From NCBI RefSeq assembly GCF_003171515.1, contig NC_089393.1:2790001-2854000 (forward strand): a DNA stretch of 64,000 nt, read 5' to 3'. The notes under the pieces are model-generated. The model did no database searches. It saw only the letters and a list, made by a program, of their open reading frames with translations, and was not told the origin of the DNA. The first letter of the stretch is position 1. Each line of letters begins with the position of its first letter. Source of the DNA: Pyrenophora tritici-repentis (taxonomy: Eukaryota; Ascomycota; Dothideomycetes; Pleosporales; Pleosporaceae). The translations under genes and the position numbers were made by a program. This document shows, piece after piece, positions 1-64,000 of the stretch.

Positions 1-484
1 CTTCTTCTTTAGGCTAGCTTATCTAAGAGGCTGATTAGTAAGCTTAGATTCGTGTAACTTTGGCAGTGCTTAAGTATACTAAAAAGCTCTGCTCTTTTCT
101 AGCTACAAATTTTTATTTAGAGTATCTTTTTGGCTAGAAATTTCATATTGTCGAATCGTGAGTATCGGTAGAGACGTCGGCTGCTTAACACTTTGGCCCG
201 ACTTCGGCCCACCTTGCGCAGAGCTTAGGTGTACCTGCGTAGTAGCTATGTTCGTAGACAATTAATACAAATACTAATACGAGTCACTAGAAGAACCTCG
301 TTGTTGTTATTCACCCGTACGATCGTACAAGGCCTACTAACACATATGCTATTACATAGATATTAATAAATAATATACTGTAGTTTAGAGCTATTCTATT
401 AGCTATTGTAATAGTTAGATAAGAAAGTTAATTTTCATGCTTTTAGTATATTAAACTAGCTAGATCCAGTAGCTAGTACTTAGT

Positions 485-1590
485 ATACTAACCTTTAGCT
501 TGTTTTACCGCAGTATAACGTCTAGGTAAAGACGAAATATAGTTATCTATTGCCTCTTGCGGTATTTGCTCCCACTCTTCTAAAATTGCTTTTTTAAACA
601 ATTCTACTGCCTTTATTCTTTGACCTACGCCTCAAGAGGTAGTAGATCTTCTAACTAGTCTAATTTTAAGTAGACTCTAAACGTTTTTAATAGGATTTAG
701 ATCTAGGCTATAGGTAGGATGCTTAAAAAGAGGATTCCTATTTCTTAAAAACCAAGAAATAACTGCTGGCGTTTTATGAATCTTGGCGTTGTCTTGCTAA
801 AATTTCCACTCTAGATAGAAAAAAAGTTAGCTTTCTATATCTAAAAGAAGTTTTGAAAAACAATAAAGAATAACTTAGTAAGAGTCTTTTAAAGCTGTAA
901 GTAAAGTAATACTTTCCTACCTCTTTTGAATAGAAGTTTAATAATTAGATTTAAAACCTCTCGTATATATCGTGTATTGGTAAAGCTTCTCGGTTCTTGT
1001 AGCGTTCTAGTTATATATAACTTAGATCTTCTACCTAACCAAATAGCTCCCCAAACAGAGATAGTAATGTCTCGGGCTATAACTTAGTTAGTAAGCTAGA
1101 TAAAAATAATCTAAAAAACTTGAAAAAGATTAAATTTTTAGGAGAATAAAACAGGTTATTCGGATATTCTTTAAACTCACTTAAATTAGTTGTAGAGACT
1201 TGTTCTTTACCAGTACTCTTGTTTCTTCTCTTTCTAACGTATTCTTGCCTAGTACAGTGTCTACGCTGTATAGAAGACTCGTCTAAAAATATAACTTTGT
1301 TAAAGTGTATATATTCTAGAATTTTCAGTGTCTTCTTAGCGTTTTTATTCCGCAAAGCAGCTTTTTTTGCGTTTAAAAGCTGTTTTTTCTTAGCAGTAGA
1401 AACAGAGTATTTCTCTACTTTTAATTGGCGTTTTAGGCTTCTAGTAGAGAAGTCGAAATTGTTCTCTTCTAAAATGCGTTGATTTGTCTATTTGGGATAG
1501 TCTCGCATGTAGTAAGGCTAGTGGTAAAGATAGTACTAGATACTAGACGTAGCACTAGGTTTAGAGTTAGATATTAATAATAGTAAGTCT
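485..1590 (-). mobile_element. Tc1/mariner-like transposase relic, RIP-damaged
   Basis: Read on the minus strand across frames and stops, this stretch gives the hallmarks of a Tc1/mariner DDE transposase. About 1280-1300 there is a VIFLDES block with the first later-half catalytic Asp. Near 790 there is a QDNA-x-IHK block, near 700 an SLDLNPIKNV block (normally SPDLNPIENVW), and near 510 the C-terminal SLPRRYTAV. The order and spacing fit the family. Many TAG/TAA codons stand where Trp or Gln is expected, which is the mark of RIP. No terminal inverted repeats were located, so the ends are approximate. It lies inside or beside the minus-strand copia relic that continues to the right. It cannot encode a protein. 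Confidence 0.75.
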
Positions 1591-1837
1591 TTATCGCCTC
1601 GCTTATGCGGCGGAATATACTTATAGGCTTTCCTAAATGCTGGAAGTGCTTACTCGTTAGCGTCTTACTAGTCTTAGACCTCCTTCCCTTTTAGGAACTT
1701 AAGCTTTTATTTAATAGTAAGGTTAAACTATATATTTATAGGGTTAACTACAGCTCTAAATCTTATTAGGAGTAATCTAATAAGGATAAGTAGTAGTGCA
1801 GAGTCTTTATAGGCTCTATTAGTATTAGTATCTGCTA
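1591..1837 (-). mobile_element. Copia-like gag fragment, left of the Fot1 insertion
   Basis: Minus-strand reading across the Fot1-like element joins in frame with the gag-like sequence at 3691-4179, through the TA at 1836-1837. This suggests both pieces belonged to one copia element that the Fot1-like element split. The region is AT-rich and full of stops. The left boundary with the Tc1-like relic is a guess. Confidence 0.4.
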
Positions 1838-3690
1838 ACATGTTTTATAAGCGAGCCGCCGGTACAAGCGAGCCGCCACCTAACCAACTTTCTACACCTC
1901 TCCTATCTTAACATACAATGGCTCTACGCAGCGCGCCTCAATTAGCTTCAAATGAAGCAGATATACAGCTTGCTATCTCTTCTATTAATGCGCATCAAAT
2001 TAATAGTGCTTCTACTGCTGCAGCTATATATAATGTCCCACGTACGACACTACGTAACCGACGCGCTGGTATACCTGCACGACGCGATTGCTAGCCTAAC
2101 TTAAGGAAGCTTACCCAGAGAGAAGAGGAGGTGATTATCAGCCATATCCTTCACCTAGATCTACGTGGATTTGGGCCTACCTACGTTGATGTACGAGATA
2201 TGGCTGATAAGCTGATAGCTGCACGCGGCGCTAGCCTAGTTAGCATCTACTAGCCGCGCAACTTTGTCAAGCGTACAGATAGCCTTCGGACGTGTTTCAA
2301 CTGAGCGTACGATAGGCAGAGAGCTCTCTGTGAGAATCTAGCCCTTATCTAACGCTAGTTTAAGCTAGTAGAAGAGACAAAGACTAAGCTTGGTATCTGC
2401 GATGAGGACATATACAACTTTGATGAAGCTGGCTTTATAATAGGCAAGATTACAACGCAGCTGGTTATAACAGGATTAGAGAGAAGAGGCAGGCTAAAGA
2501 GTATTTAGCTAGGCAATCGCGAGTAGGTAACGCTGATCGCTGCTATTAGCGCTGGTGGCTGGTTAGTGCCACTATTCCTTATCTTCGCTGGCCAGTACCA
2601 CCTATCAGCCTGGTATGAGGAGGATATCCTACGCGACTAGGCGATCGCAGTCAGCGATAATGGCTAGACGAATAATGAGCTTGGAGTTGAGTGGCTAAAG
2701 CACTTCAACGCTCACACGCAGGCTCGTACTATAGGCGCGCGTCGCCTGCTTATTATTAATGGCTATAGGAGCCACTAGTCTCTAGAGTTCCAGGAGCTCT
2801 GCAAGGAGAATAATATCTATACGCTCTGTATGCCTCCTCACTCATCTCACCTACTCTAGCCACTTGATGTTAGCTGCTTCTCGCCATTAAAGCGCGCGTA
2901 CAGCCGTGAGGTGGAGAGCCTTATGCGCAACTACATCAACCACATCACTAAGCTAGAGTTTCTGCCAGCGTTTAAGGCTGCGTTTAATCGAGCGTTCACG
3001 CCAGCCAACATCTGCTTAGCCTTCCGCGGCGCAGGCCTTGTTCCTCTACAACCAGAGGCTGTTCTATTAAAGGTAGATGTACAGCTGCGTACACCTACTC
3101 CTCCAGCAGCTGCTCTACCAGAGGCTCCCTAGGTAGCTCAAACACTAAGCAACGCGCGTAAGCTTGAGGCTTAGTTAAGCCTTATATGTAAGCGCGTGCG
3201 CCAGCATAAGAGCTCATCACCAGCTTCGATTATTAAGGCGATTGACCAGCTAAAGAAGGGCGCTGAGGTGATAATGCTCTCTGCTAAGCTGATGCGCGAT
3301 TAGATCTCTAGTCTTGAGAAGGCTAACAGCGCAGCCTTAGCGCGTAGGCAGCGCTCTAAAAGGCGTATACAGAAGCATAGAGTACTCACAAAGGGAGCTA
3401 GAGAGGATATACTGGCTCAAAATAAGGCTGACCAGCAGATTGCTCATGAAGAGCGTCAAGGAGGAGCGCGATTAGGCGTCAGCCAGCGGGCTCAAAGGCG
3501 CTGCACCAGGTGCAAGGAGACTGGGCACAACTCACGCACATGCAACACTAATACTATCAATATAGAGTAATCTACTGTATCAATATCTAGCAATAGTATT
3601 ATCGCGTTGTTGAGATGCGTCGCTTTGAAGTTGTAAAAGTTTGGTTAGGTGGCGGCTCGCTTGTACTGGCGGCTCGCTTATAAAACATGT
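1838..3690 (+). mobile_element. Fot1/pogo-type DNA transposon, complete with TIRs
   Basis: An 1853-bp element is bounded by inverted repeats of about 50 bp. The left end begins ACATGTTTTATAAGCGAGCC at 1838, and the same sequence is found inverted ending at 3690. A TA dinucleotide flanks each end (1836-1837 and 3691-3692), the usual target duplication of Tc1/pogo elements. Each TIR contains an internal direct repeat of GCGAGCCGCC separated by a few bases. The interior carries one transposase frame broken by stop codons. It sits inside a minus-strand copia gag region, so it arrived after that element. Confidence 0.93.
1918..3570 (+). pseudogene. Fot1/pogo transposase, RIP-inactivated
   Basis: One frame runs from ATG 1918 to TAA 3568-3570 (550 codons) without a frameshift, but with about 14 internal stops. 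Twelve are TAG, with one TAA and one TGA, mostly at places where the family has Trp or Gln, as expected when RIP turns TGG or CAG into TAG. It has the N-terminal helix-turn-helix with AAxIYNVPRTTLRNR, a central FDEAGF block holding a catalytic Asp, GYRSH in place of DGHGSH, then PPHSSHLLxPLDV. The end has a basic region and a zinc knuckle, CTRCKETGHNSRTC. The frame is otherwise intact, so the damage is point mutation rather than decay by indels. Confidence 0.9.
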
Positions 3691-4221
3691 TACTATAAGC
3701 TTACGTTAGTAGTTCTTTAGCTTTTTCTATAACCTAATAATTGTGCTTTTAGAATTAAATGTAAACGTCTAAATCCTAGTTATATATATATTAGCGGTAG
3801 TAGCGTTGGTTTAGGTGTACTTCTTGCGTAAGTAAACCTAGAATTAGAGGGTAGTGTCGTACTTGTTAATAAGGGCCTAGTTATCGTCGCTAAGGGATCT
3901 AAACAGGAGGTTAATTGCAGTTACTTTGTCCTCTAGGTACTTATCTCTCTTGTTAACGTTAATATACACCTTAATAGTCTTATTATCTATAATGTCTTAA
4001 TCTTTTACAGCGTCTAATAGGTCCCTAGGAGTAGTAATCTAGTAGTGCTTCTCTAGACTCTTCTCGTATACGTAGAAGACTTTCTTCCCTTCTAGCTTAA
4101 CTTTGTTCTAGCGGAACTAAGTATCGTAATTCTTAGCCGTAAGTTTAGGGATCTTCTATTCCCCCTTTGCTTTAGCCATTGTGTATCAGAGGTAAGAGAA
4201 GCTCGGACGTATAGGTAGTAT

Positions 4222-4330
4222 ACTGCAGGCGTGCAGGCGCTGCAGGCGATGCAGGCGATGCAGCTGGTGTAGGCAGTGCAGGTGATGCTGGCAATGATGC
4301 TGCCGGTGCAGGCGGTGCAGGCAGTCGTTG
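4222..4330. repeat. GC-rich minisatellite of about 9-bp units
   Basis: The stretch is a run of imperfect units around GCAGGCGGT/GCAGGCGAT, contrasting with the AT-rich surroundings. It produces a false minus-strand open frame rich in Ala, Cys and Thr. Confidence 0.7.
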
Positions 4331-4364
4331 TCAATTCTCAAGCGTGGAGAAGATGTAGGTAGGT

Positions 4365-4500
4365 GAGTTTGATTCCTGCTTGAATCTGAGTCCTGCGCGA
4401 CTCTAGTTAGTGATTAATTCCTTCCGCGAATTGTAGCTAAGTCCTTCGTGACTCTCGAGGTTTGATTCCTTCTTGAATCTGAGTCCTGCGCGACTCTGGT
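4365..4500. repeat. Short direct duplication in copia leader
   Basis: The segment TTGAATCTGAGTCCTGCGCG occurs near 4381 and again near 4473, with a related, more diverged copy between (GATTAATTCCTTCCGCGAAT). It is a local tandem duplication in the untranslated leader of the copia relic. No function is visible. Confidence 0.6.
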
Positions 4501-4551
4501 GGGATCAAAACAATAACGTTAGTTTTGGCAACCGGTGCTCATAACCTATTT

Positions 4552-4775
4552 AAATAAGGTCCCTCTAGTAGTATAACTACCATAGATAACTAAGTCGGAT
4601 AAGGGAAAAGGCCGGGTGGCTGCAACGTATTGTCTTAACTATCGTGTCGTCTATTCACATTACTTCTGCTGTTGTAATGGGTGCTATTGCCCACCGGGCA
4701 GTGCCTGCCACACCAGCACATCACGTGACTCTCAATCACCTTTTTACCCTGGACTGAACCCAGATATTCTCAACA
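4552..4775 (-). repeat. Probable copia 5' LTR
   Basis: On the minus strand the segment starts TGTTGAGAATATC (plus 4775 leftward) and stops just before the half-tRNA primer site, ending AAATA, which would be AACA before RIP. TG...CA ends, position beside the primer site and a length near 224 bp fit a copia LTR. The partner LTR is not in the window, so identity is inferred from position only. It interrupts the gypsy pol frame that begins immediately to the right. Confidence 0.45.
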
Positions 4776-4779
4776 GTAA

Positions 4780-7470
4780 TACTATTTAGGCTAGCTAATG
4801 CCCTAAGCACGTTCTAGCACTTTGTAAAGAATGTACTACGCCTATACCTAGACATCTTCTATATAGCGTATCTTGATAATATTCTAATCTACAGTGAGAA
4901 CCTACACGAACACTAAGAACACGTCTGATTAGTCCTTAACGCTTTAAAGGAGGCTAGACTATATCTTAATATCGATAAATGCGAGTCTTACAAGAACGAA
5001 GTCGTCTACCTTAGCTACGTAATTAGCACTATCAGAGTACGAATAGATCTTAAGAAGATATAAGCTATAACAGACTAGGAATACCTAAACAACGTTAAGG
5101 ATATACGAGCCTTCCTTAGTTTTGCGAACTTCTACTAAAGATTTATTAATAACTTCTCCCGCCTAACAACTTTGCTTATAGCTCTAATAAAGAAAGATGT
5201 AAAACTCGCCTTTAACAACGCCTGCTAAAAGGCTATTAATAATCTTAAGCACGCTTTTACTATAGCTCTAATCCTCTAACATTTTAACCCTAATTTACTA
5301 ATTATTGTAAAGGCTAACGCCTCTAACTACGTTACCGCAGGAGTGCTATCGCAGCGTGACACTAATAGGATACTTAGGCCTATCGCTTATTACTTTAAAA
5401 GGATGAACCTAGCTAAGAATAATTACGAGATTTACGATAAGGAGCTGCTAGCTATCGTATAATGCTTCGAATAGTAGAGACCTAAACTAGAAGGAGCTAC
5501 GTTTCCTATTACTATGTTAAGCGATTATAAGAATCTACAGTACTTTATAATAACGAAGTAGCTTAGCTACTAATAAGCACGCGAGGCTAAATACTTATTA
5601 TAATTTAACTTTATAATTATATACCGCCCTAGAAAGTAAGGCGAAAAGCCTAATACCCTTACCTAACGTTCTTAAGACTAGCTCGCCTAAGACGAAGCCT
5701 AAGAAGCCTAAAAGTAGACGCTACTAAGACCTAAACTATTTAAGGCGCTAGTAGAAATCTACCTTATAGAAATATATCGCTCTATCTATTAAATTATTAA
5801 GGATAAGTACTAAGCTAACCTACTTAACTTACTAGTTAAGGAAACCTTGCAACTACTCAAGGATAGTGCTTAATAGTTAAAGATCTTAACCTTAAGCGAA
5901 TGCAAAACTAGAGGAGGACGCTTATACTATCGCGACTAACTTATTATACCTAACAATAATAAGCTTGAGATTAAAATTCTCTACACAGCACATAACTCCG
6001 CGTGTAGTAGCTATCTTAGCCGTAGTAAAACACTTTAACTCGTCTAACGCGAGTACTACTAGCCCTATGTATTTAATATAATTTATTAATATATTAGCTG
6101 CTGCTATATCTATTGCCGTTTAAAGGCTTCTCGCAAGAAGTACTACGGCCTTCTAAAACCGCTGCCTATACCTAAGCAGAGATAGTAAGACATCTCTATT
6201 AACTTCGTTATTAATCTCCCTAAATCTAAAGAATATTAAAATATTATAGTAGTTATTAGCTAATTAATAAAATACCGTTATATAATCCCTTATACTAAGA
6301 TGGAAGCTGTAGACGTCGCACGAATGTTCCTCCGCTACGTGTGGTATAACCACGGCCTCCTAGACACGATTATTTCTAACTAAGGTAGCTAGTTCGTCTT
6401 CGCCTTTTACAAGAAATTATGTAAATAACTAAAAATCGACCTGCGCTTCTTAATAGAATTTTATCTTAAACTAATAGTTAAACTAAGAGTATAAACGCTG
6501 TTATAGAATAAGTCCTACGCGCGTACATAAACTACAGATAGGATAACTAGGTAAGCTAGTTACCTACTACCTAGTTCGAAGCTAATAATACTATATCTAA
6601 ATCTACTAGGGTATCCCTAATAATAGCCTATTACAGCTAGAACCCTTAAATAGGTTTTAAACTGCCCTCTAGCATAAAGAGACCTGCGTACTAAGCCTTA
6701 TAGGCTTAAGAAGTAAATTAGATACTTAAGAAGATGCGCGATGTAACTAAGTTTATCCGCGAAGAAATAATATAGGCATAAGCTATGCAATAAGAATATA
6801 CTAACTAAAAATAGTCGCTAGCACTAGTGTACGAGGTTAGCGACGAAGTCTAGCTTGTGATGGGCTAGACCCATGTAGGCCTACTTGTAGACTAAGAGAG
6901 CAGCGCAGTCATGCCTCCTACATAAATATCGACTACGCAAGCTGAATCGCGTTGATTCAACTTGTGCATGCCTTTTGCGCAGGCGTGGTGCATGTAGTCG
7001 TGCCGATAGTCTTATAGACTCTCGCCCCTTACATAGCTTAACGCCTATAACATTAGAGCACAACGCGCCTTAAAAAAGCTTAACTAAAAGAACCTTAGTC
7101 CTTACCGTATAGTTAAGAAGATCTCCTCTTACGTATACTACCTCGACCTACCCGCTATAATAAAGATTCATCTAGTTTTTTATGTATCCCTCCTCCGACT
7201 TACGGCAGCAAAATTAGATTTCCTGCCTTGCTAGCACGTACTGCTACCTAAGCTAGTAGTCGTAGACAGTAAGCTATATTACTTTATTAAGAGCGTTAAG
7301 AACCTCTGCTACAATAAACAACAAAAGCGACACGAGTACCTCGTAAAATAGGTTAGCTATAAAGAACTTTCTTAGGAACCTGCCGAAGAGCTAGAAGAGA
7401 ACGACGCTATTATTTACTTCTACGAAAAGGTCCTAGAAAAACTAAAACCGTTAATATAAACTTAACCCGA
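4780..7470 (+). mobile_element. Ty3/gypsy pol relic with C-terminal chromodomain
   Basis: Read through many stops, the plus strand gives gypsy pol in order. Reverse transcriptase has AYLDNILIYSEN near 4860-4900 (normally YLDDILIYS) and the FLSFANFY block near 5110. RNase H-like sequence includes DYKNLQYF near 5525. An integrase core lies near 6180-6420 with DISINFVINLP and a WYNHG block. At 7320-7440 is a chromodomain-like tail with RHEYLV, then EPAEELEEN. Such chromodomains direct chromoviruses to heterochromatin. The 5' part of pol, gag and the 5' LTR are absent, cut off at the probable copia LTR ending at 4775. Nearly all damage is C-to-T/G-to-A, indicating RIP. Confidence 0.88.
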
Positions 7471-7531
7471 CATTAGAAATAATACTACCATTACTTACTC
7501 TCTTAAGAGCTCAAGAGTAAGAGGGGGGTAC

Positions 7532-7849
7532 TGTCACAGTAACCACCGTGGTCCCCTTAACACTCCTGCCTCTGACCTATGCGCTCCTGCTCTTAACCCG
7601 TACGCTCCTATCTCTAATCCGCACGCTCCTATCGCAACAGTGCAATGTACTATCCTCGACAGTATGCCACTGCCTTAACAACCGTATAATATTACACGAG
7701 CTTTCTTCCGCTATGTATCTTTCTTGGGTGGAACTCTCTACTTCTTTTCTTCACGCAACGTCTTGTATTTACACTTGAGTACTGTACGTAGCACACCAAT
7801 CAAACTTCTTCATAAGTTCTGAGATTACTGCTCGCTGCCTCTCGTGACA
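7532..7849 (+). repeat. Gypsy 3' LTR with polypurine tract
   Basis: A purine run (AAGAGTAAGAGGGGGGTA, just upstream) precedes TGTCACAG at 7532. The segment ends GTGACA at 7849, giving matching TGTCAC/GTGACA termini and a 318-bp LTR. The next five bases, CCTAT, are a possible target duplication, but the other copy would lie outside the window. The open frame within it is not a gene. Confidence 0.7.
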
Positions 7850-9060
7850 CCTATAGCTTAAAAAATCTTTATTATAAGATCTAGCCTTATTATAAAGCTT
7901 TACGCCGCCTAAAAGCTACTAAAGAAGTTACGTTTTATAGCTCTTAACCTACCTTACGATCGCTATAGGTAGTAGTTAAGTTCTTAAGTATAGCTCTTTA
8001 AGAGCTATAAGAATAGTACTATATTAAGTAGCTAGAGGCTATAGGTTAAATAGGGGGGAAAGAGGGCGATAAGGATGTGATTATAGTCGCAGAAATCTAT
8101 AAAATCGCACGTAAGGCGGCTACCGTAGCTATTAAGGAATAGGAGACACTATTTTAAGCGCGCTTTCGCCTTTGTATAGTAATTAAACACCTACTAAAGC
8201 TAAGCAAGACTAAGCTTATTATTATTCTATCCTATAGGTAAGTTAGAGAAGAAAACTAGGTATTCCTTAGCCTTTACATCGTTAACCTAGCTTGATTAAA
8301 ACCTAGATATGCCTTACTAGATAAGCAACAGCGGCAGTAACTCTCCTAAAGCGCACACGTAAGCTAGGAGTGTTACCTACTCCCTATTACTATCTTATCT
8401 AGCGGTATTATACACTTTTAAAGCTTATACTCGCTTTATAAAAACTTTTTTAGTCCTAGTTATAATACTAATAAAGAAGCTCTTCTTATCTATATTATAC
8501 GTGTTACGCTTGTTAGTGTCGAACTAGCGCATCTTAGAATAAAAGAGAGAAAATTATAACTTATATTTAGCTTTACTATTAGCGTCTTAGTAGTTACGAT
8601 TAATTTTAGCGCTCTACTTAGTAGTAAGTTTATTCTTATAATAATGTAGAAAGCGCGTTTTCTAGCTCTTAGAAACTTCGTATTTTATAACTATACTAGT
8701 GAAATTCTGTATTTTCTTTTACAAAGGTAGTAAGCCTCACCTTATATATCTTTCTATATTTTCTACTAATTCTAGCTCTTGTTGTAGGTAGAGTAGTTAT
8801 TACGCTTCTCTTTAGTCTGCATTTAAGCGTGTAATGCGCTAGTGCTGCCTTAATAACGTTGTTCTATTAATATTACACTTTTTTGTAACTTCGCGATAGC
8901 TAGAAGATGCGTCTTCTTCGTGCAATTCTATATCTTTAATCGCTTTCTAAATTAGACTTATGGTTGTGGAGTTGTGGTGCGATGAAGTTGGGACGATTAC
9001 AATGTTATGATGTTCGGGTGGCTCACATGCCGAACTGGCTCACATGGCGCACGGGCACTG
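7850..9060 (-). mobile_element. Pogo-like transposon, 5' portion, RIP-damaged
   Basis: Minus-strand reading starts with an N-terminal helix-turn-helix near 8950-8850 (IELHEEDASSSYREVTKK). It continues with YNIDKKSF near 8510 (normally NIDEKGF), TLLAYVCALGELLP near 8370, and an NNNKLSL block near 8200. It ends abruptly near 7860 at a point equal to the EATGV stretch of the family. Its outer end at 9060 carries a TIR (GGGTGGCTC...CCGAACTGGCTC) followed by TA at 9061-9062. The inner end abuts the gypsy LTR, which therefore truncates it. It is heavily RIP-mutated, in contrast to the neighbouring plus-strand pogo piece. Confidence 0.72.
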
Positions 9061-9994
9061 TACAGGAGTGTGGCCGATGGATGCGGACGCTGTACTGAAG
9101 CGCTTCGAAAACCGCCCTTCGCGACGAGATCATGACCTAGAACGTGGACACAGCAGCGGCAGCGATACTCCCAAGAAGATTACCAATTCACTTGACGAAC
9201 TAGTTGAGGATAGAGCTAAAGCTCAAGCCAGCGAGCTGCTGGAGAGAGTAGAGGCGCTATAGGTTAACAACAAGCTTCTTCGCGAGGAAAACGCAGGTTT
9301 ACGAGACGCGCTAAACACTAAGAAGAAGCACAGGAAGAAGCGCAATACTCTAGACCTTCAGCAGCGCGAGGAGTACCACAGCGCTGGAGTTTTCTGGTCT
9401 TCAAGGAAACTCCACGAAGCTGAGGCGCGCAAGGCCGTGCAGCAGAGCGAAGCTGAGTGCGAACGACTCCAGAAAACTCACGATAGAGAGCTGAAAGCGG
9501 CGGCAAACTTATAAAAAAAGAAGCAAGCTGGAGCTACAAAGGTGGCTCGACAAGAAGCCGCTGAAGAGAGGCGCAAGGCGAAGAAAGCGCGGGCGGATGA
9601 ACCAGCTGCAGTGAGGGCTCTCAAAAAGCAGTAACGCGAAGCTGCAACTTCACAAAAATCCCACGATACACCTAATAAACCTAAGCGGAAAGCCTCACAC
9701 AAAGCTGCAAATAATCCGACAAAGCGTCGTCGTGTTGTTGGTGTTCGAACTGAGCCTGAGGCTGCACCTGAGCCGCCGCCTCCTCTAACCAAGTCCACCC
9801 GCACATGCTCAGTACGACCACCTAAAAAATATTCTGAGTAGATAGAAAGCTTCGCATACATCTATATATCAATACACTAAGAAATTCCGCGATAATCGCT
9901 TCTGTGAGTGGCTGTACAGCCTCATCTTTCTGGAGTCCTGTTGTTGTTCGGGTGGCTCGTTGGCCGAACTGGCTCGTTGGGTGCACGGGCACGG
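9061..9994 (+). mobile_element. Pogo-like transposon, 3' portion with right TIR
   Basis: The plus-strand frame begins TGVWPMDADAVLKRFENR near 9062 and runs through a coiled-coil-like, Lys/Arg/Glu-rich tail to VRPPKKYSE near 9840, the usual C-terminal part of fungal pogo transposases. It has three internal stops (near 9260, 9510 and 9632), so it is a pseudogene. At 9946-9994 lies the right TIR (GGGTGGCTCGTTGGCCGAAC...GCACGGGCAC) followed by TA. Base composition is much less AT-rich than the minus-strand pogo half beside it, so the two copies differ in age or in RIP exposure. Confidence 0.75.
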
Positions 9995-10785
9995 TAGCGC
10001 CTTCCTTGCAGCTCGAACTGTCCCAACTTCTGAGCACTACAACGCGACAACGAAACGCAATTAGGATAATCTACTTACAGCACATAGAAACAGAATATTA
10101 AAAGTATATATGCTTAAAGTTGAAGTTAACTGATTTTATGTTAAGTGTTCGTGTTGTAGAGCATGTTTGTTTTGACCGTCGTCATGACTTATTCGATTCG
10201 GTTCGATTTCGGTAAGATGAATGGCCCTGATATCGTCGGATGAGCGGTCATGAATCCTTAAGGGTTTTAAGCGTTGCCTCGAGGCTTTTGTCGCTTCGTG
10301 ATCGCGGAGACAATGTTTGGCGGCCCCGCAGTGATGCCGGGAGACCTCGAATTGTTGTCTCAACCACATCTTCCGTACCAGGTGCAGCATGCAGCATGAT
10401 CTCACCACCTCCTCACACCCCAGCCGCCTCATTTACATCTAGCACGTCTACTGTAGAATGAGACTCATCGTTGGGGAAGCAGTAGATATTCCACACGCCT
10501 GTCTCCAGGACAATCGGTCCGATTCCACATACTCGCTTCCCCGCACCTCCACTCGCTACCCCGCACCTTATAGAAAGGCAAGGCTTCCAAGTTTGTATTG
10601 GGGATCGTGCACAGACAACACAGGGTTCTTGCTCTTGTTGGGATAGTCCCCAGCTCCCCAGGACGACGTACGGTCCGGTCGACTAGTTAGGCCGTCTGCC
10701 TTCCTAAGCTATAAATTGTATCGATTAGGATACCTTTAGAAACACATCACGCGCCTAGCCATCAGAGACTTCCTAGCTGAGAAAC
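9995..10785. other. Non-coding stretch before the P450
   Basis: No supported gene. Short frames on both strands overlap one another and resemble nothing. The last 150 bases should contain the promoter and leader of the P450 gene. Confidence 0.5.
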
Positions 10786-12546
10786 ATGCTCAAATTCATA
10801 GCCTTCTTTCCCTTCTTCGCCTTAATTACAGACTACGTTTATATGCTATGGCGGCGACGTTATCTCCCTCCAGGACCGTTTCCATTACCTATTGTTGGAA
10901 ATCACTTCCAGACGCCTTCGCACAAGCCATGGATTACATGGGAAAAATGGGCTAAACACTATGATTCACCTATGATTACCCTCTGGATCGGACGGCAGCC
11001 GCGCATCATATTGAGCGATGCGTGGGTCGCGAGTGACCTGCTAGATAAAAGATCGGATATCTTCTCAAGCAGACCGAGATTAATCGCTATGGGCGATGCA
11101 ATCAACGCTACAAACACGAATCAAACTACATTGCCATACGGCGACCGATGGAGGAAACACCGAAAGCTTATGGTATATGACTTTACCCTGTTCACGGTTG
11201 TTATAGAACAAGCTAACAGCTTAGCACATGGCCGTTGGCTCCCAAGCCGTACGAAAATATCGTACATTCCAGGCTCACGAGTCAGCGATTCTGGTCCGTG
11301 ACTTGCTTCTAGAGCCGCATGATTTTGAGCTCTCTATCGAGCGATATTCTGTGTCCGTTACCTCCATCGTAGGCTGGGGTCGGCGTGTTGATCGCAAGAA
11401 CGACTACGTTGCCCAACAAGCCCTTAAACTGATGGAAGCCGTTAATTTTGTCGTCCCTGGTATCTATCTCATGGAAGCCGTTCCAGGTTTGATACGATTG
11501 CCTGCTTGGCTATACGCGTTGCCAAGCCAGATGCAATTAGGTGCCAGTATACTGTCGCGCTACTTCTACCTACTCACACAGGAAAGTGCGGAAGCGGCCG
11601 AAGATAACTTCGGGAAACACGTCATGGCTTCTCAGCAAGCTAGCCACATGACAGATATCGAGGTTGCAGGCCTGATGGCTAATCTGATTGGGGGTGGAGT
11701 AGACACGACCAGCAGCACCATGATATCGTGCATTCTCGCAATGGCATACTTTCCTGAAGTACAAGAAAAAGTCCACGCTGAGTTTGATGCAGTCGTTGGA
11801 AATGATCGCTCTCCGAACTGGGATGACATCGACTCGAATGCGCTGCCATACTTGACTGCAGTCGTAAGTTGTAGGCATAACAAATGTCGGTCTTATGTCT
11901 AACACTCCACAGGTCAAAGAAACGCTTAGATGGAGGACTGTGACTGTACTAGCAGGCATTCCTCATGCTAATACCGTAGGTTTCGATTACAAGGGCTACC
12001 ACTTCCCAGCTGGTACCAACTTTACGGGCAACATGTGGGCCATCCATAGACATCCGCGCGACTTTCCAGATCCGGACAGATTTATACCCGAGAGATTTTT
12101 TGATGGCAAAGATAGCGCGAAACAACCTTACCCGAACAAGTATGGCATGAATCCTTTCGGTTGGGGACGTAGGCAGTGCAGCGGTCAGCCGCTTGCCGAA
12201 CAAGGTCTTTTTTACTCTCTCGCGCGAATGATATGGGCTTTTAATATTTTGCCGGGCCTTGACCAGAATGTAAGTGTTCTCGTCTTTTTGGGGAACGCTC
12301 ACTATACATGTTTGCTCCGCTCACACATTGCACCAGCAAAATGAAGTCAAGTTGGACATATTTGCCTACACCAACAGCGAGAATATGCGGCCGGAGCCTT
12401 TCCAGGTGCAATTCATCCCACGCTCAGACGCGATCAAGAAGTTGCTCTTAGACGAGGCTGCAGAAGCACGTGAGGCGTTGAGGACCTACGATGGAGAAAC
12501 TCGAGTAACAATGGAGAACGCTGTGAACAACCCTGCAAAGCTTTGA
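10786..12546 (+). CDS. Cytochrome P450 monooxygenase
   Basis: A haem-thiolate oxygenase of 530 aa in four exons: 10786-11172, 11225-11863, 11913-12269 and 12337-12546, with introns of 52, 49 and 67 bp. All junctions keep the frame. An N-terminal hydrophobic anchor (residues 1-20) is followed by a PPGPFPLPIVGN hinge. The I-helix GGGVDTTSS lies near residue 287, the K-helix E-x-x-R is KETLR (E345-R348), and the haem loop is FGWGRRQCSG with Cys431 as axial ligand. It probably sits in the ER membrane and needs a P450 reductase. Sequence style recalls the OrdA/O-methylsterigmatocystin oxidoreductase-like group of secondary metabolism, but the substrate cannot be told. It has no stop or frameshift, unlike its neighbours, and may be the only live gene of this block. 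Confidence 0.9.
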
Positions 12547-12634
12547 GGATGATCCTGCACTGCGGACGACCAGGCGTGCTAGTTGATTGCTGTACATTGT
12601 ACTTTCTCTACACCGCGTTGAGACTGCATCTAAG

Positions 12635-13790
12635 CTATCTGATGTGATCGAGTTGTGGTATACCGTTGGTTGCGTCTAAGGCCTGACTTAAGAATAGCGA
12701 CAAGGTCTCCTTAATGCGAGCTGGAGTTGCCCTGATCTGTCTCTTATTCCTAGGTTTATCTTCTACAATATACTGTGCGCTGGACAATTTTGCGCGTGAG
12801 AGGTGCCGCCTAAGCAAGACTTTATTGACACGCTGCTGTTGCTGATCTGGATATGGACGGTCAAAGTCGTCGATGATGATAGGTACCATGTCGTTGGATT
12901 CGAGTGGTACGGGGTTGTGAAAGAGAGACATATGGCTGCCGTGAAGAATCTGATGTGCACCTGAGCGGTACGCAACGTGTTGGAAACGTTCTTCAAACTG
13001 AAGGTACTTTCCTCTCTTTGCACTGTGCACGTAACCTTGCTTAGATAAGCGTTATGACCCTCTCTTCTGCCTCACGGTGCGCCTTGTATATTACACTGAC
13101 GGTGAAGAAACCGGTGCAGCGAATAAAACCTCGTCTCTCGAAGTTATCTCCCGTTTCATTAGATTTCTGTAAGAAGAGGGCTTCAAAACCGCCGCCTTCC
13201 TGGGATGTCCCGATCCTTTGACAAACTTCTGGACTGGAGCTAGATTCTACACCTGGTCTAATAAGTGCTCTCAACCTTTGGTCGTGAAAGCATCATTGAA
13301 GAACGACGATGTAGCCGTCCTGTTTGTGTGACATCCCAACGGTAGGGCTGTCTATATTGAGAGCCAGGTCTGGATTCGCCACTCTTGGGGGATTTCTGCA
13401 TTGCAACATATCTCTTCCATCGATCCGCTCAATCGTCCCGGTCAAATCTTTTTCCAGGCGTTCCAAGGCTGTCGCAGGTGTAAATATCGCGCGTAATAGC
13501 TTGCACTTGACATCTATCGCAACGTACTCTACCTCGCCGAAGGCCCCGGCTCTTGTGTTGAGATCAACAAATTGCGCTTCTATATGTCGACCCGAGTGCT
13601 CTCCGTGAAATGGGAACAGAAGACTGGGGCTCGTTTGGGAACCCCTACAAGCCCAGCTCCACGTGGGCGCTCTCTAGTCTGTAGACCTTTGTTTTGGCTC
13701 ATTCAACCACTAGCAGAGCTCTTCGAAAAGATGACTCTGCCAAATGCCTCCCACAAAATTGTCGCCTGGTAATTGTTTTATCTGATTTGG
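12635..13790 (-). pseudogene. HET-domain (heterokaryon incompatibility) gene, 3' remnant
   Basis: On the minus strand, 13775-13620 gives GDNFVGGIWQ, ELCxWL, then RAPTWSWA. This is the conserved core at the end of the HET domain (GD.YLAGLW...RAPSWSWAS). Two TAG codons interrupt it. Downstream, in shifted frames, follow FGEVEYVAIDVKCKLL and a GGGFEALFLQKS...RRGFIRCTGFF block, which matches the usual tail of HET proteins. HET proteins trigger cell death after fusion of unlike hyphae. The N-terminal half of the domain is missing and at least two frame changes are present, so this is a dead copy. A real intron could account for one of the frame changes. Confidence 0.7.
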
Positions 13791-13861
13791 TATGCCTTGG
13801 ATAGCTACGAGCTTATCCCGGCTTGCTTATTGCGGACTGTGCGCTCATCCGGGTCATCATC

Positions 13862-14131
13862 TAGCCATTAATCAGCATTCCCTTGATTTGAGCGCTCGCA
13901 TCGAAGACGCACCTGCTAGATGCCGACCCGATGCTCTGGTCTGCCATAATGCTCGTGCCTACAGGGCCGCCCACGATGATCCTGGTTGCCCTTACAGACG
14001 TGACAGGCGCACCAGAGTCAATGAAGATGACGATTGCGAAGTTTTTGACGATTAGCTACGCCATCACCTTGCTGATATGTTTTGCGGTCATAGGAAGTTT
14101 AACGACTACCGAGGCTGCGATGGATCGATAG
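13862..14131 (+). pseudogene. Auxin efflux carrier-like transporter, C-terminal fragment
   Basis: The frame ending at 14131 reads ISIPLI, a stop at 13892, then ADPMLWSAIMLVPTGPPTMI, MTIAKFLTISYAI and VIGSLTTTEAA. Fungal membrane transporters of the auxin efflux carrier (AEC) family end in this way, with the MLxPTGPPAM motif in the penultimate membrane span. Everything upstream is lost and one stop is present. It is a truncated remnant, likely cut off by rearrangement together with the adjacent HET remnant. Confidence 0.65.
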
Positions 14132-14513
14132 AATCTAGCACAGTTTAACATCCCAAAAAATTAATGTTTTACTACTGATGCTAGGGAGGCACAAGTCGAC
14201 TGGGAAATCTAACGCTCATTGATAGCGCGCATGCACTCAGTGGAGTGACCATGATGTGACCCTTCGACGTGGTCGGGAGGTGGAGGGGCTTGGGCTCCCG
14301 ACGTACTGCGTGTGAACGGTCTGTAGGTACTGTATTCCAGCTACCTAATCCAGATGCTATTTACAGTCGAGATGAAGAGAAGAAGAGGAAGTGAGCGGCC
14401 ATCCCGCTTTGTTTGGGTTGGCGTACGGCGCACGGGCTGCTGGGGTAAGGAGTGATAGAAGGAAGGAAGCGACTAGGCCAGCGGCCTAGTCATGTGACCT
14501 AGGGCTCAGCCCG
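14132..14513 (-). repeat. Probable copia 3' LTR region
   Basis: On the minus strand a polypurine run (GGAGGGGGGTAC, about 14515-14527) is followed by TGTAACGGGCTGAGCC starting near 14513, as at the start of a 3' LTR. The outer end was not located. The segment is less AT-rich than the pol region. No gene is visible. Confidence 0.4.
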
Positions 14514-16528
14514 TTACAGTACCCCCCTCCTTTCTTCTTAGCGCGTAGTTTTATCTATTCCTTCTAAGCGTTAGTTTTAAGTTTGTTACTTACAGGTTCC
14601 TATATTAGTTTAGTGTAGTCTACTTATTTTACGTATAACTCCTTTAATCCTTTCCTTACATGCTTTATTATTCTTTTATCTGAAACTCGTTTAACTAACT
14701 AGACCTATTCTCCGTCTACTAATAATTGTCAGATATTCACTCTCATCTGGAATACTGATGAAATAGGTAATGATGGTGATAATATTGATAATTAATTATG
14801 TCGTGGTTCTGCCTACGGTTGTGGGCTCACCTAGGGGGTGCCAAGCCTTCCTGTGATCTGATTAGCTCTCACAGATGCTAGGTCGCGCTAGTCTAACCTA
14901 GCGTCTGTACGCTCTCATTTTTAATAGTGCTATTATCTAACACACCCCTTTAGCTTAGACGCTCTTTACGCTTATAAGCTAGGCACTTAGTCCTACTTAA
15001 GGCTTACCACGAGATTTTTAAGTTTTTCTTGAATTTCTTTAAGTAGTGCTAAGTTTCTCGCTAGGATTTCCTTAGTAGGGACTAGTCTTAGTTATTCTAG
15101 GAATTCTAGCTACTTGTTTAGTAGTAATAACTTAGTAAGACTATTAGCAATTATATCTGCGGAAAGCCTATACTCTACGGAGATCTAGCCTGTCGACACC
15201 TCTTATCTAATCTAGTAATTATGTATATTAACATATCTAAGTTTAGTTTAAAGCTTTAAGACCTCTTTAGTAACTAGGCGAATAGTCTATTTTTTACCGC
15301 ATTAAATAGTAATACTAGGGCTCTCTAGCTAGATGTTCAGCTCCTTAAGAAGACGAGATAGGAATAGAGCTTCCTTAGCTACTTAAGATAAAGCGAGAAG
15401 CTTAGCTTTTATTATAAATATTATAATAGTAACATGGTTGGCAAGCGAGCGGCGCACCCAAAAACACACCAAAAAGCGGAGTTTTGGCAACTGAATATCT
15501 CAACAACCACCAAATAGATTTTTCTTAAAATCTTACTGTGAAGCTGCACACACATAAGCATGTAGATTGTATAGTTATAGAACTATAACTAACTTGGTTG
15601 TAGGGTTGTCAAGCAAAAACGAAAAATTTCCACATTTTTAGCCCCCAGACTCTATATCTCTACATCTAGAGTAGCTAGGGCCCTATAATCATAGGATCTT
15701 ATAGAATTATAATCCTAGAGTCCTAGTAAAACTTTTAAGAAAAATCTATTTGGTGGTTGTTGAGATATTCAGTTCCCAAAACTCCGCTTTTTGGTGTGTT
15801 TTTGGGTGCGCCGCTCGCTTGCCAACCATGTTATCTTATTTATTAGCTTTCTATGCGATTAGTCTATTAAATAGCTTAATCGCGTAGCCTTATAAGCTCT
15901 TCCTGTCTAAAATATTATTAGTAAAGAAAGTGTCGCTAGCTATCTATAGTCTAGTGCCTCCTCTAAGTTATAGCGCGAGGTGTTTTATTACTAGTAGATA
16001 TAAAAGAACTTAGTTAGCAGCGTTATAGTGCTCTAGTCCTAGATTAGAGAAAAAGCGGGCGAGCTACAATGTCGCAAAGGCGATATCTAGTCTAGTAGTT
16101 ATAGCTGCGAAGAGGAGTAAGCCTATCTTACGCTAGTATTTGTTCATCTCTAATAGGGAGGCGAGGCCGTCTCTAGGGAGTAGCTTAGTAGCCGCTATTA
16201 GCGTGTTGTGTCTAATGTTAGTATAGTTAGCTAGTCTACTAATCTTATCTGCGTAGGCCACCTATAATAGCTAGATCGTCCGTGCCTTTTAGTCTTAGAT
16301 AATCTCAACGCCGAGGAACTATTATAGGTTGTTTCCCCTAGTAAAGAGGTACTTCTCCTATAGGCGGGTAATTGCCTACTAGGCGGATTGCTCTATATCT
16401 TTATAGTATACGAGTATAATGTTGTCTATATAGAAAAAGATAATAATACTATCTTTAATAAGGCAATAGGGCTTATATAGTACATTCTAGAACCTGTAAG
16501 GCAGACATCGCGCATAGAAGGGCAGACT
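14514..16528 (-). mobile_element. Copia-like pol relic (RT and RNase H), RIP-damaged
   Basis: The minus strand from about 16490 down gives LYKPYCLIKDS...FFYIDNIILVYY, the copia reverse transcriptase active-site block (normally YVDDI). It continues with FLGVEII near 16310, NKYxRKIGLLLFAAITTRLDIAFA near 16130, and RNase H-like AKLLALS and LRYVNIHNY blocks near 15380-15230. Stops are dense and of the TAG/TAA type. The pol frame is interrupted by a MITE (15432-15831) and, at 16536, by the hAT element. The sequence right of the hAT shows no recognisable upstream pol, so the copia element is truncated. Confidence 0.8.
15432..15831. mobile_element. 400-bp MITE with about 98-bp inverted repeats
   Basis: Both ends start ACATGGTTGGCAAGCGAGCG. 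The inverted repeats extend about 98 bp with a single clear mismatch (GGCAACT versus GGGAACT), and TA flanks both ends (15430-15431 and 15832-15833). There is no coding capacity in the roughly 200-bp centre. The TA target and the ACATG start, shared with the Fot1-like element at 1838, suggest it is mobilised by a pogo/Fot1-type transposase. The near-perfect arms inside a heavily mutated copia element show that it inserted recently or escaped RIP because of its length. Confidence 0.9.
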
Positions 16529-16536
16529 GGTTGGAT
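16529..16536. repeat. hAT target-site duplication, left
   Basis: GGTTGGAT directly precedes the left TIR and is repeated exactly at 22419-22426. Eight bases is the hAT family length. Confidence 0.93.
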
Positions 16537-16690
16537 TACGCTGGCAAATGGGTCGGGGTGTGGTTGGGGTTGGGTTAGAAATTTTGCGACCCCAACCCAG
16601 CCCCAACCCATTTGTCAGCGCCAAGCTTAGGGTTGGGTTGGGGTTGGGTTGGGGTCGCACGGACCATGGGTTAGGGTTGGGTTATAGTAA
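16537..16690. repeat. hAT left terminal region, telomere-like G-rich array
   Basis: After the 17-bp TIR come runs of GGGTTGGGGTTGGG and a GGGTTAGGG segment. A second, inverted copy of the TIR sequence (ACCCATTTGTCAGCG) lies at 16606-16620, facing the one at 16539-16553, so the first 84 bases can fold on themselves. Copies of CGACCCCAACCCA and GGGTCGCACGGACC match the unit repeated at the right end. Transposases of hAT elements bind such subterminal repeats. Confidence 0.8.
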
Positions 16691-16848
16691 AAAAATTGCA
16701 AGATGTATAATATAGATTTCAATAAAAGAAAAGTTTATATAGTATCACAGTAGATTAACACAGTGTAGCATTAACTAGTTTCATTTATAATATACAGAGG
16801 CTTCGCCAGCTAGCATTTAAGCACGTGTATCTAGATATATCTTATAAT

Positions 16849-17421
16849 CTAGAGAAAAGCTAGTAACTCGCGCGCAAAGTAGCGCCTAGCCAATTGAGAA
16901 TCCTTCTCTTGAATAGTAACCCTCTTTGCGTGAATAGCATTGATGTTGCAGTCTATAAAAGTTATTAAATGAAAAATAGTATAGGGTAGATAGACTATAC
17001 CCTCAAAATAACCAACTAAGAAAGCTTCTGTAGCTTCCTGAAGAGCTTCGATTGCAGATCGTTGAAAGCGGATATCGGCCTTGTGCACCTGTGCAAATTC
17101 GCGCACTACGCGGGAAAAGGGGAGTTTTCGCAAGAGTAGTTCAAAACCTCTCTGGTATCTCTTGATTTCCCGTAATGCGACAGCTAAGCTAAATTAGAAA
17201 ATAGCTGTGATAAACGACTGTGATAACCTACTGCCGGCCTTAAACTTGCGCTTCTTCTTAACAGCTACAGGTGCCTTTCGCGTAGACTTTCCTGCTACTT
17301 GACGTCTAGCCTTACTAGCAAGGGCCTTCTGAGCCGGCTTGCCGCCAGTAACTGTCTTGCCATCAGGACCACCCCGGCCGGCTTTACCGGTGACCTTAGG
17401 CCGTGGTTTTGTCCTTGCCAT
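16849..17421 (-). CDS. Transposon-borne histone H3 variant
   Basis: Three exons on the minus strand, 17421-17232, 17183-17001 and 16952-16849, with two 48-bp introns, give 158 aa (canonical H3 is 136). The start MARTK equals the H3 N-terminus. After an insertion of about 20 residues, a TGGK segment and LASKARRQ keep the pattern of the modifiable tail. The fold is complete: [54 protein letters not shown], then [21 protein letters not shown]. Loop 1 has canonical length, so it is H3-like and not CENP-A-like. Changes include QVHKAD for QDFKTD and a C-terminal extension ([10 protein letters not shown]). Multicopy genomic H3 genes do not normally lie within transposons; here the gene lies wholly between hAT TIRs. 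It probably enters nucleosomes or competes for H3 partners. Confidence 0.93.
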
Positions 17422-17931
17422 TGCGTAGTAGAGTAGATGATGAACGTAGGCGACGTATGTGATTAATTACTGTGATAAATGTGTTCGACAATTAAGAAAG
17501 TAGTAGGCTGAAAGAGTTAGGTAGCTGGAAAGTTTGGGCGACGGCAATTTCCCGATTTCCGCACTAGTAAAGGCAGCAGCGCACGGACTGCATGACGTAA
17601 TTTGCTGTTTCACGATCGCATACAACCATTTCTGTTGCAAAATCAGTAGCGAGCATATCATACAAACGTGTTAAACTGCTGTGATAAACGCCTAGCTCGC
17701 GCATGCGTGCAGCCCAAAAATGAAGGAATCATCGATGTGTTGATCATTTTGGGTAATTTCCGCGTTTTCGCGCTAGCGCAGGCAGCAGCGCACGGACCAT
17801 TTCTAGGTGAGCATAATGCTGTCTACCCATTTCTCCAGCCCCTGACGCCCAGTAACTCCCAACACCTAATAACTCTCTTTACTACATTGAAAACACCCCA
17901 TTAACAACAGCGCATTATCACAGTCCCCGCC
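17422..17931. promoter_or_regulatory. Divergent promoter of H3 variant and acidic gene
   Basis: The 510-bp gap between the two ATGs holds three TTATCACAG-type motifs: inverse copies at 17470 and 17679 and a direct one at 17915. It also has a partly repeated segment: AATTTCCCGATTTCCGCACTAGTAAAG... near 17549 resembles AATTTCCGCGTTTTCGCGCTAGCGCAG near 17755, each followed by GCAGCAGCGCACGGAC. The duplicated halves suggest two copies of one control region facing each gene. Confidence 0.6.
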
Positions 17932-19135
17932 ATGCCTGTCGCGAAAGAGCAAGTCGGCGACGTACCTGAAGGCCTAGTTCCAGCCATCAAACTTGAACCT
18001 CCGCCTGGGTTCGAACAAGATGAGTGGGAGCAGCTTACCGATGTAATAATCACAGCCATTTATCACAGCTTATGCTAATATAAGCAGGGATTTGCGTGTG
18101 AAGCTGACGAGATTGACGGTATCTTAGATCAAAGAGGTAGTGGGGGTTCACGAAAAGGCCGACCTATCAATTTGAGCGTCCCCTATACTGGCTCTCTGAG
18201 TGGTAGCGCCTGTGCTATTGCTCAACGTGAACGCAAAGCTCTTTTCGATAAAGAGGAGAAGGTACTTGAAAGCGTTAGAACAGCCGACCGCTCCGCGAAG
18301 TACCAACTGAAGAAATCGCTTTTGCAACAGCCTAAGTATAAATTAGCAAATAGTGCTAGACAGGCTAAGCTGCTAGAGAAAGAGTGGGATATACTTTCAG
18401 AGAAGCGGTTTACCCAGAAAAAGTCTGGTAAGTTATCACAGCTGTTTATCATAGACATCTGCTAATAGACTATAGCTGAATGGCTAGAGACAAACCTAAC
18501 TCATGTGCATCGTAAATGGGATGCGATCACTAAGCAGGTGGATATGAGAAAACACGAGATCACGATTGCGAAAGTGCTTAGCAAAGATGACAAGCCCACC
18601 CATGACATTAGTGGTAGAGGAATAGCAAGAATTTACGGCTCAGGTGGTGTTTTGCAAAAGATTCTTCGAAAGACCTATCAAGAAGGATTAGCAAAGCTTA
18701 ACAACAACGACTTTGAGAGCAAGGAGGCTAAGAGAGAGTTTGAGAAGTTCGTGGAGGAACTTACACCTGATGAGATGAAAGTCGTAACTGATAATGACTG
18801 GCAGTAAGTTTATCACATCCTTTTATCACAGAGATACTAATATAATAAGGCAACGGGAGCCACCTAGCATTCTCGACTTACTTGGTGACGCTGATATTGA
18901 GCTGGAGGCTGATAAGCCGTACGTTAAAGGTGACGATAGCGATGAGTGTGAAGAAGAGGTTGACTATGACTCTGATCTTGAGGAGCATTTCAATTCACTT
19001 GAAGACGAGTACGAGGATGACGACCAGTGGGCTGCTGTACAGAAGCAGGCAGCGCTTGAGGAGTCTGAGGAATCTGAGGACTCTGAGTTTGAGGGGTTTC
19101 CGGATTCTGATGCCGCTTCTGAGTCTGATAATTAG
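17932..19135 (+). CDS. Acidic-tailed protein, possible histone chaperone
   Basis: Four exons, 17932-18042, 18085-18427, 18476-18803 and 18850-19135 (introns 42, 48 and 46 bp), keep one frame and give 355 aa. I do not recognise a domain. Residues 60-170 are rich in Lys/Arg/Glu and predicted helical. The middle has a conserved-looking SGRGIARIYGSGG stretch. The last 75 residues are strongly acidic (DDSDECEEEVDYDSDLEEH, then Glu/Ser runs), a hallmark of many proteins that hold histones. It is transcribed away from the H3 variant, the starts being 510 bp apart, so shared control is likely. TTATCACAG lies nine bases before the ATG. The chaperone role is inference from the tail and from the neighbour. 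Alternatives are a transposition accessory factor or a chromatin targeting protein. Confidence 0.8.
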
Positions 19136-19484
19136 AGTTTTAGGCTAAGACACTTTCAAGCATTGAGGGATAGTAAGCAGTTATCACAACCAATTAACAC
19201 GGATTATTGCGCCATATAATCTTAACTTAAGATTGTGATCTGTCATTTATGCAGATTAATATCCGTGCACTCCTGACGATCTCTGTGTTTACTATGAGGC
19301 ATTAAAAATGATATTCCGCTAGTAATATGCCAAGGTTTCAAGTTAAATTACAGGCGTCATAGCGCAAGCAAAGCTGAGAGGAGCGTGAGAAGCCTTGAGT
19401 CCTACATCCAAACTTAAACTTCTCAACTTTTTCCTATTGTGTGCTACTACTATTAATGCCTTATTCTACTACTTTCTAGAAGCG

Positions 19485-22130
19485 ATGGACATAGCTGCAC
19501 AGTCTATTGAGCTTATGCCTAATCCTACTAATATTGAATTTCCGGAGGACCTCAACTGTTTAAAAATCAATTCTCCACAGGTTACAAAGGGGGTGACAGG
19601 AGAACGATTGGATTAGTGAAATATCCAAATAATCGTTTTCTGCAAGATTATAGTGTAAGTGAGATCTTAGGGACATGGACAGCGTGGTGGAGTAATACTA
19701 GCTGGGGTATAAACCCTAAAAATGATAACCCACGATGGAACTCTCCTACTCGCTATGGCACAGTATGGTTACGATTTGGAGAAGCTGCTGAGCTTCGAAC
19801 TGGCCACCCCTACGTGTTCTGCTACAACTGTAGTCTTGCACTCCAGCATCCAAATCTAGGTGGTATTGGGACAAAGCACCTTATTACTCATCTTAAAACA
19901 AAAAGCTGTCGAAATGTCCTTACTCCTATTCATAATGAGGCAGACTTATCGGCCTCTACTCTATCCCAACGTCAACAAAGAAACAGTACTTCATCAATAC
20001 CAGCTTACACTACTACTACCTTTGAAAAGGAGCTTGTACGGGTAGTAATCGACAGCAACTGGTCATTCCGAACAGTTGAACGACCATCTTTCCATCGATT
20101 TCTTCGGTTCCTTCGACCAGATACTGTGATAATTAGTCGTTGTAAATTCAAGACGATATTCAAGAGTCAACATGAGGAAGCAAAAAGGTCTATCCTTCGA
20201 GATCTTGGAAAATCAACAAAGATCTCAATCGCCTTAGATGCCTGGTCTGCAGCTAATCACCTCTGCTTTCTTGCGGTAAAGGGTTACTACATTAACAAAG
20301 ACTGGAAACTTCAGGAAAAGCTACTTGACTTTCTCCCTATGCGCGGCAGGCACACCGGTACTTCTATGGCAGACGAGGTACTGCATATTCTTCTGGATAC
20401 AAAGACCAAAACCCAGCTTCTAGCTATTACTTGTGATAACGCTAGTAACAATAGCGTACTTGCTCGCACTCTCCAGTCTAAACTCCAAGAAGTCGACATT
20501 CAGTGGAGTGCCAGAGAAAACACTATCCCTTGCCTTGCCCATATTATCAACCTCGTTGTCCAGGATATTATCCAACACCTTCGGCTAGCAGCAACTACAG
20601 AGTTAGGAGCAAGGGATACCCTACAGAGACGTCATATACAGGACATTGAGACGCATATTTCAGTCCCAAATTCCCTTCGCAAGGTATTCCGCTTTTAACA
20701 CATTCATTTATCACATACTAATAATAGACTAGATAAGGGCGATTTGTATCGCTATTGACGTATCACCTCAACGCTTTGAGCGGTTTATTGCGGTACAACA
20801 ACATCTACCGCCAAAGGAGCGATTATCTGTTATCCGCGACGTGAAAACCCGATGGAACTCAACATACGACATGTTAGAGCGCGCGCTCGAAATCCAAAAA
20901 TATATTGATGAATGGCTTAAACAAGAAATCTTGCTAAGGCCAGGTAGTCACCTGGATAGCTCTCTAGACAACAATCAAATGGCTGAGATTGATTTCCGGG
21001 ATCTTAAACGCCTCCGCTTATCTTCGACTGAGTGGCATCATCTCGAACTCGTTACTGAGATGCTTAAACGGTTTAAAACAGCAACTAGCTTCCTCAGCCA
21101 GAACGAGAAGCCCCAGATTCAGTATATTTGGTTAATGTACAATCGACTGTTTGATTTCTTGGACAAAATGTCAGAGGACCTAGATGAGGATGAAGAAAAT
21201 CAAGATGATAGGGAATGGCTAGACGTAGTACGAGCTGCAGCTGACAGGGGTCGTCTAAAACTGAGCAAGTACTATTCGAAGACAGACGCAGAACGTGGGT
21301 TCTTGTTTAATTGTGCCACTATCCTTGATCCAACGCAGAAGCTTACAGCATATGAAGTATGATTATCACAGCTATTTATCACAGTCACGCTCTAATTACG
21401 CTTATAGGACGATTCATGGGAGCCACAGTACAAGCATCTCTACCGAGGCCAATTTCTTGCTTACCTTGATCGTTATGATAATACGGACGGGAGAGGTTCA
21501 ACCCCAGGCTCTAGCATAGTCAAAAGGAGGTCACTTGGGAATGAGTGGTTCAGAAAGCCAGCTCCTCCCCCTACATCAGCGTTAAACAGCTTTTCTTCCC
21601 AGAACTCTTCACTAGTAGAATCAGACAAGACAACTGGCCCAACCCGCCAAGAAGGAGAGTCCTACCTTAGTACTGCCTGTGTAATGACAGATGACTCTTT
21701 CGATATTCTAGAGTGGTGGAAGACGAACGAGCCTACCTACCCACGACTATCCCAAGTGGCGAAGGATATACTAGCAATACCAATTGCTCAGGTTGGGGTT
21801 GAAAGAGTTTTCAATGTTGCTAAGGATGTTATTGGTAGTCGGAGGCACCGACTATCTGCCCGGACAATACAGCAGATAATGGTTCTTAAGGATACAATAT
21901 CTCAAGAGGAAGAACAGGGTCTAGACTACCTAGTTGCTCAATTAGGGGAGGATGGAGAGCCAATTGACGAGGTTAATGATCTTTTTGAGCTTCCAGCCTC
22001 GTTAGAGCATACCTTCGATATAGATGAGGAGAACCAGACTACAGAAGAAGAGTCGGAGGAAGAGGTCCAGGAGGAGCGTCAATTGCCACCTCGAAAGCGC
22101 CAGCGTCCTCAGCGCTACCGTGATAATTAG
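19485..22130 (+). CDS. hAT transposase (BED finger, hATC domain)
   Basis: The body has exons ending 20683, then 20733-21356 and 21408-22130, with introns of 49 and 51 bp, about 816 codons from 19583. A BED-type zinc finger reads FCYNCSLALQHP...GTKHLITHLKTKSC. The catalytic core shows IALDAWSAANH (first Asp), ITCDNASNN (second Asp) and CLAHIINLVVQDI. TRWNSTYDMLERA is followed by the C-terminal hATC dimerisation block ILEWW, LAIPIAQVGVERVFN, RHRLSA. No internal stop is present, so it may be active. The 5' end is unresolved. The ATG at 19485 opens a frame that differs from the main one, which itself is open from 19538, so a further intron, a non-ATG start or a frameshift must be assumed. Confidence 0.88.
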
Positions 22131-22223
22131 CTGTGTTAATATATCTCGTTTTATGTATCTACTATATCATCAACGTGTACACATTATCTTAATTAAGTGT
22201 TGTTCCGTTAAAGTACCCAAAAA

Positions 22224-22418
22224 ATATAACCCAACCCCAACCCAACCCAACCCAACCCAACCCAACCCAAGCCCAACCCTACCACTTGGTCTGTGCGACC
22301 CCAGCCCAGCCCTAACCCATGGTCTGTGCGACCCCAACCCAACCCTAACCCATGGTCTGTGCGACCCCAACCCAACCCCAACCCAAGACTGGGTATACCC
22401 AACCCATTTGCCAGCGTA
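22224..22418. repeat. hAT right terminal region with three 33-bp repeats
   Basis: It starts with an array of CCCAA units (22229-22270). Three tandem copies then follow of a unit beginning GGTCTGTGCGACCCCA and ending in CCCTAACCCAT or a variant, at about 22290, 22321 and 22354. The TIR lies at 22402-22418. The unit is present once, inverted, in the left end. This is the asymmetric subterminal repeat layout common in hAT elements. Frames on both strands here are repeat artefacts. Confidence 0.85.
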
Positions 22419-22426
22419 GGTTGGAT
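22419..22426. repeat. hAT target-site duplication, right
   Basis: GGTTGGAT follows the right TIR, an exact match to 16529-16536. Confidence 0.93.
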
Positions 22427-22914
22427 AACTCTTGGATTTAGTGATAGAGACAATAGTAGACAACCTCTCTAAGAAGAGAGAGAGTCTACTCTATATAGTA
22501 AGAGAAGGAGACTCTAAGCCTATATTAGGCTAGTGTATATACTAGGCCTAGTAAGGACTATTCTATACGCTAAGCCTAGATAGGACTAGTGCGTAAGGAA
22601 GAGGGTTCTGTCCTTACATATTTCTAGAAGTTTAAGCTAGAGGCGTTAAGCTTGAGGACAGCTACTTACGCGTTATAGATACCTATTTTTTTAGGCAATA
22701 ACGTCGTAGTGGTTAAAATGAGTTTATGAGTAGAAACCTTACTAACGCTAGGTTACAACGCGTGATAATTAAATACAGCGAAGGCAGTCGTCCTAGTTAG
22801 TTAGTAGTAAGTTAGTAAGGGCTTATAACCTAATAGAATGTGCTTATAAGATGCAAACTTAATTATTATTATAAGCTATTAGAACGGGCTATATAGAAAG
22901 AGCGAGCTGAACAG
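22427..22914. other. AT-rich RIP-type sequence right of the hAT element
   Basis: It carries dense TA-rich words and stops in all frames. It is presumably the remainder of the copia or another LTR element split by the hAT insertion. A minus-strand TGTAAGGACAGAACCC near 22620 resembles an LTR start. No gene is supported. Confidence 0.5.
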
Positions 22915-24155
22915 ACGCTAGTCCCAAAGAGGTACACACGTGACCTGTACCCTCGAACAGTTACTCCCTCCTTGAGGATTTTCGGGGGAGATTAATCGGG
23001 ACACAGACTTTTTCCTCTCCGGTGGCAACTCATTGCCACTTGTGAAGCTCCAAGATCTGATAAGGAAGGAATTCAACAACGCACCTCGATTGAGTCTAAT
23101 GATGAACTCACGCGAGCTGGGAACCATGGCATCACTGCTGAACACTCACGTAGACAAGGTTGACTGGGACGCGGAGATCGAAGTACAGCTTGGAAATAAA
23201 CCGAATCTGCCCAGGGTGAGACGAGATGTCGGCAATGGATTGACAATTGCTCTTACTGGAGGCACTGGACCTTTGGGTCAATGTTTCCTCCAACAGCTCG
23301 TGTCAGACCCTCAAGTCAAGAAGATCATCTGTCTCGTGCGTACTGTTGGCGACCGCGACCTGCAGAACCTTTCACCTTTCAATAGTCAGAAGACCCAGAT
23401 TGAAGAGGCTGACCTGCCATCTTTACCACCGGACGATATTCTGTCAGAGGCAGACTGTATCCTGCACTGCGCCGCAGATCAGAACTTCTGGGACGGCTAT
23501 CATGCCCTTCGGCCCACCAACTTTGACGCTGCAAAGGTGCTGGCCCATGTCACCGTCCGTACCGGTGCGTCCCTACACGTTTTGAGCTCAGGTTTCGTGG
23601 CGGCCTACGAAGACGAGAATGATCTAAGGATGGTTACATCTCAACGAAATGGGTTACGGAAAGATACCTGAAACGTGTTGCGTGCCAGACTTCAGTACCC
23701 ATCACTGCTCATCGTCCAACACAAGCTCGCTGCAGCGAAGGAGAAATCAACGCGCAGTGTGAGGCTAGCGTTGCAGACGACATAATCTCGATCTCCAAAC
23801 GGCTGGGTTACTGACCAGACTTCACCAACTTGAGTGGAACAATCGACATTGCACGCCTTCAAGATGTCGCAGTCGCCATAGCACGGTCAATCACTTCGAG
23901 GGATTACTCGGACACAGTTGACATGACTGTGATCGACTACCCAGGCTCAGAGCGGATATCTATCGAAAGTCTGGCTTCCCTTTACGATGCCCTGTTACAG
24001 CATAGCGAGAATCAGTCTGTCGCAAAGTTGCCCACAAAATCTGTATTGTTTTAGGTTGGAGATGCAAAGCGTGCGGAGCTATTTGAGTGGTTCTTCACGG
24101 CGCAAGATGTGACGATGCAGGATGAACATGGAAATCGGTTGGTTACAAAACGTTG
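22915..24155 (+). pseudogene. PKS-NRPS C-terminal PCP-reductase fragment
   Basis: The start matches a carrier-protein tail: TDFFLSGGNSLPLVKLQ, with the Ser that would carry phosphopantetheine. It then runs into a reductase domain with IALTGGTGPLGQ (nucleotide-binding GxxGxxG), HCAADQNFWDGY and LHVLSSGFVAAYE. At about 23625 the frame shifts, after which DGYISTKWVTERYL (catalytic Tyr-Lys region) continues. A TGA stands near 22976 and further stops near 23812 and 24054. Such PCP-R ends release the product of hybrid polyketide-peptide synthases. Only the last part of a giant gene remains, and it is inactive. Confidence 0.85.
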
Positions 24156-24655
24156 ATCAAGATTTTGGCAGTCTTTCCCCTCTGTCCCCAAAACGTGCGA
24201 ACGCGCATGGGCCGGTCATTTGTTGCCCCGCGGGTCGGCATTTGGGATTATACATTACATACATCCTTCAAGTATTAGATAGTATGGGAAGAGCGTTGGG
24301 TGATCTGATTTCTTACTACTTATTTTAGCCATGTACATCGGAAGGGCATTACTGCGTAGGTAGATATGCATGGAAAAAGAGGATCTTTGTCCTTCAAATG
24401 CATGACATGACCGCGTTCATCATACGATCTAGGTACGTACGATGTCAGCTGGTTGCAGTACCAAGCTCTTCTTTGCTGGGCCGATGAAAAATCGACCAAT
24501 CCATCAGACAAGACCATCTTTTACTGTTCCCAGTGAGGACTTCATAAACGGGATATGTGTCGTTGAGAATTGAGTCCTACCCCCTATTCAGCTTTTCTGT
24601 CTCCTACTCAGCCTTGTTGAACAACTTCTCAACTGTGATCAAGCCCATCTTCATC

Positions 24656-25742
24656 ATGACTAAGAAGCTCATCACGATCCTCGGCATCACCGGGACGCAG
24701 GTAAAAGGCTTCCTGATTATACCTGCGCTTCAATAAGGAGAGCTACTTACATGTGTATTAGGGTGGCTCTGTCGCCGGCCGATTCCTTTCCCATGCCGAA
24801 TGGCGGGTACGCGGGCTAACGCGCAATCCTGGTTCCGCCAAGGCCAAGGTGTGGTTGAGCAGGGGGTTTGAAATCGTCAGAGGCGACCACGACGACTTGG
24901 AAGCACTTAAGGCCGCCTTCCAAGGTGCTCACGCCATTTTCGCCGTCACCGATTGGGCCGCCTGCTACTCCCGGATTATGGCGGACAAGGTCCTGCAGGA
25001 GAAGGCAAAAACGGCAGGAATGTCAATTGAAGAATATGCGGGACATCTTGAAAGGATGCAGGGTATCAATATAGCGAAGGCAACGAATGACCCGAGGGTA
25101 CTCGCGACGCTTGAAAGATTCGTCTTCTCTACATTGGCCGCGGTGCAGCGGATCAGCGGCTGCAAGAACAAGCATGCATACGAGTTTGATTCCAAGGCCA
25201 GCGCAGAGCAATAAATGCGGGACCAACTTCCAGAGCTGCACACCCGGCTGAGTACCGTCACCATGGGTATCTTTCAAGAGACTTGGAAGGACATTCCAGC
25301 TTTTAGGCCGCACAAGCTGCCAGATGGCACGTTCGAATACGTGCGTCTCAAAAGTGCCGGTCCGCACCAAGCAAACCCCGAGGTGGTAGCCACACGCGAC
25401 ACGGGTGCATTTGTTGAGGCACTGATTCTTCATCAACCGGCCGGCACCGACGTCCTGGGTGCCAGTGAGATCATTACCAAGCCAGAATACGCAGCTCTCT
25501 AGGGTCGTACGTTGGGAGTTAAAGCGACAATTAGAGATGTTTCGGAGGAGTAGTACGTAGAATACATCCCAGACGGATACAAGACTGCCATTGTGGACAA
25601 TTTCAGATTTTTTGCAGAGTATGGTTACGCTGATGGAAATCCCAAGGTCAAGACTCCTGCGGAAATGGGCATCAAGACAACCTCCTTGGAGGAGTTTTCT
25701 CGGGGTGAGGATTGGAGTATAGTATTGAAAGGGGAGATCTAG
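24656..25742 (+). pseudogene. NmrA-like NAD(P)-binding family gene with three stops
   Basis: Exon 1 (24656-24700) and exon 2 from 24762, joined across a 61-bp intron, read MTKKLITILGITGTQGGSVA, the Rossmann glycine motif of NmrA-like proteins. GDHDDLEALKAAFQGAHAIF and FVFSTLAAV follow. One frame continues to TAG 25740-25742 (about 341 codons) but contains stops at 25212 (TAA), about 25501 (TAG) and about 25551 (TAG). NmrA-like proteins sense NAD(P) redox state or act as oxidoreductases in metabolite clusters. The frame is otherwise whole, so inactivation looks recent and due to point mutation. A truncated product to 25214 is possible. Confidence 0.85.
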
Positions 25743-25940
25743 CTTTCTTCATCCGCTAGTTTGTCACGAGTTCAAAACAAACGGCCGCATGATCGCACAA
25801 CCGCTCCCTACACACATGGAGTTCTGAATAGTTCACATTAAGCGTCATACTACCCTTCCTCCTTCCGAAATGTCAGGCCTAAGGTGACATTTGATGATTT
25901 TGTCAGTCGTTGACGGTGCTCCACTGCTTCTTGAGTCGTA

Positions 25941-26923
25941 CTAACACTCCTCTAGGACAAAGCCTGGAACTGAAATCGCCTCTTCACCTCGCATACGTCG
26001 CCAGCGATTGGTGGATGTTACAATCTCTGGGTAGCCTCTTACAAGCCATGACGATCTTTGTAGGAAGGGAATACTTGCTTCCCAGCTTTGTGGATCCCAC
26101 GGCTCTCCCCAAACTAGCAGCCCAGTCCATTCGTTCTTTCCATTACCCGCCTCCATAACATCGTCGAAAAGTAGTTGCTCCTCCTCTGGAGACAGAACGC
26201 TTGTAGCTATCAAAAGATTGTCTCGCATCCTGGGAATAGGGAACAGGTCAAGCCAGGGGTGGTGCATTTTGGTCAACTGCATGCTTGTAGGTACGAGACT
26301 ACCCGGCATGGGGGCCATCGTCGTCGACACCGAGTTACAGCTCTGCTCGTCGCATGCAAAGGGAGAGACGGCGGCACAAATTAGCCAGTCAAATTTGTAG
26401 CCTAGTGCATCAGCGTTTCTTGTGAAGGCATTGATTGTGTTGAGCTGTATGAGTTGCAGATAATGATCGGCACGCGGGTTAGCCGTCATGTAACTCATCA
26501 AAGCTTATTCGGCGAAGTGTTCGAGCATGGCTCGCTTCTGCGCAGCATCCTCCTCTGAACAGTGGCTAAATGTCGAGGTGATGCCGCATGGGGAAGGAGC
26601 GGTCTCGGGGAAAACCGCCGTGCAGTACACGGCGTCAGACGAGCTGTCATCATAGGTAGCTCTCCTTCTTCTCAACCTTGCTGATCATTCCGATAGACCA
26701 TCAGTTTAAATTCTTTCCAACCAGATCGGATTCGTCGATCATCTACGCACTCACAAAGTCGTTTGTTCAATCTATTCTCAAGTTTCTTCCTCTCCTTCTG
26801 GTTCGTTATGCCTGGCCAGTCTTCTCCAGGGTGCCGTATATTGGCTTCGTGCCGCGTGGACTGCAACTCAACAAGGTGCAGTCGGGTATGGTAGATGCCG
26901 ACAGCAGTATCAGGGAACTCCAT
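25941..26923 (-). pseudogene. bZIP/DUF3425 transcription factor, degraded
   Basis: The minus strand from 26501 gives a DUF3425 domain: LIQLNTINAFTRNADALG, TSMQLTKMHHPWLDLFPIPR, LLVWGEPWDPQSWEASIPFL and STNRWRRMRGE, ending at 25941. Upstream about 26810, EDWPGITNQKERKKLENRLN is a decayed basic region (usual form DDWxGxTDxxERRxxQNRLNQRAYR). A TAA near 26507 breaks the reading of the DUF3425 part. An intron or frameshift must join the two pieces near 26640-26680. Members of this family often regulate stress or secondary metabolism. The basic region has lost several contact residues, so DNA binding is doubtful. Confidence 0.8.
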
Positions 26924-28182
26924 GATAGTGGTGGTGATGCTGCGCTCGAAAGGTCAGTGACAGCCAGCATCGGGAAGCGGGCAGCGGGTAGCGGGATTCA
27001 CTCCTATTTACCCGCACGAACCGGATCGGCTGGCCTTTGATCAGAATATGCACATGGCTGACCGCGGCGCAGTCAGCTCTGAGCTGAGCTTGGCTAATCT
27101 TAGTTGTTGTCCAGCAGAAGCCGTGATAAATATTGGTGCGTAATGTGCTTTCCGTCCGTATCCTTTGTCCTGCCTTGTTATCATTTCCGCCGCAGGATCT
27201 CACCTGATGTGGGGTAACACCACCGCCTTTCTTATGCTCAAATCACCCAAATTCATGTACTTACTTTTCTGGTTACTAGTCAGTATTGCGATGAGAGGTA
27301 TGATGTTACGAATCAGATGTTGAATGTAAGCCTTGGCGAGTGCCGTCGCCCTTGGAGTCATCAAACCCGAAAGCCTTCATCATGCCGGGGTTTTGATGAA
27401 TTTCAAGAATATTCCATTCGTGAAGGTCCCTCGGATCATAGCGCAATTACGACCGTTCAAGAGATTATTTGCAAGAGAAATCTTGCAGATGAGTATTCGT
27501 GATGAGTGCATGTCATGGTCATGTCCTGAAATGTATGGCATGATCGATATGCCAGTGCATGAGGATGGTGCATGGCATGAAACGTCAATCATTCACACTG
27601 CATCTCTCTAGACGCGTCGCCCAAAGCACGCGCTTTACCTAGCCTTCCATTTTTTTTGGTCCCCATTTTTTTGCAAAGGAGAGGATGAAGCGATACTGTT
27701 TCTACATGCTCACAATACAAAGGACGATGTGATAAAATGGAACCAGTAACTTTGCCTTGAAGAGCAATGTTAGTGTCAATAGTGGCAGCCGCAAACTCAT
27801 TAATGACACCACGTGAGATATTATTACTCTCACATAATCTATATCAATGCCGCCTCGTGTAGCCTGTTTCTAGCTTCATCGCTTTTGGGTTTTTCGATAT
27901 TTACTTGATTTGGAGGCAATCTGCGAGTTACCTTCCCATAGTAACATTGTAACCTGACTTGATAACGCTCGCCGCAGCCACATTCACGACGCTCACATCA
28001 TCCCCAAAATACATTGTTGCTTAGAAATACTGCGTTATGAAAATACACCCCTTCAAACGGTGTTGCTTCACAAAGGCCAGATAGAGCCACTTCACTTGTT
28101 TCACTCCTCTCGTGATATGGATTGATAAAATACTTGTTAGTAAGTCCCCTTTTGTTGTACATACACTCTAAAATAAGCAAAT
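26924..28182. other. Intergenic stretch, no gene recognised
   Basis: Short frames occur on both strands (for example 27333-27611 plus and 26910-27203 minus), but none shows a family resemblance or plausible splicing. The right part, from about 27950, should contain the promoter of the mannosyl-3-phosphoglycerate synthase gene. Confidence 0.5.
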
Positions 28183-29463
28183 ATGCGACTCCGAACCAAC
28201 TCCCGAACTACTCAAATCGGCAACGTCGAGATACACGACCTCTTCCATGTTCTACAGCTAGAAGCTGGTTTCCCCATCATACGTTCTCGAAGCAACGCTG
28301 ACAACAACACAAATAACAGCAGAAATGTCTCTTTCTCCTATTCCTCGCTCTACGCCATCGAAACGCAACTCGCAATCATAGTCCCATGCATGAACGAGGA
28401 ACTACACATAATCGAGGGCGTACTCCGCGGTATACCACACCACTGCCTCGTCATCCTCGTGTCCAACAGCACCCATGAGAAGTTCGAGCACGAATACGAA
28501 CTACTCAAGCAGCTATGTGACGACACAGAACGACAAGGTATCATAATCCACCAGCAAAACTCCGCCCTCGCCCACGCCTTCTGTGCCGCCAACATGCCGG
28601 AAGTGGTAAACCAGACAACTACACCGAACCACGTCTGCAACGGAAAGGGCGAAGCGATGATGATCGGCGTACTGCTCGCCAAACTCGCTAACAAGCAATT
28701 CGTAGGATTCATTGATGCCGATAATCTCGTTCCTGGATCCGTGCACGAGTACTGCAAGGTCTTCGCCGCTGGAATAAACTACTCGCTATCCAAGGCTGGA
28801 CAATTCGATACGACCCGGTCGACCCAAGATTTCCTACTGCCGACGAACTCCCACGCTATGGTGCGTATAAAGTGGAACTCGAAAGCAAAGGTCGTCGACA
28901 ACGAGATTACATTTCCAGAGACGGGACGCAGCTCGCGTGTTGTGAATAAGTGGATGAATGAGCTGTTGCAGGGTATACATGGTGACGGAGCTTGTGCAGA
29001 AATGATCCAGACGGCTAACGCAGGCGAGCATGCTATGGACATCAATCTTGCTCTCAAGCTTCGTTTCGCAACCGGGTACGCTGTTGAGCCATTCCAGTAC
29101 ATCGATATGTTGGAGAACTTTGGTCGCGTTTCCATGGGAGATTATGAGGACGAAGCTTCCGATGATTCCACAGTCCGCGTCCTACAAATCCGTACCCTTA
29201 ACCCTCACTTCCACGACACGGGAAAAGGCTCAGATCATATACAGCAGATGATTGCCCAGGGACTTGGTACTATATACCACTCACGTTTGGCACAAGACAC
29301 GCTAAAGGACGCCATGGACAGACTCTCACCACCGTTCCGGGGCGATGGTGGCATCCCGATACCGCAGGAAACGCACGTGTATCCGTCGATGCGGAAAATC
29401 GACTTGAATGTTTTTCGTGGTGCGATAGGGTCCGAAGCTATGGCGTTCAACTACTGTTTTTGA
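28183..29463 (+). CDS. mpgS: Mannosyl-3-phosphoglycerate synthase (GT55)
   Basis: An intronless gene of 426 aa. The enzyme joins GDP-mannose and 3-phosphoglycerate to give mannosyl-3-phosphoglycerate, the first step to the compatible solute mannosylglycerate, in the cytosol. Visible hallmarks are LAIIVPCMNEE (residues 63-73), GIPHHCLVILVSNS, NGKGEAMMIGVLLAKL (153-168), FIDADN with the metal-binding DAD at 178-180, and NAGEHAMDINLALKL. The family's usual core is about 380-390 aa, so this one has a longer N-terminus. No gene for the matching phosphatase lies nearby. It marks the border where intact genes begin. Lack of introns, unlike most neighbours, would fit old transfer from prokaryotes, but many fungi have the gene. 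Confidence 0.93.
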   Translation: MRLRTNSRTTQIGNVEIHDLFHVLQLEAGFPIIRSRSNADNNTNNSRNVSFSYSSLYAIETQLAIIVPCMNEELHIIEGVLRGIPHHCLVILVSNSTHEKFEHEYELLKQLCDDTERQGIIIHQQNSALAHAFCAANMPEVVNQTTTPNHVCNGKGEAMMIGVLLAKLANKQFVGFIDADNLVPGSVHEYCKVFAAGINYSLSKAGQFDTTRSTQDFLLPTNSHAMVRIKWNSKAKVVDNEITFPETGRSSRVVNKWMNELLQGIHGDGACAEMIQTANAGEHAMDINLALKLRFATGYAVEPFQYIDMLENFGRVSMGDYEDEASDDSTVRVLQIRTLNPHFHDTGKGSDHIQQMIAQGLGTIYHSRLAQDTLKDAMDRLSPPFRGDGGIPIPQETHVYPSMRKIDLNVFRGAIGSEAMAFNYCF

Positions 29464-29997
29464 GAATGCTGTATAGGGCCTTGGACTGTGAGGAGGAGGA
29501 ACAAATACAATGTGATGCGTGTGTAGACATTTTGCCGTTTCATGGACTGTTACGCGATTCCGCTGTTGAAAAAGGTTTATACGGTGTGTTTACCGAATAG
29601 AAGTAAATTTTGGGTATATAATGATCACGTTTTCCTCTAGCATGTGGAAGCGATAGAGCTCAGTTACAAGAATAGCTAGTTTTACGTGTTTTGCATGCTC
29701 TCTCAAGCTAATGTTAATATTTGACTAATCAATCATCTCACACATAAAATGCCTATTATCAGCTAAAAGACTGTTTGAGTTTATTAACATGCTTCTAATG
29801 GCAAACCTTGGTGCGATAATGTATCGCGTATGGATATGCAAATCCACAACAACAAGCCCAAAAGTCTGTATACAACCGGCATTGCGTCATACATACCCCC
29901 CTGAGCAATTCAATCGCGAAACTACACACCCAAACGTTAGCACCACCACTATCCTAAACCCCACTAAAAGCCCTCAACCCCTAACCAAAAAACCCTC
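29464..29997. other. Intergenic, convergent 3' ends
   Basis: Space between the mpgS stop and the stop of the minus-strand gene that follows. Nothing else recognised. Confidence 0.5.
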
Positions 29998-31406
29998 TCA
30001 TCTCCTACGCAAATACCCCGCCGCCTGCCCAATAAAATCTCCCGTCTTATGAAAGCAAACAAGATTCGCCCTCGCATCATTCACAGCCTTGCCCACCGAA
30101 CAATCATAAGCCTGCCCAGTATGTGAGTCCTTCGCCGGGCATTTCAGCCCCTTTAGCGCTTTTTGCTCGAACTCTGGTACTAGCGAACAAATCAGCTGAC
30201 ATCCCTTCCTGTTATCCTGTGCGGATACTTACACGTAGCAACATACAACAAAAACTCATCAACCGCCGTACGACTCCGCACCACTCCGCTGGAATGATCA
30301 TCCAACAACACCTCAGCAAGCGCCTCCATCCGTTCAATTGTCTGCACGCGCACCCCCTTGGACAACGCGGCCTGTTCGACATGCAGGGCCGCGAGTGGAG
30401 CGCCGAGTGGGTGTGCGAGTATACGCTGTACATCTTCCGGAGTGAACATTTCCCTACTAAGCGGATTACGAAAAACACCACTATTCGCCTTGATAGCTTG
30501 GACAAGCTCATCCATGGACCAAGCGTAGTTATCCTCTGTGACGAAGAACTCCGCTCGCGGTATATCGGCCACGGCGTCTCCTAGCATTGTTTCGTCGTTG
30601 ATGTAGTTTCTGGCGAGCCGCTCGTGCTCGACGTGCATGAAGGCGGTGTCGATGTGGATGTGCATTGTGGGGGGGAGTGAGTGTTTAATTTTCTGCAGAC
30701 GCGAGATTAGGGCGGAGCGGATGTTGTCGAGGTTTGAGTGGGGTTTTAGGGAGAGGATTGTGGTTTCCATGTCGGAGATGGCGATGGAGGTTGCGTTGGT
30801 GGGGTTTTTTCGGATGTTACGGGCTACCCGTTGGAGAGTTTGTGTTGGTCGAGGCTTACTGCGAGCAGACGGGTTGGTTTCATGGAAAACGGCTGGATTA
30901 TTGGTGCTGTCGCTTTGTGGAGGCCTAGGATACTGCGGTGTTGACTTTGACAAGCCTAGTAGTGTCGAAAACAACAGCTTCGCCCTCGCTGCGACGCACA
31001 TACATGCAGTAGTCAAGCACATCCTCTTATCCTCCTGTTTGCCAGTTGGTTCTGCAAATCCTCCACCCCAGCCTCCCTCAACAGGCTTCAAAGCCGCATC
31101 TTTCCGACCGAGTCCATCCTGATCTCGCACTGGCGCTACCCTCTCAGCCGCACTCCCACCTACCTCACTTTTAAGAACCCTCAAATACCCCTCAACATCC
31201 TCATCTCCCGGAACCAACCCCTTCAAATTCTCCGCCTCATCCAACGCTCCTTCTAGCCAAGAATTCCCAACTGAAATGTAGTGTTCAATCAGTAGTTTCC
31301 TATAGGCTATACCCGGTGAATGCCGTGATATGTGCTCATACAGTTCTGCGACGTAGGCCATATCAGGGCCTGTAGACCTGGAAACGGTCGGTATGGGCGG
31401 CCCCAT
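29998..31406 (-). CDS. Uncharacterised fungal protein with TPR-like N-terminus
   Basis: Exon 1 is 31406-30233 and exon 2 is 30179-29998, joined across a 53-bp intron; total 451 aa. I do not recognise the family. Residues 15-75 (YVAELYEHISRHSP, LIEHYISVGNSWLEGALDEA, PGDEDVEGYL) look like a pair of helical TPR-like hairpins. A Pro/Ser-rich linker follows (about 85-200). A compact second domain (about 230-400) contains FMHVEHERLARNYINDE and SGVFRNPLSREMFTPEDVQ, the latter faintly like a U-box or substrate loop. The last exon has two Cys and KTGDFIGQAAGYLRRR. The acceptor was chosen at CTAG (minus strand) because it restores an open frame to the end; a nearer acceptor gives an early stop. Confidence 0.7.
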
Positions 31407-31863
31407 CGCAGTGAATCTTGGGCTGTGAGTTTGAAGGTTGGGTGTTGGTGGGCTGGGTTTGCGGGGATGTATATTGTCTTTGGTATGGATTTTCTGCTTT
31501 ATTTATGAGTGTTTGTAAGCTTTTATGGGCATTTGTAAGTGCTTGTTGGTTAGTTGAGTGATACTACTAGACAATCAAGCCACAAGGCTGGGGGACGGCG
31601 AGTTGCAGCCTCCTGGCTGATGGATGCATACGGTTTAGCCTGCATGTTCTTATTGAGAGCCATTCGGGCTGGAATGGACCCAGTAGTAATAGTAATGCAC
31701 ATGATGACATAAGGCAGTCTGCGAGGTTGAGGGCTGAAAGTCGGCGCAGCATACTTAGCTTAACGCTAACCATGCATCCTCCTTTGGCTATAAAAGATTG
31801 GCACCATGTACTATTATGTAAGATCTAAAGTACCGCCCTCTAAACAGAGATCTATGTAGACAA
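31407..31863. other. Intergenic
   Basis: Promoter and leader of the minus-strand gene to the left and the 3' region of the gene to the right. Nothing else is seen. Confidence 0.5.
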
Positions 31864-33114
31864 TCATACCACCACCTGCACGCTATAACATTCGCTAATA
31901 CAGCAAATCCGCAAACTCCCCCCAACACCCCATCCCTCCCCCCCATCAAAAAACTCATGGCACCCATCCAGCCCAGCAAAGTTCTCGGCAACAGCAAGAC
32001 CACGTAACCTCTCCGCCTCAATGACGTCCCAATTCCACTCTTCGGGTTCCACAACTTGCGGTAGAACCTCTCCATTGGGTGGCTGCTGTGATTCTACGGG
32101 TTTGGTAGGACCCTGGTACACCCAGCCCTCGGGTTTCGCCGGCACCATATCAGCATCAAACAGCGCCTGTTCGGGGGCCACGGTGATTCTCCCGCGCTTG
32201 ATGACGTATTTTGCGATACCAGTTGCATACACGGCGCCCTTGAGCTTCTCTGCGTTGTACTCCTTGGCGGGTTTCTTGGATTTCTTCCAGGGCTGCAATG
32301 TCCAGCTTTCCGGCTGCGCCACACCAGGTTTCACGAGATGTGTGACTAGGTAGAACCACTTTCTGTCCCAGCAGAGTAATCTGGTCCACATTTCGTATTT
32401 CTTGTACGGCAGGATTTCTTTTTTGAATAGGCAGCTTATTCCGCCTAGGGCGATCATGTGCTTCCCGCGTGTGCCCTCTGTAGCGCCTACGGCACCGGCG
32501 ACAGCGCTCTTGTTGGCACCGTATAGACGGCTGTTTTTGCGTATGCCGTTGCGGATTATGGCTGTGAACAGATGGGTGCGCGAAATGTCCATGTCGCTAA
32601 AATAAGTGCTGTTGGACTTGTGCATGTTGTAATCTGTTTCCAGGAGTGTGGTGCGCGTGGACGTAATGATCGGTTGGAAGAGCGCATGTGGTGGGATGGG
32701 TGTCGGTTGGACATAGAGCTGGTAGAAGAAGGCCCGACAGAAGCGTAACTATCTAGTCTGTCAGCTTTGCTTTGCTGCAGGTGTTGTGGTGGACCTGTGG
32801 TAGTAACGTACGTGCCAGACGAATGGCAGGCTCTTGAGGTTTGTCAACGCGAGAATTATGGCAGCTATTCGCCATAGCCCTCCAGGTGCGTTGTAGCCCG
32901 TCCATCGCGCTACGGTCTCGATTAAACTGCCTCTAAATGTGGGTTGCGACGCGAGTGCTGCTATGGACGCGCCCGCAATGACGATGCTCGCTGTCTGTGA
33001 CATTGTGACCATAGCAGGAACGCTGTGATACACAATTGACAGTGGATACGTCGCGCTATAAAGTGCGCAGAGCGTAAGCAAACTTTGTGATTTGTGATCC
33101 TTCAGAAGCCACAA
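31864..33114 (-). CDS. Membrane-anchored thioesterase-like protein (THEM6/4HBT_2 type)
   Basis: Exon 1 (33114-32812) and exon 2 (32748-31864), joined over a 63-bp intron, give 395 aa. The N-terminal 100 residues hold two or three hydrophobic segments, including ASIVIAGASIAALAS and LWRIAAIILALTNLKSL. Then comes a hot-dog-fold region: NMHKSNSTYFSDMDISRTH, IALGGISCLFKKEI and MWTRLLCWDRKWFYLVTHLV. This is the pattern of THEM6-like acyl-thioesterase superfamily members that act at a membrane on acyl-CoA-type substrates. The N-x-HxSNSTYF..D block is the usual active-site strand. The substrate is unknown. The C-terminus after residue 280 is not conserved with the family. Confidence 0.82.
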
Positions 33115-33439
33115 TCCTGCAAACTTGAGCCGAGGCTCGGAACAACGGGTTCCGAAGTGCTAGACGAATGTGAAGGGGAACTACATGAGGCCAACCGAGC
33201 TAAATTAAGACACGGATTTCAAAATTCCATCAGCGCGAAGATGATATTGCTAAAACGGGATGGTTTGCGGCTGCGGCTGGACAATCTAACTTAACAGAGT
33301 GACGTCAGCAATTGGTGTGTCACAGGCGTCCCATAATCACTATATAATGCGCACTTGGAGTACAGTCGGTCACCGTCCGGTGAGTCCATATATAGTATTA
33401 CGTAAGTGGGTATTGTTGTGTCGAGGCCGGCCGACCAGC

Positions 33440-35489
33440 TCATTTCTTTTTGCCCTTGGTCTTATCCACAACTTCGACCCAGTTCTTGTTCACACCCCGC
33501 TTCTCCAGTGCCTTCATGATGGCATCTTTTTGAGGGCCTTGTACCATGACTTCCATTACAGGCGCCTTTGGACTTGATCCTTGCAATTTATCGACGCTCG
33601 TACTTCCAGCGCACGTTTTTCTCAGCTCGTCAGCAAGTGGTTGTGGTGCAATGTAGTAAGGTTCGAGGCCATGGACTTTGGAGACCGTCTTGTTGCCACT
33701 GCGTGTCTCGAGGGTGATTTGGATCTTTGGAGGTGCGCCAGCTTTAGGCTTTGTGTCGGCGATATCAGCATCATTGCGCAAGATGGTGTGGAATGGAGAG
33801 GCAGCAGCGACCATTCGCTCCGCTAGTGCATCTCTGGGCATTGTACCAGATGATAGCGCCGCGTTATCGGCTGCTGATGAGCCCAGCAGAGCGTCTGCGA
33901 GCTGAGGGTTAATCCGGATGAGGCGCTTGTTCTTGGAGTCAACTAGGTTCTCTGCCTCTACATATGCAATGAGAAATTGCTTCAGCTCTACAGGTGTGTA
34001 AAGACCGCGAGGATCTGTTTTCGAGGCAGCCAAGATAGGAGCCAGTTTCTCTTTGGGCCGTAATACCGAGACCAATTTGAGCTTTTGGCCGACTGATGAT
34101 TCGGCGGACAGAGGGGCGGCTGGCTTGCCATTTGTACTGGAAGCGGCCGGCGCATCCTTCTTTGGTAGTCGGTACGGGACGAAAGACTGGATTTGTGGGT
34201 CTTTAAAGTCAATATCTTGTATGACGACTTCATTGCCGTCGCGGTCTTTGGATTTGAGAATCTTTTGCTTGTCTAAGTACTTGACGAATTTGCGGAGATT
34301 TTTCCAGCTTGTCTTTTTGATTTGTAGCGACGCAGTTCGAGCGGGAGTATAGGTGGGCAGGAAGGGTTGGACGAGCTGGGACATGACGTGTGACTGCGAG
34401 AGTGGAAAGTCGAGGCCGTAACTGGGGTGACCTTTGTTGTGATCCATATGGAATCGCACTCCAAAGAGAAATGCGTTCTTGAAAGCATCGTCAATTTCTG
34501 GTCAACGTTAGTAGCTGATGCGGATACAGAGCCATAGACATGATTACCCTTTGTGTTTAGCTCCTTGTCTTCCAAGACATCGATAAAGTCATTGTTGGAC
34601 GGAGCTTCCTCGCCCTCTACGCCCTGTGCTTCCTCGGCCTGTGACCGCTGGGTAGGATCTGCACCCAGAGTGACACCACCTTCGTCGTCAAGGTCTACGG
34701 CTGCGGTGCGCTCCACGAGACTCGCCTCTTCGCCCTTGTCGTCGTCCCAGCCTTCCAGAACATCAGGTGGTTGGTCACCCGGCTTACCTGTCGAACTCCA
34801 GGACCATATTTCATCGCCTGCCCAGTGGAAAGTTGATACAGCATGTCCCTTCATGCCCTGGACTTGTCCCAAGGCGCTGACGTCTATGGCGCACTCTCCT
34901 ACAGCCATTGGGACAGTCGGCGCCTCGAGACTCGCAATGGCGACGATTGCGCCCTTTGTGGCTTTCTTGGGAAACGGCGGTCCACGCTGAAGGCCAGGCG
35001 TCATCAGATCAGCGCCCCCTTGCAGTTTTTCAACCACAACAAGGGGCGTATACAGCAGCGGCACAATGCGCGCATTATGCCATAGAGTGTAGACGGTGGG
35101 GTACATTCTGTCGCCCGCCTTGACCCAGAGAACTCTCTGCTCACCGCCTGTGCCCTCGTGACTGCCTACGTAAATGGTTCCCGAGACTTGCTTGAGGTCC
35201 GGTCCGGCTGTTGTGGTGAATCGCGCCGACATTGCATTCTCAGGCAGGATCGACCGGCGCAGCGCTGTGAGGCCAGCCGAAGAGGCACTCGCCTTATCGT
35301 CGGTCTTTCTCGCGTCGTCTTCATCATTGGCAGGTATCTCGAGACCAAAGTCTGCGATGATCTGATCGGCTGTCCTGCGCCGGTCGCTGGACTTGAGCGG
35401 AGAGAGGGGCTTGATCTAGCTTGGGGTATCAGGAAGGGGTGCGTGAGCTTGGTGGTGACTTTTCCTACATTCGGCTTCTTTTTGAACAT
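33440..35489 (-). CDS. tma64: Translation factor Tma64/eIF2D (PUA-SWIB-SUI1)
   Basis: Three exons, 35489-35469, 35415-34548 and 34497-33440 (introns 53 and 50 bp), give 648 aa. The tiny first exon encodes MFKKKPN, the typical start of this family. A PUA-like region (residues 60-160: GTIYVGSHEG, MYPTVYTLWHN, GADLMTPGL) is followed by an acidic linker, then a SWIB/MDM2-like domain (YTPVELKQFLIAYVEAENLV). The C-terminal SUI1/eIF1 domain has PKIQITLETRSGNKTVSKVHGLEPY and GPQKDAIMKALEKRGV. The protein binds the 40S subunit and helps deliver or release tRNA at P-site start codons and after termination. It ends in a Lys-rich tail. The next gene to the right diverges from it. Confidence 0.95.
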
Positions 35490-36948
35490 GATGGACGGAT
35501 CTTTACAGCAATACAGCTGTGTGCAGTCGTGGACGAGCTCACCTTGGGCCCGAGCAAAGGTTTGTGATGCGCGACATGCAAATCTCACCCGTGCCCTCAT
35601 CAATGACTTCAGCGGGGCAGCAACCGTGATGCGCCAGCCCACTAGCGCGTTTCCCCATATTTAGGATTCACAAAGGTAAAAAGCAAATGGCTGAATGCAG
35701 AATGCAGAATGCAGAATGCAGAATGCAGAACGCAGGACTTGATATACCTAGGCGTAGAATACAGGACGCACTCTAACTGGACCCAGTAACCCGGTTGCTT
35801 CAACGGCCGTATCCGTATCCTATGGTGGTGGAAAGACTAACAAGTCCGCCGGTCGCTGGATCGTCGGCATGCGGTAACTACATCCCTACATCAGAATCAG
35901 AATGGCATGCACGCCATACGTATAGCCTCGACCCAAAGCAGTAAAGCGAAGCGCACAAAATTTAATACGAACCCAAGGTTTAGTCGTGGGAAAAGACTGC
36001 CATGTCAAGTGCGTGGACTATCGCCATCCATGTCACGTCACACGCACGACAAGTTGTTTTCCCCTCCATACTCGTCCCACCTTCTATGTCACTGACCGCC
36101 AACATGTACCGAACTCGTCCGCGAGGCAGCTGACTTGGCCGTGTCGAAAAAATATATCGCATATCGCCAATGGCATTTGACCGATGACCTCCATCCCCAG
36201 ATTCCAGGAGGTTGGCTAGGCCGCCGCAACGGACAAGAGACCCATGCCGCCAATCCGCAGTGACATGTCGCTGCATCAAATGTAGACCGCTTCCAGGCAA
36301 GGCGTCCTGCCCTGCAATCCCAGCCATGCAGGCACCACTCGTGTGCCCGTGTCACGATACACGCTGCACGTCTTGAAAGTCCTGTCACCACAACGGCCTG
36401 CAGTCCTTGATAGTGCAAACCACTACACCTGTGCCATTGCAAACACTGCGCACTTGGTACCGGTGACGCGAAAACCACACCATGTTGGCCCCGCTATTAT
36501 CCAAAGGCCTCGACCCTGGCTTGACAAACGGCTGACGAAATTCAATCTTCAACCACCAACAAACCCTAGCCGCGTGGTGCCGGCCGAGCACTGGGCGCCA
36601 CCGTCATGATTCACACACACTACACCATTCTTAGCCAAAGTACCATTGCGCACCACTCGGCCCCGGTACCTCCAGGGTACGCTTCGTTCAAGGCGAGATG
36701 CGGAGAACGGGCGCGCCACGAGAACGCCCAACCGGTCCCGTTTGTTTCTTGTGCTTATTCTCCATCTTTTCCTCTCCCCAACTGCCATCTTCGCCCTCCT
36801 CATTGCCATCTTCCTCGTCGCTCCCACTCGTGCCTGCCATGGTAAAAGTGTTGAGGCCGATATTGATCCTTTTCGCCTGGTGACATCACAGCACGCTTCC
36901 TCGGCAACAGCCCCGACTTGCGGGAACATCGAAAATTCTGCGACCGCC
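35490..36948. promoter_or_regulatory. Long divergent intergenic region
   Basis: About 1.46 kb between the starts of tma64 and a membrane-protein gene. It contains a 7-bp microsatellite (35693-35731). The last 350 bases are C/T-rich and likely contain the 5' leader of the gene at 36949, since the frame is open upstream but without an ATG. Overlapping frames are shadows. Confidence 0.5.
35693..35731. repeat. GAATGCA microsatellite
   Basis: Five tandem copies of the 7-bp unit GAATGCA, followed by one degenerate copy. Confidence 0.9.
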
Positions 36949-38299
36949 ATGAGTCCCATCCCCGATATGGAGTGGAAAAAGCATCAGGCTGTGCCAAAGC
37001 CCAGCGACCCAGAGGAACTAATCTTGGAAGCATGGGCTCAAGGCTATCTGGTCGGCGCTCTCGTCATCATGAGCTTCATCACGTTGGCAAATATGAGGCG
37101 AGGTGTGCTTTTGCACAAGGTTAGTGAAAACTCACATATGCAATGACCACTGCTGACTTTTCCCCAGTTGATTTTGCTCGAAGTGAGTCCACTCTGCCCC
37201 ATCCACTAATCCCCATACTGACCCTTCAAAGCTCATCCTCGGTCTATGGCAAAGCTTCTGGTTGTTCTTCCCAAATCCGGTACATGCCTGGTGGCTGTCG
37301 GTTGCTGCCATATTCCTAAATGCTTCATGGTCTCTACATAATGTCATCGCCTGGATGAAGATTAAGCCTTTCTTTTCGCAGCCAGTCAGTTATGTTTTCA
37401 TCGGCACCGTCATCTTGGCGCAACCATACTGGGTCCTGGAGATATACGCAAACTTTGCCTACTTTCACGGCGCCAACAAACTCTTCCTTCATACGCGACC
37501 GTATGAGGCCCTCTGTCGTGATCCCTGGTGGATCTTTACTACCATTTACCTGTTCTGGGTCATCAAGACTCAATACGAATTGAGCATCAAGGAGATTATA
37601 CGGATATCGCCACGCTTCGGTATCATGCTCCTATCCATGGTGCTTAGCATCATCTTCATCATCTTGGATATTCTATGCGTTACAAAGGCTATCGGACTCC
37701 CAGGACCTACAGGCATCAACCCCTTCTGGAAATTCGCCTTTGTTTTCAAGTGCCTCACCGACTCGGTCGTGCTTGATGACTTCAAGGTAGCACTGGATCG
37801 CCTGCGAGCTTTCCGGATCAGTCGACTAGGCAGCTTCTCAGGAGACATGAGCGATAGCCGCAGTCGCAACGGCAACAACCTCGTCGCCACATGGGAAGAC
37901 ATGGAGCGAGAAGCCAACGCACTCCAAAACGTACGCAGCCCCGACGGCGACTACATCCACTCGAGCAATTTCCCCTTCAAACCTAAACGCGCACGCAAGG
38001 CTCACAAAGACTCGGTCATTTCTCCCGACCAATACTACGTCCGCGACTCAAATGCCGGACTAGAGCCGGAAGACATTGTCCCCAGCGCATTGGAGGACCG
38101 CCCAATTGGCCACATAGACGACGACACACAACCCGTGCAGAAGAAACAACACCTCTGCATCGACGACCTGTTCGACCCGAAGAAAAGAGACATGATAGCC
38201 GAAAACGACTACGCCGAGGCTATGAGGCAAATGCAACGCGAAAGCGTATCCACACCCGGCGCCAGCGACTCTACCCGTCGATCAATCCCACCCGGCTGA
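36949..38299 (+). CDS. Multi-span membrane protein of unknown function
   Basis: Exons 36949-37119, 37168-37182 and 37232-38299 (introns 48 and 49 bp) give 417 aa. The middle exon is only 15 bp and encodes LILLE; without it the helix LLHK-LILLE-LILGLW would be broken. About seven hydrophobic segments lie in residues 30-270, for example GYLVGALVIMSFITLANM, VSYVFIGTVILAQPYWVL, WWIFTTIYLFWVI and FGIMLLSMVLSIIFIILDIL. The C-terminal 150 residues are hydrophilic and probably cytosolic. The layout resembles fungal seven-span proteins, but no motif ties it to a known receptor class. The first in-frame ATG was used. Function unknown. Confidence 0.85.
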
Positions 38300-39429
38300 T
38301 AGAAGGAAAAAAAATTCATAACCACAAAACAATCTCAATCTCCCGAATAATCTACCTCTCCATCTATCGGTTGCAACTATACATGCGAATAGTATATGGC
38401 TTTACAACGGCGCGCACACACACCCACGGCCACGACACACGCTCAAGGATACATAGTCTGGCCGAATACCACCGATAGTCGTGTGCGTGCGCATTGCCCC
38501 CAGAGAGTGTGGGCAACACACGTGGAGTGTGCACAGGGCTGAGTTGTCAGCACGGTCGGTCGGTCGGTCGGTCGGCAAAGAAGGCCGGCTCCATGAAACT
38601 TGGTGCAAGGGTTTCCTTGTGTTAGACTTGTTGCGACACTGAGTCAGCCTTAACCTCCCCGAGGTACGCGCCGATTGGGACGGCAGTTGAAAAGTCTCCG
38701 ATGCGGCTTTTGCTGACTGCGTTTACGACTACGACTACTGCTGATGGTGGTATGGCTTATAGGGCGTTCTTGTGTGCGATGATGACGGATAAGCTGGAAT
38801 TTATATATATAGTCATAGTCAGTTATAGATATACCCATTTGCTGTTTGTAGGGAGCTGGAGTGTGCACGTCAGCCTGCAGATGCAGACGCACGCAGTAAG
38901 AATCGTACATGTACATAGAGTTTTACTAAATTCCGACCCCAATTGCATTGCCCATCATCACATTGTAGTATCGTAATCTCGTTCGCCTTGTTTCGTAGCC
39001 TTTTCGTTGATGTAGTTGTTCAGGATTCACAAGGTTTGATTACTCTACACCAGCCAGCCACAAACCATCATGTTACCACACTTGCCTGGGCGAATAGCCT
39101 CAACATGCTACCACGCTTGCAGTGGGCGAACAAGTCTTGCAAAATATCCAATTTCCATTACAGTTTATACAGTTCCAGGGTATATCCGCCATTGCCTGAT
39201 GAAATGAAGAAAGAACACCAAAGTGTGAAATTCCTGATGAAATGGAGAAACGCACAGGTAAAACTCACCACATCCCGCTAACTGGGCCAGAAGCTTTCCT
39301 TCTAGAAGGTTTCATGCAATCAAGCCACAAAACACCCACGACACGACTCAATACCCCCACGTTTCGACCGTCAGAATCTAGACTAGAACAAACACGGTCA
39401 CATACTAACACACCTACCACCCCCCCTCC
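38300..39429. other. Intergenic, convergent 3' ends
   Basis: About 1.1 kb between two convergent genes. It contains a CGGT microsatellite at 38553-38575. Short frames on both strands lack any family resemblance. Confidence 0.5.
38553..38575. repeat. CGGT tetranucleotide microsatellite
   Basis: Nearly six tandem CGGT units. Confidence 0.9.
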
Positions 39430-42400
39430 CTAAACCTCCCTCAAAAATCGTTCGCAGAAATCAAACATACTATCCCTCTCATCCTTCTCAAACTCCTGCA
39501 CACACTGCTCCGGCGTGATAACCGCAGCAATCGTTTGAATCTCCTCTATCCAACGATGCACATAGGGCGCGGAAGGCTCAGTATGCACGACGAAGAAATG
39601 GCGAAAGTCGCGTCTTAAGTCGATTTGTAAACCCGCGTAGTAGCGTATCATGTTGAGGTTGGCGGCCTGGGGGCTGCGTGCGAGGGCGCCGAAGTAGTCG
39701 ACGGGTTGGGTGTCTGCGATGTCGCGGCGCTCGGAGAGGATGGGGAAGTTGTCGGGGATGAGGGAGAGGGGGGTGGTTGGGTCGTCTTGGTCGATGTATT
39801 CGGTTTCTGCGAGGAGGGTGTAGAGTTTGGCGCGGCTGGGTGTTGGTTAGTATATGTGTTTTTATTTGGGTAGAAGAGTGGGGGGGGGGCAAACCTCTGT
39901 AGCGCATCATCGCCTGCTTCGAGCTCTTTCTCGTGGTCTTCGCAGTGCTTGAGGAGGTATTCCATTAGTTCTGGACGGACGCATAGACGCCAGAGGAGGT
40001 CGGAATCATCGGCCTCGTCTGTGATGGACTTTTGATTCCGCAGTCGCGTGACTTTGGCACAGAATAGCTGGATGATCTTCAATGCGAGCTGTGGTTTCTT
40101 CTCAAAGACTTCTTCTGTGATGTAGATGAATCCACCGACTGGAAACACTTCAATGCAGTCATGTCTAGTCACTGCTGGCCTGTCCGATCGAGCAGAGTCA
40201 CACTCATACCCCTCTTGGACACCAATTGACCACAGTCGTACCTCCTTGCGAAGAACCGCACCGAATCCTGGAAGTGCAGTGTAGAAATCGAAATCTGGAT
40301 GCGCCTAAACTTGTCAGTGCCCAGCTTACCAACAGAGAGAACAAACTTACAATGATAATTCCGGATCCCCCTTGTTCGATCTGCTGTCGGAAATGCTCCC
40401 AGGCACCTTCGTGGGTAGCACTGCCTATCTGGACATGGTACATCATGAGCCATCTTGTGATGAGAGCTAGCTCCTCCGCATGTTGCTCCGGGTGGTAGAA
40501 CAGAAACGCCCTTCGATCTACAAAAGGGTTCGCGCCGTCGCTGCGAGCAAACATATCCTTGAAGTTGAGCTTGAGAGCTGAGCCTATCCTGGCTTCAAAA
40601 GATGCACACGCTAACTTGGGAGGAGGAGCCTCGAAAGGTGGGGGTGGAGGCGGTGGTAGTGGGAAGGATAACTGCGACTCTTGCTCGTCGGTTAGATGGC
40701 GAGAAGTTTCCGTTGTCCGAAGTACATCAACCGGAACATCAGGAGTATTGACTAGTATCCTGTCTGAGTACTCACTCTTCGAATCAGTATCCATTGCAGC
40801 CGAGCCTAGAGGGCCTTCATGATGGGTTTCGAAGAGGTTGTATAGAAGATTCATGTTGTTCCCGAAGCCAATGTCTTTGGGTATTTGTACATGTGGTGGA
40901 GCCGCTACCATACCAGTGTCATAATGCTGATAGGCGCAATCTTGTGCCGATTTCCGACATTGAGCATTTTTCCAATAATAGCAGGTAAGAGTGCCAGGAG
41001 GAAGAACTCTATTGATCCTTGGTGCAGGCAATGCATCCTTTGGTATCGCAACTGGCGGATTGCTTGGAAATTTGGGATTTCGTGCGTATCCAGTATTTTT
41101 ATGAGCATATTCGCAAACTTCGGCTGGCTTTCTGCAGCCCTGTGGACCGCGCAGCCAGTGAAGACATGTGAGTGGCTGTCTGCGATACTTTGCAGGTACC
41201 TCCCCACCATCGTGCACAGGTAAATCACGGCCATCTGGACCATGATGCCGATGCAAAAAAAGGCAGTCTTTTGCAGACTTTGGACAATTCATACTTAGTC
41301 TCCATGAGTTACACACCATCTGGATTTTGTCATGTTCCCATGGAGCTAGAGGCTCGTTCTGAGCAAACGTCTGTTCTGTTGGAGCATCATCATGGTCAGA
41401 CTCGGGCGCCTCAGGACGATGTACAATTTCACGACGACCATATACATCATTGTCTGAAACTCGGGGTTTTGTCTTTGCCGTGGCAGATGGGGCATTGACA
41501 AACTCAAGGGCGTTGATATCAGGTGTGCCTTCTGCGCGAGACCTTTTGTCTGCTACTCGTCGGTAATGCAGTGTTTGGAATGGTTTGTCACCCTTTTTCC
41601 ATTCAGAACGCGCCTTGGGCTGGTTAACGAATTTGAGACCCGTAATTGCTGCTGTGCCGGACGTGGTGTTTGGAGTAGATTGGGTTGTCGAAGTGGTTGA
41701 CTGCGTTGCATCACCTGACCTGGTCCCAGAAGATGTCGTTGGTTGTGTAGTTTCGTCAGCGGTAGCAGCAAGGTGTTCGCCAGTATTGCTTCCTCGCCGC
41801 TTTGCTGCAGATGAGGGCTGTGCCGCTTGTATTTTCGCCGACTGTTTACTGCCTTTGGGAGACGGCTTTTCTGGCTCCTTGAAGCTGACTGCCCTGGTTA
41901 GCTTCTTTTTCGAGGTTGATTTGCGGTTGGAATCTGCAGCAGCTTTGGATGGGGTCTGGGACGCCTGAGCTGCCCTCCGTGTGAGTCTGCGATCTGATGT
42001 CGAGGCTGTTTCGCGAGTGGTCTTCTTTTTGGACTTGTTCGACTTTTGGCCTATTTCATCCATCATAGAATCGTTGGTCAGCTCATCTTCCGATGGCGAA
42101 GATTCAGATTGTTCAATAGGAGGCCTACGCGTTTTGGGAGGCTGTCTGATGGGTGCTTCGCAATCTGGGCTGTCATTGAACAAGCTATTGAGTTGACTGG
42201 AGTCTATGGCTTCCCTGTCTTGATGGGAAACTTGGGCCTGTGTCTTTCGTTGTTGGCCAGATCGTGTCATTCGTCGGCTGGACATGGCTTCTTCATCTTC
42301 ACTGTCTGCGATCACAATCGGTCTTGTACGAGCAGCCCTTTGCGCAGCGAGCTTCTTTCTCTTTTTGGCGCGTTTTTCTTGTTTTTTCATGCGCGCTTGG

Positions 42401-42750
42401 TAGGCCTCGTAGGCCGCCTCCTGGTACTCTCTCTCGTTGCGTTCCATGAGTTTTCGCAGAGCCTCCCGGCTCATGGATTCTTTGCGTTTGTTCCATAAGG
42501 CAAGCGCTGAGTGGCTGTGACCACCCGCAAAGTGACATAGTGGTTCCCAGCAGCAATCATGCATGCCATAGCCTTCCCACTTTACCAGCCATCTCTTTCC
42601 GGGCCCGTACTTGTCTTCCCAGTCGGCGGCGTCCCTTTCTGATATGATTTCGTCAATGGCATATTCCTCATCGTCTGACGAGTCGGGAATGACGGTCGAG
42701 GTGACGGATATCTCATCGGTATCCCAATCATTGTCAACATCGAGCGACAT
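39430..42750 (-). CDS. Chromodomain and CCCH zinc-finger protein
   Basis: Four exons, 42750-40351, 40304-40210, 40164-39895 and 39835-39430 (introns 46, 45 and 59 bp), give 1056 aa. The start at MSLDVDNDWD was preferred over an upstream in-frame ATG because it directly precedes the domain. Residues 28-85 form a chromodomain (YAIDEIISERD, KRWLVKWEGYGMHDCCWEP) that would read methylated histone tails. A long basic Ser/Lys-rich disordered region follows. About 555-700 lie three CCCH-like fingers (CNSWRLSMNCPKSAKDCLFLH, then CLHWLRGPQGCRKPAEVCEYAH, then CYYWKNAQCRKSAQDCAYQH). The C-terminal 270 residues form an unrecognised globular domain with EVFPVGGFIYITEEVFE. Likely a heterochromatin factor that also contacts RNA; the combination is notable. 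The 45-bp intron is divisible by three, so its retention would also be in frame. Confidence 0.85.
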
Positions 42751-43292
42751 GGTTATCGCGAGCGTCTGAGACGAATTGACATATGAGAAGCTGATTGGTC
42801 GGGAGTAGATGCGAATGCCTAGATGTCGATGTTGCAGGCGCAAGACGTCGAAGACAGCAACAACGCTAGTAGAATGCAGGCACAAGTGCAACGGGGTAGG
42901 CCTGGAGTGTTGACGGGTCGGCACAGATTCCGCAAAAGGTTTAATGTGTAGACACAAAGGAAAGATGCAGGCACAGGTGAGCCCGTCGAGGGTTGCGGAG
43001 ACTAGCGCCTCGCTTACCTAAGAAGGCAAGGGCTTAGTGCTGGGGTGTCAGTGTGTGGTGCTTTGACGGCCTTGGGTGGAGCAGCGACGCAGCAACTCCT
43101 CGAGGCAGCCAGATACAGCACTTGAGCACCTTCCCACCTTCACCACGACCCCGAACCACTGCGCTTCTGTCTGCCCTGAACCCGTGCAGCCATAGCCCCC
43201 GCTTCTCACCTGCAAATCCAGAGGCCTTTCATCGCCCCACCTAGACCCCCAAAGTCCGGCCTCTCTGTCTCTTGCCCCCGCCCACGGCAACA
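42751..43292. promoter_or_regulatory. Divergent promoter, chromodomain gene and Rab gene
   Basis: A 542-bp gap between two start codons. The part next to the Rab gene is C/T-rich, as in the leaders of highly expressed fungal genes. No specific site was identified. Confidence 0.45.
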
Positions 43293-44271
<979 letters not shown>

Positions 44272-44705
44272 ACGAACAACGACGACATCAGACCCCAGCC
44301 TCTGCACGGGACTTGTTTGGCGCCGGCTGCTTTTGCATTACCCATGTTTTGGCGGGGTGAAGAGGAAAGGTCCGAATAGCGAGGAGCGGGACTACGATAC
44401 AATGTGCTACACGAGTCACGCAAATGCCCAATTGGCGTCCAGGAAGTCGCTCACTTTTACGTCTGCTTTGTGTCTGTCTCTGTCTGCTTCTGTTCGGCTA
44501 ATGGTGTCGGGGTCTCTCTGCTTGGTTTTGCATGTTGCGAAGAGGTATTTCTTATCAGGTTCCGACTGGTGGCGGTAATGCGATAGCTGCTGTACGTAAG
44601 GTCTGATACAATGATAGGTCATGTTGAATCATGTAGATGCTGATTTGTGAATGTTTCGCTTGTCATCATGATCCGAATATAACAAGTTGCATTGCGTGCT
44701 TCTGC

Positions 44706-46420
44706 TTATGAAACACCTATCCCTCGTCTACCGTTTATATCGTTTGACCGCCATGTATCCTCTGCCTTTGTTCCCGGAGGCAGATACTGCGACCCTTGCT
44801 CGGATGGCCGTCTATACCCCAATCCCCCCATGCTATCATCTCTCTTCTCCCCCCTCGACTCGGCAAGAGATGTCAGCGGATACGCTCCGGTACCTGACAT
44901 GGTCGACGGGCTGGCGGAAAACACGGGCCTTGACTTGATGTCGGTCGACAGGGGGAGCAGGGTACCGTGGTCCTTTGACTGTAGCGCTTTCGCCCGCTTA
45001 TCTGCCTTGGCCGCATCATGCGTACGATCGTAGAGGTACAGACCGAGGAAAGTAAGTACAAAGCCAAAAGCCTGCACTTTGGTCATTGGTTTTCCAAACC
45101 AGACGACTGCAAAGACGATGACGAAAACGCGCTTTATCAAACTGGCAACGGAATACGTGACGGGCGAGACCATGGACAACAAGACAAAGGCGACGATATT
45201 CTGGCCAAAGTGGAATGTACCGTTGAATAGAAACTCCAGTGTTAGTCGTCCGTGGTCGAGGGCGCCAGGGTGATCTGACAACTCGATTGAAGCGTCGTGC
45301 AAGAAATCAAAGATGAGGGTGAAACCTTCGGTCCACAGCCAGAGCGGGAGGGTGAAAAGGAACGCCAGGCCAGACGAGTAGCAGAGCAGGTTCAACTTAT
45401 CCGGCTTTGTGAATTTGTTCGGTGGGACACCATCCTTCTCGGCAGCTGCGGCGTCGTTGAAGATTTGCTTCGAGACAATGTTTTGCACCACGAAGAGGAT
45501 TGTGCTGGCGAATGCGGAGAGGAGGCCGATGAAGTTCGCGTTGAGGTCGGCTGAGCATGCCAAGATGACGCCCAGTGTGAGTGGTACCAGGGAGAGGTAT
45601 GTCGGGAGCGAATACCGGATCCCAAAGTACGTCCCGTATGCAACGACCGTCAGAAGGGGCGAGAGTCCCTTGATCGTATGCACGAGCGACACCGGTATCC
45701 TCGACGTCGCATCAGCGCTTAAAATATGACCTCCAATTTGAAAGCAGGTGAGCGGCATCGTAGCCATAATCAGTTCCTTTGACGGGGAGCGAATTCCGTA
45801 TTTCAGAAACGGCATCGTCTGTTTCAATCGCGGGTATTTCCTCGCAAACATGGCCAGAACCAGACACCAACCCGATACAAAGGCAAATTGCACCGTCGTC
45901 AGGGTGATGGGCTTGGGCAGCGCGGTGAGAATGGCCTTGGACGACATGTTTGTAAAGATGGATGTCATGTACCACATGCCGCAGAGCAACTGTGCCAGTT
46001 AGCACTTTTGAAATCGCCCAGCGCATATAAATCTGGCCAACAACGTACAATGAGCCTTGGGGACAGCGGCGCCTTGAGCGCATCAGCGAGTTCATGCGCA
46101 TTCTGGCTGACGCTCCCTTTGCGCGTGCGTATCGTCTTGAGCGCCTCACTCAAGCTCTTCTGTCTCCCGTGTCTTGTTGACGGGCCCGTCGCAGACCCGT
46201 TCATGGCTGCTGCGAAGCGCGACTCTTTCCGTGGCTGCCACCGGTCTGCGGGCATGGAGCTGCCGTTGGTGTGGACTGCTGCTGGACTGGGGCTGGCCGC
46301 GCGCGACGAGCTCAGGCCATATCTGTGATCTTCCTCGGGCGTCGGCATCAAATCTGGCTGGAAGGCGGGAAACCTAAACGTCGCATTGGGGCTCGGGTCC
46401 CGCGCTGAAGGGGGTGTCAT
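44706..46420 (-). CDS. sly41: Sly41-like triose-phosphate/nucleotide-sugar family transporter
   Basis: Exon 1 (46420-46049) and exon 2 (45989-44706), with a 59-bp intron, give 551 aa. After a hydrophilic N-terminus of about 125 residues (LSEALKTIRTRKGSVSQNAH) come about ten membrane spans: LLCGMWYMTSIFTN, TTVQFAFVSGWCLVLAMF, SLVHTIKGLSPLLTVV, LVPLTLGVILACS, LLSAFASTILFVVQNIVSK and FGFVLTFLGLYLYD. The TPT-domain IKGLSPLLTV and SVASLIKRVFVIV motifs fit Sly41, an ER/Golgi protein that suppresses loss of the Ypt1 GTPase in yeast. The C-terminal 90 residues are hydrophilic. The transported substrate is unknown. An alternative is another TPT-family sugar-phosphate carrier. Confidence 0.87.
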
Positions 46421-46890
46421 GGCGGCAGGCGGTTTGCTGTCTACGAGTTGGGTCGGGGGGAGTTTTTTTCGTTGCACCTGTTCGTTACGCCATGGGTACG
46501 GTACGGTACAAGGGAACTAGGTTGGTTGCGATAGCGAAATTGGCTATGGTCAGATTACACGGGGCGTGTTCCTGAAAGACTTGGACGGTCGAGGGGGAGT
46601 GCCGTTAGCTGGCTGCGATCGAGGGGTAATCGGAAATCTGAGTGAGACGGCCTTTTCCAGATATCGTCGTGGTCAAGATGTAGACACGCGTCCGGCGCCG
46701 GTTTGCATCTGGTTGTTGGTGGAGCGACAGGGATGGCGAGCCTCCGTGCATCATACGCCATAAGCCAAGTCCTAGCGGATGAAGCTTACTATGAGGTAGG
46801 TAGCACCGGCTACATTCAGCATTCATCTTGTACGTGCGTACTCATCAGCACACTTCGCGCTCCGGTGGGCATCATTGCGACTGCTCCACC
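46421..46890. promoter_or_regulatory. Divergent promoter, Sly41-like and hydrolase genes
   Basis: A 470-bp gap between starts of opposite genes; no specific element recognised. Confidence 0.4.
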
Positions 46891-49651
46891 ATGTTTAATG
46901 CGTTGAACCGGCCGTCGCTTTCGTACTTGCTTTGTTCTGCTTTGTTTCTGCAACAGTCATGTCATGCAGTCGACCTATTTTCCTTCAGCGATACATGGCA
47001 AGTCCTTGGACCCTTTCAAATAGGAACAAGAGGTACGTCACTGAGTTGATGGGCTGGGAAGGACGCAGGCAATGCCAACACTTTGATTAGAAGCGACGTG
47101 GGGCGCAGATCCACTTGAATACTATGGCGGCTTCAGAAACCTCAAATATGATGCCGAGGCGACTTTTCGAAGCGCGTTGCCCGCCAATGGAACTGCATCT
47201 TGGAATGTTACCAAAGCACTGCAGACGCATAGTGGTGATACTGCAGCCAACGCCTCGTTGAGTGTCACGTACTCCAATGTCGATTGGGACTTTATGAGAC
47301 TTATCTACGGATGGGCCGCCGTTCAATATCAAGCATGGGCTCGCGGTGAGCTCATTGTAGAGGGCAACAAGACACAGCATGTCATCTTGCATACCGATGC
47401 TATTCTAGAGTACTGGGTTGATGATGAACATTACTTCGGTGGAGACTATTACCGTTTCCGCAAGGCGCCTCCTGTTCTGCACCTCAAACCTGGTTCTCAC
47501 ACAATCGACCTCCGGCTTGCTCGCGATGTAAGAGCTTTTGGTGGCATTTTGTATCCTACCATCGATGTCGTTGTCGATGTACAGCAAGCGAGTGGGACTT
47601 TAGAACTTGCGAAGCCTGGTATTCTGCTGTCTAATGTAGTACAAGGCAAGCTTGCATCACCTATCGGATCCGTGTATTTGAGGAACAGCGGCGAAGAAGA
47701 TATTGACATTATTAGCATTGCACCGACAGGCGTAGGCTCTCCAATCTCTTTTGGAGGCATGGATTCTAATGCTCAGATCCTGGTTGGGCGCGCTACTGAT
47801 CGTATTGATCAGGACAATTCTACCCCCTTAGATGGCTATTACAACCCAGGTATCACTATCTTTGCTGGCCAAACAAGGCCTGTAGCCTTCAACGTAACTT
47901 TGTCTACAAAAATCGCTTCTTCGGTGGAATATACCGTCACATACAAGACCGTTAATAGCGTCGGTCATTCGACTCTCCAAGTATCCCAGAGCTTGACCCA
48001 TGTCAACATACACAACTCCCACAAGATCACCTTTCCTCACCCGGGCGGCATGGTTTCTTACGCCATGCTTCGTCCTCCGCCCAGCAATGCAACATGCTTA
48101 GCCAAGAGTACAAAGTTGCCAGTCCTACTGCAGCTTCACGGAGCAGGCCTAGAAGCTGATAACCCAATGGTTGCTGGCGCCCTGGATTCTGTCTCCAATC
48201 TCTGCGCATGGGTGTTGTTTCCTACTGGTGTGACACCCTGGTCCGGCGATGACTGGCATACCTGGGGGTTCGCTGATGTAGAGGCGGCAATTCATGCGAT
48301 TCCAGGGTGGATTGAGCATGTTGGTTGGAGTGGTCCTGGCGTCGACACTGGCCGCTGGATAGTTTCAGGGCACTCGAATGGTGGACAAGGAACCTGGTAC
48401 GCCCTGACTCATCGCCCCGATCACGTACTTGCTGCAGCTCCCGTTTCCGGCTATACCAGTATTCAGAACTATGTGCCATATCACCTATGGCAGTCTGCAG
48501 ACCCTAGACGCACTGCGGTCATCAGTGCATCTCTCAATAACTATCGCCATGAGATGCTAATGCCGAATGCACACGGGATTCCCATTCAACAGCAACATGG
48601 TGAGATTGACGACAACGTCCCAGCATACCATTCTCGGCTCCTGGCAGAACAACTCTACCGAAACCATGCCGATTCGAGCTATAACGAAGTTGCTGGTAAA
48701 AACCACTGGTGGGACACTGTCATGACGACATCTGAGCTGGTAGACTTCTACTACAAACAAACGGTCAGCGAAGATGCTTTACCACGGAAGATGGAGCATT
48801 TCCTTATCGTCGTCGGCGATCCTGGGGATATGGGTAGTAAGAACGGTATCAAAGTCAAACATCTTGAAGATCCAGGACGCTACGGCAGGGTTGGTGTAAG
48901 GGGACATGTTATCAAGACTTCAAATGTGCAAGACATCGAATTTGAAACTGACGTCTGGAAGCTATCGGTGAACATTGACGGACAAGAATTGGATTTAGCA
49001 GGAGCAGTGTCGGCAGAATCCACAGTCAGTGCTTACAAAACGACCAGCGGCTGGAAAATCGGTTCATCCGAGACATCTGTCCAGCCTCAGAGAAGCGGAA
49101 GGCAGCTAGGGACCATGAGTGCTGTCCTCCAAACAAAGGGTCATTTCATTATTCGGCATCCAGGCTTAGATACATCTCACATTGCTCTGCAGATCTCTCG
49201 TAACCTACACCAGTACTTTCAAGCAGATACCAGTATTCTTTCCTCCCCCTCGTACTTCCTTCCATCAGAAACGACCGGCAATATCATAACCCTAGCCATC
49301 GGCTCTATCCCCAAAGGACTGTATCCAAATTTCCCTATTCGTGCCAGCGAGTCTGGGGTAGCTATCTCTGATTACCGGGGCCATGAATACCAATACGGAC
49401 AGGAGGCCAAAGCAGCAGCCTTCTTGCGACCTTTGGAAGGAGAGCGACTGGAATTGGTTCTTTGGGGTGTTGACAAAGAGGGATTGCGTCAGGCTTCTCG
49501 CATGGTGCCAATGTTGACGGGCGTAGGACAGCCTGACTTTGTTGTACTTGGAGAGAATGCAAAGTGGAAAGGTGTAGAAGGTGCACTGGCGATGGGGTTC
49601 TTTGGTTCTGATTGGAAGGTTACGCCGTCGAGTGTTGTAGAGAGTGGGTAA
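46891..49651 (+). CDS. Secreted alpha/beta-hydrolase (S9-like esterase or peptidase)
   Basis: Exon 1 (46891-47032) and exon 2 (47091-49651), joined across a 58-bp intron, give 900 aa. Residues 1-26 (SLSYLLCSALFLQQSCHA) are a signal peptide, so it is secreted or enters the ER. The N-terminal half is beta-rich (FRNLKYDAEATFRS...), with several N-x-S/T sites. The catalytic part holds LLQLHGAGLEADNP, the nucleophile elbow GHSNGGQG (about residue 424), QQHGEIDDNVP with a likely Asp, and GKNHWWDT with the His. This triad order is that of alpha/beta hydrolases such as S9 peptidases and feruloyl-type esterases. The C-terminal 300 residues match no family I know. Substrate unknown. Confidence 0.87.
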
Positions 49652-50370
49652 TGTCATGGACGTGATTGGTAGAGTTGCACGTGCTCGCCAAGCTTGGCAA
49701 AATAGCTCTAGGTTCCAAACCGACCTTCACCTCCAAACATACTGCTAGATACTTCACACTGTAGAATGTATGCCCTAGTAAGCCTGCTTAGTGCCAGTAT
49801 GTAATCAGGAAGTGTACCATAACCATTGCCTACACCTGCCATGCTTGCAACAAATGGCTTCACTGCGGGCGCTTAGCCGTCCTACATAATTACGGCATTA
49901 CAATTGTTAACTGTTTGCAAAAGACAGGGATCTGCTCTAAATCCGCGTTTATTTGCCATATTTCTGACGTGACGGCGAGTGCGCCCCACACCCGACGCGC
50001 CTTCCGTCTAGTTGCGCTCACTTCAACCTCTTCCCATCGTCACTCCACTTGATCATCTTCTTCTCACTCCAACTTCTTCCTCTCCTTCCCTTGACACCTG
50101 CCGTCGTTCTTTCCCTACGACCAGGCTCGCGATCTACTGATACCTTGTTCGTCTGTGCTGCTTCCTCGTTCCTTCTCCTTCTCTCCTTTGGCTATATACG
50201 TCGCCGACTGAACTTCAGTCAGCTTCCGTCCTGCATATTATCTGCACATTTGCCGAATAACCCACGATTTGATTGCAGTCGTCTTCGAAACTCGAAAGTC
50301 TTCACCATCTACTGGAGACCTCTGCAGCCTCTCAAATCTATACCATCTACCACTTCCAAACCCGACTACT
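49652..50370. promoter_or_regulatory. Intergenic and probable leader of the Pumilio gene
   Basis: The stretch 50030-50370 is strongly pyrimidine-rich (TCTTC/CCTT runs), typical of fungal promoters and 5' leaders. Open frames here lack start context and family matches. Confidence 0.5.
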
Positions 50371-52863
50371 ATGAGCTTCAACATAACTTCCGACGGCTCT
50401 CCTACGCCTCGCAAAGGCGCCAGCCGATTCTCCATGACTGCGGGTGACCTCAGGATTGACACCTCGCCAGAGGCCCTGGGCCAGGCGGTAGGCAATATGA
50501 GCCTCAACCAATACCCATTTGCCTACCAACGTGCGTTTGGCTCACCGTTGACCTCCAACATGCAGAACATGAAGCGGCCACTCGGTTCTTCTACCTTGAG
50601 CAGCCAGTCTCTTGTCCAACATCACTCTGCGTACGACGGCTATAAGGTCAGTAGCCTAGACATATCTTCATGGGCGCATCGTCTGTGTATTCGCATAGTT
50701 CAAGCTGACATATTCAGAAGCCCAAGATGGACGCCCACGAGGAATCTTCCGTCATGGACTCGCTCATGCAGCGCCTCAACGGACGCTCTCCTCCGCATGA
50801 CCCGTACAGCTCTTCTAGCGGATCTGTTCCCATCACCCCAGCCACTGACGAGTTTGCCTCCACGCCGCCAACAGACATGGACAACTCCGTTATTCTCGTG
50901 GAAGCTGGTGAGCTGCAGAAGCTGAAGCTTGAGCTGCAGGAGGCCCGCAATGAAGTCCATCGCGTGAACCAGGAGATGCATAGCCAGCACGTGGCTCGGT
51001 CGACTATGGAACACCTTAGCCAATCGTCCGAGACGGATTATACGTATCCCGGCGATGTCACCGAACAGACACTCACAACTCTACAAAACAAGTTCAATGC
51101 CTCCACTCGAAGCAACTACGGTTGGGGGAACGAACCTACCCGTCCGGCTTACACGGGAAACAACAGCTTTGGACCCTCTTACCCGGCTCAGGCACCGGCT
51201 CAACCACGACCACAACCCGCACAGACAAGCTACCGTCGCAACGGCTTCCTGAACGAGCCCACGCACTTTCCGCTCGACCAGAGCTTCCGTAGTAGCGGCA
51301 TGAGCAACAGCTTCAACGCTGGCATGAGCAACAGCATGAGCACCAACTTCCTCGGCGGCATAGCTATGGGCAATGGCTTGAGCAACCCACCAAGCCGTCC
51401 TACATCTGCCTTTGACCCTAGCTACAACCAGTATCCTGTGCCTCCGAACTATCCCATCGGCCATCCAGCACCGATCGGTACCATGTCCAGCAGGCTATCA
51501 CCGGATGCAAACGAATTCACTGTTCCAAACAACATGGGGCCGTCGCCATGGAACTCCCAAGTTAGCTACCCTTCATTGTTTGTATTTCCTTGACTAACAG
51601 CGGCAGGCTGCAAGCGAGACTGGTTCTTCCCAATACGTCCCCCCCGTTGAGCCTATGAACTATCGTCGCCTCTTGGACCGTAACATGAGCTGCAACTGGA
51701 AGTACATTGTCGATAAGATCATCTGCAACAACGATCAGCAGGCGTCCATCTTCCTCCAGCAGAAGCTCAAGGTAGGTACACCTGAACAGAAGTACGACAT
51801 TGTCGAAGCAATCATTTCTCAAGCTTATGCTTTGATGGTTAACCGCTTCGGAAACTTCCTTGTACAGCGCTGCTTCGAGCATGGTACTCATGAACAGGTC
51901 ATCGCCATCGCCCAAGCCATCCGCGGTAACACTCTTGCGCTCAGCATGGATGCCTTTGGTTGCCACGTGATCCAGAAGGCCTTCGACTGCGTTCCTGAGG
52001 AATACAAAGCGACCATGGTACACGAGCTGCTCCGTCGCATTCCCGAGACCGTCATTCACCGCTATGCTTGCCATGTCTGGCAGAAGCTATTCGAGCTTCG
52101 TTGGAGCGATTCCCCACCCCAGATCATGCGCTACGTCAACGAAGCCCTGCGCGGCATGTGGCATGAGGTCGCATTGGGAGAGACTGGCAGCCTTGTGGTA
52201 CAGAACATCTTCGAGAATTGTCTGGAGGAGGACAAGGTATGCGAACCAAAACCTTCACATCTTCTGCTCGTACTAAACTGTAGCAGCGCCCATGCATCAA
52301 CGAGGTCTTGGCCAGCATCGACGTTATTGCTCATGGCCAATTCGGCAACTGGTGCATTCAGCACATCTGCGAGCATGGCGCGCCCGCCGACCGTAGCCGC
52401 GCCATTGATCATATTCTCCGTTTCAGCACGGAGTACAGCATGGATCAGTATGCTTCCAAGGTCATCGAGAAGTGCCTCAAGATTGGTGGTGGTGAGTTCT
52501 TGGACCGGTACCTGGATCGTGTCTGCGAGGCTCGCCCCGACCGTCCGCGCATGCCTCTTATCGACAGTAAGTTACAATGATAAAGTTGGACAGACAGTTG
52601 CTAACACATAAGCAGTCGCTGGTGACCAGTTCGGAAACTATCTCATTCAGTACATCTTAACCAACTGCGGCTCTCAGCATCGCGATATTGTTGGCGGCCA
52701 TATCCGCAAGCACATGGTCTCTCTTCGCGGCTCCAAATATGGCTCCCGCGTTGCCATGCTCTGCTGCAATCCCGCACTTGCCACACGCCCTGGACCGCCC
52801 GCTGGCATGCTTCCTCGCTATGGCAACCCTGCGCCCCGTCCCAGCTTCGGTCCTTTCCGTTGA
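50371..52863 (+). CDS. Pumilio (PUF) RNA-binding protein
   Basis: Five exons, 50371-50646, 50718-51560, 51607-52236, 52287-52566 and 52616-52863, give 758 aa. The N-terminal 380 residues are Ser/Asn/Pro-rich and disordered, with a short coiled coil (AGELQKLKLELQEARNEVHRV). The C-terminal part holds about seven to eight PUF repeats: FGNFLVQRCFEHG, FGCHVIQKAFD, YACHVWQKLFEL, GSLVVQNIFENC, FGNWCIQHICEHG, YASKVIEKCLKIG, FGNYLIQYILTNC, then GSKYGSRVAML. The residue triplets that touch RNA bases are visible in each. Such proteins bind 3' UTR motifs and repress or localise mRNAs. No RRM is present. The acceptor at 52284 is an equally in-frame alternative for exon 4. Confidence 0.93.
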
Positions 52864-54176
52864 AGGCCATACTCAAGACTCTACATGTCTTCTTTCACAT
52901 ACATACTATTGGCTATCATCAGCCCGTGCACCGTTCGCTCTCAATCTCGAAGAAGGTATTGTGGATATGCCCAAAAGCTAAGATCAATGTCGAAAAGATT
53001 GTCGAATCCATTGGCCTAAGACGAGCACGCACATTCCCCGCTGTTGATTGGGATAACATCGCTTTCTGGACAGGCCCTTTCGACGAATATTCTCTTTCTT
53101 GTTTATCCTGATATTTCCCTTAGTCCGACTGCTTGGTGGGATTAACGTGAGATAAGCTGGAGATTATATGGTGAACAGTGAACTGGATTGAACCCACATG
53201 TTTATCCTTTTTACAATAGCAGAGTGCACAAACGGTAATATGGGTAAAGTAGTTTTTATTGAGGGATGTATGTATTCTTCAGATGGTATCAAACACATGC
53301 TGTCATCTTAACTGCGTCTTGCTGTGTGTGAGAAGTGCTGACAGTCCTACCGCAGTACTGGATTGAAGTGCGGACAGTATTGATGAGTTAAACGAAAATT
53401 AGGATGCTCTGGCAGTTGGCTGCTGAATACTCGGCGCTGACACGGGCCTGCGTGGAGAATATACGGAGTTCGGTGGCAACTCGGATACGTTCGGACAAGG
53501 AGTCCAACAGAGCGGAAAAGACAGAAGAAGAAGAAGAACAAGGAGAACAGGATTTGTTTATCAACAATGCTACGGTCTGTATCAACATTTTCATGCTGGA
53601 AATCCTTTTTGAGATCTAGGAAGAAGCCGCATGCTCGAAAGGCAGCGGCAGCGGCGAGCGGCATCTTTTTGGATGCCGCTTCGGCGTCAAGTCCGAACAG
53701 CATGCGACCTGCGACAAGTCCCCGATGGAAGAAGCCGGGATCTCGGACGCACCGCTTACTTGCAGCTTCGTACTCGACCCTGTAGCCATCTCTATATGGA
53801 TTGCCAAGGACGAGGTATGGGTGAGGTGATCAGGGCGGCGTGATAGCGCAACGATAATCGGCCCAGCCGTTGTGCAGACACTGCAGGGCCTGCCGACGGG
53901 AACTTACCTCATCACTGCCCGCACATGTCAAGTGGGATTAGCGGCGCCGGAAGTTCGGCGACGTCACCATGGAGTAGTTTTGACCATTGCGTTATCTCTT
54001 AATAAGAACGCCGTGTGCGCCGGAGAAAGATTGTTAAATATTTTCAGATACCTCTGCAACCAAACTCCAACATAAGCCACTCCTCTAAAACATCGGATAA
54101 CTCGCCTCCGCTCTCGACTTTGCAACAACACATTTCTCATACCCACGTATACTAGGAGCGACATTCACAAGTCAAC
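52864..54176. other. Intergenic, no gene recognised
   Basis: About 1.3 kb with overlapping short frames on both strands and no supported coding region. The first 300 bases are likely 3' UTR of the Pumilio gene, commonly long. Bases 54080-54176 would be the Rcf2 leader. Confidence 0.5.
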
Positions 54177-55131
54177 ATGAAGGTTCTTACCAAGGAAGAA
54201 GAAGAGGCGCATTACAAGTGAGTGTTGCGCATACGAACTTGTATAATACTCTGCTAACGGGTTTCAGTGCCACGATCAAGGGTGGATCGATTGGTGGTGT
54301 CATCGGTACGGCGATAGGTGCTGCAGGCGTTCTGGCAGCGAGCAGACGATACCATTCATTCCGCGCTCTCACAGTACCATTCCGAGCCTTCCTCGTCGCC
54401 TCAACCGGTACATTCGTAGGTGCGTCTTGACACAACCCCTCCCAATTGCACCACATTCACAACTAACCACGCTACCGCAGCCGTCATTGCTGCTGATCGA
54501 GCCTCTGCCCAATACGACATCGAACACACACCGGAAAAGAAACGCCAAATCGAGCGTGAAAAGGAGCGCGAGGCACTCTACGAATCGAACAAGACGGCCT
54601 TCCAGCGCGCTAAAGACTGGGCAACGGCCAACCGATACCCTCTCCTCTTTGGCTTCTGGGTCGCTTCCATGGCTGGTTCATGGCACATGGTCAACCGCAA
54701 CCCTTACCTAAGTGGGTCGCAGAAGCTGGTGCAAGCGCGTATGTATGCACAGGGTGGTACGCTAGCTGCGCTGTTGGGAAGTTTCGCCATTGAGGGTGCG
54801 GATGCGGCGAAGGGCAAGGGAAGGTGGGAGACGATTAGGGTTATTGACCCTAATGACCCGGAGCACAAGCATGTGATTGAGAAGAAGATTCACCATGAGA
54901 GGTATGCTGGTGAGGACCAGTGGAGAGGTATGCTGCGTGTGTGTTGTATGGTTGTGGAATTGGGCTGACTTTGACTGTGCAGAAATGGTTGAGGCGGAAG
55001 AACAGCGCCAGAAGGAACGTAAGGCCGCTGCGCAGGGGAGGCAGCAGCAGGCTAACCAACACCGAGACGCCGCTGATAAGAAAGAAGAGAAGGCTGAGAA
55101 GGGGGAGCAGAAGAACAAGGAGAAGGCTTAG
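54177..55131 (+). CDS. rcf2: Respiratory supercomplex factor 2 (HIG1 domain)
   Basis: Four exons, 54177-54217, 54268-54419, 54481-54927 and 54983-55131, give 262 aa. It starts MKVLTKEEEEAHYNATIKGGSIGG, the typical start of fungal Rcf2, followed by two helical membrane segments and VIAADRASAQYD. The HIG1 domain lies about residues 115-185 (RYPLLFGFWVASMAGSWHMVNRNPYLSGSQKLVQARMYAQGGTLA, in parts), with the QxRxxAQ motif as QKLVQARMYAQG. The tail is Lys/Glu/Gln-rich. Rcf2 sits in the mitochondrial inner membrane and tunes cytochrome c oxidase and supercomplex assembly. The first exon is only 41 bp. Confidence 0.93.
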
Positions 55132-55716
55132 GCGTGGATATGCTGCGAGCTACTATACTTGGCGACGATTCCTACTTTCATCTTTCGATTCAGCACTCCC
55201 CCTGGCGTTTGATGGTCGCATCTTCTACGAGTTGCTTTTGTGTATTCCTAATGTATGTACGACTAGTTTTTGTGTTTGCCTTTGGACAAAATAGCATGCG
55301 CATGGTGCGTGAGCGCACATGAACAAAATAAATATACCTGAACACAACAGCTTGATATCCATTGTTGTACAATGCGTTCAGTTTGTTCGAAGCCCGGAGC
55401 TAAGTTTTGCTCTTTCCTGTGGCTTGGTAAGATAGGAATAGTAGAATGGTCATCCCTCAGGGTACGTCATGACATGTGCATTCCCAGATCGGCGCGCAAC
55501 ATCAATGCATCAAGCACGTCACATGTTTTCGCGATGGAGCTAAGAAGTGTTTACAGGCTGGAGTGTTTTATTCACATGCTTTGCACGCTCACTGTCTTTT
55601 GATAATTTCGCTGGTTGATAACTTTCACAGGTCTCAAGTTATAGCATACTGTTCCCAAGACAAATTCAGCCTTACCTACACTACCCATCGATTTGGTTGA
55701 AAAGGAGAAATCCAGA
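55132..55716. other. Intergenic
   Basis: Gap between two genes on the same strand. No other feature recognised. Confidence 0.45.
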
Positions 55717-56403
55717 ATGATGGCACATGCAAGCATCCCTCAGACACTGGACTCGATAACACGCATGCTCATCTCCAATACCAACCTCATCCACGCACCC
55801 AAGAAAGCTCAAGACGCTCGACTCACAGCCACCATCGCAGACTTGCACGCCCACCCCGCAATCGAGGCTCTGTTACACATCGTGAACCATGATCTACCGT
55901 CTGCCCACTTTTTAGTCAGGCACATGCAGGCTCCACCGGCTGTGGAGGGGATGCTGCTCCACGGCATTCTGCATCGCGCAGAGGGCGACTTCAACAACGC
56001 AAGAGCGTGGATAAGCGATGTTTGCGACGCATGCGAAGGCTATCAGCCGAAAAAGAAGGAAGAGGGTCTGAGATTGGATGCTGAGATCGCAGAGCAAGTT
56101 GGCAACAGTTCTCACGCGTCTTCATCGCTAGTCAAATTCGTCTACGGTGATGAGGATCCTCTGACTCTTATTGACGCTGTTGAAGCGCTTCGGGGTAGAA
56201 AGCAAATTGAGAAGGAAGATGAGGGGGAGATGGTTGAGAAGAAGATTAGGCAGGAGGCGGAGAAGGTGTTGGAGTGGTGTAAGAGCAAGTTTGGAGACGG
56301 TGCGTGGGAAGATGCGACAAAGGCTTGGGTCAAGAACAGCGAGGAGATTAACAAGATCAGTGGTGATATGGTAAGCGGGGGGAAGGGGTATAGGAAGTTT
56401 TGA
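55717..56403 (+). CDS. Conserved-looking fungal protein of unknown function
   Basis: A single-exon frame of 228 aa from the first ATG of the open frame. No known domain is recognised. Residues 40-110 form a compact helical segment (HPAIEALLHIVNHDLPSAHFLVRHMQ, in part, then GMLLHGILHRAEGDFNNARAWI), suggesting a TPR-like pair. A Glu/Lys-rich helix follows (RGRKQIEKEDEGEMVEKKI), then a short tail. It lacks a signal peptide or membrane span. The regular amphipathic pattern and codon use match neighbouring genes, supporting a real gene. Confidence 0.75.
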   Translation: MMAHASIPQTLDSITRMLISNTNLIHAPKKAQDARLTATIADLHAHPAIEALLHIVNHDLPSAHFLVRHMQAPPAVEGMLLHGILHRAEGDFNNARAWISDVCDACEGYQPKKKEEGLRLDAEIAEQVGNSSHASSSLVKFVYGDEDPLTLIDAVEALRGRKQIEKEDEGEMVEKKIRQEAEKVLEWCKSKFGDGAWEDATKAWVKNSEEINKISGDMVSGGKGYRKF

Positions 56404-56968
56404 GCCATGACACGCTGCTGAGGAGGCTGATGGGGATCTTCGTGTACCTCGTGATGCAGAAATTTGATACGCATAAATAGTCCTCATCTGGTACATGTGC
56501 ACAGAGGCTCCTTTTCATTCAAGATTCGACAAGGCCCTTTCACGATGATCCCTCGGAATACGCTCGTTTTCGAAATTATTGCATCTCAAGTTGTGATGGC
56601 AGAACTTGGGAGTTTGCGATGCCAAGACATGACCCCTCTCGCGTAAGGTTGCCTGACTGACAGCCAGACTCACTGACAGGATAAGACACATGTGCTCAAC
56701 GTGGTGCAGCTGGGTACAACAGGGCGTTATTGTCTCAAAAGCTTGCAGGTGTGCAGAGTGAATGATGCACCTGGCCGTCATTTGTACGGCAGCAACCACC
56801 ATCTCGGCTAGGCGAGCATCAGGCCAGGGTGCAGCAACGAATGGCGGCGAGTCGCTCTAGCAGCGGGCCGGCCTGTGACATCAACGGCCAGCTTTCACCC
56901 CTAACACCGCCGTTACCCTTCCCGCACCACGTGCAATTCCCTTGGCTGGCCTGTACGATTAAGCCATC
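56404..56968. promoter_or_regulatory. Intergenic with Sey1 promoter
   Basis: 565 bp; no gene recognised. Confidence 0.45.
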
Positions 56969-59810
56969 ATGGCCGACGAACTTCTCAAGGTCAATGGCCA
57001 AGGCCGTCCCAGTAACGTCAAACACCACACCTCACCGTCTCTCATGATGAATGCGCATTTCGCCGGCGTGGGCGACAACGCCGACAATGCTGCCTATGAA
57101 CACGGTATCCAGGTCATTGACGAGGACAAGATGTTCAAGTAGGTACCCGGACACTGTTTAGAGGGGTAGGCAATGTGGGTGAGAGGGCAAAAGGCTAATA
57201 TATGCTCGCCGTACAGCGGAAACGTATCTACATATCTCAACATCGAAAAGGTGATTCCGGCCGGCTTCAACTACCACCTCATATCCGTCTTCGGTTCGCA
57301 GTCAACGGGCAAATCCACGCTCCTCAACCACCTCTTCGGCACCCAGTTCGGCGTCATGTCCGAGCAAGAGCGCCGGCAGACGACAAAGGGAATCTGGATG
57401 AGCAAGAACAAGCGGGAGTCGGGCGGCTCTAGCATGGCCGAGAACATCCTCGTTATGGACGTCGAGGGCACAGACGGTAGAGAGCGAGGAGAGGACCAAG
57501 ACTTTGAGCGGAAAAGCGCCCTCTTTGCGCTTGCCACCAGCGAGGTTTTGATCGTCAACATTTGGGAACATCAGGTTGGTCTGTACCAGGGTGCCAACAT
57601 GGGGCTGCTCAAAACCGTCTTCGAGGTCAACCTGCAGTTATTCGTCAAGGACAGCCAGTGAGTGCGCCGGCCGAAGTGGGATATCGTGCACGCTGACCGC
57701 CATTCAGATCCACCCCTCGATCCCTCCTCTTCTTCGTTATCCGCGATCACCTCGGCACCACACCCCTCAAGAACCTTCAAAATACCCTCGTACAGGACCT
57801 GTCCAAGTTGTGGTCTACCATTTCGAAGCCGGCCGGGCTTGAGAACTCGCGGATAGAAGACTACTTCGACTTCGCCTTTGTCGCACTGCCACACAAGATC
57901 CTACAACCCGAAAAGTTTGACGAGGCCGTTACACAGCTCAGCACTCGCTTCAAGGAGGGATACAATGACCCGCGGAAGAGCGGCCTCATTGACGAGGCTA
58001 CGGCACCCATCTTCCTACCCCAGTACCACCGACGCATCCCCGCAGACGGTTTCTCCGCATACGCCGAGGGCGTGTGGGATCAGATTGTGAACAACAAGGA
58101 CCTGGATCTACCCACACAGCAAGAACTCCTCGCCCAGTTTCGATGTGACGAGATCTCGAGAGAGGTCCAGGTGGCGTTTGATGAGACGATTACACCTCTA
58201 GAAGACAAGCAGGCTGAAGATGCTCGGGCAGGCACACATTCTCTCATCCCGGATCTCGGGCCCAAGATGAATGCTGCGCGGCAAAAGGTTCTCAAAGACT
58301 TTGATGTGAATGCGAGCCGGTACCACAAGGGCGTCTACAAGCGGAAGCAAGCAGAACTCGAGGGCAAGGTTGATACGCGGCTCAAGGCACTGTTCCAGAA
58401 GCAACTCACGGCCGCTCACAAGTCTGGTATAGAAGGCTTTACCGAAGCCGTCAGTGCGGCGGTGAAGAACGGCCAGAAGAAGAATGCATCCTACGACTTT
58501 GCACAGATTGTCGACTCTGAAAAGAAGAAGGCTCTGACCAAATTTGAAGAGGATGCGACAGCTATGGCCATTGAAGGCGCTGCCTGGAGTAGTCACGAGA
58601 ACGAGTTGAAAATCTACAAGAAGGAGCTAGATGACGTGTCAGGTCGCCTCCGCAAAGAGGAAATGAGACGCTTAGCCACCAGAATCGAACGCTGGGTGCG
58701 CACTCGTTTAGACGAGTCAATTGGTCTGGAATTCAACAAGCTCGGATCCGGTCGAGGTGGTTCTGGAGCGCCCGAGCATGGCGATCGACCACCAACAGAG
58801 AAGGATCTCTGGGACCGTGTCTGGACAATCTTCACCGATACTGTAAAGATGGCCGAGAAGCGTTTCACGGACCGAGCATCCAGCTTCGACGCTAGTGCCG
58901 ACGAGGTTGAGGTTGGTCTATGGAGATTACGACGCAAGTCTTGGGGTGTACTCCGTGCAAAGATTGACGAGGAGGTCATGGAGGGTAACATTCTGTTGAA
59001 GCTCCGGGAGAACTTTGAAGACAAGTTCCGCTACGACGATCTGGGTGTGCCGAGAATATGGCGTCCGACGGATGACATTGATGGCTTGTACACAAAGGCC
59101 CGCGAGTCCACCATTACCGTCATTCCTCTTCTCGCACACTTTAAGCTGGCAAAGACTTCCAAGCCACCGCCGCTTGATGCGTGGATCGGCGAAGCGCCCG
59201 CTTCAGTTTCGCCCGCTGATGAGGAGGATCTCTCACCCATCGGCGGCGTAGATGACGACGAGGACAAGACATTAGAAGACGAGATGACTATCCTATCTGA
59301 CGGGAAGCAAGCCGACCTACTCGTCCGGTTCAAGAAGACCGCCGATGGCGTCTACGTCGAAGCCAAGCGTGGTGCCATTGGCGGACTCTCTCAAATTCCA
59401 TTCTGGCTATACCCCGCAATGCTTGCTCTGGGGTGGAACGAGATAGTAGCCGGTAAGTACCGCTTCCCAAAGCCCTATAACTATAATTCTAACCCATGAC
59501 AGTCCTACGCAACCCCATATACTTCATCTTCCTCATCCTCCTCGCCGTCGCCGCCTACGTAACCTACACGCTCAACCTCTGGGGCCCCATCATGCGCGTC
59601 GCCAACGCCGCCAGCCAGCAAGGTCTCGAAGTCGGCAAAGAGCGTCTTCGCGCTTTTCTGGAGAATTCCGATGCCGGTCGTCAGGCTATGGCTATGAGCG
59701 GTAGTGGTGATTCAAACAGTACTAGGAGATATGAGGACGTCAAGATGGATAGGCTGAATGGTGATGGAAAGAAGAGCAAATCCATGGAAGAGGATTTGGA
59801 TGATATTTGA
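56969..59810 (+). CDS. sey1: Sey1/atlastin-like ER fusion GTPase (RHD3 family)
   Basis: Four exons, 56969-57138, 57217-57657, 57708-59452 and 59503-59810, give 887 aa. The dynamin-like GTPase domain has P-loop GSQSTGKST (residues 83-91), TTKGIW (switch I), [13 protein letters not shown] (switch II) and VIRDH (G4). A long helical bundle follows (residues 320-690). Two close membrane spans near 770-815 ([18 protein letters not shown] and [19 protein letters not shown]) form the hairpin, with an acidic cytosolic tail. Length and order match fungal Sey1. It fuses ER tubules homotypically to maintain network junctions. The last intron falls between the two spans. Confidence 0.96.
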
Positions 59811-60456
59811 GAGGGAGGGCGGCATTGGCTCGTGGGGGTTTGTTGTGAGCGGGTTTGGAGAGCTATTATCGAATGGGGTGTTTGTTTGACCGGCCGGCAC
59901 TTCTTCTTCTCGATCTGGTTGAATTGAGACAAAAAGGAAAAATTCTGGAGTGTTTTCGGTAGGGTAGGGTAGGGTAGGGTAGGGCATTTTTGAGGTGGGG
60001 TGTTTATTGATAGATTCATTCCTAGAGGTTGGTTCGTTTGAGTGAAATGGGAAAGTTGAGCAGTTGCATGTTTGATGTGTGTGTGTGTTTGTGGGCGTTT
60101 GTGATGGTGTAGCCTGGGAAATGTTTGTTTGGAAGGATGGAGATATGGTTTTGATGTCTGTGGGAGTTGTAGAGTATGAGGGTTGGATACGTTATCAGAT
60201 GTGTTGGTTGAGATGACTGGATTTGGTAATTTAGTCAACCTTCCAAGCTGTCGAATCTTAATCCAGGTCATTCACTAGTTACACATAAGTTTGCCAATGA
60301 CACATGCTACGTAAATCTACATAGGATTGTAGCCGTGTTTTGCAGATCAACCATGGGACATGGAAACTAACTATGACGTATCTAAATAAATCGGTACAAT
60401 TCTGACCGAAAAGTGTCAACCATCAACGCCACACATCCAACTTCACCAACATTTCC
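59811..60456. other. Intergenic with telomere-like repeat
   Basis: 646 bp including GGTAG repeats (59958-59984). Open frames on the minus strand here are low-complexity artefacts. Confidence 0.5.
59958..59984. repeat. GGTAG pentanucleotide microsatellite
   Basis: Five tandem GGTAG units plus a partial one in the Sey1 3' region. Confidence 0.9.
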
Positions 60457-61795
60457 ATGCTAAGAGCAACTTCACGCCTAGCCAACATCATGTCGACCGA
60501 ATCACAAAAACGCAACATTGTAATCATCGGTAAGTTCTTCGTCAATCATCTCATAGTCGGGGGTTTTTTTTTGCTAAGATAGTCCAGGTGGCGGCATAAT
60601 TGGCTCAACCACAGCCTACTTTCTCTCACACCACCCAGCCTTCAACAAAGAAACCGACACAATCACCCTCCTAGAAGCCACCAAGGTCGCAGGCGGCGCC
60701 TCAGGAAAAGCCGGCGGCCTCCTAGGCCTCTGGGCGTACCCAAGTTGCATTGTACCACTTAGTTACAAACTGCACCAAGAGCTAGCTTCCAAACACAATG
60801 GCGCTGAGCGCTGGGGCTACCGCGCTGTGCATTGTGGTCAAGTTGACATGTACGGAGTGTTAGCCAAGAAGAGCAGCAAAGAAGGGGATGGTGATGTGAA
60901 TGGTAAAAGTAACCATGTGAGTTTGCAGAAAAGAACCCAGAAAGCAATGTCGTTACTGCGTGCAGCCGGCGTACCGAAAGATCTAGACTGGGTGGCTGCA
61001 GAAGGCATGCAATCGTACGAGGAAATGGGTACACCGCTTACGACCGCACAAGTACATCCGTATCTTTTTACTACGAGCATGGCGCAACTCGCCGAGGAAC
61101 GCGGTGTGAGAATCCTCTTTGGGTCCGCTACAAGTATCAACCAAGATGGTAACAACACGGTAACATCCGTATCCTACAAGCCCAAAGACTCAGACACGGA
61201 ACAAATCCAAACCCTCCCCGCAACAACCGTCATCCTAACCGCCGGCCCCTGGACACAAACAATCTGGTCCCCCTCACCCATCTCCGCCCTCCGCGCCCAT
61301 AGTATAACAATCCGGCCCTCCCGGCCCGTCTCCGCCTACGCCCTCTTCACCTCCATCACCCTACCCACCAGCCCCACCAACAAACGCGGCGAAACCGTAA
61401 CACCGGAAATCTACGCCCGGCCCAACAACGAAGTCTACGCCTGCGGCTCAGGCGATCACCTCGTTCCCTTACCCACGTCCTCCGACCTCGTTGCATGCGA
61501 TGAAAGTCGTTGTGACGAGATTTTCGAGCAGGTAGCTTCCGTCTCTGAGGAACTGAGAGATGGAGAGGTTACGGCGAAGCAGGCGTGTTATTTGCCCGAG
61601 GTAAGTAGAGGGAGAGGAGGGGGTCCGTTGGTGGGCAAGACGAGTGTGCAGGGCTTGTTGATGGGGGCTGGGCATACGTGTTGGGGGATTCAGAATGGGC
61701 CTGCGACGGGGAAGTTGTTGAGTGAGATTGTGTGGGAGGGCGAGGCAAGGAGTGCGGAGATTGGGGGGTTGGATCCGAGGAAGTTTGGGGTTTGA
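60457..61795 (+). CDS. FAD-dependent oxidoreductase (DAO family, Tda3-like)
   Basis: Exon 1 (60457-60529) and exon 2 (60588-61795), with a 58-bp intron, give 426 aa. An in-frame ATG at 60490 would give 415 aa; the longer form adds MLRATSRLANI, which could be a weak mitochondrial signal. The FAD-binding dinucleotide fold is NIVIIGGGIIGSTTAYFL (GxGxxG split by the intron), then GGASGKAGGLLGLWA. Near the end GAGHTCWGIQNGPATGKLLSEI is the C-terminal FAD contact typical of the DAO fold. The GKAGGLL motif and the length resemble yeast Tda3 and related fungal putative oxidoreductases, whose substrate is not known. Confidence 0.87.
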
Positions 61796-62275
61796 TGGGG
61801 TAAGTGAGTGTTGGAGATGCTAGTTGTTAGTGTTGTGAGATAGAGTTGAAGTTGTTAGAAATCTTGTGTCGTCTTGAGGCTTTTGTAAAGGATAAATGCA
61901 GTGTTGGTGATGAGTTCAAGATGAAGATTCTCGAATTCCAAATGATGGGTTGACAAGTAGGATGATGGACAGGAGTTTTACTGCGCTATTAGATCCGAAC
62001 GGAGCTGTGTTGGAAGCGGCACAGTGGTGCAATTTGAGCAGAGAGATATCTATGGCTTAACTTTAACTTACTGCACCGGCAAAAAGATGAATATCAAGCA
62101 CTCCTTCAGCAAGTGCTGTTTTACTCTGAGCATTCGAGAAATGTTCTTCCGGCACTATGTCCTCCCGCGAGGGAGTGTCATTACATTAACCCACTTCGAT
62201 CGTATCCAAAGGAAACCCATGATATCTAAACCGCCACAAAGGAAACACAGGAATAGGTGCTAGGAAAAGGCGCGC
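61796..62275. other. Intergenic, convergent 3' ends
   Basis: 480 bp between two convergent genes. Nothing recognised. Confidence 0.45.
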
Positions 62276-63239
62276 TCAGAAGTCTCCTCCTCCCATGTCA
62301 CCGCCCATATCCCCACCTCCCATGTCACCACCGCCCATATCGCCTCCGTCCATACCACCGTCATCACCATAGTTGTTCTCGACATAAGTATCGCCACCAT
62401 CACCAGCCATTGCAGAACCCATGAGCCCACCGGCTAGTAAACCACCTCCAGCTCCAAGAGCCATACCACCCATTCCCATGCCGCCACCTCCCGGACGCCT
62501 GCCTCCGGCCATGGGCATACCGCCACCCATAGGCTGACCGTGTCCACCGCCGTAGTAACCCCCTGCGCCCGCATGACCGTACGCCGGCTGGCCGTATCCG
62601 ACCTGCTGTGGTTGTTGATGCGACGACGACGAGCCAGATGCCTTGCCGAGAAGTTTGCCTAGAAAGCCTTTACCCTTGCTACTACTCTTATCCTGTGTTT
62701 GCTGCTCCTGGTACTGTCCCTGGACGTACGGGTTCTGCTGGCCATAAGCGCCATACTGTGGTGGTTGCACCTGACCCGACTGGTTGTTGTAGTAGTCGTT
62801 TGACTGACCGCGCGAAGCATCAGCGTGAGCATTCGCACGCGCATTCTCCTCTTCTTGTAATTTCCTCGCAAAAGCCTCGTCGTCGCTTATATTTGCGTAC
62901 GGGTTATTGCTGCCGAAGCTGCCCTTCTCACTTGCGCCGGTGGATTGGCCTCCGACGGCTCCGCTGCCGGGGTGTGAATAGCCCGGGGGAGCGCCTGGAG
63001 GTGGCGCATCGCCAGGTGCGTGGGCGGGCTGCGTGGGCTGTTCCCACTGCGACTGCTTGGTGTAGGTGTTGACGTAGAACCATTCGCTGTACTGTGCGTT
63101 CCAGACGGCTTTCCAGCCTTCTGGTACTTTTGGTGGGGGAGGTCCCTGCGCAACTATGTTAGCTGTGCATATGCGACGCCGGCGGAGGCAATCATGGTTG
63201 TTTCCAAGTACGTACTGGTGGGGGTGCGAAGTCGGCCAT
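62276..63239 (-). CDS. WW-domain protein with Gly-rich repeat tail
   Basis: Exon 1 (63239-63216) and exon 2 (63145-62276), over a 70-bp intron, give 297 aa. MADFAPPPGPPPPKVPEGW leads into a WW domain (residues 15-45: GWKAVWNAQYSEWFYVNTYT, then SQWEQPT) that binds Pro-rich ligands. A linker with NPYANISDDEAFARKLQEEE follows. The remainder is Gln/Tyr/Gly-rich: QPPQYGAYGQQNPYVQGQYQ, a GGGHGQPMGGGMPMAGG stretch, a hydrophobic Gly/Ala/Leu patch (MALGAGGGLLAGGLMGSAMA), and a final tandem GGDMG repeat. The low-complexity tail suggests phase separation or assembly. Its role is unknown. The start was chosen because it sits directly upstream of the conserved Pro-rich leader. Confidence 0.87.
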
Positions 63240-63740
63240 GTTGGATGTTCAAGGAATCAGGATTGTACGTAGGGTATGAATAGAAAAGTGATTTACGTAT
63301 CACAAGATGTTTTTCGCAATGAAACTTAAGCCTGATGGCGGCGGGGTCGTCATCTAATGACCTAAGACGTTACGCGCGGGGGGAGCTTCAGGTTCACTCG
63401 ATTGCGCGTCATCATGGCGACTGCATCTGGGTAAGGCGCCACGTGCGTCTTGAGCGTTTGCAAAATGATGCCAATGAACTTCTCCATAGCGCGAACACAA
63501 GCCGCACGTTCCGTGGGATGTGCACAGTGCGCATCTCACTTGAATGGACTTGAAAGGATATGGTGGGGCATCGGGAACACGTCTTTGCGACCATGATGTC
63601 ATTGAATCCTACTATAGTGGACTACTCCTCAACCCGCATATCTCCGGGAAGTGGTGCCTGACAATCCTAAATGCATTTCCCAAACCGTAGTTACTGTGCA
63701 GCTAGAATCCTGTACTCTGGTCATGGCACTTTTGTGACTT
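63240..63740. other. Intergenic
   Basis: 500 bp with overlapping frames and no recognised gene. It should hold the promoter of the WW gene. Confidence 0.45.
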
Positions 63741-64000
63741 TCAAAACGTGTGTGATTGCTCGCTTTGGTGCACTTTCAGTATCATGCCAGCTCCCTCAAA
63801 CATCTTCCCAAAGTCTGCCATGATCTTGGGCTTTACTGGAATAACAGCAGTGTCTACTAGGATCTGGCCCAGAATATCAACTACCATGGGGTTCATTGGC
63901 GTCAGAAGTCTGAAGAAGTTCAGACGTACACCTTGAAGCTCTCGTAGAAAACCCTCCTCCTTAAGTCGAACAAGCTGCTCCAGGACGATGTTGGTCTGCC
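63741..64000 (-). CDS. 3' end of an unidentified gene, cut by window edge
   Basis: The minus strand is open from the right edge to TGA at 63743-63741, giving 85 aa ending in KVHQSEQSHTF. It includes LVRLKEEGFLRELQGVRLNF, MNPMVVDILGQILVDTAVIP and IMADFGKMFEGAGM. It reads like a genuine coding end, but I do not recognise the family and cannot see the upstream exons. Confidence 0.5.
   Translation of the reverse strand, partial: QTNIVLEQLVRLKEEGFLRELQGVRLNFFRLLTPMNPMVVDILGQILVDTAVIPVKPKIMADFGKMFEGAGMILKVHQSEQSHTF

What the first reader, a model, noticed from the sequence alone, without database searches (positions are those of the whole stretch)
16537..22418. A hAT transposon that carries its own histone H3 variant and an acidic partner protein
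Seen directly: hAT TIRs, an exact 8-bp duplication GGTTGGAT on both sides, and three gene models between them: H3 variant, acidic-tailed protein, transposase. No cargo-type histone gene in a hAT element is known to me. In a genome that mutates and silences repeats, a mobile element that supplies its own nucleosome component and a possible chaperone could mark its own chromatin, escape silencing, or alter host chromatin. The surrounding copia is ruined by RIP while this element is clean.
Basis: partly seen in the sequence, partly recalled or inferred. Interest (0 to 1): 0.96.

Follow-up and report, generated by a model that had tools for sequence, protein, structure and literature searches.

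The report
Transposon carrying a K9-less histone H3
A jumping gene of the wheat tan-spot fungus, first described in 2013, carries its own odd histone H3 beside an acidic partner gene; the histone lacks the lysine that other fungi methylate to silence DNA, so it likely helps the element weaken that silencing.

Summary
A 5,882-bp hAT element (16537-22418) has 17-nt perfect TIRs, an exact 8-bp duplication, and three genes: an H3-like histone (H3L), an acidic-tailed protein and a hAT transposase. The genome, Pyrenophora tritici-repentis, holds 11 full-length and 22 short or interrupted copies. It is not new: Manning et al. 2013 described this element, both size forms and H3L ESTs, as captured H3 that may be drifting.

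My evidence points elsewhere. H3L falls in a separate H3 clade (support 99/98) and shares no intron with host H3. In P. teres, H3L and acidic genes have consecutive locus tags. The acidic protein occurs in six named Pleosporales species; an old genomic fragment gives dN/dS 0.09. A paired intron motif is almost confined to the element (53 of 54 sites).

H3L of five named species keeps K14, K18 and K23 in 5 of 5 but K9 and S10 in 0 of 5. Two unnamed metagenomic relatives keep K9. In Neurospora, an extra H3 with K9L or S10A semi-dominantly reduces DNA methylation. I infer, untested, a transposon-encoded histone that weakens heterochromatin, loaded by its acidic partner. Lack of RIP may simply reflect youth.

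The parts
16529..16536 (.). left target-site duplication GGTTGGAT
   Evidence: exact match to 22419-22426
22419..22426 (.). right target-site duplication GGTTGGAT
16537..16557 (+). left terminal inverted repeat (first 17 nt perfect)
   Evidence: the same 17-mer, or a one-base variant, ends all 33 copies
22398..22418 (-). right terminal inverted repeat
16549..16690 (.). left subterminal G/T repeats (GGGTTGGG type, 51-nt inverted match to the right end)
22228..22400 (.). right subterminal A/C repeats with 33-nt direct repeats
16849..17421 (-). H3L: histone H3-like gene, 158 aa, exons 17421-17232, 17183-17001, 16952-16849
   Evidence: gene model; Pfam Histone 9.4e-32; open in 9 of 11 full copies and 21 of 22 short or interrupted copies
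17422..17931 (.). shared upstream region between the divergent H3L and acidic genes, three TTATCACA-type sites (17471, 17680, 17915)
   Evidence: promoter role inferred
17932..19135 (+). acidic-tailed protein gene, 354 aa (exons 17932-18042, 18088-18427, 18476-18803, 18850-19135); RKGRP AT-hook-like motif (label recalled), predicted helical core, acidic tail
   Evidence: the 3' splice site of intron 1 is taken from homologue P0001; open in 8 of 11 full copies
19485..22130 (+). hAT transposase gene (exons to 20683, 20733-21356, 21408-22130), frame broken near the N-terminus in this copy
17184..17231 (-). H3L intron 1 with paired TTATCACA motif
18804..18849 (+). acidic-gene intron 3 with paired TTATCACA motif; introns 18043-18087 and 18428-18475 have variants
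21357..21407 (+). transposase intron 2 with paired TTATCACA motif; intron 20684-20732 has a variant
18473..21745 (.). segment missing from the short 2.6-kb form (element 1-1937 joined to 5209-5882), which keeps H3L

Best explanation
This is the hAT transposon of Pyrenophora tritici-repentis published in 2013, and its H3-like protein, which has neither lysine 9 nor serine 10 of normal H3, likely acts as a nucleosome subunit that cannot carry the H3K9 silencing mark, is predicted to be loaded by the acidic protein encoded beside it, and would thereby weaken H3K9-dependent silencing of the element.

Shown: mobility (copies at many different target sites), all three genes in the 11 full-length copies, intact H3L in 30 of 33 copies, a separate H3L clade, conservation of the acidic gene and past purifying selection on a stretch of it, next-door placement of the two genes in P. 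teres by locus tag, absence of K9 and S10 in the five named species, and an element-specific intron motif shared by all three genes.

Inferred: incorporation into nucleosomes (most recalled DNA-contact residues and R116, D123 and L126 are kept), inability to be methylated by the fungal H3K9 methyltransferase, chaperone function of the acidic protein, and a benefit to the element. The effect could be local, if H3L is deposited on the element, or global, if some 30 gene copies dilute normal H3.
For: H3L from 5 named Pleosporales keeps K14, K18, K23 and R26 in 5 of 5, but K9 in 0 of 5, S10 in 0 of 5, G90 in 0 of 5 (E, E, E, N, E) and C110 in 0 of 5. [quoted passage not shown] K9L and R8A abolish and S10A greatly reduces DIM-5 activity in vitro (PMC3248561, abstract and passages). 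P. teres H3L has leucine at position 9. The host has a Pre-SET match of the kind found in H3K9 methyltransferases and DNA methyltransferase domains. In mammals position 90 is read by the H3.3 chaperones HIRA/UBN1 and DAXX (PMC6171237, passages), so a change there fits a need for another loader. The acidic homologues have acidic ends (24-36 D/E in the last 75 residues of all seven). dN/dS is 0.09 over 48 codons of an old acidic fragment. The H3L clade has 99/98 support. H3L ESTs are reported (PMC3538342).
Against: No expression, binding or chromatin data were made here. Two unnamed metagenomic relatives in the same clade keep K9 (2 of 2), so loss of K9 is not a feature of the whole clade. K4 is kept in 3 of 5 (one record starts after it) and K27 in 4 of 5, so the tail is not simply stripped of silencing lysines. 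One full copy is RIPed. The RIP pathway that needs the H3K9 methyltransferase acts, by the passage I saw, on single-copy regions flanking repeats, while repeats themselves are hit by a Rid1 pathway without it (PMC12543289), so losing K9 need not protect the element's own body. Host H3 has S87, so the mammalian A87/G90 chaperone rule may not hold in this fungus. The pairing of H3L with the acidic gene is shown in only two species; no acidic homologue was listed from Alternaria, Paraphoma or Massariosphaeria, although H3L is. The acidic protein has no Pfam, PDB-sequence or fold match and a poor model (pLDDT 66, pTM 0.31), so 'chaperone' rests on composition and neighbourhood. The histone model is also poor (pLDDT 50).
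Confidence: 0.4

Rival explanations
1. H3L is a captured host H3 (transduplication) that has drifted and does nothing; the acidic gene is a passenger too. This is the reading in print (2013, and 2019 for such elements at large).
For: The published authors favour recent capture and possible drift. H3 capture by hATs without lasting function is reported from other fungi, where all extra copies are RIPed. The internal deletion that made the short form kept H3L in what looks like one event, so its spread there is no sign of selection.
Against: H3L is not a recent copy of host H3: separate clade, different intron positions (host: one intron in codon 19; H3L: in canonical codons 45 and 106), and relatives in other Pleosporales with the same C-terminal signature. 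Most core DNA-contact residues are kept. Homologues 37-66% identical to the acidic protein remain long predicted proteins, with dN/dS 0.09 on an old fragment.
Confidence: 0.3
2. H3L and the acidic protein are accessory transposition factors (opening target chromatin or shaping the transposase-DNA complex, as the Myb-like ORF1 of Harbinger elements does; recalled), not anti-silencing factors.
For: The acidic protein has a conserved RKGRP AT-hook-like motif and predicted long helices. The short form makes a fusion of its N-terminal half with the transposase dimerisation domain (2013 paper; P0009). The three genes share an element-specific intron motif.
Against: Nine other hAT transposase matches in the same genome, 24-30% identical (a capped list), lie at places where searches for H3L and the acidic protein found nothing; their flanks were not read. 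Loss of K9 and S10 has no obvious role in transposition.
Confidence: 0.2
3. The element is free of RIP only because it spread recently or because this lineage rarely undergoes RIP; H3L has no part in that.
For: Mean pairwise difference 0.0018 for 10 full copies and 0.0009 for 19 short ones. One older full copy is RIPed. Four of five similar matches to another hAT transposase have no stop codon.
Against: Nothing here excludes it; it is compatible with an anti-silencing role that matters for expression rather than for RIP.
Confidence: 0.6

Closest known systems
H3L transduplication hAT of P. tritici-repentis (Manning et al. 2013, PMC3538342)
   Same: Same species, same three genes (H3L, central ORF, transposase), long form (~5.6 kb, 10 copies there) and short form (2.3 kb, 16 copies there) with the in-frame chimera
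   Different: Here 11 long and 22 short or interrupted copies, measured at 5.88 and 2.6 kb. The paper gives the central ORF as of unknown function; a find for H3K9, lysine, heterochromatin and chaperone in its main text gave nothing.
hAT with captured H3 in Pseudocercospora, Cercospora and Sphaerulina (Dhillon et al. 2019, PMC6710886)
   Same: hAT with 8-bp duplications and histone H3 cargo
   Different: Intronless H3 retrocopy, all extra copies RIPed, ~9.5 kb, no similarity to the P. tritici-repentis element by their account; no acidic partner mentioned in what I read
Neurospora hH3 K9L, K9R and S10A alleles (Adhvaryu et al. 2011, PMC3248561)
   Same: H3 without K9 or S10 present beside wild-type H3; K9L equals the residue in P. 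teres H3L
   Different: Engineered single substitutions in canonical H3; H3L differs at many further sites and is natural
CenH3 (CENP-A)
   Same: H3 fold, divergent tail, some shared residues ([15 protein letters not shown])
   Different: Loop 1 has the length of H3, whereas host CenH3 is three residues longer; does not group with host CenH3
Plant VANDAL anti-silencing proteins (VANC; recalled)
   Same: A transposon gene thought to counter host silencing
   Different: VANC is not a histone; no sequence relation was tested

Membership tests
hAT superfamily DNA transposon | 8-bp target-site duplication | tested here: met
   8 of 11 full and 15 of 19 short copies perfect
hAT superfamily DNA transposon | short terminal inverted repeats | tested here: met
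   17 nt perfect, 21 nt at 95%
hAT superfamily DNA transposon | transposase with hAT dimerisation domain | tested here: met
   PF05699 2.2e-20
hAT superfamily DNA transposon | BED-type zinc finger (frequent, not universal; recalled) | tested here: inconclusive
   no zf-BED match in Pfam, but the query lacked the first residues
Published P. tritici-repentis H3L element | H3L, central ORF and hAT transposase between TIRs; long and short forms | tested here: met
   against PMC3538342 section 20
Canonical histone H3 | near-invariant N-terminal tail with K9 and S10 | tested here: not met
   K9 and S10 absent
Canonical histone H3 | histone fold and DNA-contact residues | tested here: met
   PF00125 9.4e-32; in P. 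tritici-repentis H3L 11 of 11 recalled DNA-contact residues kept, fewer in the others
CenH3 (CENP-A) | longer loop 1 | tested here: not met
   H3L and host H3 have six residues in the stretch, host CenH3 nine
H3 retrocopy hAT (Mycosphaerellaceae) | intronless H3 copy, RIPed | tested here: not met
   two introns in H3L; 10 of 11 full copies without RIP-type change
Histone chaperone (acidic protein) | known chaperone domain or fold | tested here: inconclusive
   no Pfam match over cut-off, no PDB-sequence match, fold search best E 4.8, low-confidence model
Histone chaperone (acidic protein) | binds histones | not testable with these tools
   only single chains could be predicted; no experiment possible

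The most novel reading that the evidence does not exclude
A hAT transposon lineage of Pleosporales fungi has evolved its own heterochromatin-blind histone: an H3 that keeps the acetylatable tail lysines but lacks K9 and S10 and the chaperone-read G90, paired with its own acidic loader. It is a natural counterpart of the Neurospora K9L and S10A alleles that dominantly reduce DNA methylation, used by a mobile element to blunt H3K9 silencing and the H3K9-dependent branch of RIP.
Probability: 0.3. Interest if true: 0.93.

Novelty: already known. Interest (0 to 1): 0.62.

Why it matters
The element is in print, but what its histone does has stayed open since 2013, when the authors asked whether altered chromatin helped transposons spread. 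The loss of the very residues whose substitution semi-dominantly reduces DNA methylation in Neurospora turns that question into one experiment. If true, it would be a case of a mobile element that rewrites the nucleosome itself to escape silencing.

Tried and rejected
Rejected: an assembly join (many copies with different duplications); H3L as a copy of host H3 or CenH3; capture by this one copy alone. 'K9 lost throughout the H3L clade' was rejected after two metagenomic relatives were found to keep it.

Led nowhere: an H3L profile search, swamped by tandem canonical H3 gene models (best 120 of 7,987 listed); a scan of viral contigs for the acidic protein; Pfam, PDB and fold searches of the acidic protein; structure of H3L (pLDDT 50); open frames in the flanks; mention of histone or transposon in a proteomics paper's main text (find only). 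No search of the phage, plasmid or E. coli collections was made. No nucleotide sequence of other Pyrenophora species was on hand, so dN/dS of H3L could not be measured.

Rows dropped: the H3L table uses one sequence per species. P0112 (a second P. teres record, mis-spliced, also without K9) and the P. tritici-repentis records P0019, P0050, P0053, P0059 and P0071 were left out. The P. tritici-repentis row is P0020, which differs from the window protein at one residue (55). The seven rows were picked by eye from the 120 listed of 7,917 hits for their C-terminal signature. Two canonical rows without the anchor word were skipped in the tree. The dN/dS stretch is the 48 codons, in two blocks, that align without doubt, out of a longer decayed fragment. 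A truncated transposase-only fragment without TIRs or H3L (C2:4951952-4954085) is not counted among the 33 copies.
Full report
The finding holds as an observation. Window 16537-22418 is a complete hAT element with perfect 17-nt TIRs and an exact 8-bp duplication, G/T-rich subterminal repeats and three genes. H3L is 158 aa on the minus strand with two introns. The acidic protein is 354 aa with three introns, one splice site taken from the homologue P0001. The transposase carries the hAT dimerisation domain. The transposase frame of the window copy is broken near its start under my gene model; 5 of 11 full copies have it open, against 9 of 11 for H3L and 8 of 11 for the acidic gene. H3L is open in 21 of 22 short or interrupted copies.

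The genome is held and is P. tritici-repentis, judged by 99% identical proteins of that species. It contains 11 full-length copies at 95-100% identity and a short form, element 1-1937 joined to 5209-5882: 19 uninterrupted short copies and three interrupted ones. One truncated transposase-only fragment lies on C2. Perfect 8-bp duplications flank 8 of 11 and 15 of 19. Two short copies on small contig C18 mirror two on C7 and may be the same locus assembled twice; two on C4 have mirrored flanks. 33 of 41 Histone-family matches in the genome are H3L, one in each of the 33 copies; the other eight are not in the element. Acidic-gene matches lie in the same copies, apart from one decayed fragment on C7 and one match of no significance (E 0.09). 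Nine other hAT transposase matches, 24-30% identical (only the best candidates scored), lie elsewhere, where those searches found neither gene.

This is published. Manning et al. 2013 (PMC3538342; [quoted passage not shown] They conclude that H3L matches neither H3 nor CenH3 and may have drifted. Dhillon et al. 2019 (PMC6710886; Results and part 1 of the Discussion read) call the event recent and independent of the H3 retrocopies in hATs of Mycosphaerellaceae. Six searches of the held library found only these two as relevant to H3L or transposon-coded histones (listings only for the rest). In both papers a find for H3K9, lysine, heterochromatin and chaperone gave no occurrence in the main text.

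Evidence that the cargo is old. (a) In a tree of 23 rows the seven H3L-type sequences form one side of a branch with support 99/98, apart from canonical H3 and host CenH3; several rows are long and inner order is unresolved. (b) Host H3 has one intron, in codon 19 (read); H3L has introns in canonical codons 45 and 106; none is shared. (c) The acidic search found 18 proteins: 11 from P. tritici-repentis and 7 others, from P. teres (two), P. seminiperda, Bipolaris sorokiniana, Exserohilum turcica, Parastagonospora nodorum and one unnamed metagenome, 37-66% identical. Order Pleosporales was looked up for six of the species with either protein (seven lookups with Exserohilum turcicum under its current name). 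Whether a transposase and TIRs surround them could not be seen. (e) A decayed acidic fragment on C7 differs from the element by 12 synonymous changes in 36.8 sites and 4 non-synonymous in 107.2, dN/dS 0.09, Fisher p 1.5e-5, and keeps a recognisable intron 2 at the same place. (f) The paired motif TTATCACANNNNTTTATCACA occurs 54 times in 40.9 Mb: 52 in the 33 copies, one in the C2 fragment of the element, one elsewhere. In the window copy, 9 of 15 single TTATCACA sites fall in introns, which are 335 of 5,882 nt, against one site in the other 58 kb. Its role is unknown; a binding site or a shared origin of the introns are both possible.

What H3L may do. Against host H3, H3L of five named Pleosporales (P. 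tritici-repentis, P. teres, Paraphoma, Alternaria, Massariosphaeria) keeps K14, K18, K23 and R26 in 5 of 5, K27 in 4 of 5, K4 in 3 of 5 (the Paraphoma record starts after it), and K9 and S10 in 0 of 5. At position 9 P. tritici-repentis has T or V depending on gap placement (HMMER, MAFFT). Its tail insertion brings a lysine at residue 8, preceded by P and followed by V; in Neurospora DIM-5 is inactive on R8A and acts poorly on S10A, so that lysine is an unlikely substitute. Two metagenomic members keep K9, so the loss is not a clade-wide rule. G90, the residue read by UBN1/HIRA and DAXX in mammals, is E, E, E, N and E; host H3 itself has S87, so that rule may not carry over. C110 is N in 7 of 7; the C-terminus is changed and longer in all seven. 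The 11 DNA-contact residues that I listed from memory are all kept in P. tritici-repentis; two of them vary in the others of the five.

[quoted passage not shown] One of two RIP pathways depends on the H3K9 methyltransferase, but by the passage seen it acts on single-copy regions flanking repeats, not on the repeats themselves. The host has a Pre-SET match and DNA methyltransferase domains. From this I infer that H3L makes nucleosomes that cannot carry H3K9 methylation, and that the acidic neighbour is its loader. The loader role rests on acidic ends (24-36 D/E in the last 75 residues of the seven homologues), gene pairing and the altered chaperone patch. No domain, PDB or fold match supports it and the model is poor.

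Against a protective role: one full copy is RIPed (228 of 279 changes), and clean copies are explained by youth alone (mean pairwise difference 0.0018 for 10 full, 0.0009 for 19 short). RIP-like flanks may predate the insertion and say nothing about protection; the index itself is unsure on short pieces.

Verdict: a real, mobile, three-gene hAT already described in 2013, so the novelty label is 'already known'. The additions are its age, the conserved partner, the element-specific intron motif and the K9/S10 loss, which together make a precise, testable and unproven mechanism.

Noticed in passing
G000 C5:244071-244204, C5:1188794-1188927, C5:3206045-3206178, C6:1053156-1053289, C8:2015860-2015993 (L064-L068): Five 134-bp, almost fully palindromic miniature elements with a TIR one base different from the hAT's, each with a perfect 8-bp duplication; the middle occurs in both orientations. 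Likely moved by this transposase. Three more single ends with that TIR were seen.
   Followed up: partly
16537-22418, introns and upstream regions: Paired TTATCACA motif in introns of all three genes, almost exclusive to this element in the genome (53 of 54 sites); the one other site is at C2:256541. Function unknown.
   Followed up: partly
G000 C7:1128624-1134567 and C18:6455-12398; C4:2928690-2936820: Pairs of short copies in inverted order with mirrored flanks; C18 (35 kb) looks like a second assembly of the C7 locus.
   Followed up: partly
G000 C7:2008491-2008781 (L042): Decayed fragment of the acidic gene, about 70% identical at the DNA level: trace of an older wave.
   Followed up: yes
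G000 C1:7229741, C3:2425803, C2:3669338, C3:68917, C4:1190316: Five similar hAT transposase matches, 24% identical to this one, four without a stop codon, in open frames of 820-839 aa. Whether they are one family was not tested.
   Followed up: no
window 22976-23671: Carrier-protein plus NAD_binding_4 reductase domains starting about 560 bp right of the element; a P450 piece lies at 11225-11902 to the left. Possibly a metabolite gene cluster broken by repeats.
   Followed up: partly
window 28177-29463: Mannosyl-3-phosphoglycerate synthase domain (Pfam 4.8e-156), a family I would expect mainly in archaea and bacteria (recalled); origin in this fungus not examined.
   Followed up: no
P0085, P0087: Unnamed metagenomic H3L-like histones that keep K9; P0085 is listed on 18 contigs, the longest 1,999 bases.
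   Followed up: partly
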